This document shows, piece after piece, positions 1-64,000 of a DNA stretch of 64,000 nucleotides (the first letter of the stretch is position 1; each line of letters begins with the position of its first letter). This DNA comes from Pseudobdellovibrionaceae bacterium (GTDB lineage Bacteria; Bdellovibrionota; Bdellovibrionia; Bdellovibrionales; Bdellovibrionaceae). The stretch lies in the NCBI GenBank assembly GCA_021731025.1, contig JAKFYD010000056.1, positions 1 through 64,000 of the forward strand, read 5' to 3'. The notes under the pieces were generated by a model. The model worked only from the letters and a program-made list of their open reading frames with translations. It ran no database searches and was not told the DNA's origin. A program made the position numbers and the translations under genes.

Positions 1-2
1 CT

Positions 3-122
3 TGGTTCAACAAGTTCCGTAGACTGTTGGTGCGATGGGAAAAGAAGGCAGCCAATTACGAGGCCTGCCTCCACCTTGTGTCTGCAGTCATTGCTTTTAA
101 AGCAGCCGGTGTTTTCGGATAG
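3..122 (+). pseudogene. 3' end of IS5-family transposase (cut by window edge)
   Basis: Only the last 39 codons lie in the window, so whether the whole gene is intact cannot be told. The peptide starts WFNKFRRLLVRWEKK, continues AANYEACLHLVSAVIAF and ends AGVFG. It matches the conserved C-terminus of IS5-type DDE transposases (pattern W-x-N-x-F-R-R-L-x-V-R-x-E-K-x-x-x-N-Y), just after the catalytic Glu region. The frame stays open to base 3 and a terminator-like hairpin follows. The degraded transposase at 695-1296 is on the other strand and is a different element. Confidence 0.7.
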
Positions 123-166
123 GCTCTTAATACGCCACGAGCTTTGGAAAATAAAGTGTCGTACGA

Positions 167-186
167 AGCCCGCATGTCTGCGGGCT
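167..186 (+). terminator. Hairpin after the IS5-type transposase
   Basis: AGCCCGCA, a four-base loop, then TGCGGGCT: a perfect 8-bp GC-rich stem followed by CTTTC. The position, 45 bases past the transposase stop, suits a rho-independent terminator, although the T tract is short. Confidence 0.55.
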
Positions 187-277
187 CTTTCGATACAAAA
201 ATTTTTGTTCTGCGATTAAAATTTAACATCTATTCCTTTCAGGAAACTTTTTTCAAAAAATCCACGAGCTGCTCAAC

Positions 278-619
278 CTATTGAAACCGGATCAACTTCC
301 CGTTGTCCCACAGAATCTCAACCCCAAGACACGGACCACTTGCAAAAGAAGCCCCACCTGGGGGAGATTCCTGAAGTTTGATTTCTTTAAATGCATCTTC
401 TGGAAAATGTCCCTCTCGTTTTAATTTCTTTGCTCGCCCAATCAGACTTGCCATTTTTCGATGGTCGGCACCGATTGCAGAATAAAATCCACTGCTGGGG
501 CCAGTCCATTGTTCCCAGGCAACTAGAATCTCGCAAAGCAGCTCATCTGGTAGACGAGTGATCCTTCCTCTCGGTGTTCGATAACTGCTGATCCTCTTTT
601 TTAAAACTTCTAAATCCAC
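278..619 (-). CDS. Small IS-accessory-like protein (113 aa)
   Basis: A 113-residue ORF starting MDLEVLKKRISSY with a good AAGGAGG-type ribosome site upstream. The middle (EILVAWEQWTG, then FYSAIGADHRKMASLIGRAKKLKREG spanning roughly residues 45-70) resembles the small helix-turn-helix accessory ORFs of IS66-like elements, which precede the transposase. The C-terminus (VEILWDNGKLIRF) also fits that group. No second or third IS66 ORF follows, so if the assignment holds it is an orphan. It lies amid other IS remnants, which supports a mobile origin. The family call is from memory of the pattern and is tentative. Confidence 0.45.
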   Translation of the reverse strand: MDLEVLKKRISSYRTPRGRITRLPDELLCEILVAWEQWTGPSSGFYSAIGADHRKMASLIGRAKKLKREGHFPEDAFKEIKLQESPPGGASFASGPCLGVEILWDNGKLIRFQ

Positions 620-694
620 ACGAAACCTCCTTGTTTGTGTACATCTAGTTTTATCAGATCTTTTTAATTTGAAAATGTGGGGTAGGTTGATGGG

Positions 695-1296
695 TTACGC
701 AAAATCTCCAAAATCTGCTGAAGGGCCAGGAGTAATGTATGATCCTATAACCAAATGAGAGTATCGGTCACAAGCAATAACAACCTTGGGCCATCCACGA
801 GTAAAGTCTCTTTGAAAAGGATCTTTTACTCTAAACCGATAATGTCTAGAAGCATACCGAGTTTCGAATCCTGATGAGTCCACGATGGCGTCTGACTTTT
901 CTTCAATAAGTCCCAGATCCTTGGATCGATCAAGGAGGGATCTGTGAAGAAGTCTGAAGGAGTTTTTTTTAGAAGGCGCTCTTCAGCGTAACAAAGCGTT
1001 GAGTAATGAGGAAGTTTTTTAAGTTTAAGGGCTTTTCTTAAGTCAGATAGCTCCTCAAGAAACTCAATGATTCCACGATAATCAGTTCTGAAGAAGGCTT
1101 TTAAAACCAGAATGGCAAAGATCTGGCTTTGTGTAAAATCCTGTCGAGATTTTTCGGTCGAATACTCCGGCATCGCACTTTCAGCTTGCTTAAGCGCAAG
1201 CTTTGCAAGTGTGACCGGAGATTTTGTAATTGTTCGAGAACGAACACTTTTCTTTTTTTTCTTCTTTTTTATTTTACTTTTCTTTATTGCATCCAT
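695..1296 (-). pseudogene. IS5-like transposase, frameshifted and truncated
   Basis: Two overlapping frames form one transposase. The first (826-1296) starts with a lysine-rich stretch (MDAIKKSKIKKKKKKK) and contains the N-terminal DUF772-type helical part (QSQIFAILVLKAFFRTDYR). The second, in the -1 frame, carries LGLIEEKSDAIVDSSGFETR with the first catalytic Asp and ends GPSADFGDFA at 695. They can be joined at an A8 run (964-971 region, read as CTA AAA AAA ACT), an exact A_AAA_AAA heptamer. The joined product would still lack the last third of a DDE domain, including the second Asp and the Glu, so the element is probably dead. The frameshift may be programmed or a simple indel. Confidence 0.65.
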
Positions 1297-1387
1297 GCCC
1301 CTTTAGCATGAATGATCTAGATAAAATTTGACAATCATCTTCAATACTTAACTTATCTTTTCAACACAGCCCCAGAGTGGCAGTAAG

Positions 1388-2572
1388 CTACAAAACCAAC
1401 TTCGTCTCATTCAACTCGGGCAAAACTTTCTCGGTCTTTGCCCCGAGCTCTTTTAATTCTTCCACCTGAGAAATTAAATTTCCACGGCCTTCACCGAGTT
1501 TCTTTTTAATTTCATTGTGACATAGTAGAGAGGACTCTATCTTTTGTCCCATTTCATTGAAGTCTCTTAGTAGCCCCGCAAATTTTTCGTAGAGCAAGCC
1601 GCCCCGGCGTGCAATGTCCAAAGCGTTCTTCTGCTGCCGTTCTTGCTTCCATAAAGCCGAAACGGTTCGCAAAGTGGTCAACAAAGTCGTTGGACTGACG
1701 ATGGCGATATTTTTTTCCCAAGCTAAGGTGAAAATGTCAGGCTTGTATTGAAAGGCCAGTGAAAATGCAGGCTCCATGGGCATAAATAAAATCACGAAAT
1801 CAGGGCTGACTAAATTGGAAAGCTGATGATATTTTTTCTGACTGAGACCTTGAATGTGATCCTCGAGGGAACGCACGTGAGCTTTTGCGTGGCGCTCTCG
1901 ATCGTCGGGAGACGTTGCGGAGACGCAAGCCTCGAAGGCTTTGAGACTGACTTTGGCGTCAACGATGATGTGTTTATTGCCAGGAAGATGCACGATCACG
2001 TCGGGTTGTTGCCGTTGACCCATATCATTTTTTAAATCGAGATCAATTCCTTGCACGGTGTACTCTTCGTTTTTGCGAAGGCCCGATCTTTCCAGAATAT
2101 TGTCCAAAATCAGTTCGCCCCAATGACCTTGAGTTTTGGATTCACCCTTTAGGGCGCGGGTGAGATTGTTGGCCTCTTGACTCATGATCTGATTGAGTTC
2201 GAGCAGCTTGCCCAATTCACCACGCAAGACGCCTCGTTCAGCACGCTCTTGGGAGTAAGTGTTTTCCACCTTTTGCTCAAAATCCTTTAATTTTTCTTTC
2301 AGAGGATCGATTAGATTTGCGAGACTTTTTTGGCTCATATCTGAAAATTTAGTCGTTTTTTCGTCAAAGATTCGATGAGCTAAATTTTCGAACTGTTGAG
2401 ACAACTGCTGGTTTAAGTCCTTTTCCTTTTGCTCCTGAAGGCCCATTTGCTTTTGGTAGAACTCCAGCTGTCCTGCCAAAGCTTTCTGACGAATTTTCAT
2501 GACCCAGAAGCCAAGAAAAAGCCCCAAAGCCGATCCGGCAATGAACACCAGCAAGAAGATGAAATTTTGCAT
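1388..2572 (-). CDS. rmuC: RmuC-like DNA recombination protein
   Basis: A 394-residue protein. An N-terminal membrane helix (about residues 4-24, FIFLLVFIAGSALGLFLGF) is followed by a long coiled coil (about 30-130) and the RmuC domain (about 140-350). Recognisable segments are KTQGHWGELILDNILERSGL, QQPDVIVHLPGNKHIIVDAK and the FVILFMPMEPAF strand. RmuC proteins have a PD-(D/E)xK-like nuclease fold and limit inversions at short inverted repeats. The length fits the family. It is transcribed away from the menaquinone operon and seems to be a single-gene unit. Confidence 0.9.
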   Translation of the reverse strand: MQNFIFLLVFIAGSALGLFLGFWVMKIRQKALAGQLEFYQKQMGLQEQKEKDLNQQLSQQFENLAHRIFDEKTTKFSDMSQKSLANLIDPLKEKLKDFEQKVENTYSQERAERGVLRGELGKLLELNQIMSQEANNLTRALKGESKTQGHWGELILDNILERSGLRKNEEYTVQGIDLDLKNDMGQRQQPDVIVHLPGNKHIIVDAKVSLKAFEACVSATSPDDRERHAKAHVRSLEDHIQGLSQKKYHQLSNLVSPDFVILFMPMEPAFSLAFQYKPDIFTLAWEKNIAIVSPTTLLTTLRTVSALWKQERQQKNALDIARRGGLLYEKFAGLLRDFNEMGQKIESSLLCHNEIKKKLGEGRGNLISQVEELKELGAKTEKVLPELNETKLVL

Positions 2573-2742
2573 TGTGGGCCTCCGGGATGACAGATGTGGG
2601 GATGATAGCTTTACTTTACTTTAAAGCCTGAAGAAAGATCAATCTTGGCCTCGGTCGCCTTTGTTTTTTTCTTGTTCTTCGGGCTTATCTTTTGTTAATT
2701 TGCCCGCTCAAATCACTCAAACGCCTTGCGACAGGGGAAGAC

Positions 2743-3609
2743 ATGGAACTCAACAAAGAGAATCAAGATACAGAGCTGAGAATCACCTCCAATGAAAAAT
2801 GGATCACCATCAAAAAGTACGAAGATTTGCGCTATGAAAAAACGGAAGATGGTGTTGCAAAGATCACGATCAACCGTCCCGAAGTGCGCAATGCCTTTCG
2901 CCCTAAAACTGTTTTTGAGTTGCAAGATGCTTTCAATCTTGCTCGTGAAGATCAATCCGTCGGCGTTGTTATTTTGACTGGAGAAGGGCCCTTGGCCTTT
3001 TGTTCGGGAGGAGATCAACGAGTGCGCGGTGAAGCTGGTTACGTTGGTCAGGATGGAGTTCCTCGATTAAATATTTTGGATGTGCAAAAACAAATTCGTC
3101 AATTGCCTAAACCTGTCGTGGCGATGGTCGCTGGTTACGCTGTGGGTGGAGGACATGTTCTTCACGTTGTGTGTGATCTGACAGTTGCTGCGGATAATGC
3201 TCGCTTTGGACAAACGGGACCTAGAGTAGGATCTTTCGATGGAGGTTTAGGCTCCAGTTATTTAGCACGCATTGTGGGTCAAAAGAAAGCGCGCGAAATT
3301 TGGTATCTCTGCCGTCAATACGATGCAAAGCAAGCTCTGGATATGGGTTTAGTGAACACCGTCGTTCCCTTGAAAGATTTGGAAATTGAGACGATGAAGT
3401 GGTGTCGAGATATGCTTCGTCATTCACCAATGGCTTTGCGTTGTTTGAAATCTTGTTTGAATGCCGATTGTGATGGCCAGATGGGTTTGTTGGATTTAGC
3501 AGGCAACGCAACCTTGTTATATTACATGTCTGAAGAAGCTCAAGAGGGGCGAGATGCTTACGTTGGTAAGCGCGAACCAGACTTTTCAAAATTCCCAAGA
3601 TTGCCGTAA
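2743..3609 (+). CDS. menB: 1,4-dihydroxy-2-naphthoyl-CoA synthase MenB
   Basis: 288 residues of the crotonase fold. MenB cyclises o-succinylbenzoyl-CoA to DHNA-CoA in menaquinone synthesis. Visible signatures are [14 protein letters not shown] (about residue 85), [13 protein letters not shown] with the oxyanion glycines, and [11 protein letters not shown], which is specific to MenB among crotonases. The ATG at 2743 is chosen because AGGGG lies five bases upstream; an in-frame TTG at 2692 has no ribosome site. The C-terminal [14 protein letters not shown] is the typical MenB tail. The stop overlaps the menA start by one base (TAATG), so it opens the menaquinone operon. Confidence 0.95.
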
Positions 3610-4502
3610 TGATGAACTCTTCAGCCGGCTCCCTTCGTAGCATTGTTTTAGCTTTTCGCCCAAAGACCTTAACGGCGGCGCTAGTGCCCTGTTTGGTGGG
3701 ATCGGCTTTAGCTTATTATGAATCGAAAAATTTTGCGCTGTGGATTTTGCTGAGCGCGCTTTTTGCCAGTGTGTTTATTCAAATTGGAACGAACCTAGTG
3801 AACGATGCTGTCGATTTCAAAAAAGGTGCTGACACTGAAAAAAGATTAGGGCCGCAAAGAATTACTCAAGCGGGAATTTTGCATTACAAAACAGTTTTGG
3901 CTTTGGGAACCGTGAGTTTCATCGTGGCTTTGCTCTTTGGCATTCCTTTGGTGATTCACGGGGGATTAGCGATCGTTGCAATCGGAATCATTTCCATCTT
4001 GATGGGCTATGCCTATACGGCAGGGCCTTACCCTTTGGCTTATCGAGGCCTTGGCGATCTTTTTGTTATTTTGTTTTTTGGTTTAGTCGCAGTCATGGGA
4101 ATGAATTTTTTGTACTCGACTCAATGGACGATGCCGGCCTTTGTTGCTGGATTGCAAATTGGTTTGTTGGCGACAATCATGATCGCCGTTAATAATTTAC
4201 GCGATATCGAGGGTGACCGCGCCGTTCATAAAAAAACATTGGCCGTGCGTTTAGGGAAAAATGGAGCTCGGGCCGAAATTGTTTTTCTGTGCGTGATGCC
4301 TTACTTTGTGGGCAGTTACTGGTTTGTTCAAGGACCCGAAAGAGCATTTCTATTACCGCTGTTGACGATTCCTTTAGCGATCAAAATTGTAAACAATGTG
4401 ATCGAACATGAACCTGGTCCGATTTATAATACGATTTTAGCCCAGGGAGCTGCCCTGCACTTGTTGTTTGGTTTATTGATGGGCTTGGGATTTCTTTTAT
4501 GA
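3609..4502 (+). CDS. menA: 1,4-dihydroxy-2-naphthoate polyprenyltransferase MenA
   Basis: A 297-residue UbiA-superfamily membrane protein with about eight or nine hydrophobic helices. It prenylates and decarboxylates DHNA to demethylmenaquinone. Both Asp-rich motifs are intact: NLVNDAVDFKKGAD (about residue 62-75) and NNLRDIEGDR (about 195-205). The N-terminal AFRPKTLTAALVP is characteristic of MenA. The stop overlaps menC by four bases (ATGA), so the two are translationally coupled. A second, eroded UbiA-type protein lies at 10780-11880. Confidence 0.95.
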   Translation: MMNSSAGSLRSIVLAFRPKTLTAALVPCLVGSALAYYESKNFALWILLSALFASVFIQIGTNLVNDAVDFKKGADTEKRLGPQRITQAGILHYKTVLALGTVSFIVALLFGIPLVIHGGLAIVAIGIISILMGYAYTAGPYPLAYRGLGDLFVILFFGLVAVMGMNFLYSTQWTMPAFVAGLQIGLLATIMIAVNNLRDIEGDRAVHKKTLAVRLGKNGARAEIVFLCVMPYFVGSYWFVQGPERAFLLPLLTIPLAIKIVNNVIEHEPGPIYNTILAQGAALHLLFGLLMGLGFLL

Positions 4503-5485
4503 ACTCGATTCATTTTAGTCCTTATGAACTCAAATCCGATTCACAAATTCGCAAAGGTGCTTTGTTGCGAATAACTGACCCGTCGGGAAATCAAGGTTAC
4601 GCCGATTTACATCAGTGGCCCATGGACTTATCCAGCGTCCAAGGAAAGATTTCTTTAGCCAACGCCCAACAGGATCTCGAGTGGCGACGTCAAGGCAAAT
4701 CAGCTTGGGCGGAATTTTCAAACACTCGTGTTGTAAATAACTATTTGTTTACTGATGTCGTTAGCCTCGGTCGCGAGGAACTCCTTAAAAAAGTGGAAGA
4801 GGCCTTAGATTTAGGTTTTAGAACTTTTAAAGTTAAAGTAGGGCGAAATCCCAAAGATGAAGTTCTGTTACTGAGGGAAGCTTTAGCTTTTGGAAAAGGA
4901 GCTCAATGGAGATTGGATTTTAATGCACTATTAAAACCTCTTCAGGTCCAAGACTTCTTGGATCGCTTGGATTCGAAAGAGCTTGCCCAGATAGAATATG
5001 TTGAAGACCCCTGTGCTTATGATTTGCCCTCTTGGAGCAAACTCAATAAAAAAGTTCCTTTGGCTTTGGATCAAGCGTGGTCAGGTCCTCTGTGGCCTTG
5101 GGATGAAAAGTGGAATAGCGCTGATGACAATTCTTTTCAGCAGTTGAGCTTTCGACATCTTATCATCAAACCAGCTCTTCAGGATTTGGCTCGAGCTTGG
5201 CGCTGGTCCTGCAATAAAAAGTTAAAGGTGACTGTGACTAGCTTTATGGATCATCCCTTGGGCGTTGCTGCCACTTTACAAAAAGTTTTGGACTTAAAAA
5301 AATACGCTCATCCCGCCGAGGCCGAACGATTGAATGTCTGTGGACTGCGAACTTTATTTCTTTTCGAGCCGACGGCTTTTTCGAAGATGATCGAAGGACC
5401 TGGGCCTGAAAATCTGCATCCCTCAGGAAGCGGTTTAGGTTTTGATGAGCTATTGAAGGAAGTTCCATGGCTGGAAGCCACGTAA
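4499..5485 (+). CDS. menC: o-Succinylbenzoate synthase MenC
   Basis: A 328-residue enolase-superfamily protein that dehydrates SHCHC to o-succinylbenzoate. Visible barrel landmarks are the catalytic K-x-K in FRTFKVKVGRN (about residues 108-118), the metal ligands in WRLDFNALL and IEYVEDPC, then ALDQAWSG and the second catalytic Lys in HLIIKPA. The N-terminal capping domain is short, as in proteobacterial MenC. It overlaps menA by four bases and menE by 19 bases. Confidence 0.88.
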   Translation: MNSIHFSPYELKSDSQIRKGALLRITDPSGNQGYADLHQWPMDLSSVQGKISLANAQQDLEWRRQGKSAWAEFSNTRVVNNYLFTDVVSLGREELLKKVEEALDLGFRTFKVKVGRNPKDEVLLLREALAFGKGAQWRLDFNALLKPLQVQDFLDRLDSKELAQIEYVEDPCAYDLPSWSKLNKKVPLALDQAWSGPLWPWDEKWNSADDNSFQQLSFRHLIIKPALQDLARAWRWSCNKKLKVTVTSFMDHPLGVAATLQKVLDLKKYAHPAEAERLNVCGLRTLFLFEPTAFSKMIEGPGPENLHPSGSGLGFDELLKEVPWLEAT

Positions 5486-6675
5486 ACCTTCCACCTTCAG
5501 AAATAAATTGGGAAAACTCAGATCATTTTATTTTTTTAAATCCACGTTGGCCAAAACAGGACTTTGAAAATTTAAGTCGTGCAGCCATTTCGGCCTTATC
5601 CCAAATTTCTTCACCAACGGGATTTTTGGTTTTGGCCTCTTCGGGCACTTCGCAGGCTGCTGGAAATCATCAAGTGCAGCTGAAGTTTATTAAGAAAGAA
5701 AACTTTTTGGCGGCAGCTCGCTCTTTCAACTCTTTTTTCTCTATCACTGACAGAGATCTATTTTTGCGGGCTCTACCAACATTTCACGTTGGTGGGTTAG
5801 CTCTTTATGCTCGAGCTTTTTTAGCAAAGGCCCGAGTGATCGATTTCACCTCTGAAAAATGGGAGCCACAGGACTTTGTGCATGTGATGAGCGAAAAAAA
5901 GGCCACCAGAGTTTCCTTGGTGCCGACCCAAGTTTTTGATTTAGTGGCTGCAGGAATTCATGCACCCAAGTCCGTCGATACAGTTTTCGTCGGTGGTGCT
6001 GCATTGGGAACACAGCTGCGAAACCAAGCTGTCGCTTTGGGGTGGCCCCTGCTTTGTTCTTACGGGATGACGGAAACTTCATCGATGATCGCCAGTCAAA
6101 AATATTCTGAGAGGTGGCAAAGGGATTTGCCCTTAAAATTTTTTCCTCTGCATGGGGTGGCTTTCCGTACAGATGATGATCGTCGCGTTTTCTTGCGAGC
6201 CCCTGGTTTGCTCAGTTATGAATTGGTGGTGGATTTAAAATCACCACTCACGGCGGAACCAAGCTTAACCGCATTTACCGAAGGAAGCGAATTGCGCACC
6301 CAAGATTTTGGTCTCTGGGATGGCGAGGTCTTCGAGTATTTAGGACGGCTTCAAGAGCTGATAAAAATTTCAGGCGAGTTAGTGTCGTTAAGCCAACTTC
6401 GAAGAAGTTGGGAAGATATCGCTGCAGAAAAGTCCGCGTCGACCTATTTAATTGATTTGCCCCATCCTCGAGTGGAAAATGAAATTGTCTTAGTCAGTCA
6501 GGAAATAGAAACTAAAAATGAGCTGCAATCTTTAATTGAAAAATACAACCAAAGGGTTTTACCCTTTCAGAGAGTTAAGCGCTGGGTGAAAGTCGAACGA
6601 TTTCCTCGTTCCGAGTTGGGAAAAATTTTGGTGAACCAGCTGCGCGCTGAAGTTTTAGAAAAGGAAAAAGAATGA
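5467..6675 (+). CDS. menE: o-Succinylbenzoate-CoA ligase MenE
   Basis: A 402-residue ANL-superfamily AMP-forming ligase that activates o-succinylbenzoate before MenB acts. The phosphate-binding loop is LVLASSGTSQAAG (about residue 55), with an unusual lysine-poor end. Later motifs are LPTFHVGGLALYAR, VFVGGAALG, SYGMTETSSM and the hinge region YLGRLQELIKISGELVS. The C-terminal segment FPRSELGKILVNQL holds the catalytic Lys of the family (LGK). It is somewhat short for the family, mainly through a compact N-terminus. The start lies inside menC and the stop overlaps the ferredoxin gene by four bases. Confidence 0.88.
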   Translation: MAGSHVNLPPSEINWENSDHFIFLNPRWPKQDFENLSRAAISALSQISSPTGFLVLASSGTSQAAGNHQVQLKFIKKENFLAAARSFNSFFSITDRDLFLRALPTFHVGGLALYARAFLAKARVIDFTSEKWEPQDFVHVMSEKKATRVSLVPTQVFDLVAAGIHAPKSVDTVFVGGAALGTQLRNQAVALGWPLLCSYGMTETSSMIASQKYSERWQRDLPLKFFPLHGVAFRTDDDRRVFLRAPGLLSYELVVDLKSPLTAEPSLTAFTEGSELRTQDFGLWDGEVFEYLGRLQELIKISGELVSLSQLRRSWEDIAAEKSASTYLIDLPHPRVENEIVLVSQEIETKNELQSLIEKYNQRVLPFQRVKRWVKVERFPRSELGKILVNQLRAEVLEKEKE

Positions 6676-7016
6676 AAACAGAAATGACAGGATGGGCAGA
6701 TGGCGCCCTGATGATCTGCACGAAATGTGGGGCAAGAGGTGTCACTGGTGAAGCCAGAAAAACGTGGACCCCCGAATGGGCCGAACAAACTAAAATAGCT
6801 CTTAAAAAAGAAATGAAAGAAAAAGGCCTGGCGAAAAACCTGCGAGTCATGACCAGCAGTTGTTTGGGCCTTTGCCCCGAGGGCGAGCAAACGGTTTTGT
6901 TACTCGAGAAAACTCCGCAGGGGGAGAAGTCGCAGTTTTTAGTCTTTAATCCGGAAGAAGAACCGAAGGCTCTGCAAGATTTTGCTCAAGGCTGGCTCAA
7001 AGAGCGAGGGAACTAG
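6672..7016 (+). CDS. (2Fe-2S) thioredoxin-like ferredoxin
   Basis: A 114-residue protein. Cysteines occur as ICTKCGARG near the N-terminus (about 15-24) and as SSCLGLCPEG near residue 65, the arrangement of small thioredoxin-fold 2Fe-2S ferredoxins such as those related to NuoE and to Azotobacter FeFd1. It is the last gene of the menaquinone operon (four-base overlap with menE), which hints at a redox role linked to quinone metabolism; that is only inferred from position. Confidence 0.75.
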   Translation: MKTEMTGWADGALMICTKCGARGVTGEARKTWTPEWAEQTKIALKKEMKEKGLAKNLRVMTSSCLGLCPEGEQTVLLLEKTPQGEKSQFLVFNPEEEPKALQDFAQGWLKERGN

Positions 7017-7018
7017 GA

Positions 7019-7058
7019 CTCACAAGAAGTGCAGCATATATACTGCACTCCTTGTGAG
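7019..7058. terminator. 40-base palindrome between convergent genes
   Basis: CTCACAAG-A-AGTGCAG, an eight-base AT loop, then CTGCACT-C-CTTGTGAG. The two arms pair over 15 positions with a single A/C mismatch. It starts three bases after the ferredoxin stop and 27 bases from the stop of the convergent lipoprotein gene. It is symmetric and lacks a T tract on either side, so it may be a two-way terminator or a protein site. Confidence 0.55.
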
Positions 7059-7084
7059 GAGGTCAGTAAATCATAAGCTTAAAA

Positions 7085-8053
7085 TTATTTAGAACCACTG
7101 ATATAAAGATGATCGAGGTGGTGGTAACCTTCTGTGACCCATTCGTTAACAGCTCCTGAGCCATCCCAAGTTTCACTCCACAACCAGGTATCAACTGCTG
7201 GGCCGTAGGCAAAGTTGTTATAACTTCCTGCTAAAGTTCCATTGATCCACCATTTAACAGTCCCGTCATGGCAAGTGGCGCAAGAGCTGGCTTTCATATA
7301 AACTTCGATCTTATACCAAGTTCCAGGTTTGATAAGCACATTGTTCACATTGGGTTTACAAGAATCAATATCTAAACCCCCACATTGATCCAAGTTGTAA
7401 GTCAGTTGAGTTGTCCAAAGTATATACCCCTTGCTGCAATCGCGATTGGGACAGATGTACATAAAAACACCATTTGTTCCTGGCCCCTGACCGCGAATGA
7501 AAAAGAGTTTATTGCCGCCGTGATTTTTACCTTCAAATTGAGTGCTCGTTCTCCAGTACATGCCGACATAAATTTCTTTATTTCCAGTGGGTAAATAGTA
7601 TTCCAGCTGTGTTCCGCCGGCAGCCACGTTCGCAAATCTGGTTGAGCGTAAAACATTTGTGCCCGAAAAAGGAGCTGAAGCATCTTGAACTATATTAACT
7701 GTTCTTCCCGAAGTTTGATAAGGATCCCCTAATTTCCCATCGCAGGTCGTTGAATTGAATGCGCAGTCAATGAGTGTTTTCAAATTGCCAGGCTCATTGG
7801 CCCAAGATGCATTCCCACCAGGCAAGGGGACTGGATTAGGTTGAGGTTGTGGCTGCATGGGTGTGGGAAGAGGAGAGGGTTGCATATTCTTTGGGTCATC
7901 TACTGATGAAGAATCCGACAGCGTATCATTAGTGTAAGAATATTGATCTCGAGAATTAAATTTAGAGCAAGCGTTGTAAGAGAAAGTCACCATGAATACG
8001 AGTGACAATGAGAGGACTGAAAGAACGAATTTTTTAGAGGGCATAGTTTTCAT
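7085..8053 (-). CDS. Lipoprotein with lectin/polysaccharide-lyase-like domain
   Basis: 322 residues starting MKTMPSKKFVLSVLSLSLVF. The signal peptide ends in a lipobox, TFSYNAC, giving a lipidated Cys near residue 29. A low-complexity linker rich in Pro and Gln (PSPLPTPMQPQPQPNPVPLP) spans about 65-85. The remaining 240 residues have the strand-rich, Trp-rich look of concanavalin-like folds (EIYVGMYWRTSTQFEG, PGTWYKIEVYMKAS, DGTVKWWINGTLAGSY). Several Cys pairs suggest disulfides. Likely an exported carbohydrate-binding or glycan-acting lipoprotein; no catalytic residues are assigned. The ATG at 8053 is preferred to an upstream in-frame TTG-type start because it begins the signal peptide. Confidence 0.6.
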   Translation of the reverse strand: MKTMPSKKFVLSVLSLSLVFMVTFSYNACSKFNSRDQYSYTNDTLSDSSSVDDPKNMQPSPLPTPMQPQPQPNPVPLPGGNASWANEPGNLKTLIDCAFNSTTCDGKLGDPYQTSGRTVNIVQDASAPFSGTNVLRSTRFANVAAGGTQLEYYLPTGNKEIYVGMYWRTSTQFEGKNHGGNKLFFIRGQGPGTNGVFMYICPNRDCSKGYILWTTQLTYNLDQCGGLDIDSCKPNVNNVLIKPGTWYKIEVYMKASSCATCHDGTVKWWINGTLAGSYNNFAYGPAVDTWLWSETWDGSGAVNEWVTEGYHHLDHLYISGSK

Positions 8054-8276
8054 GTCAGTTTCCCTACTCTTTTTAGAGTATCGCGAAAAAAGGTTTGCTT
8101 CAATATATTTGATCAAAGTGATTCACTCCGATACAAATTTTACCTGTCAATTTTTTTGACACTCGAGAAAACTCTACCGAATTTCCCTCTGAAAATTTAA
8201 CTTTACCCGAATAAATTGGAAAATTTCTGAGCTCCCGCATAGAATCCCTAGCGAACGAAGGACAAGTGGGGGATGC

Positions 8277-9293
8277 GTGGGACTTCGGAAAATTTTGATT
8301 TTATCACCGTTAATTATTGCAGCTATTTCTTTTCAGGGGTGTTCAAAGTCGTCAGAGCAGAGTCAAGACTCAAGCTCTGATGCCGAAAAAGAACTGAGAA
8401 GAAAAGACCAACAAATTATTGAAGTGAAAAGCTTAGGGCCTTTGATCAATGATGTTGCAGGTGTGCTCTCTTTGGAAAAGACCGGATTAATATGGAATAC
8501 CCACAAAGATAAAGTTAGTCTCAAAGAATTTTACCTGGAAGCCTACAAAAAGGGTTGTTGGCAAATTGGGCAACCTCAAGATCTTTTGCGAATCGATCCA
8601 GAACTTCGTGTCGGGCAAAAATTTAAAATTAATTTCAAAGATCTGGGGCAAGCTCATGAGCTGAGTACCATCAAAAGAAGAACAATTTCGCACATTGATC
8701 ATACTCGAGCTGAATTAATTTACACTTCTGAATTTGTACAAGGGAAGGATTCACGAATTTCTGATTATCGAGGTCCGCTGGTCACTGAAAACCCGTTTGA
8801 AAAAATAAAACTCAGTCTTGGAGTATCAAGGCTCACCCAGAAGCCGGTGGTCGAAGCCCAGGCGATTGAAATGAATTTACATCCTGATCTGATGAAGATG
8901 TGGGAAGGCGCTGCATCTGAACTCAAAATAGAGTGTAATTTAGAACAAGACCAAAATACGACTCATGTTTTTGCTTTAGGTCAGATAAAAATGAAGAGCG
9001 GTCAGCTTGTGAAGGCAAATAAAAAAACAACACTCAGTACCGGAACTGTTATTTGTCGAAGAGTTGAATACAATCCTCTGTCGATGAAAAACGAACTGGA
9101 AAAGTTTCGGGGACAAGTTTTTCGTATAGGTCCCGGAAAAAATATCCACATGAGCATTACGTCAAATCAATTGCCGTCACCCGCAATGGGGTTCTGTGGA
9201 GGAACGCGCCTATTGGATCTAAAACTGTTAGTTCTTGATGATGGCAAAGTCATTCAGCAAAGAACCGAATCGATCGACGAAGTTAGCTTTTGA
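8277..9293 (+). CDS. Putative lipoprotein, unknown function
   Basis: 338 residues with a GTG start preceded by GGGGGA. The N-terminus MGLRKILILSPLIIAAISFQ ends at a lipobox-like FQGC (Cys about 22). The mature part is Lys/Glu rich, begins with a Ser/Asp linker and has no motif I recognise. Two paired Cys regions (KKGCWQIG and TVICRRVEY, MGFCGGTRL) may form disulfides. It overlaps the convergent YkgJ-like gene by 11 bases. A similar layout (lipoprotein with a long charged globular region) recurs at 21181-22089, but I see no clear sequence similarity. Confidence 0.65.
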   Translation: MGLRKILILSPLIIAAISFQGCSKSSEQSQDSSSDAEKELRRKDQQIIEVKSLGPLINDVAGVLSLEKTGLIWNTHKDKVSLKEFYLEAYKKGCWQIGQPQDLLRIDPELRVGQKFKINFKDLGQAHELSTIKRRTISHIDHTRAELIYTSEFVQGKDSRISDYRGPLVTENPFEKIKLSLGVSRLTQKPVVEAQAIEMNLHPDLMKMWEGAASELKIECNLEQDQNTTHVFALGQIKMKSGQLVKANKKTTLSTGTVICRRVEYNPLSMKNELEKFRGQVFRIGPGKNIHMSITSNQLPSPAMGFCGGTRLLDLKLLVLDDGKVIQQRTESIDEVSF

Positions 9294-9744
9294 CTTCGTT
9301 CAAAATTTGTTTCTCGGCAAGAACCTGTTCAGCTAAAGTTTTTTCGATAGTTTCAGCAGAAATTAAAGGGCCTTTGCCTACTCCCGGGCAAAACTCGGCG
9401 ACGTCCTTGGCCCAAGATTTAGCGTTCATCACTTCGGGCCAAAAGGGCCATGTGCGGCATTGGGTAGGGCGGGCTTCATAGACAGAGCAGGATTTTCCCT
9501 TTAAAAACTGACAGTCAGGATTTTGTGAGTCTTCCTTCAAATGAAGAACTCCTTGGGTCTTTTGGCAGTGCTTTCGGGTGAAAGCTGCTCTGGTCATGCC
9601 TAAAAAGTTAGCCATGTTTTTTTGATCATCAGGAGTCAAATAAACGAAACCGAACTCGCCATGAGAGGTGCAGCATTTGCCAGAACCCTGACACTGGAAA
9701 CGCAAACCTTCTTTCCACCATTTTTCTTTTTTACTTTGGCTCAT
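9283..9744 (-). CDS. YkgJ-family cysteine cluster protein
   Basis: 153 residues with the zinc/iron-chelating Cys pattern of the YkgJ (UPF0153) family: CQGSGKCCTSHGEFGFVYLT near the N-terminus, PDCQFLKGKSCSVYEARPTQ in the middle (the CxxxxxxCxxYxxRPxxCRxxPF core) and CRTWPFWPE, then EFCPGVG. All the expected cysteines are present. Function of the family is not settled; metal binding is expected. It is convergent with and slightly overlaps the lipoprotein gene to its left. Confidence 0.85.
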   Translation of the reverse strand: MSQSKKEKWWKEGLRFQCQGSGKCCTSHGEFGFVYLTPDDQKNMANFLGMTRAAFTRKHCQKTQGVLHLKEDSQNPDCQFLKGKSCSVYEARPTQCRTWPFWPEVMNAKSWAKDVAEFCPGVGKGPLISAETIEKTLAEQVLAEKQILNEVKS

Positions 9745-9820
9745 AGATTCCCTTTAAAAATTAACTCAGGCTTGACTGAAGCTCTTCTATTTGAAATCTT
9801 GGGGGTTTCGAGGAGCCCGC

Positions 9821-10783
9821 TTGCAAAAAATCAGAATGGACGAAAATCACAAAATTTTCAGCCCACAGGACTTTCCAGCTTATCTGCCAAAGCTTAATTC
9901 ACTTTACGATGAGCTCTTCTCTTCAGGCAAGGGCTTTCGGGCTCAATTGATTCGTGGTCTTTCAGGGCCGCTCAGTTTAAAAAAAGAAACCGAACGGCTT
10001 TTACGTCAAACCATCGAGTTCATTCACAACGCCTCTTTGCTTCACGATGATCTGGTGGATCGCTCGACTTTGCGTCGGGGAAAGCCCGCAGCTTGGCTCA
10101 AATACACTCCTGAATACGCGGTTCTTTCGGGTGATTATCTTTTGGCTCGGGTCATGGTGAACCTTTCCGCCCACGGAAATATTCGTTTGGTTCAGTACAC
10201 GGCGGAAGTTATTTCTGATTTGCTCGAAGGCGAATGGTTACAGGACTCTGTGGTGGGTGATTTTTTTATAAGTCTCGAACAGTTGGATCGAATTCACAAT
10301 TTAAAAACGGCATCGCTTTTCAAATGGTGTTTGCGTGCTCCTTTTTTAGCTCTTGAAAGATACGATGTTGAATTGCATCGCACGCTGGAAGAAATGGGAA
10401 CTCTGTTAGGTCAATTATTTCAACGCAGTGATGACCTTCTGGATTACAACATTCGCAATGGCGAAGGTAAAGCTATCCTTGGAGATTTAAAATCAGGTTA
10501 TCTGAATTCATTCGGAGCCTACGTCACCAAAGGTTTACCACGCCAACAAATCGATCAGTTAATCAAAAGCCAAGATATGGATGATTTTGTGAAAAGCTTG
10601 GGTGGACCCGAACTTTTCCAACAGCGGGTGGTCGAATTCGATAGAATGAACCAAGAGCTCATCAGCATGTATCAACATCATCTGCGCCAACTTGAAGAAA
10701 AATTAAATCCAGGCGAGCGGCCTTTGATTAAAGTGCTCTCCCCATTGACTGATCTTCTTTACTGGAGAAAGAAACCTTCGTGA
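9821..10783 (+). CDS. Polyprenyl diphosphate synthase
   Basis: 320 residues of the trans-isoprenyl diphosphate synthase family, which lengthens isoprenoid chains for quinone side chains or other lipids. The first Asp-rich motif is NASLLHDDLVDRSTLRRGK (about 65-83) and the second is FQRSDDLLDYN (about 200). GKGFRAQLIRGLSG fits the GGKRxRP region but is altered (GKGFRAQ). Start: TTG at 9821 with AGGAG five bases before it; the ATG at 9836 has no ribosome site. The stop overlaps the next gene by four bases (GTGA), and that gene is a UbiA-type prenyltransferase, so the two plausibly act in sequence. Confidence 0.88.
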   Translation: MQKIRMDENHKIFSPQDFPAYLPKLNSLYDELFSSGKGFRAQLIRGLSGPLSLKKETERLLRQTIEFIHNASLLHDDLVDRSTLRRGKPAAWLKYTPEYAVLSGDYLLARVMVNLSAHGNIRLVQYTAEVISDLLEGEWLQDSVVGDFFISLEQLDRIHNLKTASLFKWCLRAPFLALERYDVELHRTLEEMGTLLGQLFQRSDDLLDYNIRNGEGKAILGDLKSGYLNSFGAYVTKGLPRQQIDQLIKSQDMDDFVKSLGGPELFQQRVVEFDRMNQELISMYQHHLRQLEEKLNPGERPLIKVLSPLTDLLYWRKKPS

Positions 10784-11880
10784 GCGAGATCGTAACACTT
10801 TCGAAAAGCTCACCGGACTTTGAAAAGTACTTGCGCGGCACCTTTTCTAAAACGCACAGGGCATTGCCTATCAAATCTTTGAATGTGAACACCCAATTGG
10901 AAACCGTCAGTTTTCGTTTGGTGCCCAAAGCTCAGATTCACCGGCCCTCGTTAAGTCTTATTTTTTTAAAGACTGTTCGCGTGCGAAGATTTCTGTTTGT
11001 GCTTTTTCCACTTTTTTATGTGCTCTTTGAAAGCCTTCGTCATCAGGGCTTGCGTGATCCCTTGATTTTATTTTCAAGCACCTGTGGACTTCTTTTTCTG
11101 TATGCCGCTATTCAAATGCGAAATGACTATCACGATCATCTCAACGGTTTGGATCGTATCACTTCAGAACCTTCATCGCCGGCAATTCAACGGGGATGGA
11201 TCACGGCTGAATCCGTGCGAAAACTTTCTTGGATCTTTGCGGGAATTTCTTTTGTCGGGTCCTGGCCCGTTTTATTTATTTTTCCTAAAGTTATTTTTGT
11301 CATGACGGCAGCTGCGGCTCTTATTTTTTGGAGTTTATTCCGAGGACATTCTTCGTTTAAAAATTCTTCGGTCGGAGAGTTAGCCTTTGGCGTTTTAGTG
11401 GGACCCTTGTTGGCTTTGGGTTACGAAGTTTCCATAGCGGGCCAGATGACCTTAAAAACATTTTCATTCGGCTGTGTCTGGGGAGCCTTCGTGCTTTTCC
11501 GATTGCACTTACAGAATTTTGAAAACTTACTGACGTCCTCGCAAGCCGGAATCAAAAATATGGTCAATTACTTTGGTTTTGATGGATCCAAAAAATTAAT
11601 CATCTGGTGGTGGTTTGCCAGTGTCGTCGGGTTTTTACTGTTTCAAATTTTTACCTCCAGTTTTTTTGTTTGGTGTGGAAGTGCCATTATCTTATTGTGG
11701 ATGAGCCGTCCTTTTATTCAAAAGTTGAATCAGTTGGCGTCCCCGGTGGGTTCACACATGGGGGAAGTGCAAAAACTAGGTTTGGTTTTATTCAATCTGC
11801 TTGTTCTGCTGTGGAGCACGCAAATCTTATTTGAATACTTCGTCTCAGGTTTATTTAGCGCAGCCCTCAAAGGAATTTAA
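10780..11880 (+). CDS. UbiA-like prenyltransferase paralogue with eroded second motif
   Basis: 366 residues, about eight membrane helices after a soluble N-terminal stretch of roughly 60 residues that UbiA proteins usually lack. The first motif reads QMRNDYHDHLNGLDR (about 112), close to the NDxxDxxxGxD of MenA. The region where the second motif is expected reads LHLQNFENLLTSSQAG, without the DxxxD acidic pair. It may be a divergent prenyltransferase with a different second site, or a non-catalytic paralogue. It is coupled by a four-base overlap to the polyprenyl synthase gene, so an isoprenoid link is likely. Confidence 0.7.
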   Translation: MSEIVTLSKSSPDFEKYLRGTFSKTHRALPIKSLNVNTQLETVSFRLVPKAQIHRPSLSLIFLKTVRVRRFLFVLFPLFYVLFESLRHQGLRDPLILFSSTCGLLFLYAAIQMRNDYHDHLNGLDRITSEPSSPAIQRGWITAESVRKLSWIFAGISFVGSWPVLFIFPKVIFVMTAAAALIFWSLFRGHSSFKNSSVGELAFGVLVGPLLALGYEVSIAGQMTLKTFSFGCVWGAFVLFRLHLQNFENLLTSSQAGIKNMVNYFGFDGSKKLIIWWWFASVVGFLLFQIFTSSFFVWCGSAIILLWMSRPFIQKLNQLASPVGSHMGEVQKLGLVLFNLLVLLWSTQILFEYFVSGLFSAALKGI

Positions 11881-11886
11881 TCATTG

Positions 11887-12645
11887 ATGGATTTATCCCG
11901 ATTGGCTCTTATAACAAAATCTCCATCGGAAGAGACCCAGGAATTTCAAAAAAAATTCGATCTGAAATTAAATCCGAGCGAGCTTTCGTCCTTTGAGTAT
12001 GTTCTTGAAGAGAAAGACCAGCATTGGAGATTACAAACAGCTAACGGCATGAAGTTGGAAATCGATTTCGATAAAAATAAGGTCGACTATCATCGAAAAA
12101 ATATTTCTAAAAAAGACATTCTGATTCGTGCCGTGGGATTTAAATCTTCACTGTGGCGAGTGCTGGATTTGACGGCAGGGCTAGGAATCGATGCAGTCCA
12201 CTTGGCCAGCATGGGGTGTCAAGTGACAAGCTTAGAGCGCAACCCAGTTCTGTGGTTTTTGCTACGGCAAGCTCAACTTCGAACCCAGCGATCAGAGATC
12301 AAGGCCATTCGTTTCTTATCGAAAGATGCCAATGATTTTTTGCAGGAGAATTTGCTGGAAATTTCCAACGAATTTGATGTGATTTATTATGACCCAATGT
12401 ACCCCGAGAAAAAAAAGTCGGCCTTACCGAGAAAAGAGATGCAGGCCTTCCGATCCCTTGTCGGAGCAGATCAAGATGCAGAAAAAGTGATTCAGGCTGG
12501 GCTTGAATCAGGGATTCGTCGTTTCGTCATTAAGCGCCCCTTAAAACTTCCGCTTCAAGAATATACCAGAGAAGGGTACACTTTTCACAACTTAGAGGGA
12601 ACTACGGTTCAGTATCAAGTTTACGTCCGGGGAAAAAATGAATGA
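11887..12645 (+). CDS. rsmJ: 16S rRNA m2G1516 methyltransferase RsmJ
   Basis: 252 residues of the SAM-dependent methyltransferase fold. The SAM-binding loop is VLDLTAGLGIDAVHLASMG (about 95-113), followed by SLERNPVLWFLL. Strongly RsmJ-specific are VIYYDPMYPEKKKSALPRKE and FRSLVGADQDAEKV, then RRFVIKRPLK. It would methylate the 3' part of 16S rRNA. Start ATG at 11887 follows a TTG at 11884 in frame; ATG is preferred. It overlaps the next membrane-protein gene by eight bases. Confidence 0.9.
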   Translation: MDLSRLALITKSPSEETQEFQKKFDLKLNPSELSSFEYVLEEKDQHWRLQTANGMKLEIDFDKNKVDYHRKNISKKDILIRAVGFKSSLWRVLDLTAGLGIDAVHLASMGCQVTSLERNPVLWFLLRQAQLRTQRSEIKAIRFLSKDANDFLQENLLEISNEFDVIYYDPMYPEKKKSALPRKEMQAFRSLVGADQDAEKVIQAGLESGIRRFVIKRPLKLPLQEYTREGYTFHNLEGTTVQYQVYVRGKNE

Positions 12646-13618
12646 TTTAGTTATTTTTGGAATTTTAGGCTTTTCACTTTTTATCACCCAGGAATTTCTG
12701 GAAGCTGTTCGACATTTTTGTCGACCCTTGCGAAGAAATCTAATGGCTAAGCCAGTCCCCGAAAATCAATTTGTATTGCTTCTGGTTTCACGGGCATTAT
12801 TAGCCATCAGTTTGCCTTTGCCCCGAGTTTATTTGCATAAAGTTTTGCAAGAATGGGAACTTCAGCCGCAAAAAATTCGCACTTCATTGCTTTCTTTCGC
12901 TTTAACAATTCTCACCTTGTGGCCCGTTCTTTTGTTCGCGCTGACATTTTTTTCAGTGAACAGCATTCTTATTTTAGGTTTTGGTTTTATATTGGTACTG
13001 ATCGCGCAAATTCTTTTTTTAATTCCGATGACTCGCTTGCGTTTTTCAGAGCCTTTACATGCTTTCGCTCGAATTCTTATTTATTTTGCTTTAATCAGTC
13101 TAAGTTTTGAATTCACCTTGCGATGGACTTCGCTTTTTCAAACTTGGGGAACTCAGAATGGCTTTAGTTTTTTTCTTGCTGATGGACGTTTCGAAAACTT
13201 GCTGCAAATTATTCTTCTGGGTTTGGTTTTTTCAGTTCTTATCCCTTACGAAGCTTGGTACTGGCTTTGGTCTATTCTGTTGTACGTGAGTGGGCAGTTG
13301 TCATTGAACGGAGCCGTTGCCTTCTTTCTGAGTGGAATCATGGGCACTTTCTTAGTTCAGTTGTTCCAAAAGAATGTGCAATCTCGGTCCATTAAGAGAA
13401 TGAAATGGGAGGGAGTGATTTTAGCTCTATTTATGGCTCTTCTGGGATTTACGATCTTTGGCTTTACCAAAGAAGCTTTGACCCTATTTCATTTTGAAAA
13501 TCCACAGGAACAGAAGATTATGGCCCTTGTCTTGTCATGGTCGATGATTGTGTTTCCTCTGTTTGCCGGTTTAATGATTTGGGGGCATTTTAAGACTGTT
13601 CAAAAGTCGAGATTGTGA
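12638..13618 (+). CDS. Polytopic membrane protein, unknown
   Basis: 326 residues with about nine hydrophobic segments, rich in Phe and Leu, and basic loops (RHFCRPLRRNLMAKP near residue 26). There is no motif I can assign. The start lies within the end of rsmJ, so the two are cotranscribed and probably coupled. It may be a transporter-like protein; the short charged loop in the middle (LFQKNVQSRSIKRMKWEG) divides two helix bundles. Confidence 0.6.
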   Translation: MNDLVIFGILGFSLFITQEFLEAVRHFCRPLRRNLMAKPVPENQFVLLLVSRALLAISLPLPRVYLHKVLQEWELQPQKIRTSLLSFALTILTLWPVLLFALTFFSVNSILILGFGFILVLIAQILFLIPMTRLRFSEPLHAFARILIYFALISLSFEFTLRWTSLFQTWGTQNGFSFFLADGRFENLLQIILLGLVFSVLIPYEAWYWLWSILLYVSGQLSLNGAVAFFLSGIMGTFLVQLFQKNVQSRSIKRMKWEGVILALFMALLGFTIFGFTKEALTLFHFENPQEQKIMALVLSWSMIVFPLFAGLMIWGHFKTVQKSRL

Positions 13619-13659
13619 AAAGCATTTTCAAGCAACGATTTTCCATCTAAACTGAGTTT

Positions 13660-14553
13660 ATGTCAGATGAAAATGAGTCTCTTAAAGAACGAATTAAAGA
13701 TTTAGAAGATCAACTTCAAAGAAAAGCGGATGAATTAGATCGCTATCGCATTGAAGTGAGCCAGACAAATCAGCAGTTGGAAAGAATCATTGCGCAAATC
13801 AATCATGAAGTTCAAATGGCAGCGCAGATTCAGAAAATTCTTTCACCAACGGAAATCCCACGCATTCAGGGTTTTGATTTCAGCACGAAATTTTTGCCTG
13901 GCAGTCAATCCGGGGGAGACTATTTCGATATCTTCGAACATGAAGATAAAATGAAATTCGGTATGGTCCTATCCAGTTGCTCGGGTTACACCATGTCAGC
14001 GCTTTTCTTGTCGATTCTTATAAAGATTTCTTCGAAGGTTGAGGCTCGTAAAGGGCTTGAGCCCCACCAGACACTTGCTCTCATTGCTAAAGAAATGATT
14101 CCTCAAATGCAGGCCAAAGATCAAGTGAGCCTTTTTTATGGCATCGTCGATAAGCGCAGTTATGAATTAAGATACAGCTGCGTCGGTAATATTCAGGCTT
14201 TCTTACAAGTTTTTGGTCAGGACTCTTTGGTTTCTCTGGATCCCTGTGGACCTCGGCTGACTAAAGATTTTAACACTGAGCCTCAAAGTCTTACGGTGCA
14301 ACTCAATCCCCGCGACCGATGGGTGCTTTGCAGTGAAGGTCTCTTGCAAGAGACAAATTCGCAGGATCAGGTCTACGGCATAGATAGATATAAACACAGC
14401 ATTTGCTCTGCGCCAAAACAGGGAGTTCATGAACTTCGCAACGAAATTCTTTATCAGGTCGAGAAATTCTCGGGGCGGGTGGATCCATTACGGGACAGCA
14501 CCGTCATTGTGGTCGAAGTTAAGGACCGAGTCATAAAATTGGCTCGACAATAG
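13660..14553 (+). CDS. SpoIIE/PP2C-type phosphatase fold with missing metal ligands
   Basis: 297 residues. An N-terminal coiled coil (about 1-55) leads into a PP2C-like SpoIIE domain (AAQIQKILSPTEIPRIQGF, the usual entry motif). The first metal Asp is kept in SGGDYFDIF (D87). The GDVSGxG motif is replaced by LSSCSGYTMSALFL, so the Asp is Ser106. The DGLxE motif reads SEGLLQETN, giving Glu226. The final Asp is kept in RDSTVIVVE (D279). Two of four ligands are therefore changed, which suggests a regulatory pseudophosphatase or an altered metal site. The family acts in partner-switching and two-component pathways. Confidence 0.75.
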   Translation: MSDENESLKERIKDLEDQLQRKADELDRYRIEVSQTNQQLERIIAQINHEVQMAAQIQKILSPTEIPRIQGFDFSTKFLPGSQSGGDYFDIFEHEDKMKFGMVLSSCSGYTMSALFLSILIKISSKVEARKGLEPHQTLALIAKEMIPQMQAKDQVSLFYGIVDKRSYELRYSCVGNIQAFLQVFGQDSLVSLDPCGPRLTKDFNTEPQSLTVQLNPRDRWVLCSEGLLQETNSQDQVYGIDRYKHSICSAPKQGVHELRNEILYQVEKFSGRVDPLRDSTVIVVEVKDRVIKLARQ

Positions 14554-14647
14554 GTTAACAACTCTTGAAAAATCCATGATAAAAATTGATCGAGCTCGGC
14601 GAGTTTGATAGTTTTAGAAAGTTGTCTTTTCGAGAAAGAAGGTAGTC

Positions 14648-15796
14648 ATGGCGGGTGAAGTTCAAAATTACGAAGGTGCGATCGATAAAGGACTCGAAGG
14701 AGTTGTTGCTTGTAAAACAGCGATTTCTTCCATTGTTGGATCGACTTTGAATTTTCGAGGCTACACCATCGAAGATTTAGCGGCTCACTCTACTTTCGAA
14801 GAAGTCACTTATCTTTTGTGGAATGCTCGCATGCCTAATGCCAGTGAACTGAGCCAGTTTAAAAAAGAGTTTGAAAGCCAAATGTCTTTGGATCCCAATT
14901 TTATAAAAGTTTTAAAAACGATTCCGACTGAAGGAGTTCACCCGATGAGTTGGCTGCGCACAGCCGTTTCATTGATGTCTCATTGGGATGCCGATGCTAA
15001 TGACAATTCGCCAGCAGCCAATTCTCGTAAAGCTCTAAGGTTAACAGCAAAAATGGGAACTTTAGTTTGTGCCTTTGAAGCCATTCGCAAAGGTCGGGAT
15101 GTAATTGCTCCCAAGACCGGGAAATCAGCAGCTTGGAATTTCATGTACATGCTAAAAAATGGTCAAGAGCCTAAAAGTGATGACGTGAAAATTTTCGATA
15201 CCTGTTTGATTCTTCATGCGGATCACGAGCTCAATTGTTCTGCTTTTGCGACTCGCGTGACGGCTTCTTCTTTGAGTGACATGCACTCTGCTGTTGTTTC
15301 GGCAATTGGTGCTTTGAAAGGACCATTGCACGGTGGGGCCAATGAACAAGTGATGATCATGCTGAAAAAAATTGGCACGATAGAAAATGCGCAGCAGTTT
15401 GTTAAAGACGCTCTCAGCGCCAAAGAAAAAGTTATGGGTATCGGTCACCGCGTGTACAAAAATGGTGATCCGCGAGCAGCGATCCTTAGAAAGCTCAGTG
15501 AAGAGCTCACAAAAAAAATGGGTGAGCCTCAGTGGTATCAAATTTCAACTTTGATTGACGATACTATGTACAAAGAAAAAGGCTTAATGCCCAACGTGGA
15601 TTTTTATTCAGCAACAGTCTATTATGCTTTGGGAATCCCCGTTGATATTTACACACCGATCTTTGCGGCCTCTCGAGTCAGTGGCTGGGTGGCTCACGCG
15701 ATGGAACAGTATGCGAACAATCGCATCTATCGCCCTCGCAGTCAGTGGACCGGGCCTTCAGGTTTAGTTTGGAAACCGGCTGACCAAAGATCTTAA
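14648..15796 (+). CDS. gltA: Citrate synthase
   Basis: 382 residues, the compact type of citrate synthase that condenses acetyl-CoA and oxaloacetate. Active-site landmarks are HADHELNCSAFATR (His about 201), GPLHGGANEQVM, MGIGHRVYKNGDPRA with the second His (about 268), and the catalytic Asp in NVDFYSATVYYALG. The C-terminal RIYRPRSQWTGP is typical. AAGGTAG precedes the ATG. It is followed 15 bases later by a HIT-protein gene and then a clear terminator, so the two form a short operon. A 2-methylcitrate synthase role cannot be excluded from sequence alone. Confidence 0.93.
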   Translation: MAGEVQNYEGAIDKGLEGVVACKTAISSIVGSTLNFRGYTIEDLAAHSTFEEVTYLLWNARMPNASELSQFKKEFESQMSLDPNFIKVLKTIPTEGVHPMSWLRTAVSLMSHWDADANDNSPAANSRKALRLTAKMGTLVCAFEAIRKGRDVIAPKTGKSAAWNFMYMLKNGQEPKSDDVKIFDTCLILHADHELNCSAFATRVTASSLSDMHSAVVSAIGALKGPLHGGANEQVMIMLKKIGTIENAQQFVKDALSAKEKVMGIGHRVYKNGDPRAAILRKLSEELTKKMGEPQWYQISTLIDDTMYKEKGLMPNVDFYSATVYYALGIPVDIYTPIFAASRVSGWVAHAMEQYANNRIYRPRSQWTGPSGLVWKPADQRS

Positions 15797-15811
15797 ACTT
15801 CAGGAGTTCCT

Positions 15812-16201
15812 ATGTCTATTTTCACGAAAATCATACAGGGAGAACTTCCCTGTTATAAAATATTTGAAGACGATTTGACCTTTTCCTTTTTAGCCTTAGA
15901 TCAGATCAACCCGGGTCATACTTTGATTATTCCTAAGAAAGAAGTGAACCACTGGTTTGAAGTTTCTGAAGCGGAATATCTTCGTGTGCATCAGAATGCT
16001 TTGAAGATTGGACAGGCTATTCATCAGGCCACCAAAAGTCAGCGGGTCTTAACAGCAACTGTGGGTTTCGAAGTTCCGCATTTTCACTTGCACTTGATTC
16101 CGGCTTGGTCGATGGCTGATCTGGATTTCAAAAAGGCAAAACGCCTTCCTGCCGAAGAAATGACGCGAATTCAGAAAGAGATCATTCAGTTCATTAAGTA
16201 A
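15812..16201 (+). CDS. HIT-family nucleotide hydrolase
   Basis: 129 residues. The histidine-triad motif is HFHLHLIP (about 90-97). The N-terminus FTKIIQGELPCYKIFED and the segment NPGHTLIIPKKEVNHWFE are standard for bacterial HIT hydrolases of the HinT/Fhit type, which cleave nucleoside phosphoramidates or similar adducts. Shares a transcript with citrate synthase. Confidence 0.9.
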   Translation: MSIFTKIIQGELPCYKIFEDDLTFSFLALDQINPGHTLIIPKKEVNHWFEVSEAEYLRVHQNALKIGQAIHQATKSQRVLTATVGFEVPHFHLHLIPAWSMADLDFKKAKRLPAEEMTRIQKEIIQFIK

Positions 16202-16224
16202 TGGGTAAGTTGAGTTGAGGAAAT

Positions 16225-16265
16225 AAAAAAAGCCGCATTGATGTTGCGGCTTTTTTGTTTCTTGA
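16225..16265 (+). terminator. Rho-independent terminator after the HIT gene
   Basis: AAAAAAGCCGCA, a six-base loop, then TGCGGCTTTTTT followed by more T. Strong stem and T tract; because the A tract precedes the stem it would also act on the convergent gene at 16280-17194. Confidence 0.9.
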
Positions 16266-16279
16266 TATCGAATTTTTTA

Positions 16280-17194
16280 TTAAAAAACAGCGACGATGTT
16301 CAGATCGTATTCGGTATTCTTGTCACCGCCGAAGCCATCGTAGGAAGATTTGCCTTTTCCATCAGTTACCGTCAGGATTGCAGGATTGATTTCAATGTTA
16401 GCAACTTTGATGCTCATTCCTGCTTCGTGGATTAAGTTATTAGCTTTATCGGCGGTGAAGTTCCCACGAGAGAAATTGCTGGATACTGTTTCGATATAAG
16501 GTGTGTAGTAAGCGCTCACTTTATCATTGAAGTTATAAGCAGCTTTCGGCCCCGTGAATATTCGCAGCGCTGCATCCGAAGTTTCAGCTTCAGGTTTATT
16601 CAATATTAATCGTGCCTGAGCTTCCCAGCCAACACTGACGCGCGGATTAAGACTCCATTCGAGACCTGTTTGGCTTCGGATAACGCCATTCGATTTTTTC
16701 TCAACTGAACTTTTTGAAACTGGGACATAATATCGGTTTGCGAAGACCATCTTCTCTGAACCCAAGAGTGAAAGACTGCTGGTGTAGTTATAGTGAATGG
16801 TAGGGTCAGCCATATTCGTAATGTGTGATTTTGAAATTTTATCTTCGGCGGTCTTATTGAATTCCGTGAATGTGATAGCTCGTACTTCAACGGCATGTGA
16901 ATCATTAATTTTATAACCTAAGCCAAAAGAGTTTTGGCTGAATCCACCTTCACTGTTGTCCTTTAATGAGCCAATTGTTGCTCCGTTTTCTGAAATAATT
17001 TTAAAGGTGAATGGTTTTGCCGTTTGGATTGAAGTTTCAAGTGAAGCCGTGTTGCTTCCTGATGCAGATCCAACTGAAGTGGAATTGCTTGGACCAGAAC
17101 TAATATCTCCTGTGCTCGTTTCCTTACTTGTTTCCTTCACAATCTGTGCTTGTGCCAATGATCCCATTAACAAAACTAATAAAATCTTTTTCAT
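16280..17194 (-). CDS. Exported beta-barrel-like protein
   Basis: 304 residues starting MKKILLVLLMGSLAQAQ, a clear signal peptide cleaved after AQA. A Ser/Thr/Gly-rich stretch follows (about 20-60). The rest alternates polar and aromatic residues in short strands (ENGATIGSLKD, HAVEVRAITFTEF, PTIHYNYTSSLSLLG, VSAYYTPYIETVSSNF), and ends in a terminal Phe (LNIVAVF), as expected for an outer-membrane barrel. ATG 17194 is preceded by GGGGGA. No family recognised. Confidence 0.65.
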   Translation of the reverse strand: MKKILLVLLMGSLAQAQIVKETSKETSTGDISSGPSNSTSVGSASGSNTASLETSIQTAKPFTFKIISENGATIGSLKDNSEGGFSQNSFGLGYKINDSHAVEVRAITFTEFNKTAEDKISKSHITNMADPTIHYNYTSSLSLLGSEKMVFANRYYVPVSKSSVEKKSNGVIRSQTGLEWSLNPRVSVGWEAQARLILNKPEAETSDAALRIFTGPKAAYNFNDKVSAYYTPYIETVSSNFSRGNFTADKANNLIHEAGMSIKVANIEINPAILTVTDGKGKSSYDGFGGDKNTEYDLNIVAVF

Positions 17195-17352
17195 TTTTCC
17201 CCCGGTTTTGAGCAAAGGTCCCATCCTTTGCTGTGGTGTCCCCAAAGGCAACCTATCAAGAGGTTAAAAAGTGTCAATCTCCTTTTTGTTAAGAATGAGT
17301 TGGTATAAATTCTTCACGAGCTTAAAAGAACAAGATAGGATAGTTATCACTT

Positions 17353-18732
17353 ATGGAATTTCTTAATTTTATTAATGGTCAATTTGTTAAAGCTAACTCC
17401 GAAGTTGCTATGGAAAAGTTTGATCCTTTTACAGGGAAATCCATAGGATCTGCGCTTTCATCAACGGTCATTGATTTAGTTGGAGCCCTTCAGGGTGCCA
17501 AAAATGCGCTTGGTGAAATGGAAAAAATTCATTTAGAAAAGCGCGCAGAAAAACTGAATCTTTGGGCAGACATTATTATTCGCAATGCTGCATTATGGGC
17601 GCAAGAATCAGCGCGTTTTGAAGGCATGCCTGCAAATTTTTTGAAAGATGAAATTTTTCTAGGCACGACGAATTTAATTAAGAAACTTATCCAAAATCAC
17701 AGCCACACAACCGGTTTTTTCAGACCTACCGGGGTGGTCGCAATTTCAATCCCCTGGTGTCACAGCTTTTTGTTGGCTATAGAAAGAATCGTTCCCGCAT
17801 TCCTTGCCGGCAATTCTGTGATTCTTCATCTGAGCGAACCTTCACCCTTAGCTAGAATGTTGGTAGAGCTTGTGCAAAAGGCAGAATGGCCAACGGGAAG
17901 TTTACAAATTCTCTTTGGTTCTCGAGCGGAATTGGTTCCTGTTCTGGCAGGACATCCAGGTATCAATGCTCTCAGTTACGTGGGCCATGAAAAGCACCGA
18001 GAGAAAGTTGTTCAGCCGTCTTTAAGCACCGGTAAAAAAATTCAGTTAAATTTAAGTGCTAAAAACAGCTTAATATTTTTGGAAGATCCGCCGACACCTG
18101 AGGATCTTTTGCGCCAATTAAAACCTTGTTTAGTCGGGCAAGGGCAAACCGCCTGGAACACTCAGCGCATTTTCATTTTAGAATCTTTCCGCGAAAGTTT
18201 TTTGAACAAATTGAAAATAGCTTTAGAAACATTGCGCCCGGCTGAAAATGAAAACTCACCCGAGCTCAGTCTGTGGCCAGTGGTTAACTCGGAAAGAATT
18301 CAGCAACTGAAAAATGTGCGCGAGAGAATTCCCCAAGAAGAAGGAAAAGTTTTTTGGGGCGGGGAAAGGCTTCAAGAAAAAGATCAAAATGGTTTTTTTG
18401 TTCAGCCATTATTCTCGCTGGATCTGCCCAACTGTTCGGCCTGGCAGCAAGAGGACTTGCGTCTGCCCTTTTTTATTGTGACTTCGGTGAAGTACAGCCA
18501 CGAGATTGCGAAGTGGACCAATACGGGAAGTTACGGTCACAGCGCTGTCATTTGGGGGCCTACCGATAAAGCCCGCGTCTTAGGACAGAAACTTCACGTC
18601 GGGCAAGTATTCATCAATAAATGGAAAATCAGTTCGGCTCATGAGTTCACGGCCCAAAAATCATCGCGCTATGGAAGCACGGACTATCGATGGAATGGAA
18701 ATTTCTTTTCAGAGCAGACTCTGATTTTTTGA
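17353..18732 (+). CDS. Aldehyde-dehydrogenase-fold protein lacking catalytic residues
   Basis: 459 residues with the full ALDH architecture: NFINGQFVKANSEVAMEKFD at the start, GVVAISIPWCHSF (the NPWNFP region), FLAGNSVILHLSEPSPL (the KPSE region) and SYVGHEKHREK (the FTGS region). At the position of the catalytic Glu (ELGGK) it reads QLNLSAKNS, giving Asn233. At the catalytic Cys position (GQxC) it reads GQTAWNTQR, giving Ala267. The NAD-site Lys is also gone. It is thus predicted to be catalytically dead but folded. It stands alone, so no partner can be named. Confidence 0.8.
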   Translation: MEFLNFINGQFVKANSEVAMEKFDPFTGKSIGSALSSTVIDLVGALQGAKNALGEMEKIHLEKRAEKLNLWADIIIRNAALWAQESARFEGMPANFLKDEIFLGTTNLIKKLIQNHSHTTGFFRPTGVVAISIPWCHSFLLAIERIVPAFLAGNSVILHLSEPSPLARMLVELVQKAEWPTGSLQILFGSRAELVPVLAGHPGINALSYVGHEKHREKVVQPSLSTGKKIQLNLSAKNSLIFLEDPPTPEDLLRQLKPCLVGQGQTAWNTQRIFILESFRESFLNKLKIALETLRPAENENSPELSLWPVVNSERIQQLKNVRERIPQEEGKVFWGGERLQEKDQNGFFVQPLFSLDLPNCSAWQQEDLRLPFFIVTSVKYSHEIAKWTNTGSYGHSAVIWGPTDKARVLGQKLHVGQVFINKWKISSAHEFTAQKSSRYGSTDYRWNGNFFSEQTLIF

Positions 18733-18759
18733 CTGGACCTGTAAATTTCTTGTCGGTTT

Positions 18760-18981
18760 TTAGTTCAGTGAAAAAATTTTGGCGCGAGTTCTCATCTCGC
18801 ATTGGCCGCAATAAGCTTCTTCTTTAATTTGACCTTGCTCTTCCGAGCGCAAATGGCTGAGCTCTAGCTCGCTGCCGCAAAGGGCGCAATTGTTTTGGGA
18901 ATTTATAAACTCTTGCTGTTTAGGATGATCGATTTTTTCGAAGTATCTGAGCTGGCCGGATTGAGCGCTAGAATTTTGCAT
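18760..18981 (-). CDS. Small zinc-ribbon-like protein (73 aa)
   Basis: 73 residues with two CxxC knuckles, NNCALCGSEL (about 31-40) and AYCGQCEMRTR (about 57-67), spaced 22 residues apart. This is a rubredoxin/zinc-ribbon-like metal site. No function can be assigned. The N-terminal 28 residues are polar and lack a signal peptide, so it is cytoplasmic. A good GAGGTCA ribosome site lies upstream of the ATG. Confidence 0.7.
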   Translation of the reverse strand: MQNSSAQSGQLRYFEKIDHPKQQEFINSQNNCALCGSELELSHLRSEEQGQIKEEAYCGQCEMRTRAKIFSLN

Positions 18982-19033
18982 GACTTGACCTCACGTTGTG
19001 GAGCTATTCAATGCAAAACTGATTCCCTGGATC

Positions 19034-19432
19034 TTAGTTGAGGATTCGGTCTTTCTCTTCGGGTGTAGGAAGGCGACAGGTGTCGCGACGACCAAACAAA
19101 CTGTAACGATATCGAGCTATTCCTCGGTAAACCCAATCTCGCAGCGGGCGAGGAATCATAAGTAGAATGCTCGCAAAGGCTCCCCACAGGCCACCGACGT
19201 CTTGCAAACATTTCAGTGCACCTGTCGAGCGATCATCAATTTGGCCGTCGTGGAAATACACTACGGTTTCTAGATCGTGAGTTGAACCTAGACGTGAAGC
19301 TGGTAAATATTTTTTAGCGGATTCTCCCTGCAGGGAAGCAAATTTGATGTGCTGTTTGTGATCAAGTCGCATCATAAGATCGATCCAACGGTTACAAAGC
19401 GAACAATGGCCATCAAAAAAAAGAATTTTCAT
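19034..19432 (-). CDS. DCC-family thiol-disulfide oxidoreductase-like protein (DUF393)
   Basis: 132 residues starting MKILFFDGHCSLCNRWIDLM: the DxxCxxC motif that names the DCC family, followed by the typical FASLQGESAKKYLP, ETVVYFHDGQIDDRSTGALK and a C-terminal RYRYSLFGRRDTCRLPT. The family has a thioredoxin-related fold and is presumed redox active. Its ATG overlaps the ddl stop by four bases. Confidence 0.88.
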   Translation of the reverse strand: MKILFFDGHCSLCNRWIDLMMRLDHKQHIKFASLQGESAKKYLPASRLGSTHDLETVVYFHDGQIDDRSTGALKCLQDVGGLWGAFASILLMIPRPLRDWVYRGIARYRYSLFGRRDTCRLPTPEEKDRILN

Positions 19433-20454
19433 CGATATCGATTTTCAGCGAGCATAATCATTTCATCCACAAAGGTTTTCATCGAAATTTTTTCGACTTC
19501 AAGTTGCTGCGGAAAAAAAGAAGCTTTGGTCATTCCAGGCAAAGTGTTCGTTTCCAAAAATACAGGTCCTCTTGCGGTCAGAATCATATCTGTGCGCGAG
19601 TAACCGTAGCAGGAAAAAGTTCTGTGAGATTGCAGCGCCAATTGCTGACATTGCTTCATTTCATCGGGACTTAATTCAGCTGGAGTAATCTCTTTGGATC
19701 CACGGCCCAAGTATTTTCCTTCATAATCGAAGTTGCTTCCCAGCTCGAGAATCACCTCTGAAGCAGGTAAAGCGCGAAGCTCTCCATGAAAATCAAAGAC
19801 ACCGACAGTCAGCTCGCGACCTTCGACGAATTCTTCAGCTAACATGTCCCATCTCTGTAAATCTTTAAAGGCATTTTCCAATTGCATGCTGTTTGTTACG
19901 ATGTGAAGGCCAAAGCTCGAACCACTGGCTACCGGTTTGACGACAATCTTTTTTTTCTGCTGGAAAAAATCCAGCAATTTTTTTTCTTGCAGGGAAAGAG
20001 CTTCGGGCGTGTTTGCAAGATCCAGTTCCAATTGATTGGCTAGGGGAATACGCGCTTGTCGAGCTTTCTCTTTGGTCAGCAACTTGTTAAAGCATAAAGC
20101 GCTCGAAGCTGAACCTGATCCTGTGAAAGGAACGTGATTTTCCTCGAAAAGCTTTTGAAATTTCCCGTCTTCGCCCTCGGTGCCGTGAAGGCCTATAAAC
20201 ACAGTTTTGTTTTTAAGAAGGGGCAGGGCCTGGGGCAAACTTTTTGCGAGCGGGGGATTTTTTGGTTGCAGTAAATTTTTAAAAGGCTCTGGGTGATGTT
20301 GAAGTTCATTGATACTGACATCATAAACTTCACCAGTGGGTGCGATAAACCAGGCGACAGGGTTATATAAATACTGGACGATATTTTGCGCCGAGGCCGT
20401 GGAAACCAACTTCTCATCGGAAGTTCCACCAAAAAGAAGTACAACTTGATTCAT
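19429..20454 (-). CDS. ddl: D-alanine-D-alanine ligase
   Basis: 341 residues of the ATP-grasp fold; it makes the D-Ala-D-Ala dipeptide for peptidoglycan. Landmarks are NQVVLLFGGTSDEKLVS at the start, FIGLHGTEGEDGKFQKLFEE, VKPVASGSSFGLHIV (about 165-180) and RTDMILTARGPVFLETN with the metal-binding Glu/Asn, then TLPGMTKASFFPQ. The ATG at 20454 has AGGAAGG upstream and gives the standard length. It begins 13 bases after elbB and overlaps the DCC gene by four. Confidence 0.92.
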   Translation of the reverse strand: MNQVVLLFGGTSDEKLVSTASAQNIVQYLYNPVAWFIAPTGEVYDVSINELQHHPEPFKNLLQPKNPPLAKSLPQALPLLKNKTVFIGLHGTEGEDGKFQKLFEENHVPFTGSGSASSALCFNKLLTKEKARQARIPLANQLELDLANTPEALSLQEKKLLDFFQQKKKIVVKPVASGSSFGLHIVTNSMQLENAFKDLQRWDMLAEEFVEGRELTVGVFDFHGELRALPASEVILELGSNFDYEGKYLGRGSKEITPAELSPDEMKQCQQLALQSHRTFSCYGYSRTDMILTARGPVFLETNTLPGMTKASFFPQQLEVEKISMKTFVDEMIMLAENRYR

Positions 20455-20467
20455 AAATTTTTCCTTC

Positions 20468-21136
20468 CTAGGACATTTCGACCAATTCATTCGCCAATCC
20501 AGAAATTCCTTTAAAAATTTCAAAAGGTTTGGCTGGGCCCATGTACGCCGGTGTCGTTATAATTTTGTGATCGCGATCCGTAATAAAATCATCGGCGGGG
20601 CAAGGGACATGTTGAGCTCCTGTCTTTTGCACTTCTGCAACAGCTTCAGAGTCTGTTCCTACTGTTAGCGTGATTCGTTTTTTTCCTAAAACACAAGCTA
20701 ACAGCGTAGGCGCTATGCAAACCGCACCAATGGGTTTTTCAGCTTCGTAAAATTCAGTGATGATGCGTTTTATTTCGGGAAGGACAGTGGCCTTTGCGCC
20801 GGCGCTGGACCAATTCGATAAATGAGTGGCTGCGCCCCTACCACCAGCAATAGCTAAACCATCAAAGTCGCTGACTTTCAGTTCAGTCAAGTCTTTCACT
20901 TGGCCTCGAGCGATGCGTGCTGATTCTTGAAGTAGATTTCTTTTTTCACCGTTCGTCAGGGGTTCGCCGGTTAAATGATCGATGGGTGTAATATTCATAT
21001 CGGGAGCAAAACAAAAAAAGTCAGCTCCGGCTTGGCCAAGACTGATCATTAAACTTACGGCTTCTGCGATTTCGCTGCCGTCGCGATGACCGCAGCCAGA
21101 CAGAATAAGTGCAATTTTTTTTTGGACTTTGATCAT
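20468..21136 (-). CDS. elbB: ElbB-type glyoxalase (DJ-1/PfpI fold)
   Basis: 222 residues. The N-terminus IALILSGCGHRDGSEIAEAV, then CFAPDMNITPIDHLTGE, GLAIAGGRGAATHLSNW and PIGAVCIAPTLLACVLG (nucleophile-elbow Cys about 137) are diagnostic for ElbB, once linked to isoprenoid synthesis and shown to have glyoxalase-like activity. ATG 21136 is preceded by GAGGAAG at good spacing; an upstream GTG (21148) lies inside that ribosome site. First gene of an elbB-ddl-DCC unit. Confidence 0.92.
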   Translation of the reverse strand: MIKVQKKIALILSGCGHRDGSEIAEAVSLMISLGQAGADFFCFAPDMNITPIDHLTGEPLTNGEKRNLLQESARIARGQVKDLTELKVSDFDGLAIAGGRGAATHLSNWSSAGAKATVLPEIKRIITEFYEAEKPIGAVCIAPTLLACVLGKKRITLTVGTDSEAVAEVQKTGAQHVPCPADDFITDRDHKIITTPAYMGPAKPFEIFKGISGLANELVEMS

Positions 21137-21156
21137 AAACTTCCTCACTCGACTTA

Positions 21157-21177
21157 ATTTAGGAAGTAGTCCTAAAT
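21157..21177. repeat. Hairpin between lipoprotein and elbB
   Basis: ATTTAGGA, five bases, TCCTAAAT: a perfect 8-bp palindrome lying between the lipoprotein stop (21181) and the elbB ribosome site. It is too AT-rich for a strong terminator; an operator or mRNA-stability hairpin is as likely. Confidence 0.4.
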
Positions 21178-21180
21178 CGT

Positions 21181-22089
21181 CTAAGGGGCTGCGGGGGTTC
21201 CTCGACGGAAATCCTTCAGCTTATGACATACACTAACAGGAAATTTTTGAGATTGGTAAGTCGTAATTCCCTCGTAACAATACTCGACAAGGCGAGACAA
21301 AAAAGGAAGATCATTGGAAATTTTCAGTTTGATAATGGCTTTGGATTTACTTTCCGTGTTGGTTTCGGGGTCCACAGCGCTGATAAAAGCCACCAATTGC
21401 ACTCGAGTTAATTTCCATCGGCAGCCAGGAATTCCGCGACAAGAAGCATCAGCGCGAATTTCTGAGGGCACATCTTCTTCGATAATTTCACTTTCCAATT
21501 TAAAACATTCGATGCCTTGTTGGCCGCAAAGGAAAACGATTCCCCGAAACATCTCGTAGGGGCTTAACTGGATTTCATCTTCAGTGTCTTTTGTTTGAAC
21601 TTGATCCGAGAAAGGGCGACGGATCTCGAGGTCTTTGGTCATTTCACTGAGCACATGGGTCGAAACCGTGGACTCAGAATTTGTTTCACGACTGGCCGTT
21701 TCTTTACGGTAACCTAATTTTTTTTCGCGAGTGGACAGGCGAGATTGCTGGCCTTCAACAATCTCTTCAGCTTGCACCAACATATGAATGTAGCGAGCCG
21801 GGGATTGATCTTCTAACACAACGTCCTCGAGCTGAGTGACGGTGAAGCCTTTTCTTAAAGTCACTCGCGGATCAAGGCTACTGATCTTGATGGATTTTTC
21901 GGTCGCTAGAAAATCGTCCTTTTGCACTTGCTCGAGACTGGTATTTCCCCAAGATGTGATCATCTTTTCGGCGATCTCTTCAGCTTGCAGTGGCGCCCCA
22001 AGATCTTCTTCCATTTTAGGAATCTTCATGCAGGACGTGTTTGCTACAAGCAAGACTCCTGTCAGCGCCAGTGTTTTGAAAAAACTCAT
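21181..22089 (-). CDS. Putative lipoprotein, unknown function
   Basis: 302 residues starting MSFFKTLALTGVLLVANTSC with a lipobox-like end at Cys20. The mature protein has a central polar Ser/Thr/Glu linker (about 120-165) separating two mixed regions. Five cysteines in the C-terminal half (FLCGQQGIECFKLE, ASCRGIPGCRWKL, VEYCYEG, SVCHKL) suggest disulfides. No known domain recognised. The start overlaps the GNAT stop by four bases, so they are one transcript. Confidence 0.65.
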   Translation of the reverse strand: MSFFKTLALTGVLLVANTSCMKIPKMEEDLGAPLQAEEIAEKMITSWGNTSLEQVQKDDFLATEKSIKISSLDPRVTLRKGFTVTQLEDVVLEDQSPARYIHMLVQAEEIVEGQQSRLSTREKKLGYRKETASRETNSESTVSTHVLSEMTKDLEIRRPFSDQVQTKDTEDEIQLSPYEMFRGIVFLCGQQGIECFKLESEIIEEDVPSEIRADASCRGIPGCRWKLTRVQLVAFISAVDPETNTESKSKAIIKLKISNDLPFLSRLVEYCYEGITTYQSQKFPVSVCHKLKDFRRGTPAAP

Positions 22090-23177
22090 ACGGAATCCCA
22101 GCCCCAGATCCACAAAGGAAGAGGTAAAACTTTTTCCAGTTTAGCCAGTGTGGCTGGCGAAAACATATCTAAAGCTTTGTAATCGACGGGACCGAAGATC
22201 AATCGGGTCATATCCGCCTCCGCAGAGACAGTCACAATTTCAGAACCTGCACCGAACCAGTAAACGCCGTTTCGTTTTTCCAAAACAACATCGGGGCAAG
22301 CCTCTGAACGAAAGGCCCTTTTGATTTTTGCCGAGAGCTGATCGAATTGGAGAATTCGGATCATTCCTAAAAAGCCATCATTCATAACTAATTTTTGCGC
22401 TTGTAACTTTTGAATTAAATTCGAAGAGTGTCGGGGCACTATAAGAGTTTTTGTTTGCTGAGTTGTTTTGTAAATGTAACTCAACAGGGACAAAAGATGA
22501 GTGACGGACCCCCCCCATTCATGGATGTAGCCACTCAGATCAGCGCCTTTACCCTCAATGGCATATGCCACGAGTTGGTTGTTAGCATCCCAAGCCGTGA
22601 AAACTTTAGTTTCGGGAATGCTCAAAAATTTTCGAGTCTCTTCAAGAGTGCGAGCCGATGCGACACTGTGCTGGGAATAAAGTCGAAGCACCGCTTCGGG
22701 AGCAATCTTTGCGTCAGTAGAAAAGCGAACTCCCGGTTGGGCTTCGCCAACAGGTTTATCGATAATAAAACTGAGCTCCGAGCCCGCCAGTTCAAAATTC
22801 ATTTTGCGATAGAAATCGAAAAGGTTTGTCCACAAAATCGCCACATCGCAATTTTGTTGTTCAGCCAATTGCACACATTCGGTAATGATCTGACGACTGA
22901 GGCCTTGGTCCCGATGGGCTTCGTCTGTAACGACGGAGCCAATTGCAGCGACTTTGAAGATCACGTGAGGGCTTTTGACGACCAGAGGTTTAACCACGGC
23001 GTGAGATATAACGTTGTCGTTATTCTTGAAAATACGAATGTTGTGTAAATTCTGCAGTGTCAGCGCTGTTGGGTATTCGCTGTTGATGGACCACGACTTA
23101 CCCGAACGTAAGTTTTTGTTCAGGAATTCAAGCAATTGTGGCCATTCAGCCTCTGCGGGGGGACGAGGTCCTTCCAT
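22086..23177 (-). CDS. GNAT-family acetyltransferase with C-terminal extension
   Basis: 363 residues. The N-terminal half is a GNAT domain: FKVAAIGSVVTDEAHRDQGL carries the acetyl-CoA loop (RDQGLSRQII, about 94-103), and QNCDVAILWTNLFDFYRKMN is the following strand-helix with the usual Tyr. The C-terminal 170 residues (from about 190) look like a second, degenerate GNAT-like or sterol-carrier-type region, as in the Eis-related group. The substrate is unknown. It heads the minus-strand unit with the lipoprotein gene. Confidence 0.75.
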   Translation of the reverse strand: MEGPRPPAEAEWPQLLEFLNKNLRSGKSWSINSEYPTALTLQNLHNIRIFKNNDNVISHAVVKPLVVKSPHVIFKVAAIGSVVTDEAHRDQGLSRQIITECVQLAEQQNCDVAILWTNLFDFYRKMNFELAGSELSFIIDKPVGEAQPGVRFSTDAKIAPEAVLRLYSQHSVASARTLEETRKFLSIPETKVFTAWDANNQLVAYAIEGKGADLSGYIHEWGGSVTHLLSLLSYIYKTTQQTKTLIVPRHSSNLIQKLQAQKLVMNDGFLGMIRILQFDQLSAKIKRAFRSEACPDVVLEKRNGVYWFGAGSEIVTVSAEADMTRLIFGPVDYKALDMFSPATLAKLEKVLPLPLWIWGWDSV

Positions 23178-23335
23178 GGTACTCTCCTAATCTTTTTTTA
23201 CTCTCTTAATTTTAGCTTTTTTCAGGGCTCTTCCCAGTCTCGATTCTTAAAAAGGCCTAAAATGCGTCTTAGGTCTTGAGTCCAGTTTGACTTAAGGAGA
23301 GGAAAATTATAGTTTGACCAGCTCTGGAGGCGTGA

Positions 23336-23578
23336 ATGGCAGATCTTTCGCAAAAGTGGAAAGACAATAAACCCGGCAAGATGTTTGTTGATCAATCTTG
23401 CATTGCTTGCGATGCCTGTGTTCTTTCGGCTCCCAAAAACTTTTCAATGCATGAAGAGGACGGTCACGCCTATGTTGCAAAACAGCCGGAAACTCCCGAA
23501 GAAGAAGCTGCCTGCAAGGAAGCCATGGAAGGATGTCCCGTCGAAGCCATCGGCGATTTCGGTAGCAAAGGCGAGTAA
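23336..23578 (+). CDS. 4Fe-4S single-cluster ferredoxin
   Basis: 80 residues. SCIACDACVLSAP gives three cluster Cys in CxxCxxC spacing (about 22-28) and EGCPVEAIG gives the distal CP (about 67). This is the layout of small Thermotoga/Bacillus-type single-cluster ferredoxins. Electron partner unknown. A good CTGGAGG ribosome site precedes the ATG. Its 3' end overlaps the nth reading frame. Confidence 0.88.
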   Translation: MADLSQKWKDNKPGKMFVDQSCIACDACVLSAPKNFSMHEEDGHAYVAKQPETPEEEAACKEAMEGCPVEAIGDFGSKGE

Positions 23579-24239
23579 AACCGCTCTCAAAAAATCTAAA
23601 AAATTTATCTTTAATCGTGAGCATGCCCCGATCGTCTTAAAAAAATTGCAGAAGTATTATCCTGATGCTCACTGTGCCTTGAAACATAAAAATTCTTTCG
23701 AACTTTTAGTCGCCACAATTCTATCTGCTCAGTGCACAGACGAAAGAGTCAACAAAGTCACGCCGGATTTATTTGCAAAATTTCCCACAGTTTATGCTTT
23801 GGCAAAAGCGGATATCAAAGTTGTTGAAAATTTAATTCGCACAGTTGGTTTCTATCACAACAAATCTAAAAATCTCATTTCATGCGCTCAAACCTTAGTG
23901 AAAGAGTTTGATGGCGAACTGCCGCGCACGGTAGAGGAAATGACAACTTTAGCAGGTGTAGGGCGTAAAACAGCGAACGTCGTCCTGGGCAATAGCTTTG
24001 GTTTAAAAACAGGCATTGCTGTGGACACTCATGTGGGCCGCTTGAGTTATCGCCTGGGTTGGAGCAAATTCACCGATCCTGTTCAAATCGAAAAAGATCT
24101 TATGGAGCTTTTTCCGGAAGAAGATTGGATTAGAATTTCCCATCTTGTTATTTTTCATGGGCGACAAATTTGTACCGCGCGATCCCCCGCATGTCATCGT
24201 TGCTTTCTTTTTGACCATTGCCCGAAGAATGGGGTTTAA
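23472..24239 (+). CDS. nth: Endonuclease III
   Basis: Base-excision DNA glycosylase/AP lyase for oxidised pyrimidines. Landmarks: NSFELLVATILSAQCTDERV, the helix-hairpin-helix TLAGVGRKTANVVLGN with the catalytic Lys, the catalytic Asp in IAVDTHVGRLS, and the 4Fe-4S loop ICTARSPACHRCFLFDHC (C-x6-C-x2-C-x5-C). The homologous region begins near base 23610 (NREHAPIVLKKL). No ATG, GTG or TTG lies in frame between 23472 and there, so 23472 (ATG inside the ferredoxin gene) is the nearest standard start and would add about 45 extra residues; a rare ATT/CTG start near the ferredoxin stop is possible. Confidence 0.85.
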   Translation: MLQNSRKLPKKKLPARKPWKDVPSKPSAISVAKASKTALKKSKKFIFNREHAPIVLKKLQKYYPDAHCALKHKNSFELLVATILSAQCTDERVNKVTPDLFAKFPTVYALAKADIKVVENLIRTVGFYHNKSKNLISCAQTLVKEFDGELPRTVEEMTTLAGVGRKTANVVLGNSFGLKTGIAVDTHVGRLSYRLGWSKFTDPVQIEKDLMELFPEEDWIRISHLVIFHGRQICTARSPACHRCFLFDHCPKNGV

Positions 24240-24729
24240 TCGCTATATGTTGGTGGCCTTTCTTGAATCAGTTAAATACACCGGGCATCTTGTGCCCATC
24301 TCGTTCCTTAGAATTTTCTTGGGATATTATTATTTTCAGCAAGCCTTTGCTCATTTTAAAAGTGATTTTTTAGTTCGCCCCCAGATCGCCGAACAAATTT
24401 CTGAATTCTTGCCTTTGAGTCATGCACCCGAATGGTACCGATTTTTTATTACGTCTCAATTTATTCCTCACTGGCAGGGATTAGCCTTTTTAATTACGGG
24501 TTTCGAATTTGCTTTGGCACTTTCTTATATTTTTGGTTACGTGGTTAGACCCATGGCTTTGCTGGCCGTTTTTTTCTGCGCGAACATGTTATTTATTTCC
24601 GGTTCAGCCCAAGAAGATCTTTTCAAAACTTTTTTAGCCATTCATTTTGTATTGGCTTGGGTGGGTGCTGGTCGCTGTTTAGGGATGGATTATTATTTCT
24701 TTAAACGCCGCCGCGGGATCTGGTGGTAA
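24229..24729 (+). CDS. DoxX-like membrane protein
   Basis: About 166 residues with four membrane helices, SFLRIFLGYYYFQQAFAHF, GLAFLITGFEFALALSYIF, AVFFCANMLFISG and FLAIHFVLAWVGAG, in the order of DoxX/SURF4-like proteins, including the polar helix-2 region. Function of this member is unknown; relatives act in quinone or thiosulfate redox. The start may be ATG 24229 (overlapping nth) or ATG 24247. Confidence 0.65.
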   Translation: MGFNRYMLVAFLESVKYTGHLVPISFLRIFLGYYYFQQAFAHFKSDFLVRPQIAEQISEFLPLSHAPEWYRFFITSQFIPHWQGLAFLITGFEFALALSYIFGYVVRPMALLAVFFCANMLFISGSAQEDLFKTFLAIHFVLAWVGAGRCLGMDYYFFKRRRGIWW

Positions 24730-24730
24730 A

Positions 24731-25783
24731 TTGCGACATGTAATTATTTACCTCACTTTAGTTTACTTGGTCCTTTTTTTGGCGGTGTTGAATCGGCAAC
24801 AAAAAAAAGAAGGCTTCGATAATACAAACAATGTGCGAATTTTTGCTTACTCGTCTTTCACCAGCTTGACGGGTCCTGGTCCAAAGCTGAAAGAGCTTTT
24901 CGAGAAAACCTGCAATTGTCGTTTGGAATTCGTGGATGGCAATGATGCCGGAATGCTTTTGCAACGATTGAAGCTCGAGAGTGAAAGTTTAGGCGCCGAT
25001 CTTGTGATTGGATTTGATCAGTATGATTTGCAGAAAGCCCTGAGCGAATACAAATGGCGCAAATTGGATTTTTCGAATCTTAATATTGAACCTGAAGTTA
25101 AGCCTGCTTTAGCCAACAGTTATTTTGTCCCTTACGACTGGGGCGTGTTGGGATTTATCACTCGCAAGAATGAACTTAAAAATGTGCCTGCGAAATTGGA
25201 TGATCTCTTAAATCCCGAATTCGCGCGTAAGATTGCACTGCAAGATCCACGATCCTCGTCCCCGGGTATGCAATTTCTTTTTTGGGTGATTCGCACCAAG
25301 GGGGAAGAAGAGGGCTTGCGTTTTATCCAAAGAATGTTTGATCAGGTTCATAGTTATTCTCCATCCTGGTCGATGGCTTACGGGCTTTTTCAAAAGAAGA
25401 AAGCCTCACTTGTTTATTCCTATTTAACTTCGCCTTTGTACCACGAGATGATCGAAAAGGACACCAACTACGAAGCTTTGCCTTTCATGGAACCTTTAGC
25501 TGTTCAGTATGAATTTTTAGGAATTCCTGATTTCTGCAAACAGTGCGCTCTGGCCGAGCAATTCGTAAATTTGATGCTTTCACCGGAAGGTCAGAAAATC
25601 ATCATGGAATCCAATTTCATGTTCCCAGTTCTGAAAGATGTGCGCAAAGGAACTTCTTTCCAAGCCGTGAGTGAGCAAATGATAAAAGATAAAAATCTAT
25701 TGCCCTTTGAAATTCCTTCCAACACAGACATTGAACGATTGCTCAAGCGCTGGTCTGAATTGCGTCGGGGCGAAAAAAATTGA
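24731..25783 (+). CDS. thiB: Thiamine-type ABC importer, periplasmic binding protein
   Basis: 350 residues with a TTG start. An N-terminal helix (VIIYLTLVYLVLFLAVLN) serves as an uncleaved or poorly cleaved signal anchor. The mature part matches thiamine-binding ThiB: FAYSSFTSLTGPGPKLKELF, FVDGNDAGMLLQRLKLES, LGADLVIGFDQYDL, and PYDWGVLGFITR. Two Cys in CNC and KQC positions may pair. ThiB binds thiamine, its phosphates or related pyrimidines; which one cannot be told from sequence. It overlaps the permease gene by four bases. Confidence 0.85.
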   Translation: MRHVIIYLTLVYLVLFLAVLNRQQKKEGFDNTNNVRIFAYSSFTSLTGPGPKLKELFEKTCNCRLEFVDGNDAGMLLQRLKLESESLGADLVIGFDQYDLQKALSEYKWRKLDFSNLNIEPEVKPALANSYFVPYDWGVLGFITRKNELKNVPAKLDDLLNPEFARKIALQDPRSSSPGMQFLFWVIRTKGEEEGLRFIQRMFDQVHSYSPSWSMAYGLFQKKKASLVYSYLTSPLYHEMIEKDTNYEALPFMEPLAVQYEFLGIPDFCKQCALAEQFVNLMLSPEGQKIIMESNFMFPVLKDVRKGTSFQAVSEQMIKDKNLLPFEIPSNTDIERLLKRWSELRRGEKN

Positions 25784-27252
25784 TCACTCTGGATCGCATT
25801 CAGCCCTTAGACCGATTCCGAATTGGGCTAGTGGCTTTTCTAACTTTTCCTTTTTGCATTCTTATTTTCTTTTTTCGTTTTCGCTTTGATCTTTCAGCCG
25901 CCGAGCTTTGGTGGGCCCTGAAAAATTCTGTGGCTCAGGCTTTTTTCTCTTCGCTTTTTTCAGTGCTGATTGGTTTTGTCGTGGCCTTGGGATTTTTTTG
26001 TTTAAAAAAAAAGTTGTTGCGCGCTGTTTTGGAAATTTTAGCACTCTTGCCGAATTTTCTGCCTGTGCTTTTCACCTTGGTTGCCGTATTTAATTTCGTT
26101 GATCCTTTTCCTTCAGGGATTTTGGGTATCGTTATTGTGCACGTCTTTATTTATTTTGGCTTAGTGGCTGTTTTATTAGCTAATCAAATCGAAAATCGTT
26201 TAGGTGGCTTGGTCGAGCAAGCCTGGGTTGATGGAATCCCTCAGTGGAAATTTTATCTTCATGTTTTTTTTCCGCTGATGAAAAAGGAATTGCTGGGGAT
26301 TTTTCTATTTATCTTTGTTTTGTGCTTCACCAGCTTTTCTGTTCCCTTAGTTGCGGGTGGGGGACGCGGGACAACTCTGGAAGTTTTAATTTATGAAAAG
26401 ATGAGATTGTCGACAGACTGGGGAGCCGCCGTCTTCCTGAGTTTCGTGCAAAGCGTGCTGGTCTTCGGGATCAGTTGGAATTCTTATCGAGGACACGCCA
26501 GTCTTTCCAGTCAAAAAGTTTCTTTTTATTGGTTGCGATCACGGTTGGGATTACTGCTTTTCATCTGCTTGCTTTCTGCTTTTTTTCTGGGCTACACCCA
26601 AGGCTTGGCCGACGGCTTTTCACACATGAGTTTCTTTTATGAATTGAGATTCGCCGTCATTAAGCAATTCTTTGGAACTTTAGTGTTGGGTTTGCTGGCT
26701 GGAGCTTTAACTTTTATTTTGCTCTTCTGCATTGTCTGGGCACGTCCCGAAGCTTGGTTCGAAAAATTCCTGCGCTCTTATTTAGCCCCTAGCACAGCAC
26801 TGACAGGCTTTGCTTTTTTAGTTCTTGGTCCTAATTATGGCCTTGGCCCTTGGATAAAAATTCCCTTAGCGATTGTTTTGCTGAGCATGAGCAGCCTATT
26901 TCGTATGAGCTGGGAAAGCTCGATCCAAAATCTGCAATCCCAGCGAGCGATGGCCCTTGTTTTAGGAGCAAAACCTTGGCAAATTTTTCGCGAGATTGAA
27001 GTTCCTCAATTGATTCCCAGAGCCAGTTTTCTTGCGGCTCTCGTGGCCTTGTGGACCGCGGGGGACTTTGCGGTGTCGCGGATATTGGCTTCGAAAGATT
27101 TAAGCTTAGCGATGATGACCGAGAGCTTACTTTCAAGCTATAGAATCAGTCAGGCCTCGGTGCTGAGCTTTTTTGTTTTTTTAGTTGGAGTAGCGCTTTT
27201 TATTTTCTTCATTGGAGCGGGACGTGTCCTTAGTCGAAAATTTAGTTTATGA
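25780..27252 (+). CDS. thiP: Thiamine-type ABC importer, fused permease
   Basis: 490 residues with a TTG start and about 12 membrane helices in two halves. Each half ends in an ATPase-coupling (EAA) loop: EQAWVDGIPQWKFYLHVFFP (about 148) and RAMALVLGAKPWQIFREIEV (about 390). A two-domain permease is typical of ThiP. It overlaps the binding protein by four bases and the ATPase gene by about 29. Confidence 0.85.
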   Translation: MITLDRIQPLDRFRIGLVAFLTFPFCILIFFFRFRFDLSAAELWWALKNSVAQAFFSSLFSVLIGFVVALGFFCLKKKLLRAVLEILALLPNFLPVLFTLVAVFNFVDPFPSGILGIVIVHVFIYFGLVAVLLANQIENRLGGLVEQAWVDGIPQWKFYLHVFFPLMKKELLGIFLFIFVLCFTSFSVPLVAGGGRGTTLEVLIYEKMRLSTDWGAAVFLSFVQSVLVFGISWNSYRGHASLSSQKVSFYWLRSRLGLLLFICLLSAFFLGYTQGLADGFSHMSFFYELRFAVIKQFFGTLVLGLLAGALTFILLFCIVWARPEAWFEKFLRSYLAPSTALTGFAFLVLGPNYGLGPWIKIPLAIVLLSMSSLFRMSWESSIQNLQSQRAMALVLGAKPWQIFREIEVPQLIPRASFLAALVALWTAGDFAVSRILASKDLSLAMMTESLLSSYRISQASVLSFFVFLVGVALFIFFIGAGRVLSRKFSL

Positions 27253-27868
27253 GTACGAGACCTTCCAGCTGAATATTCCCCGATGGGAAATTTTAGACCA
27301 GGGAACAACAGTTCTCTGGGGTGCTTCCGGCGAGGGAAAGACCACCATTTTACGAGTTTTAATTGGTCTCGAAAAATGCCCGCGATTGAATTGGGATTTT
27401 CAGGGGCTGGACTTAGCTCGCCTCAGTGTTCCCGAAAAAAAACTCGGCGTTGTCTTTCAAACTTTGGAGCTCTTTCCCCATATGAGCGCCCGGCGAAATA
27501 TTCTATTCGCAGCAGAAGCTCGTCATGTTGATGAAGAAAAGTGCGAAAAGAAATTGAATCATTGGATTGAAGTGCTGCAGATGAAAAAATTCATTGATCA
27601 GTCGGCAGCAACTTTATCTGGTGGTGAAAAACAACGAGTCGCTTTAGTGCGCGCCTTGATTGGCGAACCACGATTGCTGTTATTGGATGAACCTTTTTCT
27701 TCCTTAGATGAAAATCTCCGACAGGAAAGCCGCGAGCTGGTGAAAGCTCTTTTGGCTGAAGAGAAAATCCCCGCTGTTTTGATCACTCATGATCGCCGCG
27801 ATGTCGAAAATCTGGCGGATAAGGTCAGCACCTTGAAGCAGGGACGGATTATTGAATCGGTTGGGTGA
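27224..27868 (+). CDS. thiQ: Thiamine-type ABC importer, ATPase
   Basis: 214 residues. Walker A is LWGASGEGKTTILR, Q-loop GVVFQTLELFPHM, signature LSGGEKQRVALVRAL, Walker B LLLLDEPFSSLD and the switch His in LITHDRRD. The length is short, as in ThiQ, with no C-terminal regulatory domain. GTG 27224 is chosen over TTG 27212 because GGAG stands six bases before it. Completes a binding-permease-ATPase importer. Confidence 0.88.
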   Translation: MSLVENLVYEYETFQLNIPRWEILDQGTTVLWGASGEGKTTILRVLIGLEKCPRLNWDFQGLDLARLSVPEKKLGVVFQTLELFPHMSARRNILFAAEARHVDEEKCEKKLNHWIEVLQMKKFIDQSAATLSGGEKQRVALVRALIGEPRLLLLDEPFSSLDENLRQESRELVKALLAEEKIPAVLITHDRRDVENLADKVSTLKQGRIIESVG

Positions 27869-27888
27869 CTATTTAAGTTGGAAAAAAA

Positions 27889-28026
27889 CTAAATCCTTTT
27901 AAAAACAAATCCAGCAGCAGTTAATAAAATAACCGCAAGACCTATAAAAAACTCAGCACTCAACATCCATTCTAATGGATTTAATTTACTTTTCTTTTTC
28001 TCTAAGGAGTTTTCTTTAGAATTCAT
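27889..28026 (-). CDS. 45-aa single-helix membrane protein
   Basis: MNSKENSLEKKKSKLNPLEW begins a basic N-terminus; one hydrophobic helix (about 22-42, MLSAEFFIGLAVILLTAAGF) ends in FKRI. The ATG overlaps the TGA of the upstream gene by four bases (ATGA), a strong sign that this short frame is real and translationally coupled. Topology is probably N-in. Function unknown. Confidence 0.6.
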   Translation of the reverse strand: MNSKENSLEKKKSKLNPLEWMLSAEFFIGLAVILLTAAGFVFKRI

Positions 28027-28415
28027 GTGGCCTCCGGTAATGATTCGTAAGTGAAAGCGAAGAGCTCGGTTTTATCCTCTAAGGTGACCTCGGTAAATGT
28101 TTTTTCCCAGAATGCGCGATAGGCCTGTTGAAACTTTTGTGTGTCTTGACGGAATCCGTAACCCTCGAGTAAGCGGGAATCGGGATTCCCATAGGTCGTC
28201 ACGAAAGCGTCGACTAAACGAGCGCACCCATGAATATTTCCTTCCATATCCGCTACATCAAAAATTTGCCCAATAGAGTCGATTCTTTTTTGAATTGAAT
28301 CAGCGCCGCCAATGCGCTCAGTTCTATCTTTAGGCTGGCAGTAAGTACGTCGGCCCTTTTTCAAAAGCTCAATTTCTGGTAGTGAAATATAGAGACCAAT
28401 TTTTCCTACAGACAT
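28023..28415 (-). CDS. Small protein, possibly ASCH/PUA-like
   Basis: 130 residues from ATG 28415, which has AAGGA seven bases upstream (an in-frame ATG at 28442 lacks one). Segments YISLPEIELLKKGRRTYCQP, NIHGCARLVDAFVTTYGNPD and LEGYGFRQDTQKFQQAYRAF have the layout of ASCH domains (basic loop after the first helix, a beta strand, then an EGxG-helix). This is a weak resemblance seen by eye; a hypothetical protein is the safe label. Coupled to the 45-aa membrane protein. Confidence 0.5.
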   Translation of the reverse strand: MSVGKIGLYISLPEIELLKKGRRTYCQPKDRTERIGGADSIQKRIDSIGQIFDVADMEGNIHGCARLVDAFVTTYGNPDSRLLEGYGFRQDTQKFQQAYRAFWEKTFTEVTLEDKTELFAFTYESLPEAT

Positions 28416-28442
28416 TCCATTATCCTTAATTGAGGCCTCCAT

Positions 28443-28759
28443 TAATTCAAACCAAAATTAACGTTTTAAACTGATACATTTAAGAGATAAAGGCGACTTT
28501 GACGCAGTAATTAATCTCCAGTGCAAATCAGGATTAATAGCAGCGGTTCATTTCTAGAGTCCAATAATTCCCTATTAATTCCAACAACATAAAAATACCT
28601 CTCAAGTAATAACGCAATGCGTCGATAGATAGGCTGACTGCTGAACTAAGGTCCAGATGAGTTTCAAAACGGGACAGGGCTTCGTGACTGAAGTCCTGTC
28701 TCGCGGGCGGGCAAGCTGAACTCATCAAAACGTGTGGGCGCAAAGAAAGGGTTGCTCTG
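28443..28759 (+). other. Flagellin 1 upstream region
   Basis: 317 bases without a convincing gene. Contains a 17-base repeat (28510-28526, ATTAATCTCCAGTGCAA) shared with 32498-32514 and, nearly, with the HNH gene at 36507-36522; reading the local frame gives TLTQ-stop-LISSAN, so it looks like a decayed HNH-gene scrap. Also holds a candidate sigma-28 promoter at 28602-28628. Confidence 0.5.
28602..28628 (+). promoter_or_regulatory. Candidate sigma-28 promoter, flagellin 1
   Basis: TCAAGTAA, 11 bases, GTCGATAG, compared with the FliA consensus TAAAGTTT-N11-GCCGATAA. Spacing is exact and most -10 bases match. Weaker than those of the next two flagellins. Confidence 0.45.
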
Positions 28760-29581
28760 ATGAGAATCTCTTCCAATCTTGCGTCGTTGACTGCGCAACG
28801 TGTTTTAGGTCAAACCCAAAGATTCACTGAAAAAGCCATGCAAGAGTTGGCCAGCGGGACGCGTTTTAGCACCGCAGGTTCCGATGCTGCGGGATACGCC
28901 ATCGCGGAAAATATGCGAGCGCAAATCCGTGGTTATGGTTCGGCGAAAATGAATGCGGAAAATGCAACCAGCTTCGTGCAATTGGCCGAAGGCGCTCTCA
29001 ATGAACAAAATAATATTTTAATTCGGCAGCGGGAATTAGCGATTCAGGCCGCCAGTGACACTTTCTCTGATAAAGAGCGGGAGTATTTGGATTATGAATT
29101 CCAACAACTCAGTCAGGAATTCGATCGCATTGCGCGCACGACAAAATTTGGATCTCAACCTTTGCTCGATGGAAGTGCGAAAGAATATGAATTTCAGGTG
29201 GGTGTAAACAAAGGACCCGAAAACATCATTCGATTTAACAATGATACAGATACAACGTCTTCGAATTTGGATATCGATGGTCTTTCAATCGGCGATATCG
29301 ACGACGCTCGTGACAGTCTCGAAGATATTGATGGAGCGTTGACGTCCATCAATGGCGCCCGAGCTAAATTGGGCTCTATTCACAGTCGGATGGAGTCCGT
29401 CATCAATCACATTGATTCACAGGAAGTGAATTTATCAGAGGCTCATTCGCGCATGGCTGATGCTGATATTCCGCGAGCCTTAACGGATGTGCGTCGCGGC
29501 CAAGTGATGATGCAGTATCAAGCGGCCATGCTTGCGGCAGCGAATGATTCTAATCAAAATTTATTGCGATTGATTGCTTAG
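28760..29581 (+). CDS. fliC: Flagellin 1 (divergent)
   Basis: 273 residues with only the D0/D1 core, no variable D2/D3. The N-terminal core MRISSNLASLTAQRVLGQTQ and the segment LNEQNNILIRQRELAIQAAS are clear, and the C-terminal core ends NLLRLIA. It differs from the other two flagellins by lacking the TNM turn (SNL here), the AIS-E(N) match (AIAENMRAQIRGYG) and the usual ALAQANQ ending (here AAMLAAANDSNQ), so it may be a minor filament subunit. It lacks a strong ribosome site (AAAGGG eight bases away). Confidence 0.92.
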   Translation: MRISSNLASLTAQRVLGQTQRFTEKAMQELASGTRFSTAGSDAAGYAIAENMRAQIRGYGSAKMNAENATSFVQLAEGALNEQNNILIRQRELAIQAASDTFSDKEREYLDYEFQQLSQEFDRIARTTKFGSQPLLDGSAKEYEFQVGVNKGPENIIRFNNDTDTTSSNLDIDGLSIGDIDDARDSLEDIDGALTSINGARAKLGSIHSRMESVINHIDSQEVNLSEAHSRMADADIPRALTDVRRGQVMMQYQAAMLAAANDSNQNLLRLIA

Positions 29582-29583
29582 AA

Positions 29584-29985
29584 CTAATTCTTAACTTCAA
29601 GAATTCCATCACAGACAGTTTTCTTAAGAACTGTCCCATCTTTTTTTCTTTTCTCGGTGACGTAGTTGAAAGATTTATTTTCTAAATCGAGAGATAAAGA
29701 TTCTGTCTCTACGGTTAAGCTTGAAAAGTCATATAGCTCTTCATGAAATTTCCAAAGATTTTTTGCTGCAAAAATAAAATAACTGCGTCCACCGGCAACC
29801 GTTAAAGTGCCTTTTTTATTTTCACAAACTTTGAGGTTATGAGTGCCAACCAGTTTTATATTTCGACAAACGCTTGAGCTGGAATTGGGGACCGAGAAGG
29901 TGACTTTGTGAGTTTCACAGCCTGAATTATCTTTGGCGTAAACATTTAATGAACACATCAAAATCGCTAAAACTATTGCTCTCAT
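29584..29985 (-). CDS. Small secreted protein, unknown
   Basis: 133 residues from ATG 29985 (GGAGG upstream). Signal peptide MRAIVLAILMCSLNVYA, cleaved before KDNSGC. Four cysteines and a strand-rich body (GTLTVAGGRSYFIFAAKN). Ends CDGILEVKN. No family recognised. Convergent with flagellin 1, two bases apart. Confidence 0.55.
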   Translation of the reverse strand: MRAIVLAILMCSLNVYAKDNSGCETHKVTFSVPNSSSSVCRNIKLVGTHNLKVCENKKGTLTVAGGRSYFIFAAKNLWKFHEELYDFSSLTVETESLSLDLENKSFNYVTEKRKKDGTVLKKTVCDGILEVKN

Positions 29986-30058
29986 TGGGGCCTCCAGGGG
30001 GCATTCATGAGGGAAAATGCGCGCAATGTCAAAGTCTAAACCTGCCTTCAAGATCCAA

Positions 30059-30080
30059 AGGTCTAGCCCCAACTAGACCT
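30059..30080. repeat. GGTCTAG palindrome upstream of flagellin 2
   Basis: AGGTCTAG, six bases, CTAGACCT: perfect 8-bp arms. The core motif recurs in the upstream regions of flagellin 3 and fliD. Confidence 0.5.
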
Positions 30081-30476
30081 AAGGCTGTGTTTTTAAAAAA
30101 TATTTTTATGTCCAATACTTAGCAGTTTCATATACAAGACGCGTCGCGTCTAAAAAGACCTAGACCAAAGCCCTAAAGTTTCCTGGACCAAGGCCGAGAA
30201 GATCTGTGAACACGTTGGAGCAACCCTAAAAGGACCTTGTTCAGCAGTCAAACCGAACAAGCAACCCTCCTCAAGGTCAGGTTCCCTTGCGAGAGAGACC
30301 AGTCACCTCTCTCGCAGGCGGAATAACTCCACCATATAAAACAGATTTTTGATTTTAAAAAAAGAATAACAAACAGCTCGTGATGGGCGTGGTTGATTTG
30401 CAGCACCAGTGTGGCGATCTGCAGGTCTTTGTTGAGCCATGTCTATTGGGAGCGCTTTTCCTTAAGGAGGAAAATT
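30073..30476 (+). other. Flagellin 2 upstream region
   Basis: About 400 bases without a gene. Contains the second arm of a GGTCTAG palindrome (30059-30080), another CCTAGACC at about 30168, a strong candidate sigma-28 promoter (30174-30200), a GAGAGA/TCTCTC hairpin near 30291-30315 (GCGAGAGA...TCTCTCGC) and the ribosome site AAGGAGG just before 30477. The 5' leader from the promoter is therefore about 270 bases, long for a simple promoter. Confidence 0.5.
30174..30200 (+). promoter_or_regulatory. Sigma-28 promoter, flagellin 2
   Basis: TAAAGTTT, 11 bases, GCCGAGAA: the -35 is a perfect FliA match and the -10 differs in one base. Lies about 275 bases before the start codon. Confidence 0.8.
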
Positions 30477-31304
30477 ATGGGCTTAAGAATTCAAACCAAC
30501 ATGGCTTCGCTCAGTGCGCAGAAGGTGATGGGCAAGCAACAGACACGGGCCGAGCATGCCTCGCAAGCTTTAGCCAGTGGAACTCGTATCGTTCGTGCCG
30601 GTGATGATGCCGCAGGATTAGCGATCTCAGAGAACATCCGCGGTCAAGTTCGCGGGATGAGCATGGCGCGTATGAACTCGTTCAATGCCGTCAGTGCGAT
30701 TCAGGTTTCTGAGGGAGGCTTGAACGAAGTTTCAAACATCTTGATTCGATTGAGGGAGCTGGGCATCCAAGCCGCTTCGGACAATATCGGAGATAAAGAG
30801 AGAGAGTTCCTGAATCTCGAAGCAAAAAGCATCATCGAAGAAGCCGATCGTATCGCTAAAACCACAGTGTTTGGTGATAAACGATTGCTCGATGGATCGG
30901 GTGGTAAACAAACCTATCAAGTCGGTGCTTTCGCTGGCGAAGAGAATCAAATCACTTATGATCTTTCAACCGATGCGACCGCTTCTAATTTAGGAATTGA
31001 TGGTTTATCGATGGAAAGTAAAGAAGATGCCCGCGATCTTTTGAGCACAGTCGATGAAGCTTTACAAAAAGTCGGTGGAATGCGAGCGAACTTTGGTGCG
31101 ATCCAAAATCGTTTGGAAATCACGACTTCAAACTTAGATAACCAAATTGAAAACTTATCAGCAGCGAAATCGCGCATCTCTGATGCCGACATCGCGAAAG
31201 AGTCTTCAGAGTTGGCCTCGGCGCAAGTGTTACAACAAGCGGCCGTCTCTGTATTGGCTCAAGCCAACCAATTTCCTGGTGTGGCTTTGAAACTTATTGG
31301 CTAA
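30477..31304 (+). CDS. fliC: Flagellin 2
   Basis: 275 residues, D0/D1 core only: MGLRIQTNMASLSAQKVMGK, the ASGTRIVRAGDDAAGLAISE turn, and the C-terminal ASAQVLQQAAVSVLAQANQ ending VALKLIG. This is a typical flagellin built of the coiled-coil core with a short central link (about 150-190). AAGGAGG seven bases before ATG 30477 fixes the start. About 60% similar by eye to flagellin 3. Filament subunit exported by the flagellar type III system. Confidence 0.96.
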   Translation: MGLRIQTNMASLSAQKVMGKQQTRAEHASQALASGTRIVRAGDDAAGLAISENIRGQVRGMSMARMNSFNAVSAIQVSEGGLNEVSNILIRLRELGIQAASDNIGDKEREFLNLEAKSIIEEADRIAKTTVFGDKRLLDGSGGKQTYQVGAFAGEENQITYDLSTDATASNLGIDGLSMESKEDARDLLSTVDEALQKVGGMRANFGAIQNRLEITTSNLDNQIENLSAAKSRISDADIAKESSELASAQVLQQAAVSVLAQANQFPGVALKLIG

Positions 31305-31358
31305 TTAAAAATTTAACTCATCTGGCGATTTGCAACTTGATACATCCAGTTTTGAACA

Positions 31359-31383
31359 GGGAGCTCGGGGTCCTCGAGCTCCC
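31359..31383 (+). terminator. Hairpin after flagellin 2
   Basis: GGGAGCTCG, loop, CGAGCTCCC: perfect 9-bp stem 55 bases past the stop, followed by an AT-rich stretch without a tight T run. Confidence 0.6.
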
Positions 31384-31454
31384 AATTGAAAACTGTTTAT
31401 TTATTTAAGAGTTTTATGAGTAGTCGCCCACACAAAACGCTACTCTTAAGCCCG

Positions 31455-31487
31455 CCCCGGTGAGCATAGTGCTTTCCGGGGTTTTTT
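31455..31487 (+). terminator. Strong terminator after flagellin 2
   Basis: CCCCGG..AGCA tag TGCT..CCGGGG then TTTTTT. Stem with an inner hairpin and a T run; a second stop after the 31359 hairpin. The T run overlaps the stop of the convergent gene. Confidence 0.85.
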
Positions 31488-31869
31488 ATTTTGAAGAACA
31501 CTTTGGTGAGCCTGGCACGCCAGTTCTCATAACAAAAGGTGGTGGGCAATTCCTGCTGCAATTGTATTGGTAGCAAGCATAATTAGCTGCTCGGCTAGCC
31601 TCGTAACTGTTATTTCCTGATCCATATGATGTTTCTAAATGTCGTCGAAAGACAACACATGTAACTTTAGCTCCTCCACTGAATACAACACGACCACCAA
31701 GCCCTTTGCAATAAGCTGTGAACTCAGCACTGCTGTCTCCCTCAGCAACGATCGCATCTTCACTCACTTGGCAAGTGAGTGTGCAATTAACAGCGGAAGC
31801 AGTTGCCGAAAATGTTAAAAGCAGCGCTGAAAATGCGAAGCTCGATAGTTTCAATCCATTCATATCCAT
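31486..31869 (-). CDS. Small secreted Cys-rich protein, unknown
   Basis: 127 residues starting at ATG 31869 (AAGGAG upstream). Signal peptide about MDMNGLKLSSFAFSALLLTF ending ATASA. Nine cysteines in the mature part (NCTLTCQ, YCKG, TCVV, ACYQYNCSRNC, KCSSK) point to a disulfide-bonded fold. No family recognised. Confidence 0.55.
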   Translation of the reverse strand: MDMNGLKLSSFAFSALLLTFSATASAVNCTLTCQVSEDAIVAEGDSSAEFTAYCKGLGGRVVFSGGAKVTCVVFRRHLETSYGSGNNSYEASRAANYACYQYNCSRNCPPPFVMRTGVPGSPKCSSK

Positions 31870-32071
31870 AAAATCTCCTTGTGATTTTTTAATCAACTGA
31901 GAGGTAGATTTTGGTTTGAATAAAGTCAAAGTTTGGAGTTCAAAACTGATTACTGAAAGTCATCAGTCTTCTCCTTAATATTTTAAAATTGAATGATCCA
32001 TTCTTAATTTTTCGAAATCTAAGTAATTGATAACGAGCGCCTGGTTCAATTTCGATTCCTTCTTGCAGAAA

Positions 32072-32422
32072 TTATTTCTTAGCGATTGTATTTACACCGA
32101 TAGAAATAACTTCATCTTTAACTAAAGGCACTATGCGAACTTCATAATTATCATTTTTTGAATAATCTAAAATAAGCTTTTGTAATTCACCCAAAGTATA
32201 ACCAGCTTCTTCAGAAACTTTTTTAGTTACAGAAAAAGAACATCCATTCGACATAACTTTCAGTTTTCCACCTAACAAAATAGTTTGGGATATTTGATCG
32301 CAAAAAGTTACAGCTTGATTGCTAGAATCAGTTCTATTTTCAAGTTGGATGACAACACTGGCATTGGCCGCAAATGTTGAAAAGATTAGAGCTGAACAAG
32401 TGATTGCATGAGTGATTTTCAT
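32072..32422 (-). CDS. Small secreted protein, unknown
   Basis: 116 residues, MKITHAITCSALIFSTFAAN is the signal peptide (cleavage after NAS or so). Mature part about 95 residues with two Cys (TFCDQ, NGCSF). Clear AAAGGAG ribosome site. No known domain. Confidence 0.55.
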   Translation of the reverse strand: MKITHAITCSALIFSTFAANASVVIQLENRTDSSNQAVTFCDQISQTILLGGKLKVMSNGCSFSVTKKVSEEAGYTLGELQKLILDYSKNDNYEVRIVPLVKDEVISIGVNTIAKK

Positions 32423-32497
32423 AGAGTCTCCTTTAAGATAAGGAACTCTAACTTTTAAGTTTTAAGTTTTTCAAATGAATAGAGTGATAACGCAATG

Positions 32498-32514
32498 ATT
32501 AATCTCCAGTGCAA
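32498..32514 (+). repeat. 17-base copy of an HNH-like scrap
   Basis: ATTAATCTCCAGTGCAA, identical to 28510-28526. The frame around it reads TQ-stop-LISSAI, like the HNH protein SLISSAT segment at 36507-36522. Confidence 0.45.
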
Positions 32515-32530
32515 TTCAAGGCTAGATAGC

Positions 32531-32935
32531 TTATTCACAGCAATTTTTGTGAATAAGAATTTCCTTAACTTGATATTTATTATTTAATTTAAAGACAATT
32601 TGCCAAGTCTCTTCTCGGTGATTGGCACCTTCCTGAATAATGTAAGCTGGGTAAGCATCAATAAAATAGAATCCATCAGGTGAGCCAAAGTTTTCTCGGA
32701 TGTATTCCACAGGTTTTCCAATTAAATCTTTATTTGTTAAAATAGAATAGGTCATTGATGACTTATCTTTTAATGATCCATTCTTGAATTTTCTAAAATC
32801 TAAAGTTTCTGATCCCCATCTTTTTTTGACTTCACTCGAAGAAAGCGTTTTGCCTTGCCAAATTGATTTGGCGATAGATCCAATAGATATTGCTGTTGCA
32901 AGGCTTATCAGTATTACAAAAAAATATTTTTTCAC
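32531..32935 (-). CDS. Membrane-anchored/exported small protein, partner of the 32932 gene
   Basis: 134 residues. An N-terminal hydrophobic helix (FFVILISLATAISIGSIA) is a signal anchor or signal peptide. The C-terminal half (DLIGKPVEYIRENFGSPDGF, then EETWQIVFKLNNKYQVKEIL) has the helix-then-strands look of small lipoprotein-like assembly or inhibitor folds. ATG overlaps the stop of the upstream gene by four bases. Function unknown; if the neighbour is a hydrolase or toxin this could be its inhibitor, but that is inference. Confidence 0.55.
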   Translation of the reverse strand: MKKYFFVILISLATAISIGSIAKSIWQGKTLSSSEVKKRWGSETLDFRKFKNGSLKDKSSMTYSILTNKDLIGKPVEYIRENFGSPDGFYFIDAYPAYIIQEGANHREETWQIVFKLNNKYQVKEILIHKNCCE

Positions 32936-33552
32936 GGTAAGCCTCCATTGTTTTTATATCTAGGTTTTATGATCATTAATTTTTTATTTTTTAATTGGTC
33001 CTTAAATGATCGAAGGATTTCTTCTTCAGAAAGATTTTTATTCTTTCCTAAATTTTTAAAAATGTTTATTGCTAATGTGTTATTAAAAATATCCATTTTT
33101 CGTTCTTCTTCGGGCTCCTTGGGCTTACTTTCGTGAGCCTCTAATATTTTTTGGGTAAAATCCAGGTTAAACTCTTTAATGAGGAGAAATGCCCAGATAT
33201 AATGCCTGCAAGCATCACTTTCATCATTTGTTCTGCTTGCCGGGTAGATTTTTAAACATAGCTTTTCTGCTGACCATGATAGTTTATAAGCGTTTAGACA
33301 CTTAATCTTATTGTCATTGCAAAATTCTATTTCATCTGAAGTAAGCCCATAGAAATTAGAATCATCTTCTTTAGAGCGCTTGCAGAGGGCGTCGCATTTA
33401 AGAGTACAGCTAACGGTCGCCATATCCACGGCTGCTAAAGCGCAGTTGGTTACGCAATTTTTATCTTTTAATTCTAGCTTGTTGAACCAATCATCACACG
33501 TATCAGCTTTTACAGTGGAAACGAGTGTAAAGAATAGAAATATAATTTTCAT
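32932..33552 (-). CDS. Secreted DUF6973-like protein
   Basis: 206 residues, signal peptide MKIIFLFFTLVSTVKA ending before DTCDDW. Cys-rich N-terminal region (about 20-75, eight Cys in paired spacing). C-terminal half has SDACRHYIWAFLLIKEF, ILEAHE and KMDIFNNTLAINIF, which match my memory of the DUF6973 pattern (DAxRH, AHE, MDxxNN) found in some secreted and polymorphic-toxin proteins. The conserved His/Asp/Glu suggest a metal or hydrolase site. Coupled by a four-base overlap to a small exported partner. Confidence 0.6.
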   Translation of the reverse strand: MKIIFLFFTLVSTVKADTCDDWFNKLELKDKNCVTNCALAAVDMATVSCTLKCDALCKRSKEDDSNFYGLTSDEIEFCNDNKIKCLNAYKLSWSAEKLCLKIYPASRTNDESDACRHYIWAFLLIKEFNLDFTQKILEAHESKPKEPEEERKMDIFNNTLAINIFKNLGKNKNLSEEEILRSFKDQLKNKKLMIIKPRYKNNGGLP

Positions 33553-34018
33553 AATATCTATTCCAACAATCTTATAATTAAGATCCAATTGAAATTATAA
33601 AGAAATTGCATTCCCCACCCATAGTCTTGGTCTAGCAAGACTCGACTTCGGTCCCACGAAAATAAAACCCCGACCTTGATCTGCAGTTTCTCAGTTTAAT
33701 CCTCGATTGAGGGCTAGTTTTCAAGCCCAAGGTCTAGGAAAAGCTAAGACGTTAGTCCAGTTCCTATCTGACAAAGGTCCAGTTTCACTCGACTCGACTA
33801 AAGGCTTCCTCGACCTGGCCGAAAGGATTGTCAGAAGCAAACGACAACACTGGATGAATCCTCTCTGAGAGAGACTTTCTGGAGTGACTGCCAAAAGTTT
33901 TTCGCCCGCAGGAGTGGAAACAAAAAGTGAAGTCCCAACGTGTTCAAAAAAAGCGGTCCTGAAATAGGTATAGGGATCGCTCTAACAATGCACCTCACAG
34001 GTGCAGCAGGAGGGGTTT
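33553..34018 (+). other. Flagellin 3 upstream region
   Basis: About 465 bases without a gene on either strand. GC-mixed, with two GGTCTAG motifs (about 33629 and 33731), a strong candidate sigma-28 promoter (33799-33825), a GAGAGA-type hairpin near 33860 (CCTCTCTGAGAGAGACT) and the ribosome site AGGAGGGG before 34019. The layout mirrors that before flagellin 2. Confidence 0.5.
33799..33825 (+). promoter_or_regulatory. Sigma-28 promoter, flagellin 3
   Basis: TAAAGGCT, 11 bases, GCCGAAAG. Spacing exact, -10 GCCGA perfect. About 190 bases before the start codon. Confidence 0.75.
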
Positions 34019-34852
34019 ATGGGAATGAGAATTACAACAAATATGGCAGCCATCAGTGCGCAAAAAAATATGGTGGGCAGCCAACGCGAAATACAAAAGT
34101 CGATGACACAATTGGCTTCAGGATCTCGCATCACCAAGTCAGCAGATGATGCTGCTGGATTAGCTATCAGTGAAAACTTGAAATCACAAACACGCAGTTT
34201 ACTGCAAGCCGGAAGAAATGCGAATGATGGCATTTCGTTGATTCAAGTGGCTGAGGGTGGTCTTGGTGAAATATCTAATATCTTAACTCGATTGAGAGAG
34301 CTCGGTATTCAATCATCTTCTGACACTGTTGCAGATCGTGAGCGAGTCTTGATCAATCGTGAAACTCAACAACTGACTGCAGAGGTCGAGCGTATTGCGA
34401 AGACCACAAAATTTGGAACTCAACATCTGCTCGATGGAACGGGTGCGACTTACGACTTCCAAGTGGGTATTTATAACAACTCCAACGAAGATCGAATTTC
34501 TTTCGATGCCAGCGAAGCGAATGCAACGGCGAGCTCATTGGGTGTCGACGGCTTTGATTTCTCAAGCAAAGAAGGGGCTCAAGATGCACTTTCGGTTTTA
34601 GATGATGCACAAACTAAAGTGAGCGGCTTCCGTGCGAACTTAGGAGCTTTGCAAAATCGTATGCAGTCAACTGTGGAAAACACATCGACTCAGTACGAGA
34701 ACTTAACGGCAGCTAATTCACGAATTCGTGACACTGACGTTGCATCGGCATCTTCAGAGATGACAAGAAACAATGTCTTGCTTCAAGCAAGCACTGCAAC
34801 TTTGGCGCAAGCGAATCAATTGCCAGGTTTAGCCTTGAAATTGATTGGTTAA
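34019..34852 (+). CDS. fliC: Flagellin 3
   Basis: 277 residues, D0/D1 core: MGMRITTNMAAISAQKNMVG, ASGSRITKSADDAAGLAISE, VAEGGLGEISNILTRLREL and the C-terminal LLQASTATLAQANQLPGLAL then KLIG. Canonical flagellin core with a short middle. Start is fixed by AGGAGGGG before ATG 34019. Followed by a hairpin. Confidence 0.96.
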   Translation: MGMRITTNMAAISAQKNMVGSQREIQKSMTQLASGSRITKSADDAAGLAISENLKSQTRSLLQAGRNANDGISLIQVAEGGLGEISNILTRLRELGIQSSSDTVADRERVLINRETQQLTAEVERIAKTTKFGTQHLLDGTGATYDFQVGIYNNSNEDRISFDASEANATASSLGVDGFDFSSKEGAQDALSVLDDAQTKVSGFRANLGALQNRMQSTVENTSTQYENLTAANSRIRDTDVASASSEMTRNNVLLQASTATLAQANQLPGLALKLIG

Positions 34853-34945
34853 TTAATTTATCCAAGTATGTAAATTGATTTTAGTTTAGTATTGTTGAAA
34901 AGATTGAAGGGGAGTGCACCTCCGGTTCCCCTGATACCAACCTAT

Positions 34946-34969
34946 CCAGAGAATGGAAACATTCTCTGG
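34946..34969 (+). terminator. Hairpin after flagellin 3
   Basis: CCAGAGAAT, six bases, ATTCTCTGG: perfect 9-bp stem, flanked by outward ATACC/GGTAT. Located 94 bases past the stop, with no strong T tract. Confidence 0.6.
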
Positions 34970-35135
34970 GGTATTTCGGAGGCAGACCTTGTAAGTGGTG
35001 AGCGATTAAGGGTTGGTTCAGTGTGAGTGGTTTTCGAAGTGCGAGTTTGAAAGTTGGATGTAAGTTGCAAGACCTAAGGCCAGATTCGCGCGAAGTGTTT
35101 ATGTTTTGGGCAAGTTCGACCGACGGGTAACTGTT

Positions 35136-35510
35136 ATGAATATCAAAAGTCTTGTTGGAAACATTCCTACGATTCCGGTTCGGCCAGTAGATAAACTGGA
35201 TCGCGCTATTAAATCCGACAGCACTCAAGATCGCGATGCCAACGGACAGCAAATGTTCGATGACCAAAAGAAGCACCGCGAACCCATGGGTGAAGAGCAA
35301 ATCGAAAAATGTCTCGAGCACCTACGAAATCTTCCTGCCGTTAAAGAAAACAATTGGATCATCGAGTTAGCCGAAGTCGAAGGACGACGTTTCGTTTTGG
35401 TTATGGACTCAAGCGGCCAATTGATTCGTAAATTTCCTGAAGCAGATCTTTGGACTTTGCCGACGGACCTGGATGATCCTCGCGGGCAATTGTTGAAGAA
35501 GACGGCTTAG
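35136..35510 (+). CDS. flaG: FlaG-like protein
   Basis: 124 residues. C-terminal half ECLEHLRNLPAVKENNWIIE-like region (actual KCLEHLRNLPAVKENNWIIE), then EGRRFVLVMDSSGQLIRKFP is the FlaG pattern (helix, two strands, R-x-x-P). FlaG tunes filament length or FliD function in other bacteria. N-terminal 45 residues are polar and disordered-looking. Start ATG 35136 preferred to an upstream GTG. Sits between flagellin 3 and a small lipoprotein. Confidence 0.7.
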   Translation: MNIKSLVGNIPTIPVRPVDKLDRAIKSDSTQDRDANGQQMFDDQKKHREPMGEEQIEKCLEHLRNLPAVKENNWIIELAEVEGRRFVLVMDSSGQLIRKFPEADLWTLPTDLDDPRGQLLKKTA

Positions 35511-35512
35511 AA

Positions 35513-35941
35513 GTGTTTTCTGTTAAGCAATCAATAAAAACTATATTCTATTTTTATTTAGTTCTCTTCTTGTGTTCTTGCGTTTCTCTACAGCCGAAAA
35601 AAGTTGAGGATCGGTGCGGGATTTTGTCTCTTGATGCTACTAATTGGATCAGGCCGCTTCAAAAATTGTGGGTGGGTGAATTCAAAGGCAAGGGAGATGC
35701 AACGATTAATGGTCGCGATCAAAGAACTTTATATGAACACGGCAACACAGCAGTCCAAGTTCATAAAGATGAAATTTCAAACAATATCCTTATGACTGTT
35801 GATGATACACAGAAAAAAAATTTAATTACGACTATTCTGTTCGTCACACCTGGCGCTTCAGTGGATTTGGTGATAGCGAACTTGAATTTACGAATTGTTT
35901 GCAATAAGGATGATGAACTTTTTCCAATACGAATTCGTTAA
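35513..35941 (+). CDS. Putative small lipoprotein
   Basis: 142 residues, GTG start two bases after flaG. MFSVKQSIKTIFYFYLVLFL then CSC, a lipobox with Cys about 23. The rest is strand-rich (QKLWVGEFKGKGDATINGRD). Function unknown; AT-rich composition compared with flaG hints at later arrival. Confidence 0.55.
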   Translation: MFSVKQSIKTIFYFYLVLFLCSCVSLQPKKVEDRCGILSLDATNWIRPLQKLWVGEFKGKGDATINGRDQRTLYEHGNTAVQVHKDEISNNILMTVDDTQKKNLITTILFVTPGASVDLVIANLNLRIVCNKDDELFPIRIR

Positions 35942-36230
35942 TTTATGAACCCTGAACAATAATTATTTGATGAAGCAAATCCATTATCATTTGGAGCTAA
36001 GCAACAAATGATAATCTGTGAAATTATTATTGACGTGATTTTCTGCTTCTTATTTTGAGCTTGGTTGAGTGAATTTCATTAAATATTTTAAAAACATGAA
36101 TTTGTTTATGATCAATGAATGTTGGCCTATTATTTAAATTTAAAAATGCTTTGAGAGTGGCCTCTGGATTGCTCTACATTTACCTCTGAAAAACCTATGA
36201 TATAAGTTTTTTCACTAGGGAGGTGAAGTG
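35942..36230 (+). other. AT-rich spacer before the HNH gene
   Basis: 289 bases with no gene seen on either strand. It holds an AT-rich run (TATTTAAATTTAAAAA near 36133) and a GGGAGGTGAAG ribosome site at the end. No clear promoter. Confidence 0.4.
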
Positions 36231-37055
36231 ATGAATCTGCATGAAGAAACAGTTTTCTTTGTTAAAGAAGAAAGCCGGTTTACAAGTCTTGTGATAAATA
36301 ACTTACAAAAGAACTTTGATACAGGTCTATACCTTGAAATGGGTTACGCTAATCTCTATCAGTACTGCATCAAAGCTCTTGGCTATTCAGAGCACTGTGC
36401 TTACCGAAGACTTGCTGTTGTGGAAATGGCTAAGGAACTTCCAGAAATCAAAGAAAAGCTTGATCGCGGGAGCTTAAATTTAACCACCCTGTCTATGGCG
36501 CATAGCTTAATCTCCAGCGCAACTCCTGAAAAAAAGAAAGAAGTTCTAAAAGAAATGGAGAATTGCTCTAAACGAGAGGTTAAAGAGATTTTAGCCACAC
36601 ATTTCCCAAGTAAAATTAAACCTAAAGAATCCCTTAGATTTACTTCAGGTAAAGAAGCCTCACTTCACGTGAATCTTTCAAAAGATACATTAAAAAAACT
36701 AGATCAAATTAAAAGCCTAAGAGCTCATAAAAACCCTAGTATGAATTACTCAGAGCTTATCGAAGATATGTGTGAGTATGTTTTAAAAAAGCTTCAGCCA
36801 AAGATTAATGCTAAACCCATTAAAGAACCTAAAAACCCAAGATATATCTCAGTTCAGCTTAAGCAAAGAATCTTTAAGCGGGATAATCATCAGTGCACTT
36901 ACATAAGCCAGCAATCAAAGCACCGATGCGAATCGAAGCATTTACTCCAAATTGATCACAAAGTTCCAATTTCAAAAGGAGGGAGAACTATAGAAGAAAA
37001 CTTAAGACTTCTCTGTCAACAACATCACAGGTATGTGGATCAGTATATTTCCTAG
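36231..37055 (+). CDS. HNH endonuclease with DUF222-like N-terminal region
   Basis: 274 residues. N-terminal helices (YCIKALGYSEHCAYRRLAVV) match the DUF222-type region seen before HNH domains. The C-terminal HNH nuclease is FKRDNHQCTYISQQSKHRCE then QIDHKVPISKGGRTIEENLR and LLCQQHHR, with the expected Cys, DH and final His. The gene is more AT-rich than flaG or fliD. The start is ATG 36231 with GGGAGG upstream. Likely a mobile or domesticated nuclease; similar scraps occur at 28510 and 32498. Confidence 0.85.
   Translation: MNLHEETVFFVKEESRFTSLVINNLQKNFDTGLYLEMGYANLYQYCIKALGYSEHCAYRRLAVVEMAKELPEIKEKLDRGSLNLTTLSMAHSLISSATPEKKKEVLKEMENCSKREVKEILATHFPSKIKPKESLRFTSGKEASLHVNLSKDTLKKLDQIKSLRAHKNPSMNYSELIEDMCEYVLKKLQPKINAKPIKEPKNPRYISVQLKQRIFKRDNHQCTYISQQSKHRCESKHLLQIDHKVPISKGGRTIEENLRLLCQQHHRYVDQYIS
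36507..36522 (+). repeat. HNH copy of the 17-base repeat core
   Basis: TTAATCTCCAGCGCAA within the HNH frame (SLISSAT), one base different from the core shared by 28511-28526 and 32499-32514. Confidence 0.45.
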
Positions 37056-37066
37056 ACCGTAAAAAA

Positions 37067-37096
37067 CCTGGCGAGATCAGCTCCCGCCGGATTTTT
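37067..37096 (+). terminator. Terminator after the HNH gene
   Basis: CC-t-GGCG, loop, CGCC-GG with TTTTTG after it; one-base bulge in the stem. Confidence 0.55.
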
Positions 37097-37108
37097 GTCG
37101 ACTCAGAA

Positions 37109-37684
37109 TTACTGGCAAGACTGAAAAAACCAGTTGCCGATTTCAAATTCGAAGCCAGGAACAACACGACCTTGACATTGCCCTGTCGAAGGAGAAATGA
37201 ATCCATCGCAGTGACCTTGGTTGAAGCCAAATCCAGCGACCTTTAATCCTCGGCCTTGGCGTTGGAATCTTAAGGTGGGGCGGCTGCCTAATCCGCTTCC
37301 TGCGTCGACGCTGGCAATTTGATCTTTGCTAAAAACACCCAATATAAAGGGATAGCCTGGTAAATTTCCAGGGTCATGTTGGCTTCCTCTTAAGATGCGG
37401 TTCTGACCGCGAATAATAATTTCGCGAGGAGGATCGCAATGAATTCGTCCTCCTTGTTGCGTGCAGTTTTGGCGCACGTGACTTTGATCGTAAATTCCCT
37501 TTTGGTAAAGGAATTGAACGATGCCGGGATGACGAATAACCAGTTGAAGGTTTTTTCGCTCGTTGAGATCGACATCAACGACGGCGGCGCCACCATCACA
37601 GACAAGGGCTGTTTGATAGTTTTGCGCCCAGGCTGCAAATTGGAAAAGGCTGACCAGGGTAAGAGCTAAGATTTTTGATTTCAT
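37109..37684 (-). CDS. Secreted protein, unknown
   Basis: 191 residues. Signal peptide MKSKILALTLVSLFQFAAWA then QNYQTALVCDGG. Mature part is strand-rich with paired Cys (RQNCTQQGGRIHCDPP and GHCDGFISPSTGQCQG). AAGGAGG before the ATG. No domain recognised. Confidence 0.6.
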   Translation of the reverse strand: MKSKILALTLVSLFQFAAWAQNYQTALVCDGGAAVVDVDLNERKNLQLVIRHPGIVQFLYQKGIYDQSHVRQNCTQQGGRIHCDPPREIIIRGQNRILRGSQHDPGNLPGYPFILGVFSKDQIASVDAGSGLGSRPTLRFQRQGRGLKVAGFGFNQGHCDGFISPSTGQCQGRVVPGFEFEIGNWFFQSCQ

Positions 37685-37804
37685 AAAGACCTCCTTAAAG
37701 TTTAATTCTCTTTCGACTTCGGTCGAGTGATCCCTGTATAAACTCGCGGAAAATCTATTGCTGTTGTTGAAGGATCAGCCATTGTGTTAAAATCGTCATA
37801 TCTT

Positions 37805-38695
37805 ATGAGCACAAAACAAAGAGGTTTTGAGAAGCCTCCCTTGGGAACGCTTTTGAAACAAATACTCGATTTCGAGTCGCCGATGGCTTTGGCTTACGAG
37901 CGGGGGATTGGTTTTGAAAAAGATTTTCACGATCATGAAAGTCACATGTTGGTTTGTCCAAGGGGACCCTGTCGTATGACGGTTCAAGATCTTCGCGATA
38001 AAAAAATCTACAAAATTGATAACACAAAAATACTTTGGGTTCCCAAGGGAGTCGAGCATAACGACCAGGCTCGAAGTTCAATTTACGACACCTTAGCTTT
38101 GTTCCCGAATGATGAGTACTTCAACAGCCTCATTAAAGACAATGGCTTAGTTTCGACCGATAGAAAATCTCTTGAAACCGAACTTGTTCTTTTTAAAAAA
38201 TCGTCTTGGTTGGACGAAGTTCTGAATCGCTACTTTTACGAAAGAGTTCTCAATCGACATTCTCCTCCCGGCTGCACCTTCTTTCTAGAAAAACAAATTC
38301 TGAATGAATTTGTGCACATTGTATTTGGAGAAAAGAAAAAAAGTCGTAAGAAAGAAACCAGCTCTGAAAATTTCGAAGAAGAACTTGGTCACATTGCACT
38401 TCGTTTTATTGAAAGCAATCTATTTGAAGACATCGATTTAGAAATGATTGCCCGAACGGGAAAGATGAGCAAATCCACATTGCTTCGGCTTTTTAAAAGT
38501 CAGCTAAAGACAACGCCCTATGAATACATCAAAAAACGTCGCCTTGACGAGGCCTTAAATCTTCTGAAAAGCAAAGACTACACCATCGGAGATGTTGCCA
38601 TGCTTGTTGGTTACAGCAATTTCAGCGCTTTTAGTAAAGCGTTTCGCCAACGTTTTGGAAAAACCCCGACAGAATTTATGAGTTCTAACAATTAA
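37805..38695 (+). CDS. AraC-family transcriptional regulator
   Basis: 296 residues. N-terminal cupin-like sensor (HDHESHMLVCPRGPCRMTVQ, about 38-57; WVPKGVEHNDQARS). C-terminal double helix-turn-helix: LEMIARTGKMSKSTLLRLFK and YTIGDVAMLVGYSNFSAFSK then AFRQRFGKTPTEF. The AraC domain is complete. It lies between the HNH gene and fliD; a role in flagellar control is possible but not shown. Confidence 0.9.
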   Translation: MSTKQRGFEKPPLGTLLKQILDFESPMALAYERGIGFEKDFHDHESHMLVCPRGPCRMTVQDLRDKKIYKIDNTKILWVPKGVEHNDQARSSIYDTLALFPNDEYFNSLIKDNGLVSTDRKSLETELVLFKKSSWLDEVLNRYFYERVLNRHSPPGCTFFLEKQILNEFVHIVFGEKKKSRKKETSSENFEEELGHIALRFIESNLFEDIDLEMIARTGKMSKSTLLRLFKSQLKTTPYEYIKKRRLDEALNLLKSKDYTIGDVAMLVGYSNFSAFSKAFRQRFGKTPTEFMSSNN

Positions 38696-38881
38696 TTTTA
38701 TCGTTTAAGTCTCACTATTTATTCTTTTCCTAGACCTGTCAAAAAATCCCCTCGTCGAACATCTTAAAACAGTCAATTCAAGACCATCCAGATTTTGCCT
38801 TTGTCAACTCATTGACTCACGGTCGGCCGTGAAATTTGAGAAAATAAATAAGTAAACGCTAATTTTTCAGGAGAGAGAACT

Positions 38882-40267
38882 TTGACTGGAGTGAGAATCA
38901 CAGGGATGGCTTCGGGCTTACCGCCTAACATCGTCGACCAATTGGTCGAAGCCGAGCGCATTCCTTTGAAACAACTCGAAGGCAAAAAAGTCAAACAAGA
39001 AGATGTTTTAAAACTGATTACCGATCTCGACGGAAAAGTTTCCGAGATTACAAAATCACTTGGAGAATTGCTCAGCACACGAGGCTTCACCGACACCAAA
39101 TTGATCAGCGGTGATCCCAATGTTGTTGAAGGAAGTGTTGATCCCAATGCTTCAGTCACAGGTGATTACAGCATCGAAGTTTTACAACTGGCTCAAAAAG
39201 CGGGAGCGATCTCTAACGGTTTCCCTGATAAAAATGAAACTCAAATGGGCGTGGGCTATATTAAATTCGACACTGCTGATGGGGCGAAAGAAGTTTACAT
39301 CAACGGAGAAAGTTCTACTCTTGAGGGAGTCGCCGCACAAATCAATAAAGCCAATGTCGGAGTTCGTGCTAGTGTTATTGAAGATCGCAAAGATAAAGGA
39401 TCGCCTTACCGACTTTTAGTGACAGGTTTGAACACCGGAGACGAAAAGCAAATTTCATTTCCCCACATTTATCTTTTGGACGGAGATCAAGATATGTATT
39501 TTGATCAATCTCGTCCCTCGCAAAATGCAAAAGTTAAATTGGATGGCTTCGAAGTCGAAGTGCCAGAAAATCAAGTCAATGACTTGATTCCGGGGGTGAG
39601 CCTTAATTTGAAAGCGGCAGCACCTGGTCGGGAAATTCGCATTAACGTTAAGGAAAATCTCGAAGCCATTGGTGGCAAGATTAAAACTTTCGTTGACGCA
39701 TACAATGGAGCTTTGGGTTTTATCCAGGGCCAAAGCAAATTGCAAAAAGGTCAGAATGGGAAAGAATCTTTGGGGCCCTTAGGGGGAGATTCTTTAATGC
39801 GAAATGTGGAAAGCGCATTAAGGCGGGTCATCATTAATCCGCAAATGGGAGTGCAGAGTCCGATTACTCGAGTCAATGACTTGGGAATTGAATTTAATCG
39901 AAATGGAACCTTGAATTTCAGTCAGGAAAAATTCAATAAAGTTCTTAATTCTAACCCTGTGGGCGTTGCTAACTTTTTTCGTGGCGATGGTTTTCAAACA
40001 GGATTTATCACGACCCTGAAAAGAGAAATTTCGAATTTGCAAAACGCTCAATTTGGTCCTTTAGCCAATCGAAAAAAAGGGATTCAAAGCCGAATTGATC
40101 GGGTGAACGATCAAATTGAAAGAAAAGAAAAGCAGATTGAAAAGAAACAAGAATTCTTAACAAAAAAGTTTGCAGATTTAGAAAGTAAAATGTCGAGACT
40201 TCAAGGGCAAGGGGCCGCAGTGGCTGGGCTTGGAGCTCTTAATTCAGGTGGAAAAAATGGGGGATAA
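38882..40267 (+). CDS. fliD: Flagellar hook-associated protein 2 (filament cap)
   Basis: 461 residues with a TTG start preceded by AGGAGAG. N-terminal FliD domain (ITGMASGLPPNIVDQLVEAE, PLKQLEGKKVKQEDVLKLIT) and C-terminal FliD domain (EAIGGKIKTFVDAYNGALGF, RGDGFQTGFITTLKREISNL). C-terminal coiled coil about 390-445 ends in a Gly-rich tail. Caps the growing filament. It lies eight bases before fliS, so the two are cotranscribed. Confidence 0.93.
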   Translation: MTGVRITGMASGLPPNIVDQLVEAERIPLKQLEGKKVKQEDVLKLITDLDGKVSEITKSLGELLSTRGFTDTKLISGDPNVVEGSVDPNASVTGDYSIEVLQLAQKAGAISNGFPDKNETQMGVGYIKFDTADGAKEVYINGESSTLEGVAAQINKANVGVRASVIEDRKDKGSPYRLLVTGLNTGDEKQISFPHIYLLDGDQDMYFDQSRPSQNAKVKLDGFEVEVPENQVNDLIPGVSLNLKAAAPGREIRINVKENLEAIGGKIKTFVDAYNGALGFIQGQSKLQKGQNGKESLGPLGGDSLMRNVESALRRVIINPQMGVQSPITRVNDLGIEFNRNGTLNFSQEKFNKVLNSNPVGVANFFRGDGFQTGFITTLKREISNLQNAQFGPLANRKKGIQSRIDRVNDQIERKEKQIEKKQEFLTKKFADLESKMSRLQGQGAAVAGLGALNSGGKNGG

Positions 40268-40274
40268 GTAGTCC

Positions 40275-40670
40275 ATGAAAAACGCGTATCAGAAGTACAA
40301 AACGACGTCCGTGCAGACGGCAAGCCGGGAAAAAATACTGCTTATGCTTTATGAAGGAGCGATTCGATTCACAAAGACGGCGATTCAAGCTTGTGAAGAG
40401 AAGAGGATCGCAGATCGCGGTTACAACATTGGTCGAGCTTACGACATTGTTTTAGAGCTGAACAACACTCTCGATCACAAAGTGGGTGGCGAAATTTCTA
40501 AGAATCTGGAGCGACTTTATATTTTTATGATGGATCAGTACACGAAAGCGAATATCAGCGGGGATCCTGCGTCCTTAAAAGCAGCGCTGAAAGTGCTGGA
40601 GACTTTGTACGACGGCTGGGTCCAAGCTATTGAAAAGTTAAAAAAAGAATCTGACTCGAATGTAAAATAA
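40275..40670 (+). CDS. fliS: Flagellin export chaperone FliS
   Basis: 131 residues. MKNAYQKYKTTSVQTASREK is the typical N-terminus (AYxxxxVxTAS), followed by ILLMLYEGAIRFTKTAIQAC and an all-helical body ending ALKVLETLYDGWVQAIEKLK. Binds the flagellin C-terminus before export. Standard length. Confidence 0.93.
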   Translation: MKNAYQKYKTTSVQTASREKILLMLYEGAIRFTKTAIQACEEKRIADRGYNIGRAYDIVLELNNTLDHKVGGEISKNLERLYIFMMDQYTKANISGDPASLKAALKVLETLYDGWVQAIEKLKKESDSNVK

Positions 40671-40682
40671 AAGGGGAACACT

Positions 40683-41111
40683 ATGACAAGAATACTGACT
40701 TTGTTGAATCAGAAGAACCACTATCTTGAAAAGTTTTATGCTCTGAATGAAAAAGAGCTCAGCAATTTCTTGGTTGGTAATTTTGATTCTATCGAAAGCT
40801 TTTACGAGACCAGGGAAAAAATTCTGGGAATAATCAAATACATCGACAACGAAATTGACAAAGTGCAAGTCGAAGAAGTGAATCTGAATTCACCGACATT
40901 GAACATGATGAAGCGGAAGATTTCTGAATCATTCAAAGTGAAGAATCTTTATGTCGAAAAAATTGTGCAACAAGATGTGGAAATCCTTTCTTGTATCGAA
41001 AGCGCCAAAAACTCGATCATTCGCGAGCTTCAGCAATTAAACCGGGGCAAAAAAGCGGTCGGTGGTTATAAAAGCAAAAATTATGCGCCTAACTTGGATG
41101 AAGAATTTTAA
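40683..41111 (+). CDS. FlgN/FliT-like helical protein
   Basis: 142 residues, predicted helical throughout (LLNQKNHYLEKFYALNEKEL, FDSIESFYETREKILGIIKY). The position after fliS and the coiled-coil pattern fit a flagellar export chaperone of the FliT/FlgN kind. Sequence identity is too low to be certain which. A GGGGAACACT ribosome site precedes the ATG. Confidence 0.55.
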   Translation: MTRILTLLNQKNHYLEKFYALNEKELSNFLVGNFDSIESFYETREKILGIIKYIDNEIDKVQVEEVNLNSPTLNMMKRKISESFKVKNLYVEKIVQQDVEILSCIESAKNSIIRELQQLNRGKKAVGGYKSKNYAPNLDEEF

Positions 41112-41255
41112 GTGTCAAAGCTCTGACGCGAAACCAGGGCGAAAAGTACAGCTCAAGAGTCAAAGTCTTGTCTGAATTTTCTTATAAACGATTTCTGATT
41201 GATCTCATCGCTGGCACTCTGGTTGCTTTTAGAAAAAGCATAAGGAGTTGCCCGG

Positions 41256-42299
41256 ATGCTCGACCTCTCTCACAATCACTTAAGTCACGTCTCTAAAATT
41301 AAAGACCAAAGGTCTGTTAAAAGTCCAGACCCTAGGTCCATCGCTACGACGAAAACGCAGGTCAAAAAGGCTGTCGTCGGTGTTGATGAAAAAATTATGA
41401 CCCTGATGATGAACGCCAATGTGCTGGTGAAGCACGGTGAACATCATCTCGCATTAAATCTTTTGCGACAGGCTTGTAATTTAAACTCTAAACATCCTGA
41501 AATTTTAAAAAGTTTGGGTCAAACTTTGGAAAATCTTTCGAAGTGGACAGAAGCGAAAATTGTTTATGTCGAGCTCTACAGACAGTTCAACAATTTTCTG
41601 TTCTCGTATAAAAAAGCCCATTGTCATTACATGCTGAATGAAGATGAAGCCGCTCTGAATACCTATTACGAGGCTCTTTCTCACCTTCAAGAGGAAGAAT
41701 CCAATCTCTTCGAGCTTTATAAAAACATGGGAAACATCTTTGTCAGACGTCGGGACTTTGAAGCTGCTGAAGAAGCCTATAATAAAGCTTACACCATCAA
41801 CCCGGACTCGGATGTTCTGCTGATTAACTTTGGAACTTTGGAAGTTCAACGCGAAGACTTTGATAAAGCGCTCTTTTGTTTCCGCAAAGCCATCGATGTG
41901 AACTCTAACAATGACAAAGCTTGGATTGGTTTAGCTTTAGTTCACAATCATTTTGGTGATCGAGAATTAGCTTGGGGAAATTTAATTAAAGCCTTGGATA
42001 TCGATACTTTTAATCGAACAGCGATTTTGTTGATGGGACATTGGGGTTTAAGTGAAGAAAAAATCAAGGTGGCCTTAGAATATCACCGAATATTTTTAAG
42101 CCGTCATGAATTCGATGAAGATGTCACACTTCATTTGGTTCACATTTACACTCAGCTGAATCAGTTGCATCACGCTGAAAGTGAAGCGCTGAAACTGTGC
42201 TTATGGTCACCTAAAAATGAGCATTTCCATCGTCTGTATCAACAGATCAAAGAAAAGATAAATGGAGTTTCAACTGAAAGTCTACAGGAGTCCGCATGA
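41256..42299 (+). CDS. TPR-repeat protein
   Basis: 347 residues. About five or six TPR units are visible, for example KHGEHHLALNLLRQACNLNS, LYKNMGNIFVRRRDFEAAEE, AYNKAYTINPDSDVLLINFG and FCFRKAIDVNSNNDKAWIGL. The first 50 residues are low-complexity and basic. It opens the four-base-overlapped chain with the Maf-N-like and glycosyltransferase genes and is probably a scaffold for that module. AAGGAG precedes the start. Confidence 0.85.
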   Translation: MLDLSHNHLSHVSKIKDQRSVKSPDPRSIATTKTQVKKAVVGVDEKIMTLMMNANVLVKHGEHHLALNLLRQACNLNSKHPEILKSLGQTLENLSKWTEAKIVYVELYRQFNNFLFSYKKAHCHYMLNEDEAALNTYYEALSHLQEEESNLFELYKNMGNIFVRRRDFEAAEEAYNKAYTINPDSDVLLINFGTLEVQREDFDKALFCFRKAIDVNSNNDKAWIGLALVHNHFGDRELAWGNLIKALDIDTFNRTAILLMGHWGLSEEKIKVALEYHRIFLSRHEFDEDVTLHLVHIYTQLNQLHHAESEALKLCLWSPKNEHFHRLYQQIKEKINGVSTESLQESA

Positions 42300-42901
42300 T
42301 CGAAACACAAGTCAGTAAAACAGGGGCCTTGATCGTCAAAGAAAAAGAAAGCGCCTTGTGCTCAACTTATGATCCTTTGCAGGAAGCTTCGGCTTGGGTG
42401 CAAAGAGTGATGCCAGCGAGAATGGAGCAAGTGCTGATTCTGGGTTTAGGTGCTGGTCACCATGTTGAAGAAATTTTAAAGCAAGCTCCAGAAACCCGTA
42501 TCAGTGTTCTTGATCATCGTCCTCAGCTGATCGAAATTTTTGAATCCCATCGGCCTTTGATTTCGGATCGAGTTCAATTTTTTTGCATCCATCAGGGGGA
42601 TGAGATGGATGACCGCATATTTAATTTTGTGGAAGACGTGCAGCCAACCATTTTGTGTTTTCGTCCTGCATGGAAAAATCACGAAAGCTTTTTTGCTGAT
42701 CTCTTTGCCTCTTTAACTTTTAGAAATTTACAAATGATCGAGCGCTCACTGAAGCGTGAAATTCAAAACAATGTTTTTGATATCTCAAGACTCTCGGCTG
42801 AAAAAAATCTGCTGCATTTAAAAAACTTGTACGAATCGCTGCAAGACTTTGACAACGAAGAAGCCCTAAAAATTTCAGTTTTACGGGAGTTGTGGATTTG
42901 A
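42296..42901 (+). CDS. Maf-N-like (flagellin-modification) protein
   Basis: 201 residues. VLILGLGAGHHVEEILKQAP (about 47) and RISVLDHRPQLIEIF make a Rossmann-like fold; LILGLGxGYH is the opening of the Maf/DUF115 N-terminal region used in flagellin glycosylation. The DUF115 catalytic half is absent, so only the N-terminal module remains. Coupled by overlaps to the TPR gene (four bases) and the following glycosyltransferase (four bases). Confidence 0.55.
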   Translation: MIETQVSKTGALIVKEKESALCSTYDPLQEASAWVQRVMPARMEQVLILGLGAGHHVEEILKQAPETRISVLDHRPQLIEIFESHRPLISDRVQFFCIHQGDEMDDRIFNFVEDVQPTILCFRPAWKNHESFFADLFASLTFRNLQMIERSLKREIQNNVFDISRLSAEKNLLHLKNLYESLQDFDNEEALKISVLRELWI

Positions 42902-44013
42902 AGATACTTGTTATTTCTCTTTTACGCTTGGGTGATATTTTGATGCAGAAACCTTTGCTGAAAAGTATGCAGCAAAAATACCCAGGATGTGAAATTCATT
43001 TTTTAATTCATCGCGAGTTTCAAATGGTTGAAAGCTTTTTGCCCGAGGTCAAAGCATTCCATTTTTTTGAACGCCAAGAGTGGTCTCGGTGGATCAACCA
43101 GGTTGAAGTTCCGCTATTAAAGCCCGTTAAGTCATTGGGAACTTTAATTCAAACCTTGAATTCCCAAAAATTTGATATGGTTTGGAATTGGACTCATCAA
43201 AGTGGAAGCGCTTATTTGATGGAGCTTATTCAAGCTCAGGAAAAAAGGGGATTGCAGTCCGAACAAGGACGAATAAAAATCAATGGGCCTAAAGAGTTGA
43301 AGAACTTTAATGACACATTTACAAATTTAGATAATCGCGGGCCTCATTATCTTGAACATCTCTCGGCCATTTTTCAATTGCCATTGCCGCGTCCACTGCG
43401 TGTTCGCGAAAGCTTGCATCCCAAAAAAGAAAATCTGATTTGTGTTCAAGCCCTGACTAGTGATATCAAGAAAAACTGGGAATTGAATCGCTTTCGCCAA
43501 TGGCTGGATTTTCATCAACGCGAGCGGCCTCAGGATAAAATTGTTTTCTTTGGTGCACCCAATGAAAAAGAACAATTGTCTGTGGTATTTCCTGCAGAGA
43601 ATTTACAAATTCTTACTTTGCCCGAAGTGGCGCAGCTGTTACGCCAAGCTGACTTACTGATTTCGGTCGATACAGCCATCAAACATTTGGCCGTCCATGA
43701 AGGTGTTCGCGTTTTAGAATTGGCTTTTGGCAGTGCCCAGCCTAGTAAAACGGGCCCATGGGCCGAAGAGTTCTACCACTTTTCTCCTCGAACTTCGTGT
43801 TGGCCTTGTTCTCACTCGAAGGATTGTTCTCAGCCAGCGCAGTATTGTGCAAAAGATTTGAGTCCTAATGATTTGCATCTTGCCGTGATGGATCTTATCC
43901 ACGGGCGAGTTCATCGACAACTTAAAAAAATAACAAATGAAAATTCAACATTTTATGGTTCAGGAGGAACTCATGTCGAAAGAAACGGAAAACTATTTAT
44001 CACTAGCCCTTAA
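42898..44013 (+). CDS. Glycosyltransferase family 9 protein A
   Basis: 371 residues from TTG 42898, which forms a TTGA overlap with the previous stop; a GTG at 42892 is also in frame. MKILVISLLRLGDILMQKPL is the heptosyltransferase opening; FIVSVDTA-like active-site region reads LLISVDTAIKHLAVHEGVRV (about 262), with the Cys-rich end SCWPCSHSKDCS. GT-B fold with ADP-heptose-like donor expected. It modifies either LPS or, given the context, flagellin. Confidence 0.85.
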   Translation: MKILVISLLRLGDILMQKPLLKSMQQKYPGCEIHFLIHREFQMVESFLPEVKAFHFFERQEWSRWINQVEVPLLKPVKSLGTLIQTLNSQKFDMVWNWTHQSGSAYLMELIQAQEKRGLQSEQGRIKINGPKELKNFNDTFTNLDNRGPHYLEHLSAIFQLPLPRPLRVRESLHPKKENLICVQALTSDIKKNWELNRFRQWLDFHQRERPQDKIVFFGAPNEKEQLSVVFPAENLQILTLPEVAQLLRQADLLISVDTAIKHLAVHEGVRVLELAFGSAQPSKTGPWAEEFYHFSPRTSCWPCSHSKDCSQPAQYCAKDLSPNDLHLAVMDLIHGRVHRQLKKITNENSTFYGSGGTHVERNGKLFITSP

Positions 44014-44146
44014 AAAGTTAGAGATGGCTTACGAAAAAGTTTTAAAAAGCGCTGACTACAATGCAGAGTCAGAAAAGTTAAAGATCCTTGCTGAATTCGT
44101 TAAGGAACAAGTTGAAAATGAAAATACTCGTTCTGCAACTCGCTAG
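43973..44146 (+). CDS. 57-aa helical protein between the glycosyltransferases
   Basis: 57 residues, start ATG 43973 with AGGAGG. Contents are helical and charged: SKETENYLSLALKKLEMAYE then KVLKSADYNAESEKLKIL. It overlaps the next glycosyltransferase by 29 bases. Looks like a small scaffold or chaperone; no family recognised. Confidence 0.6.
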   Translation: MSKETENYLSLALKKLEMAYEKVLKSADYNAESEKLKILAEFVKEQVENENTRSATR

Positions 44147-45584
44147 ATTCGGCGACATTTATATGACTTGGCCCATGATCAGGGCCTTAAAGCGTCTTTA
44201 CCCACAAGGTGAAATCCATATATTAGTTCGGAAAAGATTTTCCGAAGCTTTGGTGGGTTTAGACAGTCTTGATAAAGTCATTGAACTGCCAACACAAGAG
44301 TGGGCAAAGTCTCTGATCGATGAGGCTTCACAAGACTCTACTGATTTTTCCCAATCGGTGACTTTGCTGGATCAATTTCTGGAGCATTTAAAGGCTGAAA
44401 AATATGATAAGGTTGTTAACACTTCCTTTTCACCCGTTTCAAGTTACTTAACTCATGCAATCGCACGAAATGGAGTTGAAGCCTTTGGCTACTCTCGCTT
44501 TTCTGATGGCAGTTTTCAGTGTTCGGATTCAATCAGTTCTTACTTTTACGACCAAGTTGGTGAGGATCGATCAAATCGGTACCACGTGACTGACCTTTTG
44601 GCGGCCATGGTGGATGTGGATCTGATTGATGCCGATTTCACGGCGACTGTTCCTAACTTCAACTATCCTCACACCTGTCATCCTCAGCGAACTCTGTTGG
44701 TGCATGTGGGTGCTAGCCAAAAGAAAAAGGCTTTAGCAGGATTTCAGTGGGGCCGAATTATAAAATCATTTTTACAGATGGCTCCTGAATTTGAAATTGC
44801 GCTTATTGGTTCACCCGACGAAAGTTATCTCGCTGAAGAGATTCAAGCTCACAATCCCGACACAAAAATTGTCTCTTACGTGGGTAAAACAAAAGTTTCC
44901 GAAGTTTTTGATCTTTTAAAAAATTCCCATTCTCTGATGGCCTGTGACAGCATGGCTCTGCACATGGCGGACCTCACCCAAACTCCTTGTTTTAATCTCA
45001 GTTTTAAATCAGTCAATTTTTGGGAGACTGGGCCTTTGGCTCCGGGCTCTGTGGTTTATCAAGCTGAAGCACCAGAATATGTGAACACTTTAGAAATTGC
45101 CGAGAAATGGGTTAAGTTCGCACGCGGGGAAAACATTGCAGGAGTTTTCTCGGTTCAAAAATCATTGCCTCGCTATCATGGTCTCAGTTCGCCGGAGCAG
45201 GATTTTCAATGGCAGTTGATGCAAGCCCTTTACACCAATGAATCTTTTCCCGTAGCTGAAGAGATTCTGTTTTGTGAATGCATTGAAAAAGTTCATCAGC
45301 TCAACGAAATCTTTATTGATAGCTTAAAGAAAATTCAAAAAAAGAGTTTTACCCACGCCCAGATGATTTTAAACCAAACGGAAAATACCATGATGTCGGT
45401 GGCGCGATTTCATCCAGCCATTGCGGTGATGTTGCGATGGTATCGTGGGAAAAAAATTAAGGTTTCTCCAGGTTCGCAAAGTGACATTATCAACGACTAT
45501 TTAAAAATTCATTTAGAATTTAGATCCGTGCTTAAAGTTTATTTGTGGAATGACAATGATTTGACCTCCTTAAAAAAGGATTAA
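44118..45584 (+). CDS. Glycosyltransferase family 9 protein B with C-terminal extension
   Basis: 488 residues from ATG 44118. MKILVLQLARFGDIYMTWPM is again the family-9 start. The domain ends about residue 330 near SLMACDSMALHMADLTQTPC (the nucleotide-sugar loop). The last 150 residues (from about 340, PRYHGLSSPEQDFQWQLMQA) are helical and not part of usual GT9 enzymes. Together with copy A this gives two related transferases side by side, so a two-step glycan is plausible. Confidence 0.82.
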   Translation: MKILVLQLARFGDIYMTWPMIRALKRLYPQGEIHILVRKRFSEALVGLDSLDKVIELPTQEWAKSLIDEASQDSTDFSQSVTLLDQFLEHLKAEKYDKVVNTSFSPVSSYLTHAIARNGVEAFGYSRFSDGSFQCSDSISSYFYDQVGEDRSNRYHVTDLLAAMVDVDLIDADFTATVPNFNYPHTCHPQRTLLVHVGASQKKKALAGFQWGRIIKSFLQMAPEFEIALIGSPDESYLAEEIQAHNPDTKIVSYVGKTKVSEVFDLLKNSHSLMACDSMALHMADLTQTPCFNLSFKSVNFWETGPLAPGSVVYQAEAPEYVNTLEIAEKWVKFARGENIAGVFSVQKSLPRYHGLSSPEQDFQWQLMQALYTNESFPVAEEILFCECIEKVHQLNEIFIDSLKKIQKKSFTHAQMILNQTENTMMSVARFHPAIAVMLRWYRGKKIKVSPGSQSDIINDYLKIHLEFRSVLKVYLWNDNDLTSLKKD

Positions 45585-45586
45585 TT

Positions 45587-46252
45587 ATGCAAAGGTATAA
45601 AATTAATGGCTATGAACTTGTAAAGTTTTACAATCAGTCGACCAAGTTAGCTCAGGTCTTTTCAGATATCGAATCGGACCTGAAGTCACAAAACCGAGTG
45701 GTCTGCCAATATATCGTTAATGGAAATAAAGTTGAAGAAGAAGACGAAGTTGTCTTTTCCGGCTGGGATTTGTCTCAGGTGCAAACTTTGGAATATCTTT
45801 CAGCTGGCGTGTCTCACTTGGTTGAAGATGTGGTTCGCACTTGGATTACAGCATTGCCCGAATTCGTTCAGCAGATCGAGAAATTGGCCGGAGAATTAAG
45901 GTTCGAAGCTAGTAAAAAGTCTAGGGCCACTGTCCTCGACATGATCGAGAACTGCGAGTTTTTGGTCGACAGTTTAATTCCGATAAAATCCCTTATGGGC
46001 GATTCTGTTGCAGCGGGTCTAGCTTCTATGGTTCAAGCCGAGGAAGAAACGCGTAAAGCCTTATCCGAAGCCATAATAGCTTTGGAAAAAAAGGATTTTG
46101 TTCTTCTGGCAGATATCATAGAGTACGAATTGACGACAGCCTTACAAAGTTGGCATCGAGGCCTTCATGATGTCCTTCCCGCTGTCCAAGAAAGTGCAAA
46201 CAAGGATGTTGAAAACACCCCTCGCTTGGGTCACCAAAGACAAGACAACTGA
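45587..46252 (+). CDS. Unknown helical protein in the flagellar-modification chain
   Basis: 221 residues. N-terminal strand-containing part (RVVCQYIVNGNKVEEEDEVV) and a long helical part (about 70-200; LAGELRFEASKKSRATVLDM). It begins two bases after the glycosyltransferase gene. The kinase start lies inside its end. I recognise no family. Confidence 0.6.
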   Translation: MQRYKINGYELVKFYNQSTKLAQVFSDIESDLKSQNRVVCQYIVNGNKVEEEDEVVFSGWDLSQVQTLEYLSAGVSHLVEDVVRTWITALPEFVQQIEKLAGELRFEASKKSRATVLDMIENCEFLVDSLIPIKSLMGDSVAAGLASMVQAEEETRKALSEAIIALEKKDFVLLADIIEYELTTALQSWHRGLHDVLPAVQESANKDVENTPRLGHQRQDN

Positions 46253-48176
46253 AAGAAAACTTCCTGCAGAAGCGCGGGAAGAAATTATTTTTTGCACTTT
46301 CGATGAAGCTTTAGAAACAATTCGCAAAGAAGGACCCTGGGGTTATTTTATTGAGATGGATCACCCTGAAGCGGTGTCCTTTTTGCGCAATTTAGGCCCC
46401 ATCGATTCGGATTCACCTCGAATTTTAGTTTACGACAAATTAACCGAAAAATCTTTAAAGGACGGCATTAACCAATGGCGTGCTTTCGACTTTTTGGAAA
46501 AGCAATTTGCCGAAAAAGATTTGCTGAAGTTGCTGGCTGAACTTCGCGCAAAACATTCGGATTGGTTAACCAGTCGTCAACTGCGAAGAGAACTCTCGGA
46601 ACAAAAAAAAGAACTCGAAAAATTAACTCAAAGTTTAGAAAAAATTGTTGAAGAGCGCACAGGCCACATCGAGAAATCCCACGTCGAAGAGTCCGTTAAG
46701 CTGCAAAAGGAAAGAAGCCTGATCCGTTTTATCAACGAAATGGCTTTTCAAGGTAACTTCGAAGAATTCTTGCAGATCTTGCGCCGTGAGTTCCGTAAGC
46801 TTCATAAGTTAGGCGACCCTTATTTGTTCATTCGTATCAACGAAAAGATTTCAATCATGAGTATCGAAAACGGATCCTTTGTTGAGCATGATCTGAACAC
46901 TCATCTGAATTTTCCCGAAGAGATCGAGCTTAACAATAAAGAGTTTTCACAAACCTTAGCGAATCTGTTTGGACGTCCTTTTATTAAAACAATTCTGATT
47001 CCTTTTTCGCAAGGGGGCTCCGTGCTGGCTCTTGAACATAATTTAAGCGAAGAAGAATTGCATCACTTTCAAGAGCTGATCATTGAGCGATGGCCCGTTA
47101 TGAATATGGCTTTGGATCGATTGCAGTCTGAAAAAAAGTTGAATCTGTTTTCTTACCGTTGGGAAAAGACATTTGATGGAATCCGTGATCCTGTCGCCAT
47201 TCTGAATATCGACTACGAAGTGATCCGCTCGAACAAGAAATTTTCCGATCGTTTCGTGGCTACTCACTGTTACGAGGTCTTTGCCCGTCGTGATAAACCT
47301 TGTGAAAATTGTCCTCTTGAAAAATCCAAAGCTCTGGGGCAACCCGAAAGTGCTCAGGTGCAGATTCAAGGAAAAACATTTCGTGTTTCGAGTTTTCCGG
47401 TGCGCACAAAAATTTCCGAGCAACCAACAACTTTTGTTCATCACTACCAGGACATTACGGTCTCTCGTCATCTTTATTTGCGAATGGTTCAAAGTGAAAA
47501 GATGGGCGCATTAGGGTCTTTGGCGGGGCATTTGGCTCATGAACTGAATAACCCGTTTACGGGAATTCGTTCCTTAGTTGAAATTTTATTACTCGATAAA
47601 AATTTAGATTCAAATTTGCGCAAGGATCTTGAAGAAATTGAAAAGGCGACCTTACGTTCCCAAAAAATCATTCGCAATCTGATCGAATTCGTCAAAGAGG
47701 AGCGTGGGGAATGGACTCTTGTTTCCTTGGATGAGATTGTTGATCGCACTTTACCCATGATGAAAACAGCTTTGCGCCGACACAATTTGCATTTGGATTT
47801 ACAAGCCGAGGGGGCGCAGGTTTTTGCGGAACCTCAACTTTTACAGCAGGTGGTCTTTAATTTGTTAAACAATGCTTCGCAGGCCATGAAGCAAAATGGA
47901 ACTGTGACCTTATCAACGCGGATGGTTCCTGAAAAAGGATTGGTCGAGCTTTCGTTGAAGGATGAAGGCGAAGGAATCCCTCTCGAAATCCAAAGCCGTA
48001 TTTTTGAACCGTTTTTTACAACGAAACAAGAAGGTTTTGGCACAGGTTTAGGTTTAAGCCTTTCAAAATCCATCATTGAAAAATTCAAGGGCGAACTTTC
48101 TTTTCGATCGGAAATGGGGCAGGGAACTGAATTTTTCGTGCATCTGCCTGTGGCGAAAGCGGAGACAAAAACATGA
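46206..48176 (+). CDS. Hybrid-type sensor histidine kinase with PAS domain
   Basis: 656 residues. N-terminal receiver-like part without a clear phospho-Asp (IIFCTFDEALETIRKEGPWG, about 20-110). A coiled coil (about 125-175) leads to a GAF-like region. The PAS domain (about 320-430) has RRDKPCENCPLEKS, a CxxC pair that may bind metal or disulfide-sense. HisKA H-box: SLAGHLAHELNNPFTGIRSL; HATPase N-box: VVFNLLNNASQAM and G-boxes DEGEGIP and GFGTGLGLSLSK. It is coupled by four bases to the response regulator. Confidence 0.85.
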   Translation: MLKTPLAWVTKDKTTERKLPAEAREEIIFCTFDEALETIRKEGPWGYFIEMDHPEAVSFLRNLGPIDSDSPRILVYDKLTEKSLKDGINQWRAFDFLEKQFAEKDLLKLLAELRAKHSDWLTSRQLRRELSEQKKELEKLTQSLEKIVEERTGHIEKSHVEESVKLQKERSLIRFINEMAFQGNFEEFLQILRREFRKLHKLGDPYLFIRINEKISIMSIENGSFVEHDLNTHLNFPEEIELNNKEFSQTLANLFGRPFIKTILIPFSQGGSVLALEHNLSEEELHHFQELIIERWPVMNMALDRLQSEKKLNLFSYRWEKTFDGIRDPVAILNIDYEVIRSNKKFSDRFVATHCYEVFARRDKPCENCPLEKSKALGQPESAQVQIQGKTFRVSSFPVRTKISEQPTTFVHHYQDITVSRHLYLRMVQSEKMGALGSLAGHLAHELNNPFTGIRSLVEILLLDKNLDSNLRKDLEEIEKATLRSQKIIRNLIEFVKEERGEWTLVSLDEIVDRTLPMMKTALRRHNLHLDLQAEGAQVFAEPQLLQQVVFNLLNNASQAMKQNGTVTLSTRMVPEKGLVELSLKDEGEGIPLEIQSRIFEPFFTTKQEGFGTGLGLSLSKSIIEKFKGELSFRSEMGQGTEFFVHLPVAKAETKT

Positions 48177-48550
48177 AGGTTTTAATTATTGATGACGAAC
48201 CTTTAGTGCGTCGCTCTTTAGAAAGACTTTTTTTATCGCGGGAACACCAGGTGGAAGTGGCCGAAAACGGCATCGAAGGACTTAAGCGGTGGAAAGAATT
48301 TCAACCAGATCTGATTTTTTTGGATGTGTTGATGCCTGGACTCAGTGGACCCGAAGTTCTGAAAAATTACCGAGAAGATTCTGGAAAATCAAATCAGACG
48401 GCAACTTTAGCCAAAGTGATTTTGATGTCGGCCTTTACTGGTGATAAACAAATGATTGATCCCCAAGGATTAGGGGCTGATTTATTTTTAGCGAAACCTT
48501 TTGAAAGTGTATTTGAAGTTTATGATCAAGCTATGGAATTGATGAAATGA
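48173..48550 (+). CDS. Stand-alone response regulator (receiver domain)
   Basis: 125 residues, a receiver with no output domain. VLIIDDEPLVRRSLERLFLS holds the acidic pocket, LIFLDVLMPGLSG the phospho-Asp (about 52) and LAKPFES the conserved Lys. It would work as the partner of the kinase just before it, by protein-protein contact. Overlaps both neighbours by four bases. Confidence 0.9.
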   Translation: MKVLIIDDEPLVRRSLERLFLSREHQVEVAENGIEGLKRWKEFQPDLIFLDVLMPGLSGPEVLKNYREDSGKSNQTATLAKVILMSAFTGDKQMIDPQGLGADLFLAKPFESVFEVYDQAMELMK

Positions 48551-49116
48551 GGATTATCTCGGGAAAATACAAAGGGCATCCCTTGGTCGCTTTCAAAGCG
48601 GATCATGTGCGGCCCACTACGGATCGGGTCAAAGAAACTCAGTTCAATAAATTAATGGGCTATACCGAAGAGGCAAGAGTTCTGGATCTTTTCTGCGGAA
48701 CGGGCAATCTGGGTTTGGAAGCATTGTCTCGAGGCGCTCAACATGTGATCTTTGTTGATGCTAGTAAGCAGAGCTTGCAGATCACCCAAAAAAATATCGA
48801 GAAATTAAAAATTCCCCGCGACCAATTCCGCATTCACAATGAAGACGTTCTTAAATTCTTAAAGGTTTATAAGGGCGATGCCTTTGATTTGATCTTTATT
48901 GATCCTCCCTTCACTGAAAAAATGGCCCACGAGGTCATGGAGGCTTTGTCCCAGAGTGTGGCTTTTGGGCCGCAAACTTTGATCACGATTGAATCCCAAC
49001 GCAAAGAACGTATCGAAGACCGTTATGGGGATTTACAGCGCTATGATTCACGGGAATTCGGCGACAAAATCCTTTCCTTCTTTTCAAAAAAAGAAGATAA
49101 CACGATCAATGAGTAA
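48547..49116 (+). CDS. rsmD: 16S rRNA m2G966 methyltransferase RsmD
   Basis: 189 residues. MRIISGKYKGHPLVA at the start, RPTTDRVKETQFN, VLDLFCGTGNLGLEALSRGA (SAM loop) and the catalytic IFIDPPF. Standard for RsmD, which often precedes coaD. Start overlaps the response regulator by four bases and the end overlaps coaD by eight. Confidence 0.93.
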   Translation: MRIISGKYKGHPLVAFKADHVRPTTDRVKETQFNKLMGYTEEARVLDLFCGTGNLGLEALSRGAQHVIFVDASKQSLQITQKNIEKLKIPRDQFRIHNEDVLKFLKVYKGDAFDLIFIDPPFTEKMAHEVMEALSQSVAFGPQTLITIESQRKERIEDRYGDLQRYDSREFGDKILSFFSKKEDNTINE

Positions 49117-49591
49117 AAGAGTTGTTTACCCGGGAAGTTTTGATCCTATCACCTTAGGTCATGTTGATATTATCGAACGACTTTGTCGCACTTTCGACGA
49201 AGTGGTGATTCTGATAGCGCAGTCATCGCAAAAGCATTCCCTTTTTTCGATTGAAGAGCGAAAAGAACTCATCCAAAAATCCTTACTTGGTCCAAAAAAT
49301 TTTCAGGTCGACAGTTTCGCGGGCTTGACGACGGATTACATGAAAAAAAATAATATTTCTTTAATCGTGCGTGGATTGCGAGCTGTGGTGGATTACGAAT
49401 ACGAACTGACAATGGCCAACATCAATCGCAAAATTGCTCCCGAAGTGGAAACTCTTTTGGTTTTTGCCAGTCCTGAATATTATTTTATTTCCTCCCGCGC
49501 GGTGAAGGAAGTGGCTGTGAACGGTGGACCCCTAGAGGGACTTGTTCCGCCGGGAGTGATTGAACCTTTGAAAAAAAAATTACGCCCATAA
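49109..49591 (+). CDS. coaD: Phosphopantetheine adenylyltransferase CoaD
   Basis: 160 residues. RVVYPGSFDPITLGHVDIIE (TxGH motif), VRGLRAVVDYEYELTMANIN and PEYYFISSRAVKEVAVNGG are all diagnostic. It makes dephospho-CoA from phosphopantetheine. Start ATG 49109 lies inside rsmD. Ends before a separate aminotransferase gene. Confidence 0.95.
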   Translation: MSKRVVYPGSFDPITLGHVDIIERLCRTFDEVVILIAQSSQKHSLFSIEERKELIQKSLLGPKNFQVDSFAGLTTDYMKKNNISLIVRGLRAVVDYEYELTMANINRKIAPEVETLLVFASPEYYFISSRAVKEVAVNGGPLEGLVPPGVIEPLKKKLRP

Positions 49592-49608
49592 AATGACGAG
49601 GAGAATAT

Positions 49609-50805
49609 ATGCTTTCTAAAGTCGCCGAAAATTTAAAAACATCTCCAACATTATTTCTAGTTGCCCGAGCCAAAGAATTACAAGCGCAAGGACACCCAGT
49701 GATTTCGCTCACTGTCGGTGAACCTGATTGGCCCACATTTTCTATTCCAGCGCAGGCAGGGATTGAAGCCATTCAGAAAAATATTACGAAGTACACCGCT
49801 GCGAATGGCACTGTTGAATTGCGCAAAGCTATTGCTGAAAAATACAAAAGAGATTTGGGCATTACTTACACCGCGAATGAAGTGACCGTAGGATCTGGTG
49901 CAAAGTTTATTATTTTTGCCGCTTTGGCGATGATTTTAGATCCTGGTGATGAAGTGATTTTACATTCTCCTTACTGGGTCAGTTACCCCACAATGGTTGA
50001 ATTGGCCGGTGGAATACCAAAAATCGTTTTCTGCGATGAAAAAGAAAATTTTAAAATGACGGCCGACCAGTTAGAAAAAGCCATTACTCCTAATACAAAA
50101 GGATTTTTATTTTGTTCGCCCAGCAATCCCACAGGATTGATGTACACGAAAGAAGAACTAAAAGCTTTCGCCGAAGTTTTGCGTAAATATCCCCGCATCG
50201 TGATTTTATCTGACGATATTTACAACAGCCTTGTGTTGGATGATTCGGGAATTGCTCCGAATTTGTTGCACGTGGCGCCGGATTTAAAAGATCGCTTGGT
50301 CGCCATCAACGGGGGCTCGAAAGCCTATTCGATGACGGGCTGGAGAATTGGTTGGGCGGCAGGTCCACAGCGCTTGATCAAAGCGATGGGAGACTACCAA
50401 AGCCAAACAACCGGAGCCGCTTCCAGCATTGCTCAACATGCGGTACTGGCGGCCTTGAACAGTTGCGAACCTGATATTAAAAATGTTTTAAAAATTCTGA
50501 ACAAACGTAAAGTGGCTGCCATGGAAGAGTTTAAAAAAATTCCGCAGTTGAAAATCAGCAATCCCGATGGAGCGTTTTACCTGTGGATAAACATTAAGTC
50601 CTTCCTTGGAAAAACTTATAAATCCCAAAAAATTGAAACCGACAAAGACTTCGCCGAGATTTTGCTGACCCAGTTTTACGTCGCAACGGTGCCTGGATTA
50701 GAGTGTGGTAACAACGGTTACCTGCGCATCAGCTTTGCGACCAACGAAGAGAATATTGTAGCTGCGGTGGCAAGAATGAAGGAGTTTGTTTCTCAATTAA
50801 CTTAA
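49609..50805 (+). CDS. Class I aspartate-type aminotransferase
   Basis: 398 residues. LTVGEPDWPTF near the start, KYTAANGTVELRKAIAEKY, SPSNPTG, VILSDDIYNSLVLDDS and the PLP Lys motif NGGSKAYSMTGWRIGWAAGP. The subgroup (aspartate or prephenate type I-gamma) is not settled by eye. GAGGAG upstream of the ATG. Confidence 0.92.
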   Translation: MLSKVAENLKTSPTLFLVARAKELQAQGHPVISLTVGEPDWPTFSIPAQAGIEAIQKNITKYTAANGTVELRKAIAEKYKRDLGITYTANEVTVGSGAKFIIFAALAMILDPGDEVILHSPYWVSYPTMVELAGGIPKIVFCDEKENFKMTADQLEKAITPNTKGFLFCSPSNPTGLMYTKEELKAFAEVLRKYPRIVILSDDIYNSLVLDDSGIAPNLLHVAPDLKDRLVAINGGSKAYSMTGWRIGWAAGPQRLIKAMGDYQSQTTGAASSIAQHAVLAALNSCEPDIKNVLKILNKRKVAAMEEFKKIPQLKISNPDGAFYLWINIKSFLGKTYKSQKIETDKDFAEILLTQFYVATVPGLECGNNGYLRISFATNEENIVAAVARMKEFVSQLT

Positions 50806-50857
50806 CTTTAAGGTTTTAGAAGAGAAAATTTATTTAACATAAGTGTTGGAGTTAACC

Positions 50858-52947
50858 ATGCGGATCTCAGCTCTGCTTTTGTTGCTTATTGGTATTTATA
50901 TGTCGGCGTGTGTTTCGAAAAATAAAAATTCAGACTTGATGAAGAGCGACGAATTTTCTTGGCTTGAAGAGGTCGAAGGTGATCGTGCTTTAAAATGGGT
51001 GGATGCTCAAAATCAAAAAAGCCTTGAATTTTTAAAGAGTGACCCACGGTTTCCAGAGACCCAAAAATCCATCGAAAAAATTCTTGCAGATAAAAATCGC
51101 ATTCCATTTCCGACAATTGCTGGCCCAATGATCTACAACCATTGGACCGATGAAAAAAATCCTCGAGGTCTATGGAGGCGTTGCACTTTACAAGAGTACA
51201 AAAAAGCAAAGCCGAACTGGGAGATCGTCATTGATGTCGATCAGTTGGGGAAAGCGGAAAATGTGAGCTGGGTGTTCAAGGGAGCTCAGCTGTTGCCGCC
51301 CGATTATAAAAGAGCTCTCGTCAGTCTTTCTCGGGGTGGCAAAGACGCCCGTGAGATTCGTGAATTTGATCTCGAGAAAAAGACTTTCATTAAGGAAGGT
51401 TTTTTTATCCCAGAAGCGAAATCAGATGTCGCGTGGATAGATGAAAATACACTTCATGTCGGCACAGATTTTGGTCCTGCAACGATGACAAAGTCAGGTT
51501 ACCCAAGAATTGTTAAAATATGGAAACGCGGCCAGCCTTTAACTGAAGCCAAGTTGTTGTTCGAAGGAAATGAGAATGATGTTGGCGTCAATTCATTTAA
51601 TATTTTTCGGCCGGAAAAAAACTATACATTTGTTACACGAAGTCTTAATTTTTTTGAGAGCCAGATATATTATTTGAAAAAAAGTGACGAATTAGTCTTA
51701 TTGCCCATACCTAAAAAGGCAGACATCAATGGTGTTTTAAATGAAAAAATTTATTTTTCAATTCACGAGGACTGGCAAGATGGAAAGCAAAGGTTCACTT
51801 CTGGATCACTGCTGCAATTTGACCTTAAGGAATTTTTAAAAAACGGCAAAACTGAAAGTCAGCTTATTTTTCAACCCGATAAGCGCAGTAGTCTTAACAA
51901 TGTTGTGGTGACGCGAACTAAAGTCTGGCTGGAGATTTCACGCAATGTAAATTCGTCAGTGTTGGAGCTCAATAGAGATTTAACTTTGCGGCGTCTGAGC
52001 TTACCAAAAATTGGACAGCTTCAATTGTTGCTGGAGGTAAGTTTGACGATAAAATTTTTATTCTTTATTCAAATTTTTTGGTTCCATCGACACTTTATTT
52101 TTCGGACCAACAAAGAATTCAAAAATTGAAATCATTACCGCAACAATTCGACGCCAAGGATTTAGTTGTCAAACAGTTTGATTCCCTCGGTAAAGACGGA
52201 ACAAAAATTCCTTATTTCTTGATTCATAAAAAATCGCTTCCTTACAATTCTCAGAACCCAACCCTGCTTTATGCCTACGGAGGATTCCAGGTTTCCATGG
52301 AACCCGATTACGCTCCGATTGTTGGTAAAACTTGGCTCGAGAAAGGTGGCGTGTATGTGCTTGCGAATATCCGTGGTGGTGGTGAGTTCGGGCCGAATTG
52401 GCATCAAGCCGCACTTAAGCAAAATCGACAAATTGCCTTTGATGATTTCTACAGTGTCGCGGAAGATCTTATCCGCAGAAAAATCACTTCTTCCAGTAAG
52501 CTAGCTATAAGGGGCGGAAGTAATGGCGGCCTTCTTGTGGGCGTTGCACTTACGCAAAGACCTGAATTGTTTCACTCGGCCATTTGCGAAGTTCCTTTGT
52601 TAGATATGTTAAAATTTCATCAGCTCTTGGCCGGAGCCAGTTGGATGGCCGAATATGGAAATCCCGACTTGCCAGACGAAAGAGCCTATATTGAAAAGTA
52701 TTCTCCTTATCAAAATTTAAAATCTGATAAAAAATATCCGTACGTGTTTTTTACAACTTCGACCAAAGACGATCGGGTTCACCCGGGACATGCACGAAAG
52801 ATGGCTGCACTCTTCGAAAAAAATAATTTCCCTTATCTGTACTATGAAAATCGCGAAGGTGGACATGGCGCCGCCGCAGACTTAAAGCAAAAATCATTTT
52901 ATCTTTCGCTGCAGAATATTTTTTTGATGAAGCAGTTGATGGATTAA
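50858..52947 (+). pseudogene. Prolyl oligopeptidase lipoprotein, frame broken at 52006-52010
   Basis: One gene in two frames. N-terminal part (ATG 50858, lipobox MSACVS) is the beta-propeller of an S9 peptidase (FSWLEEVEGDRALKWVDAQN). At CC-AAAAA-TT (52006-52010) an extra A would restore PKNWTASIVAGGKFDDK. The C-terminal part keeps the Ser of IRGGSNGGLLVG, the Asp of STKDDRVHPGHARKM and the His of NREGGHGAA. All three catalytic residues remain, so the loss is recent or a homopolymer sequencing error. Reads otherwise as a full oligopeptidase of about 695 residues. Confidence 0.8.
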
Positions 52948-52972
52948 ATGCGGCTTAGTTCAATTTCGAGAG

Positions 52973-54157
52973 TTATTTAAAAAAGTTCAACACAGGTTCG
53001 ACCACCCATGTATAAACTTTAGCCCAAAATCCTTTTGGTGCTTCCGAGCTCGGGCGACGAGCTTTGCTGGAAGGAACGCTGCATTTGTAACTTAAATCAA
53101 TCGAATGGCCAGCTGTGATTTCAGGCGTAAAAACCAGATTCATTCCCTGCACTGAGCTTGTCACATTCCCCATCGGAGGGGTGATAATCACAGTGATATT
53201 GCCATTCACAGGGGGACACTCCAGCGGAACTGAAGCTAAGGAACTTTGAATAATATCTTTGAAGTAATTCAGGCTTTCGGTGTAATCAGTGTCGCAAATA
53301 CTAGCGACGCCTCCGCCGGTCGTAGTCGCTAACTCTTGATATTTTTTTCCGTAATGACTTTTTGATCCTGAGTTGTCCTGAGCTTGCATGCAGCTGGCAT
53401 CATTATCTTTAACGATGATGGAATTCACCGTGAAACGTTTTTGATTGCCAAAAACGCTTTTAACTTGGGCCACAAAATTTTCCGGAAGATCTAAAGCGTC
53501 GAGCTCTTTGAATTCGTCTTTGTAATATTCAATCGCCTTATCGCCGCCAACGCTGCGAACATCCTCATCAGAAATCATGATGACACTCATCGCGGCTTCA
53601 GGCCGATAACAATTATTGTATTGAGAGTTTCCAACATGCCAATAAGCAGACATGATTCCACGCTCGTCATCAGTGCCGGCCCAGCCTGCTCCAATGGTAT
53701 CAATGGTGGCGTTAAAAATTGCATTCAGATTTTGAGTATCATGGGTCAAAATCCAATTTTGGCCGCCGGCCTTGGGAGTGTAATTGGTCCAATTGACCGA
53801 AGCGCCCCAGTGCAAATTATTATTGATGGTTAATCGCCGAGTTAAGGTCACGCACATCTGCCAATCAATTTGAGAATTCTGCAAAGCATTCACGAAACCA
53901 GAAAGCCGTGCGGCTAATTTTTTATTGTCTTCCAGCATGGAATTGGAATCATCGATGACCAAAAGAATATCAACTTTGGAATTTTTAGGATCAACATTTC
54001 CCTTGTAGACAACATCGCGAACTTGAGTGGGATTGACATTCGGATCACCGTTAGGATTCGCATTAGGATCCGTTGAGACATCACTTCCAGAAAATTTAAC
54101 TTGGCCACAGCCTAATGAAAGCAAAATTAGAGCGCTGATAAATATAAACTTCGTCAT
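52973..54157 (-). CDS. VWA-domain lipoprotein
   Basis: 394 residues. Signal peptide FIFISALILLSLGCG with lipobox Cys17. A repeat-like Asn/Pro linker (DPNANPNGDPNVNPTQ) follows. VWA domain from about 60: VDILLVIDDSNSMLEDNKKL has an intact DxSxS MIDAS, and VIMISDEDVRS is the later Asp strand. C-terminal Pro/Gly-rich strand region (PPMGNVTSSVQGMN). A surface or periplasmic adhesion or assembly lipoprotein is likely. Confidence 0.78.
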   Translation of the reverse strand: MTKFIFISALILLSLGCGQVKFSGSDVSTDPNANPNGDPNVNPTQVRDVVYKGNVDPKNSKVDILLVIDDSNSMLEDNKKLAARLSGFVNALQNSQIDWQMCVTLTRRLTINNNLHWGASVNWTNYTPKAGGQNWILTHDTQNLNAIFNATIDTIGAGWAGTDDERGIMSAYWHVGNSQYNNCYRPEAAMSVIMISDEDVRSVGGDKAIEYYKDEFKELDALDLPENFVAQVKSVFGNQKRFTVNSIIVKDNDASCMQAQDNSGSKSHYGKKYQELATTTGGGVASICDTDYTESLNYFKDIIQSSLASVPLECPPVNGNITVIITPPMGNVTSSVQGMNLVFTPEITAGHSIDLSYKCSVPSSKARRPSSEAPKGFWAKVYTWVVEPVLNFFK

Positions 54158-54304
54158 TCATTCACTCCCATAATTTAGGCTATCACAACCTAAAGGAAGA
54201 CAATAGTCTAGTAAATCTTACGACGACACCGCTTAATCAAATCTCGACTTGAGACAAGGGCTTTCTCGAGTGAAAATAAATTTATTCAACGAAAGGGAGT
54301 TCTC

Positions 54305-55168
54305 TTGGGTTTTGCACAACTGTCACAATGGATGGTGTTATTGATGGTGGCCGCAGGTCTAGTGGCTTTGTGGGTGCGAAATTTACGTCCGCCGAAAGAT
54401 GATCCCCGTTTAAGCAAAGGCTTACAGCTTCTGCAAAGTAAAATCGCCGTGCTCGAAGATCTGGCCGATCGTACAGACACGCAAGTGCAACAATTGAATT
54501 TGCTGATCGAAAAAAAATCTAAAGAGTTGCAAGAAAAAATGTTGGATGTTGATCGCTGTATCCAAAAGATCGATGTGAGCTTAGGTAAATCCAAAGAAAT
54601 GGCAAAACTGTTTGAGGATCGAATTCCCCATAAAGAAATTCTTGAACGACAAAATACGGCGAAATACGTGAAAGCCGCACGTTTGGCTAACCAAGGATAC
54701 AGTGTTCAAGAAATTTGTCGTCAGGTGAATATCTCTCCGGCTGAAGTGGAATTTATTGCTAAGGTGAACAAAAACCAACTGATGTTCAGCGAAGAAGAAC
54801 TACCTGAGTGGGCTCAAGAAGCGCCAAAGCACGAAGAGACTGTCTTAGACGAAGTGGAATGGATTGAAAACAATTCTTCGGGTTTTAACCTGACTGCGCA
54901 GGAACAACCTCTGGGCTCTGCGAACATGATGTCCGCTGATAAAAAAGAGGCTCTTCGTCAGATCGGTGAAAAATTTCAGCAAGAAATAGCAAAACCGGTT
55001 GAGGCTGCCTTGCCTTCAAAATCGAAAGCAGCGATCACTGCCTCTGCAGTTAAATCAGCGGCCGCAGCGCAAGACCAGGTCGAATCAATCACTATGACCA
55101 ATGGTAAAACAGCGACGATTCGACCCATGCAGTTTAAAAAAATCGATCTCGATAGAAACTTGGGCTAG
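54305..55168 (+). CDS. DUF2802-like membrane-anchored coiled-coil protein
   Basis: 287 residues with a TTG start preceded by GGGAG. One membrane helix (WMVLLMVAAGLVALWV, about 9-24), a coiled coil (about 40-100), then a short helix-turn-helix-like section ARLANQGYSVQEICRQVNIS (about 125-145) that fits DUF2802. The C-terminal 140 residues are low-complexity. Possibly linked to the flagellum or envelope; not settled. Confidence 0.65.
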   Translation: MGFAQLSQWMVLLMVAAGLVALWVRNLRPPKDDPRLSKGLQLLQSKIAVLEDLADRTDTQVQQLNLLIEKKSKELQEKMLDVDRCIQKIDVSLGKSKEMAKLFEDRIPHKEILERQNTAKYVKAARLANQGYSVQEICRQVNISPAEVEFIAKVNKNQLMFSEEELPEWAQEAPKHEETVLDEVEWIENNSSGFNLTAQEQPLGSANMMSADKKEALRQIGEKFQQEIAKPVEAALPSKSKAAITASAVKSAAAAQDQVESITMTNGKTATIRPMQFKKIDLDRNLG

Positions 55169-55204
55169 ACGGAAATTTTATTGAGTCACTTCTAAAATTT
55201 CGTC
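55168..55204. terminator. Hairpin between convergent genes
   Basis: GACG-G-AAATTTTA, 12-base loop, TAAAATTTCGTC: 12 pairs with one bulged G, lying exactly between the two convergent stops (55168 and 55211). Confidence 0.6.
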
Positions 55205-55210
55205 TTAGCC

Positions 55211-55609
55211 TTAATCTTTTTCAATTTCGTTTAAAAGTTTGTTCGCGAAATCCAAAGCAGAACCCTGAAATCCTTCGCTAGCTAGTTGTGCGAAGCCCAC
55301 TTGAACATTCGCATCTCCATTGTAAATATTAACTCTAGCTGCATCTGATGAGGCTAACAAAATTTGTTGAGCTCCCTGGGCGCCTTGCTCTAAAATATTT
55401 TTGCGAGCTACAGCGGCAGAGACATCTGTTGTTGCATCAGAAAATCTTGAAGTTGAGCCGATGCCACAAATGGTTGTCGCCGCTGAGGTTTGGAAGGGGC
55501 CGTCAGTCATGAACGGATTTTTGCAATACTCTAAAGGTTTGTACTCTTCAGCAGAGGTGTTGAATGAAAGCAAGCTTCCAAACAGCATTAATGCGGTCAA
55601 TTTTTTCAT
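55211..55609 (-). CDS. Small secreted protein sharing the C-terminal module of 55650
   Basis: 132 residues. Signal peptide MKKLTALMLFGSLLSFNTSA. After a Cys-containing middle (LEYCKNPFMTDGPFQTSAAT, TICGIG), the last 63 residues (from ARKNILEQGAQGAQQILLAS) match the last 63 of the large neighbour; I count 34 identities of 63 without gaps. The module has no family name I know. Its neighbour shares the export route, so the module may be a sorting or docking tag. Confidence 0.7.
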   Translation of the reverse strand: MKKLTALMLFGSLLSFNTSAEEYKPLEYCKNPFMTDGPFQTSAATTICGIGSTSRFSDATTDVSAAVARKNILEQGAQGAQQILLASSDAARVNIYNGDANVQVGFAQLASEGFQGSALDFANKLLNEIEKD

Positions 55610-55649
55610 AGATATCTCCTTGTTTAATAGGGTTTAAAATTTCTTTTTT

Positions 55650-57947
55650 CTATTTAGCTTCACTTAAAACTTTCTTTGCAAAATCAAAACTGGTTCCTTT
55701 AAAGCCTTCGCTACTCAGCAGATCAAAGGCTTTTTGAACATTGACATCTTGGTTGTAGATTTTAGTTCTTTCATCTTCTGATAATGCCAACAGAATTTTC
55801 AATGACCCGTCGGCAGCTGGAATCAGGATATTTTTACGAGCGATTGTTGAAATATCTCTTAATAGACGTAAATTCTCTCTGTCGGTTTCAAATTGCACAA
55901 CTTCATCACCAGTGACTTCTTCTAACAGATCCAAAATCTGAAGCTCAAAAGACGAAGCTGATTTTTTCTTTTCAACTTTGATGTCCGTTTGTAGCTCGAA
56001 ACCGAGCTCAGGAATTAAAGCCGTATTTGGGCGTGTCCAGTCTTTACGCAAAGGAATGCCATAGCCAGCAGTTAATTCTGATTGGCCTTGCTGACGCAAA
56101 AGAAGGATGTGTTTAAATTTTTCGAGCTCTTTAGAAAATTTTTCGAACTCATTCGGTTTTAAATACGATGAGAAAGCTTTGGGATCGCCTCGGAACAGAT
56201 GATTATAAAATGAACCGCGATAAAAGTAAGTTTTCATGCGCTGATAGGCAAAAGCTGCAAGCTCGATCGAAATAACATTATTCAATAATCGCGTGTATTT
56301 TTTAACCGAAAGATGCTCAAACTTTTTTGCATCGTAATGATTTTTCAAAGACAAAATAAACAAGCGTCTTTGATCGGCAGAAAATTCATTGGCGTAGGTT
56401 TCCAATGTTTTCCGATCGTCGGGATCGGCTTTAGATAGATAGGTGGTAATTCCCGCGGGATCTACCGGCCGGCCATGATCATCAAAAATATTCGCGATAT
56501 CAGTTAGAGTCTCGCGAGTGTAATAGTGAATTGAGCGATGCCTTAATTCCTTATTCTCAGCATTGTCAAAAGCAAAGCCATTATCATAAAGCTCTTCACG
56601 CAAACCAACCGGAGTTGTTGCATTAACATTCTCGATATTTTCACTGCGGATGATTGCTTTAAGTAAATCTTCGGTTTCAGTACGGCAATTGTTCGTAAAG
56701 AATTTATAGGATCCCGAGTAGCCCCAGTAAATTTCAAGGACACGATTCAAAAAATCACGCTTTTCAAGCTCGGTCAAATTGAGTGGACTGCTGACTAAAT
56801 CTCGAAAGTCGAATTGATTGTATTCCGTAACAACCATGGGCATCGAAAGCAAAAACATCTCGGAAGGAAATCGTCCATAGATGCCCAAACCTTTTAAAGC
56901 ATAAGTAGCTCGATCCCAAATTGAAGCTTCGGTTTCTTTAACATCAGCTTTTCGATTTTCCGTAGGATTAGCGCGAAAGCTTACGACGACATGATGGGCC
57001 GCATCGGTTAAGCAAGCATTCGACTTTGGTTTTCCTGGAGCACAGAACACCAATCGCAGCATGCTGTGCCCAAATTTACTTTCGAAGGCGCTGCCTTTGT
57101 CGGCCAAAAGGTAATCGATGCGATAAAGACGAGTTTCATCCAAGGAAGCTTTTCGTTGCTCAAAACCTGTGACGATGACGTTGCGATCAATGGCGCAGGC
57201 TTTGTTTTTGTAAGGCTCAAACTTAATTTTTTCTTTATAATACTGATAAAGTACAGGACGCCGGCATTTGAACTCGGGATCCATAATAAAGTATTCAAGA
57301 TTAACAGCGAAAGCTTCTTTGGGGCTAGTCAATTCATACAGATCAGCACTTCGATAAGCGTGATCATTCTTTTGTGTGGCTCCTAGAATCCCGGGAGAGA
57401 AGGTCATCAGATGCATAAAACGCCGGTCAGTGGAAATCTTGCGCTCATCATCGTAAGCATGTCCTAATTCATGGATCAAGGTAGCCATCGCCAAGCGGTA
57501 TCCCGTGCGATGTCCACAGCTGTACTGATGACTTTCGGTAGGCCCTCTTAAGATTTCTGTCCACAGTAAAGAATTTAAAAGTATCTTTCGCTTGGAAAAG
57601 GGAAGTTGGCTTGTTGTCCCGGCAGTAAAAATTCTTTCTTTAAGTGAACTTTCTTCTCCGTCATTCTTTTGCTGTTTGAGGCAAGTAACATCGATTTGCG
57701 AGATGCTTTGAATTTTATTCGAAAGCGGATCAAACTCAATTTCAATATCTTCATCTTGCAAAACATTTTTGAAAGATTCAGGAAGGACACTTTGGGTCTG
57801 CCCGATGAAATTCTTGTATTGCATCTGTTCCCAGGAATTGGAACCTGCGCGTATCAATTTCAATGGAATGTTTGCAGCTGTCGCCATGTTTCCAAGGACA
57901 ACCAGCAAACCTGCCAAAATAAAATTGATCTGCGCTTTCTTGATCAT
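55650..57947 (-). CDS. Exported HELGH metalloprotease/DUF4105-like protein
   Basis: 765 residues from ATG 57947; signal peptide MIKKAQINFILAGLLVVLGN then MATAA. A zinc motif HELGHAYDDE lies about residue 158. The middle has SKFGHSMLRLVFC, HHVVVSFRANP and FFTNNCRTETEDL (about 415-425), matching the His and the N-x-C of DUF4105-type papain-like domains. Ends with the ARKNIL...SEAK module shared with 55211-55609. DUF4105 proteins include some implicated in lipoprotein N-acylation; whether this one acts on lipoproteins is inference. Confidence 0.7.
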   Translation of the reverse strand: MIKKAQINFILAGLLVVLGNMATAANIPLKLIRAGSNSWEQMQYKNFIGQTQSVLPESFKNVLQDEDIEIEFDPLSNKIQSISQIDVTCLKQQKNDGEESSLKERIFTAGTTSQLPFSKRKILLNSLLWTEILRGPTESHQYSCGHRTGYRLAMATLIHELGHAYDDERKISTDRRFMHLMTFSPGILGATQKNDHAYRSADLYELTSPKEAFAVNLEYFIMDPEFKCRRPVLYQYYKEKIKFEPYKNKACAIDRNVIVTGFEQRKASLDETRLYRIDYLLADKGSAFESKFGHSMLRLVFCAPGKPKSNACLTDAAHHVVVSFRANPTENRKADVKETEASIWDRATYALKGLGIYGRFPSEMFLLSMPMVVTEYNQFDFRDLVSSPLNLTELEKRDFLNRVLEIYWGYSGSYKFFTNNCRTETEDLLKAIIRSENIENVNATTPVGLREELYDNGFAFDNAENKELRHRSIHYYTRETLTDIANIFDDHGRPVDPAGITTYLSKADPDDRKTLETYANEFSADQRRLFILSLKNHYDAKKFEHLSVKKYTRLLNNVISIELAAFAYQRMKTYFYRGSFYNHLFRGDPKAFSSYLKPNEFEKFSKELEKFKHILLLRQQGQSELTAGYGIPLRKDWTRPNTALIPELGFELQTDIKVEKKKSASSFELQILDLLEEVTGDEVVQFETDRENLRLLRDISTIARKNILIPAADGSLKILLALSEDERTKIYNQDVNVQKAFDLLSSEGFKGTSFDFAKKVLSEAK

Positions 57948-58093
57948 AAGAATTACTGACCTTCTTTCGGAGAGTATCAATAAACGACCTGTCTCGCCCT
58001 TTGATGCGATAAACGTTCCGTCTTAATTCTTTTATAGGGTGTTTAGTAAATGGGCTCTTGTGCAACTTTTTGACAGCTGACAAAATTAGAAGC

Positions 58094-59812
58094 TTACGGA
58101 CGCTCCCACAATTCAAAAGTGCAAGCGTCGGTATAAACCAATTTCCAGGATTGACCAAAGACATCGGTGCCTTTGGTTTTGTTGAAGAAAGTACGGTAAA
58201 AGTTTCTGGTGTCTTCCATGTTGGTGATGTGGGTGACCGGTACCTCTTGGCCTCCCTCGGCGCGGGGGAGGTAGATGGAATAGTAGGATTTCTTGAGCGC
58301 TAAAAACTTCGGTTGGAACTTTTGCAGATCTGAAGTTTTCATCTCGTAGGTCATATGGATATTTTTATCGTGATATTGATGATCGTAAGGCGCAGTCGAA
58401 TCTGCAAGGATCATAGCTCCGGTGGCGGCGCGCGCGTCCACTTGCTTCTTAAAAGCTCGGGCTTCAGGACGACAGCTTTGAAATTTTTTAAACTCAGAAT
58501 AAAACACGTCCGAGTAACCGCCACTTAAGCTGGGCATTAATGCGAGCACAACGAAGTAGCGCACGGGAACCGAGGTCAGCGCCGTTAATTTGGGGTATCG
58601 GTCACCCTTTCCCCATCGGGTGATGCCATCCACAATGAACCGAATAACGGGATCCAAAATTCTTTGGTAAGACAAAACAAAAGTCATGAGCAAAATATTC
58701 GTTAAAGGAAAAGTGTACCACTCGAAGGGCGCTGTAGTTTTTTTATGGGTGATAAAAATAAATCCCAAGAGACAAAATAAAATAAGTCGGAAATAGTTTG
58801 CCAGAGGAGCATAGCCCGCGTTGGAAGTCGAACGACTCCATCGGGGATGAAACACCGGGACGAGAACCAACAAAAATGGGAAAACTCGTTTCAGGTCTTC
58901 GCTAAAAAGCGCCAGCCATCGCCCGGTGAAAAATTCCCAGGTGACAAGGCTGGTGTAAGAATTTTGATGAATCAGGTAGCTCAGATAGCCCGGAACATCC
59001 AAGGTCTGCGGAAAACCGATCAGAAAATAGAAGATTACGATCCATTTCACGAAAGACATGAAAGTCCACCGAACTGAAAGCCATTTTCTTCCGAGCCAAA
59101 ATGCAATAAATCCAGGAGCAAAAAACAGAACACTTAATTTCGTCGTGGCCGCCAGGGCCCATGCGGCAGCAACCTTCAAAATGCGATTCTTGCTTTCAAA
59201 ATCTTGGAGCCACTTCCAGCTTTGCAAAAAGGCTAAAGATATAAAAAGGACAAGCAGATGATCGGGCTTCCCCATAAAAGTTAAGGTAGCTCTCAATTCA
59301 TTTTGTAAAAACAGATGAACTAAACCGACTGTCAGCCCAAGGCGCACGTAAAGCGCTGAATGAACCAAAGAGGCTAATAAAAAACAATAGGCGAAGATCG
59401 ACAACAGATTGAGAGTCATCAATGAAAAGTGAGATGATCTTTCCCGCTGTTCCGAGGGGCTCAAGGAAAATTCATAAAAGGGATTAGCGCCAAAAAATCG
59501 AGTGACCGATACCCCCCGATAGTAAGTAGGGCCATAGGCACGGGCGCCATTGTCGTTGAAGAGAAAGGTTTTCTCGGCCAGCCGGATGGCTTCTTGGGTG
59601 TCATCATCAACCGTGGCGACAATGGGGCGCACTTCTGAGGTGTTAAACAAAACAGCCGAGTAAGTTGAGAATTGGATCAGTAAAGCCGAAACCGCTGTGA
59701 AAAGCAGAAAGCCTTTTCCCCATAATCCTGGGTGAGCCAGATCAGGAGCGTAGGCTTGCAGCTCACTCCAGGATGATGAAAAAAAAGATTTGATGGAATT
59801 AATGATTTTCAA
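58094..59812 (-). CDS. Multi-pass glycosyltransferase-like membrane protein
   Basis: 572 residues with a TTG start at 59812. About 10 membrane helices (GFLLFTAVSALLIQF, FCLLGFIFIT and others), a conserved region near the first loop VATVDDDTQEAIRLAEKTF with an Asp cluster, and RVFPFLLVLVPVFHPRWSRS. The layout (Asp-containing first loop, many helices, C-terminal soluble part from about 430) is that of GT39/ArnT-type transferases that use polyprenyl-sugar donors. The specific acceptor is unknown. Its ribosome site is inside a two-way hairpin. Confidence 0.65.
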   Translation of the reverse strand: MKIINSIKSFFSSSWSELQAYAPDLAHPGLWGKGFLLFTAVSALLIQFSTYSAVLFNTSEVRPIVATVDDDTQEAIRLAEKTFLFNDNGARAYGPTYYRGVSVTRFFGANPFYEFSLSPSEQRERSSHFSLMTLNLLSIFAYCFLLASLVHSALYVRLGLTVGLVHLFLQNELRATLTFMGKPDHLLVLFISLAFLQSWKWLQDFESKNRILKVAAAWALAATTKLSVLFFAPGFIAFWLGRKWLSVRWTFMSFVKWIVIFYFLIGFPQTLDVPGYLSYLIHQNSYTSLVTWEFFTGRWLALFSEDLKRVFPFLLVLVPVFHPRWSRSTSNAGYAPLANYFRLILFCLLGFIFITHKKTTAPFEWYTFPLTNILLMTFVLSYQRILDPVIRFIVDGITRWGKGDRYPKLTALTSVPVRYFVVLALMPSLSGGYSDVFYSEFKKFQSCRPEARAFKKQVDARAATGAMILADSTAPYDHQYHDKNIHMTYEMKTSDLQKFQPKFLALKKSYYSIYLPRAEGGQEVPVTHITNMEDTRNFYRTFFNKTKGTDVFGQSWKLVYTDACTFELWERP

Positions 59813-59814
59813 TT

Positions 59815-59854
59815 CGCAGTCTCCGCGCCCAGTCTAGGCGGCGCACAGACTGCG
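59815..59854 (-). promoter_or_regulatory. Alternative-hairpin leader over the ribosome site of 58094-59812
   Basis: On the mRNA (minus strand), CGCAGTCT (59854-59847) can pair with AGACTGCG (59822-59815), 8 bp; or its CAGTCT with an inner AGACTG (59835-59830), 6 bp. The two are mutually exclusive. GGAG of the ribosome site lies in the outer 3' arm, three to eight bases before the TTG start. Confidence 0.5.
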
Positions 59855-59861
59855 AGTCAAT

Positions 59862-60386
59862 TTATTGTACTCGGTGACACTGCAAATGAATAAACCGAAC
59901 GTTTTTTCCTTCGGAAATATTGTTAACACCTTTAGCGTTGATACCTGTGGGTGTCGGTAAATTGAGAAGAAACCGGTCCGGTGGATTTTTCATTTGGATT
60001 TGGGTTGAAACTTTGAAAGCTGTACGGCCAGCAAGCTGTCTATCGCGGTCATCAACAGCACAAAGTTGCTGATAGCCTTGAGGGTTAATTACGGTCAGCT
60101 GAATGTTGTTGTCTTCATCGTAAACCATTTTCCAACCAACGCGGCCATGAACAAAACAGCCCGAGCCTTTTTCCGTGACGTTGGTGAAAGTGTTGTCTTT
60201 TTCAATTTCTTTTTCTGATTTCTCTTCAAGAATTAAATATTTTTCCACCAAAGGGGATTCAACCGTTTTGTCCAATTCCCTTTCGGCGTTAAGAAGACGT
60301 AGATCGCAATTGATTTGGACCTTAGCGGCCATTGCAGAATGGCTTGTGAAAATTGACATTAGAAAAGCACATAGAACCTTTTTCAT
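59862..60386 (-). CDS. Secreted protein, unknown
   Basis: 174 residues from ATG 60386 with AAGGAG upstream. Signal peptide MKKVLCAFLMSIFTSHSAMA then AKVQINCDLR. Charged region about 30-60 (LILEEKSEKEIEKDN). Three Cys (NCDLR, GSGCFVHGR, LCAVDD). No family recognised. Confidence 0.55.
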   Translation of the reverse strand: MKKVLCAFLMSIFTSHSAMAAKVQINCDLRLLNAERELDKTVESPLVEKYLILEEKSEKEIEKDNTFTNVTEKGSGCFVHGRVGWKMVYDEDNNIQLTVINPQGYQQLCAVDDRDRQLAGRTAFKVSTQIQMKNPPDRFLLNLPTPTGINAKGVNNISEGKNVRFIHLQCHRVQ

Positions 60387-60496
60387 ACAGGACTCCTTGC
60401 TAAGGATTCCTGCAAATTCAAATCTCGGTGTTAAAGCATTTCTTTTCTCTACAGACTTTAGGGACGTCGAAATCTTAGACAGGCGCCGTAAAAGGT

Positions 60497-61021
60497 CTAC
60501 TGACCGACGCTTTGTCTTAAGAAAAAACTCATATAGTGGCGCACCAGATTCGAGGACTGAAATGCTTTCCCTTGGTAAGTCCAAATGACTTCATTGAAGG
60601 GGCCCAATTGAGCTTCTAAAACTGTTTCATCCATAACATTGGTTGCTGATGACGAGGTATTTTCAAGAGGACCCGGAGAAACCAAATTTCCGCCGATAAA
60701 GTTCATGCGAATAGAAATCACTCCGGGAGCTTTGATGGTGAAAAGCATTTTATAACCATTGCGGAACAACATGAAATCCGCGTGAGTGTGAGCCACTCCG
60801 TAAACTTTCACTCGGCCCAAAGGCGAAGTTTTAAGTTCGTTGAAAATATTTGCAGCATCGTAGAATTCGATTTTTAAATTCAAAAGGAATTGTAAACTTT
60901 CGATGGCTAAAACGCGCTGTTGATCATCGTGGGGACTTAAATCGATAATGCCAGTATCTTCTACTTTTTGTTCAGAGCTAACAAGCGCCTTGATCCAATC
61001 GACCTTTTCCATTTTTTCCAC
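60497..61021 (-). CDS. Cytoplasmic protein, unknown
   Basis: 174 residues, GTG start (ATG at 61012 is an alternative). No signal peptide. Segments RVKVYGVAHTHADFMLFRNG and KMLFTIKAPGVISIRMNFIG are strand-rich. GGGGGATCT precedes the GTG. I do not recognise it. Confidence 0.55.
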   Translation of the reverse strand: MEKMEKVDWIKALVSSEQKVEDTGIIDLSPHDDQQRVLAIESLQFLLNLKIEFYDAANIFNELKTSPLGRVKVYGVAHTHADFMLFRNGYKMLFTIKAPGVISIRMNFIGGNLVSPGPLENTSSSATNVMDETVLEAQLGPFNEVIWTYQGKAFQSSNLVRHYMSFFLRQSVGQ

Positions 61022-61075
61022 AGATCCCCCTGGTAAATAGTTTTGGGGGCAGGGCTATCATTGTCAAGGGCGTTG

Positions 61076-61197
61076 CAGTTTGTCTAAAACTTTAAATCTC
61101 TGCGTTCTCCTCCTTCAGGCTCCCTGCGACCTACAGGAAGTAGGCCTCAGTCGCCTTCAGTCGTGCGGCCTTGATCTTTAAAGTTTTAGACAAACTG
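61076..61197. repeat. Long inverted repeat with structured core
   Basis: CAGTTTGTCTAAAACTTTAAA (21 bases, given as 61076-61096) is repeated in inverse at 61177-61197, with no mismatch. The 80 bases between are GC-rich and contain CCTAC, loop, GTAGG and GCGA/TCGC pairs. It lies between the stop of the barrel protein (61199) and the start of the 60497 gene. It may be an MITE-like element or a long terminator; nothing else in this window matches it. Confidence 0.65.
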
Positions 61198-61198
61198 T

Positions 61199-64000
61199 TT
61201 ATAAACCTCCGCCCAGTTGCAGAGTCATTCCGAGCTGAGCGCCGCTTCCGTACATACCACCGACGGGATTGTAAAGCCCAAGCACAAATGTCAGGGGAAG
61301 AACATAACCTACTGTGGTTTCTAATCGCACCTCGGCGCCGACACTCCAAAAGGACCTGTTAGTGATAACCACTGGGTCAAAAGGATCAATGGTGGGATCT
61401 TCATAGGAAGGATTGTAGGCGTGTCCATCCAAAGCGACGCCGTCGACGACGAAAGCCCCATGAAGTCGACGCAAGAAAATAGGATTAGTTCCAGAGCCAT
61501 AATAAACATCGCGAATGGGAAAACGGTATTCAATATTGGTATTCACGAGAGTGCGACCCAAAAATTGACCGTTCAGATAGCCGCGCATGACGTAACTGGG
61601 ATTGATGCTATCTTGATAAGGCATCAGTGAAGTGGTCGAGACACCCAAGATCGAAGAAATTTTTTGTGGCGTATAAACACCGTTCAGTTTAAGGGCCAAT
61701 GCATGTCGCGCCGGCAACCATTTTGAAAAGTAATAATTTCCACCACCAAAAAATTGCGAGTGACCCACATAGCCGCGGCTTTCGATGTAATTCACGGCGC
61801 TCAGATAGGCGCTAGTTCCAGTTTCTGGAGAGATTTCTGTTCCTGACATCGAGAAATTCGAATACGACAAGGACAGAGCAGGACCAGTCCGTTTAATTTT
61901 GCTGTTAGAACTAAATTCAGTGTTCAGATAGCGCCACGACAGCATTCCCGTCGTGTAACGATTAAAGCTCCAAAGATCTGGCGATATTCCGACCACAGCC
62001 CCCGAATTTGTCAAAGGGTTGCTTCCAGAGACTAAATAAGTGCTTGTTTGGTAAGCTTGCAGAAGATAGCTGTTCGAAGTCATATTGTTGATGTAAGTGC
62101 CCTCAAAAGACCCTTTATTCACGGCGCTGTCCCAAGAGGCTGCCAACTGATACATGTTTTTCTTTAACGGATCAAAGCCTGAAGTCATAGCTTGAATGAC
62201 AACCCCGTTGCTGCTGGTTGAGCTTGCAAAAAACGGAATCCAGTAATGAGGCCACAGGTGTGAAGCTGACGAGTATTCACTGACAGGAAAATTCTCGGGC
62301 TGAGCTGCTGCAGCTGGTTTCAGTTTTACAGGATATCTTTCGGCTGCGAGGGGATGGATGACAGGAAGCGAAGTTTTTGGAGCAACTTGATCTTTCTTTT
62401 CCAAGAGAACAACCGCTGGTCCATCAACGGTGATTTCCGTTGCGTACAAATCTTTTTTTTCAGGATCATAAGCCGGAGCCATGAGTGAAGTTAAGGTGTG
62501 ACTCACAGGGCGAGCCTCACGGAAGTCTTTTGAGGTCACGTAAATGTTGTGAGTGCCATTCCAAGAAGAAGTGAAATAAACTTCATTGGCTGTGACTAAA
62601 GGGAAACGAGAGTCTGGGTACTTCGCTAAGACGGGCTGCCAACTTTTCGATTTGAGATCCACCATAAAAAGATGTTCTTGGCCTTCGGAATTTCTTGATG
62701 AAATTAAGAGTCGAGATTCATCTAAAAAAACAGGAATCGAAAAGCGTTCACCGATCTGAGAGTGCCGAATGATCTCATATTTTTTTGTTTGCATGTTCAG
62801 CACGGCTAAGCTTGTTTTCGCAGCTGATAACTTGATAAAGGCAATCAAATTCCCTGAAGGAGATACGGCAGGCTCTCGGGCTCGCAAAGCGCGGGTCAGT
62901 TGAGTCGTTTTATCCGTGGTTAAATTGTAAATGTGCAGATCGGAAAATGTTTCCGTCGAGTTCACGGCATCAATGCGATCATAAATGATTCTTGCGGAAT
63001 CAGGGAACCAACTGATTCTTTGGATGCTTCCAGTGGGCGGGCCATCTAAGAGTTTTGTTGGAGCGGTTGGTTCGCTTAAAGTTTCAACAGCTCCCCAAGG
63101 TTTTGCGGAAAGAAAATTTGCTCCGGGTTGGCGCTCGTAGATTTTAACTAAGCGTCTATCAGTGTCGCTGACGGTGATCATCGCCAAAAATTTTCCGTTA
63201 GGGCTGATGGTCGCTCCCCCAGAAGTTTGGGTTCCTGTAGGAAATTTTTGGGTCGGAGTTGGTTTCAATGTACGCAAAGTAAAAATTTGTTCCAGGGCTT
63301 TGTCCTGAACCCAATGCAAGGTCACATCATAAAGATCTTCGTAAGAAAGTCCTAGGTGTTCCTTCGCTGGTGTCTCAATAAAATAAGGAACGCGTCGAGC
63401 ATGTCGTTGATTGAGATCGTCCGCGATTCTGGAACCTTTTTCTGCGGTCATCTGGCTCCATGCTAAGGAGCCAAAGATGTAAGAGCGCATGCCTTCAGGC
63501 CAAGTGGGGATCACTTCATTGATCTCAGCAATGTTGAAATCCATTAAATTTTCTTTCAGAACGAAAGAGCGCAAAATCGAATCCTGATAGATGGATCGCA
63601 AGCGGCCCTTTGAGCCAATCGCGGTTTCAATGTGAACAGCTAGACCTTCCTTCCACCAATTTGGTAAAAGCAAATTGGGAGCAACGATAGAGCCGAAGAC
63701 AGGCCGAATGTAGCTCATGACTCCCAAGGCAGGTTCAAAATTTAAAACGTGAGTGTATTCATGGGAAAGAAGTTCAAGATTCCAATCTCCAAACTCGCCC
63801 AAGCTTTCTGTAGGCCCCGGCAATACAGGGAAAATCATGATGTGAGAATAGGGGATTCGAGTTGCATAACCATTAGTCACATCGGTTTTGTCATTGATGA
63901 TAACGATGGTTTTTTCGGGAAGGGTCGAGAAGAATTCTTTCAGCAGGCCGAAGGAGGTTTCTAGCTTCTGGGCATAGTACTGACCCAGAGCCTGCTGCTT
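61199..64000 (-). CDS. Metalloprotease-like/beta-propeller/Omp85-like barrel protein (5' end beyond window)
   Basis: At least 933 residues; the frame is open to base 64000. First part: LLSHEYTHVLNFEPALGVMS and NWWKEGLAVHIETAIG, an HExxH plus EGLA zinc peptidase-like pair of the gluzincin/peptidase-MA kind. The middle (about 200-500 of the visible part) is a TolB/PD40-type propeller: SPNGKFLAMITVSDTDRRLV, ARAREPAVSPSGNLIAFIKL-like blades, SWFPDSARIIYDR. The end is a barrel: YVMRGYLNGQFLGRTLVNTN holds an RGY motif and VDGVALDGHAYNP and SVGAEVRLETTVGYVLPLTF follow, as in BamA/TamA barrels. Outer membrane location expected. Confidence 0.8.
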   Translation of the reverse strand, partial: KQQALGQYYAQKLETSFGLLKEFFSTLPEKTIVIINDKTDVTNGYATRIPYSHIMIFPVLPGPTESLGEFGDWNLELLSHEYTHVLNFEPALGVMSYIRPVFGSIVAPNLLLPNWWKEGLAVHIETAIGSKGRLRSIYQDSILRSFVLKENLMDFNIAEINEVIPTWPEGMRSYIFGSLAWSQMTAEKGSRIADDLNQRHARRVPYFIETPAKEHLGLSYEDLYDVTLHWVQDKALEQIFTLRTLKPTPTQKFPTGTQTSGGATISPNGKFLAMITVSDTDRRLVKIYERQPGANFLSAKPWGAVETLSEPTAPTKLLDGPPTGSIQRISWFPDSARIIYDRIDAVNSTETFSDLHIYNLTTDKTTQLTRALRAREPAVSPSGNLIAFIKLSAAKTSLAVLNMQTKKYEIIRHSQIGERFSIPVFLDESRLLISSRNSEGQEHLFMVDLKSKSWQPVLAKYPDSRFPLVTANEVYFTSSWNGTHNIYVTSKDFREARPVSHTLTSLMAPAYDPEKKDLYATEITVDGPAVVLLEKKDQVAPKTSLPVIHPLAAERYPVKLKPAAAAQPENFPVSEYSSASHLWPHYWIPFFASSTSSNGVVIQAMTSGFDPLKKNMYQLAASWDSAVNKGSFEGTYINNMTSNSYLLQAYQTSTYLVSGSNPLTNSGAVVGISPDLWSFNRYTTGMLSWRYLNTEFSSNSKIKRTGPALSLSYSNFSMSGTEISPETGTSAYLSAVNYIESRGYVGHSQFFGGGNYYFSKWLPARHALALKLNGVYTPQKISSILGVSTTSLMPYQDSINPSYVMRGYLNGQFLGRTLVNTNIEYRFPIRDVYYGSGTNPIFLRRLHGAFVVDGVALDGHAYNPSYEDPTIDPFDPVVITNRSFWSVGAEVRLETTVGYVLPLTFVLGLYNPVGGMYGSGAQLGMTLQLGGGL

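Follow-up and report, generated by a model that had tools for sequence, protein, structure and literature searches.

We describe here a gene of a Bdellovibrionota genome whose product, as judged from a confident structure model, is a single outer-membrane protein in which a zinc-peptidase domain and a TolB-like beta-propeller precede a 16-strand Omp85 barrel. The window, i.e., the whole stretch of DNA that was analysed, consists of bases 1-64000 (64,000 nucleotides) of contig 12, to which upstream DNA from the same genome was added. The open frame on the minus strand at 61199-64000, in which an original prediction had recognised HEYTH, EGLA, a propeller and a barrel with RGY, is real, and the upstream DNA has supplied its N-terminus. 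The full gene occupies contig positions 61199-64144 (minus strand), extends 144 bases beyond the end of the window and encodes a protein of 981 amino acids with an ATG start at 64144 and the signal peptide MQIFWSLSKKNFTLPLLFFSFFVHAAEV. Residue numbers below are those of the full-length protein (the number in the window protein plus 48). The features are as follows:

61199..64000, minus strand: in-window portion of the gene, with the stop at 61199; codes for residues 49-981 of 981
63269..64000, minus strand: predicted gluzincin-type peptidase domain; the full domain spans approximately residues 27-292, its first strand lying outside the window
63749..63763, minus strand: HEYTH, residues 128-132, two predicted zinc-ligand His and the general-base Glu; H, E and H invariant
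63638..63652, minus strand: KEGLA, residues 165-169, Glu166 being the predicted third zinc ligand; E and G invariant
63479..63481, minus strand: Tyr222, candidate transition-state residue, conserved in 59/59
62381..63253, minus strand: TolB-type six-bladed beta-propeller, approximately residues 298-588, with the invariant Arg421
61214..62239, minus strand: 16-strand Omp85-type outer-membrane barrel, residues 636-977, from DSSP of the model
61577..61585, minus strand: RGY, residues 854-856, lying between strands 11 and 12 in the loop where Omp85 proteins have their loop-6 motif
60497..61021, minus strand: 174-aa downstream neighbour, a possible partner, found near the gene at most Bdellovibrionales loci

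Direct sequence searches of the PDB with the full protein, and also with the barrel alone, gave no matches, and the assignment of the domains therefore needed profiles and structure. The AlphaFold model, computed from the 933 in-window residues and 58 homologues, has a pLDDT of 91.9 and a pTM of 0.91, and its order of domains, a mostly helical domain followed by the propeller and then by 16 barrel strands, bears out the proposal that one protein combines a peptidase-like domain, a propeller and an Omp85-like barrel.

In the models the helical domain has the gluzincin (clan MA) peptidase fold, with a family that is not clearly assigned. The corresponding domain of the Bdellovibrio bacteriovorus orthologue, modelled separately (pLDDT 90.8, pTM 0.90), was matched by Foldseek to M1 aminopeptidases, the M30 enzyme lugdulysin and clostridial M9 collagenases (E ~1e-5, query TM ~0.5), and the Pfam matches of the peptidase domain are weak and spread across M9, Peptidase_MA_2 and M48. 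The gluzincin pattern, HExxH with a downstream Glu in an EG motif, is present in 59 of 59 aligned homologues from Bdellovibrionota, Bacteroidota, Balneolota, Geobacteraceae, Myxococcota, Gemmatimonadota, vibrios and Cyanobacteriota-related lineages, and H128, E129, H132, E166, G167, Y222 and G225 are invariant among them. Invariance of the H, E and H and of E166 is partly built in, because HExxH and W-x-E were among the patterns that seeded the alignment; Y222 and G225, which were not among the search patterns, are equally invariant, and order-level relatives that came from a whole-protein search, and were not chosen by motif, keep the active-site motifs in 21 of 21 aligned rows. From the gluzincin pattern we infer that Glu166 is the third zinc ligand, and the domain is predicted to bind zinc and to act as a peptidase. 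The earlier suggestion of an M1-like peptidase with a third zinc ligand thus agrees with the Foldseek matches to M1 and with the Glu166 that all 59 homologues share. Within the Bdellovibrionota the mean identity is 43% for the peptidase, 29% for the propeller and 31% for the barrel, so that conservation is highest in the peptidase, which would be expected were catalysis the property that is retained. That this region might be the N-terminal domain of TolB was considered and ruled out (hhalign probability 0.5%).

The relationship of the propeller to TolB is evident at several levels. The family profile matches the sequences of TolB crystal structures at 2e-25, hhalign pairs the propeller with the TolB of the same genome (99.3%, E 3e-20), and TolB is the nearest structure to the propeller in Foldseek (5e-9). 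Arg421, the propeller residue that is invariant in 59/59 rows, lies in a loop that hhalign places opposite the one carrying the Pal-contact residue Thr292 in TolB; the position aligned to Thr292 itself is not conserved as Thr in the family, and the residue pair of the Escherichia coli TolB-Pal contact is also absent from the TolB of the same genome. On this alignment, the placement of Arg421 at a Pal-contact loop is only a lead. The whole protein scores 39.6 bits against the TolB model TIGR02800, below the cut-off of 343 bits, and the idea that it stands in for a missing TolB is ruled out by a canonical and intact tolQRAB, including a full TolB, on contig 22. A TolB-like propeller also appears by eye in a 971-aa protein on contig 29 of genome G000 (L041:1032-3947), where it is followed by an M28-like aminopeptidase and a PDZ-like end.

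The C-terminal barrel had been predicted to be of the Omp85 type, and it has exactly 16 strands in the model; Foldseek matches it to BamA (4k3c, 1.9e-7) and to Sam50 (5.5e-7). In Omp85 proteins, e.g., BamA, an RGY motif lies between strands 11 and 12, and here the loop of 36 residues between those strands holds an RGY that is well conserved (R in 58/59, G in 56/59 and Y in 55/59). Evidence for an Omp85 barrel at the level of sequence is modest: hhalign pairs the barrel with the BamA of the same genome at E 3e-4, and the Pfam Omp85 model matches five of 32 diverse members (best 2.9e-7) but not the 981-aa protein. The secondary structure of the model contains no POTRA-like element, and a POTRA domain is not obligatory in all Omp85 subfamilies. 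Two contrary outcomes, a C-terminal part other than a 16-strand barrel and a pocket lacking a third zinc ligand, were looked for, and neither came true.

Matches were found in 57 of 60 near relatives, and relatives in 182 of the 192 Bdellovibrionota genomes, with partial coverage of the protein in some of the weaker cases. The family is also present in 59 of 99 Bacteroidota genomes (E 1e-60) and in Geobacteraceae, Myxococcales, vibrios and others; a search of plasmid records with a Vibrio relative gave no match. On the tree the Bdellovibrionota rows form one clade together with a few evidently mislabelled bins, such as one titled Streptomyces griseus that holds the Bdellovibrionota version of the locus (L051), and since the rows there make one clade the gene is read as old and vertically inherited in this phylum. 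Related genomes also encode paralogues of ~906-950 aa (L136, L137, L138 and L139), two of which have HEYRH and EGDA, with a barrel-like end carrying SRGYDYE, and two of which have the altered motifs HESAH/HETAH and EGN; a changed active site in some distant paralogues suggests that the scaffold can be used without the exact motif. In one Bdellovibrio genome (G126, contig 1; L141 and L142) the gene is in two pieces, the peptidase part lying 624 kb from the rest. A natural split was rejected as a likely assembly artefact, since the second piece begins at a poly-G run with a stop codon and has no signal peptide.

On its upstream side the gene borders on a block with pal and cpoB. A pal gene, whose product clears the NCBIfam cut-off for Pal, starts 106 bases upstream on the opposite strand and is followed by a gene for a small DUF4398-like lipoprotein, by a cpoB-like gene two beyond pal, and by tsaD, ksgA and smpB, the last three being identified by eye from their sequences. 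The small lipoprotein (e.g., L002:4786-5088, plus strand) is conserved between pal and cpoB. The cpoB of this block in B. bacteriovorus is of the Bd0635 type, a gene that has been reported to be probably essential and to encode a product that accumulates in the invasion vesicle; a literature search on the other HD100 locus tags returned nothing. The 174-aa downstream neighbour has no Pfam or NCBIfam match. At 52 of 57 Bdellovibrionota loci pal is in the divergent position, and of the five remaining loci three (L071, L079 and L089) are neighbours on the tree. Five loci have lost tsaD, ksgA and smpB while retaining pal-cpoB, and at further loci the gap to tsaD is enlarged; most such loci are close kin, and they therefore represent few independent rearrangements. 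At all loci examined outside the Bdellovibrionota clade, pal is absent from the side of the gene. The adjacency to pal and cpoB is suggestive of shared function, and it could also reflect a stable block that has simply been inherited vertically, tsaD, ksgA and smpB often being retained as well.

Elsewhere in the window, also on the minus strand, 55650-57980 encodes a secreted protein of 776 aa with DUF7844 and Lnb_N domains and an HELGH motif, and just downstream of it 55211-55609 encodes a small secreted protein of 132 aa, the end of which resembles the last ~50 residues of the 776-aa protein.

A literature search found no experiments on any member of the family, and several readings of its role can be compared. 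An even number of barrel strands leaves both chain ends in the periplasm, and the N-terminal domains would be periplasmic because the barrel has 16 strands. We regard it as moderately probable that the protein is an outer-membrane-anchored periplasmic zinc peptidase, its activity being putative, that acts in envelope maintenance in a Tol-Pal context. Sec export would deliver the protein to the outer membrane, where the Omp85-type barrel would serve as anchor and the propeller and peptidase would hang in the periplasm. Most likely the propeller would recruit a protein as partner or substrate, be it Pal, a different lipoprotein or an outer-membrane protein that is being assembled, and the recruited protein would then be cut by the peptidase in envelope processing or quality control; the identity of the substrate and the link with Pal are guesses. 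The strand parity, the Tol-Pal neighbourhood, hosts far outside the predators and the precedent of PlpD, whose enzyme domain was thought to be secreted and has been shown to be periplasmic (PMC11116518), are what favour envelope upkeep. The same considerations leave unsupported the proposal that the peptidase-propeller part passes the outer membrane by means of the barrel and acts outside on prey or matrix. Predators are numerous among the Bdellovibrionota, and FhaC and similar Omp85/TpsB proteins do translocate partners, but the 16 strands put the N-terminus in the periplasm, PlpD, formerly called a type Vd secretor, holds its enzyme domain there, and the family, common in Bacteroidota and present in Geobacteraceae, vibrios and others, has many hosts that are not known predators; we consider such display very unlikely.

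Somewhat less remote, if still doubtful, is a TolB-like handling of Pal, in which the propeller would bind Pal, the barrel would fix or store it at the outer membrane and the peptidase would be secondary or regulatory. The TolB type of the propeller, the divergent pal, the loop of Arg421 and the proposal in PMC12204202 that barrel proteins of this kind gave rise to TolB all speak for this reading; the canonical tolQRAB with its full TolB, the dissimilarity of the N-terminal domain to that of TolB, the lack of a conserved Thr at the position aligned with Thr292 and the absence of a neighbouring pal at the loci examined in other phyla speak against it. An insertase or assembly factor, in which a single polypeptide would unite BamA, BamB and a protease of its own, would fit the Omp85 type of the barrel and the idea of a BamA-BamB fusion put forward in PMC4104836, but the model shows no POTRA domain and the genome encodes its own BamA and two more Omp85 proteins, which makes this role quite improbable. 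Returning to the anchored peptidase, one extension of it is speculative and rather unlikely, namely that the OMP-TolB-like proteins, which have been proposed as forerunners of TolB, are zinc peptidases anchored in the outer membrane and working with Pal and CpoB, TolB being the propeller minus the enzyme and the anchor. Were it true, a proteolytic step would have belonged to the early link between outer membrane and wall.

The combination of metalloprotease, propeller and barrel had been put forward as a new layout, and in this respect the original prediction does not stand, since propeller-Omp85 fusions are already described in two papers. The WD40-Omp85 group, defined in 2014 by Heinz and Lithgow (PMC4104836) and likened there to a BamA-BamB fusion, has a propeller N-terminal to an Omp85-type barrel, lacks POTRA domains and has a propeller closest to TolB. 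That paper mentions no zinc peptidase for these proteins; the domain carried by its "Metallo" group, PF00149, is unrelated. The OMP-TolB-like proteins, described in 2025 with the Bdellovibrionales exemplar A0A1F3SUA3 and proposed as ancestors of TolB (PMC12204202), likewise have a barrel, a TolB-like six-bladed propeller, an adjacent N-terminal domain and a wide spread. The 981-aa protein has the layout, propeller N-terminal to Omp85-type barrel, that defines these groups; its family is likely to be the WD40-Omp85 group, and A0A1F3SUA3 likely belongs to it. The adjacent domain is given as a Rossmann fold in PMC12204202, whereas here it models as a gluzincin with an invariant predicted zinc site and is unlike TolB-N. 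The text of that paper uses "peptidase" once, in another sense, and "zinc" is absent from it; no mention of the pal-cpoB neighbourhood was found in the accessible part. In the open-access literature we found no paper that joins peptidase, propeller and barrel or notes the zinc site. The predicted zinc peptidase and the pal-cpoB context, neither of which was found described there, are thus the useful additions. Present in nearly all Bdellovibrionota and frequent in Bacteroidota, the family has an intact predicted zinc-peptidase site unmentioned in the literature found. This provides the uncharacterised WD40-Omp85 / OMP-TolB-like proteins with an enzymatic activity that can be tested and corrects how their N-terminal domain is likely to be read, and the proximity to pal and cpoB is relevant to the origin of TolB and of the Tol-Pal system. 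TolB itself shares the six-bladed propeller, with clear sequence similarity, but has neither barrel nor peptidase and occurs as a separate canonical protein in the same genome. PlpD, a patatin-like Omp85 protein, also has an enzyme domain N-terminal to its barrel, in its case a phospholipase with one POTRA domain in place of a peptidase with a propeller. A possible working analogue is BepA, an M48 enzyme of outer-membrane protein quality control, which is likewise a periplasmic zinc peptidase at the outer membrane but is built from a TPR domain and an M48 fold, without a barrel.
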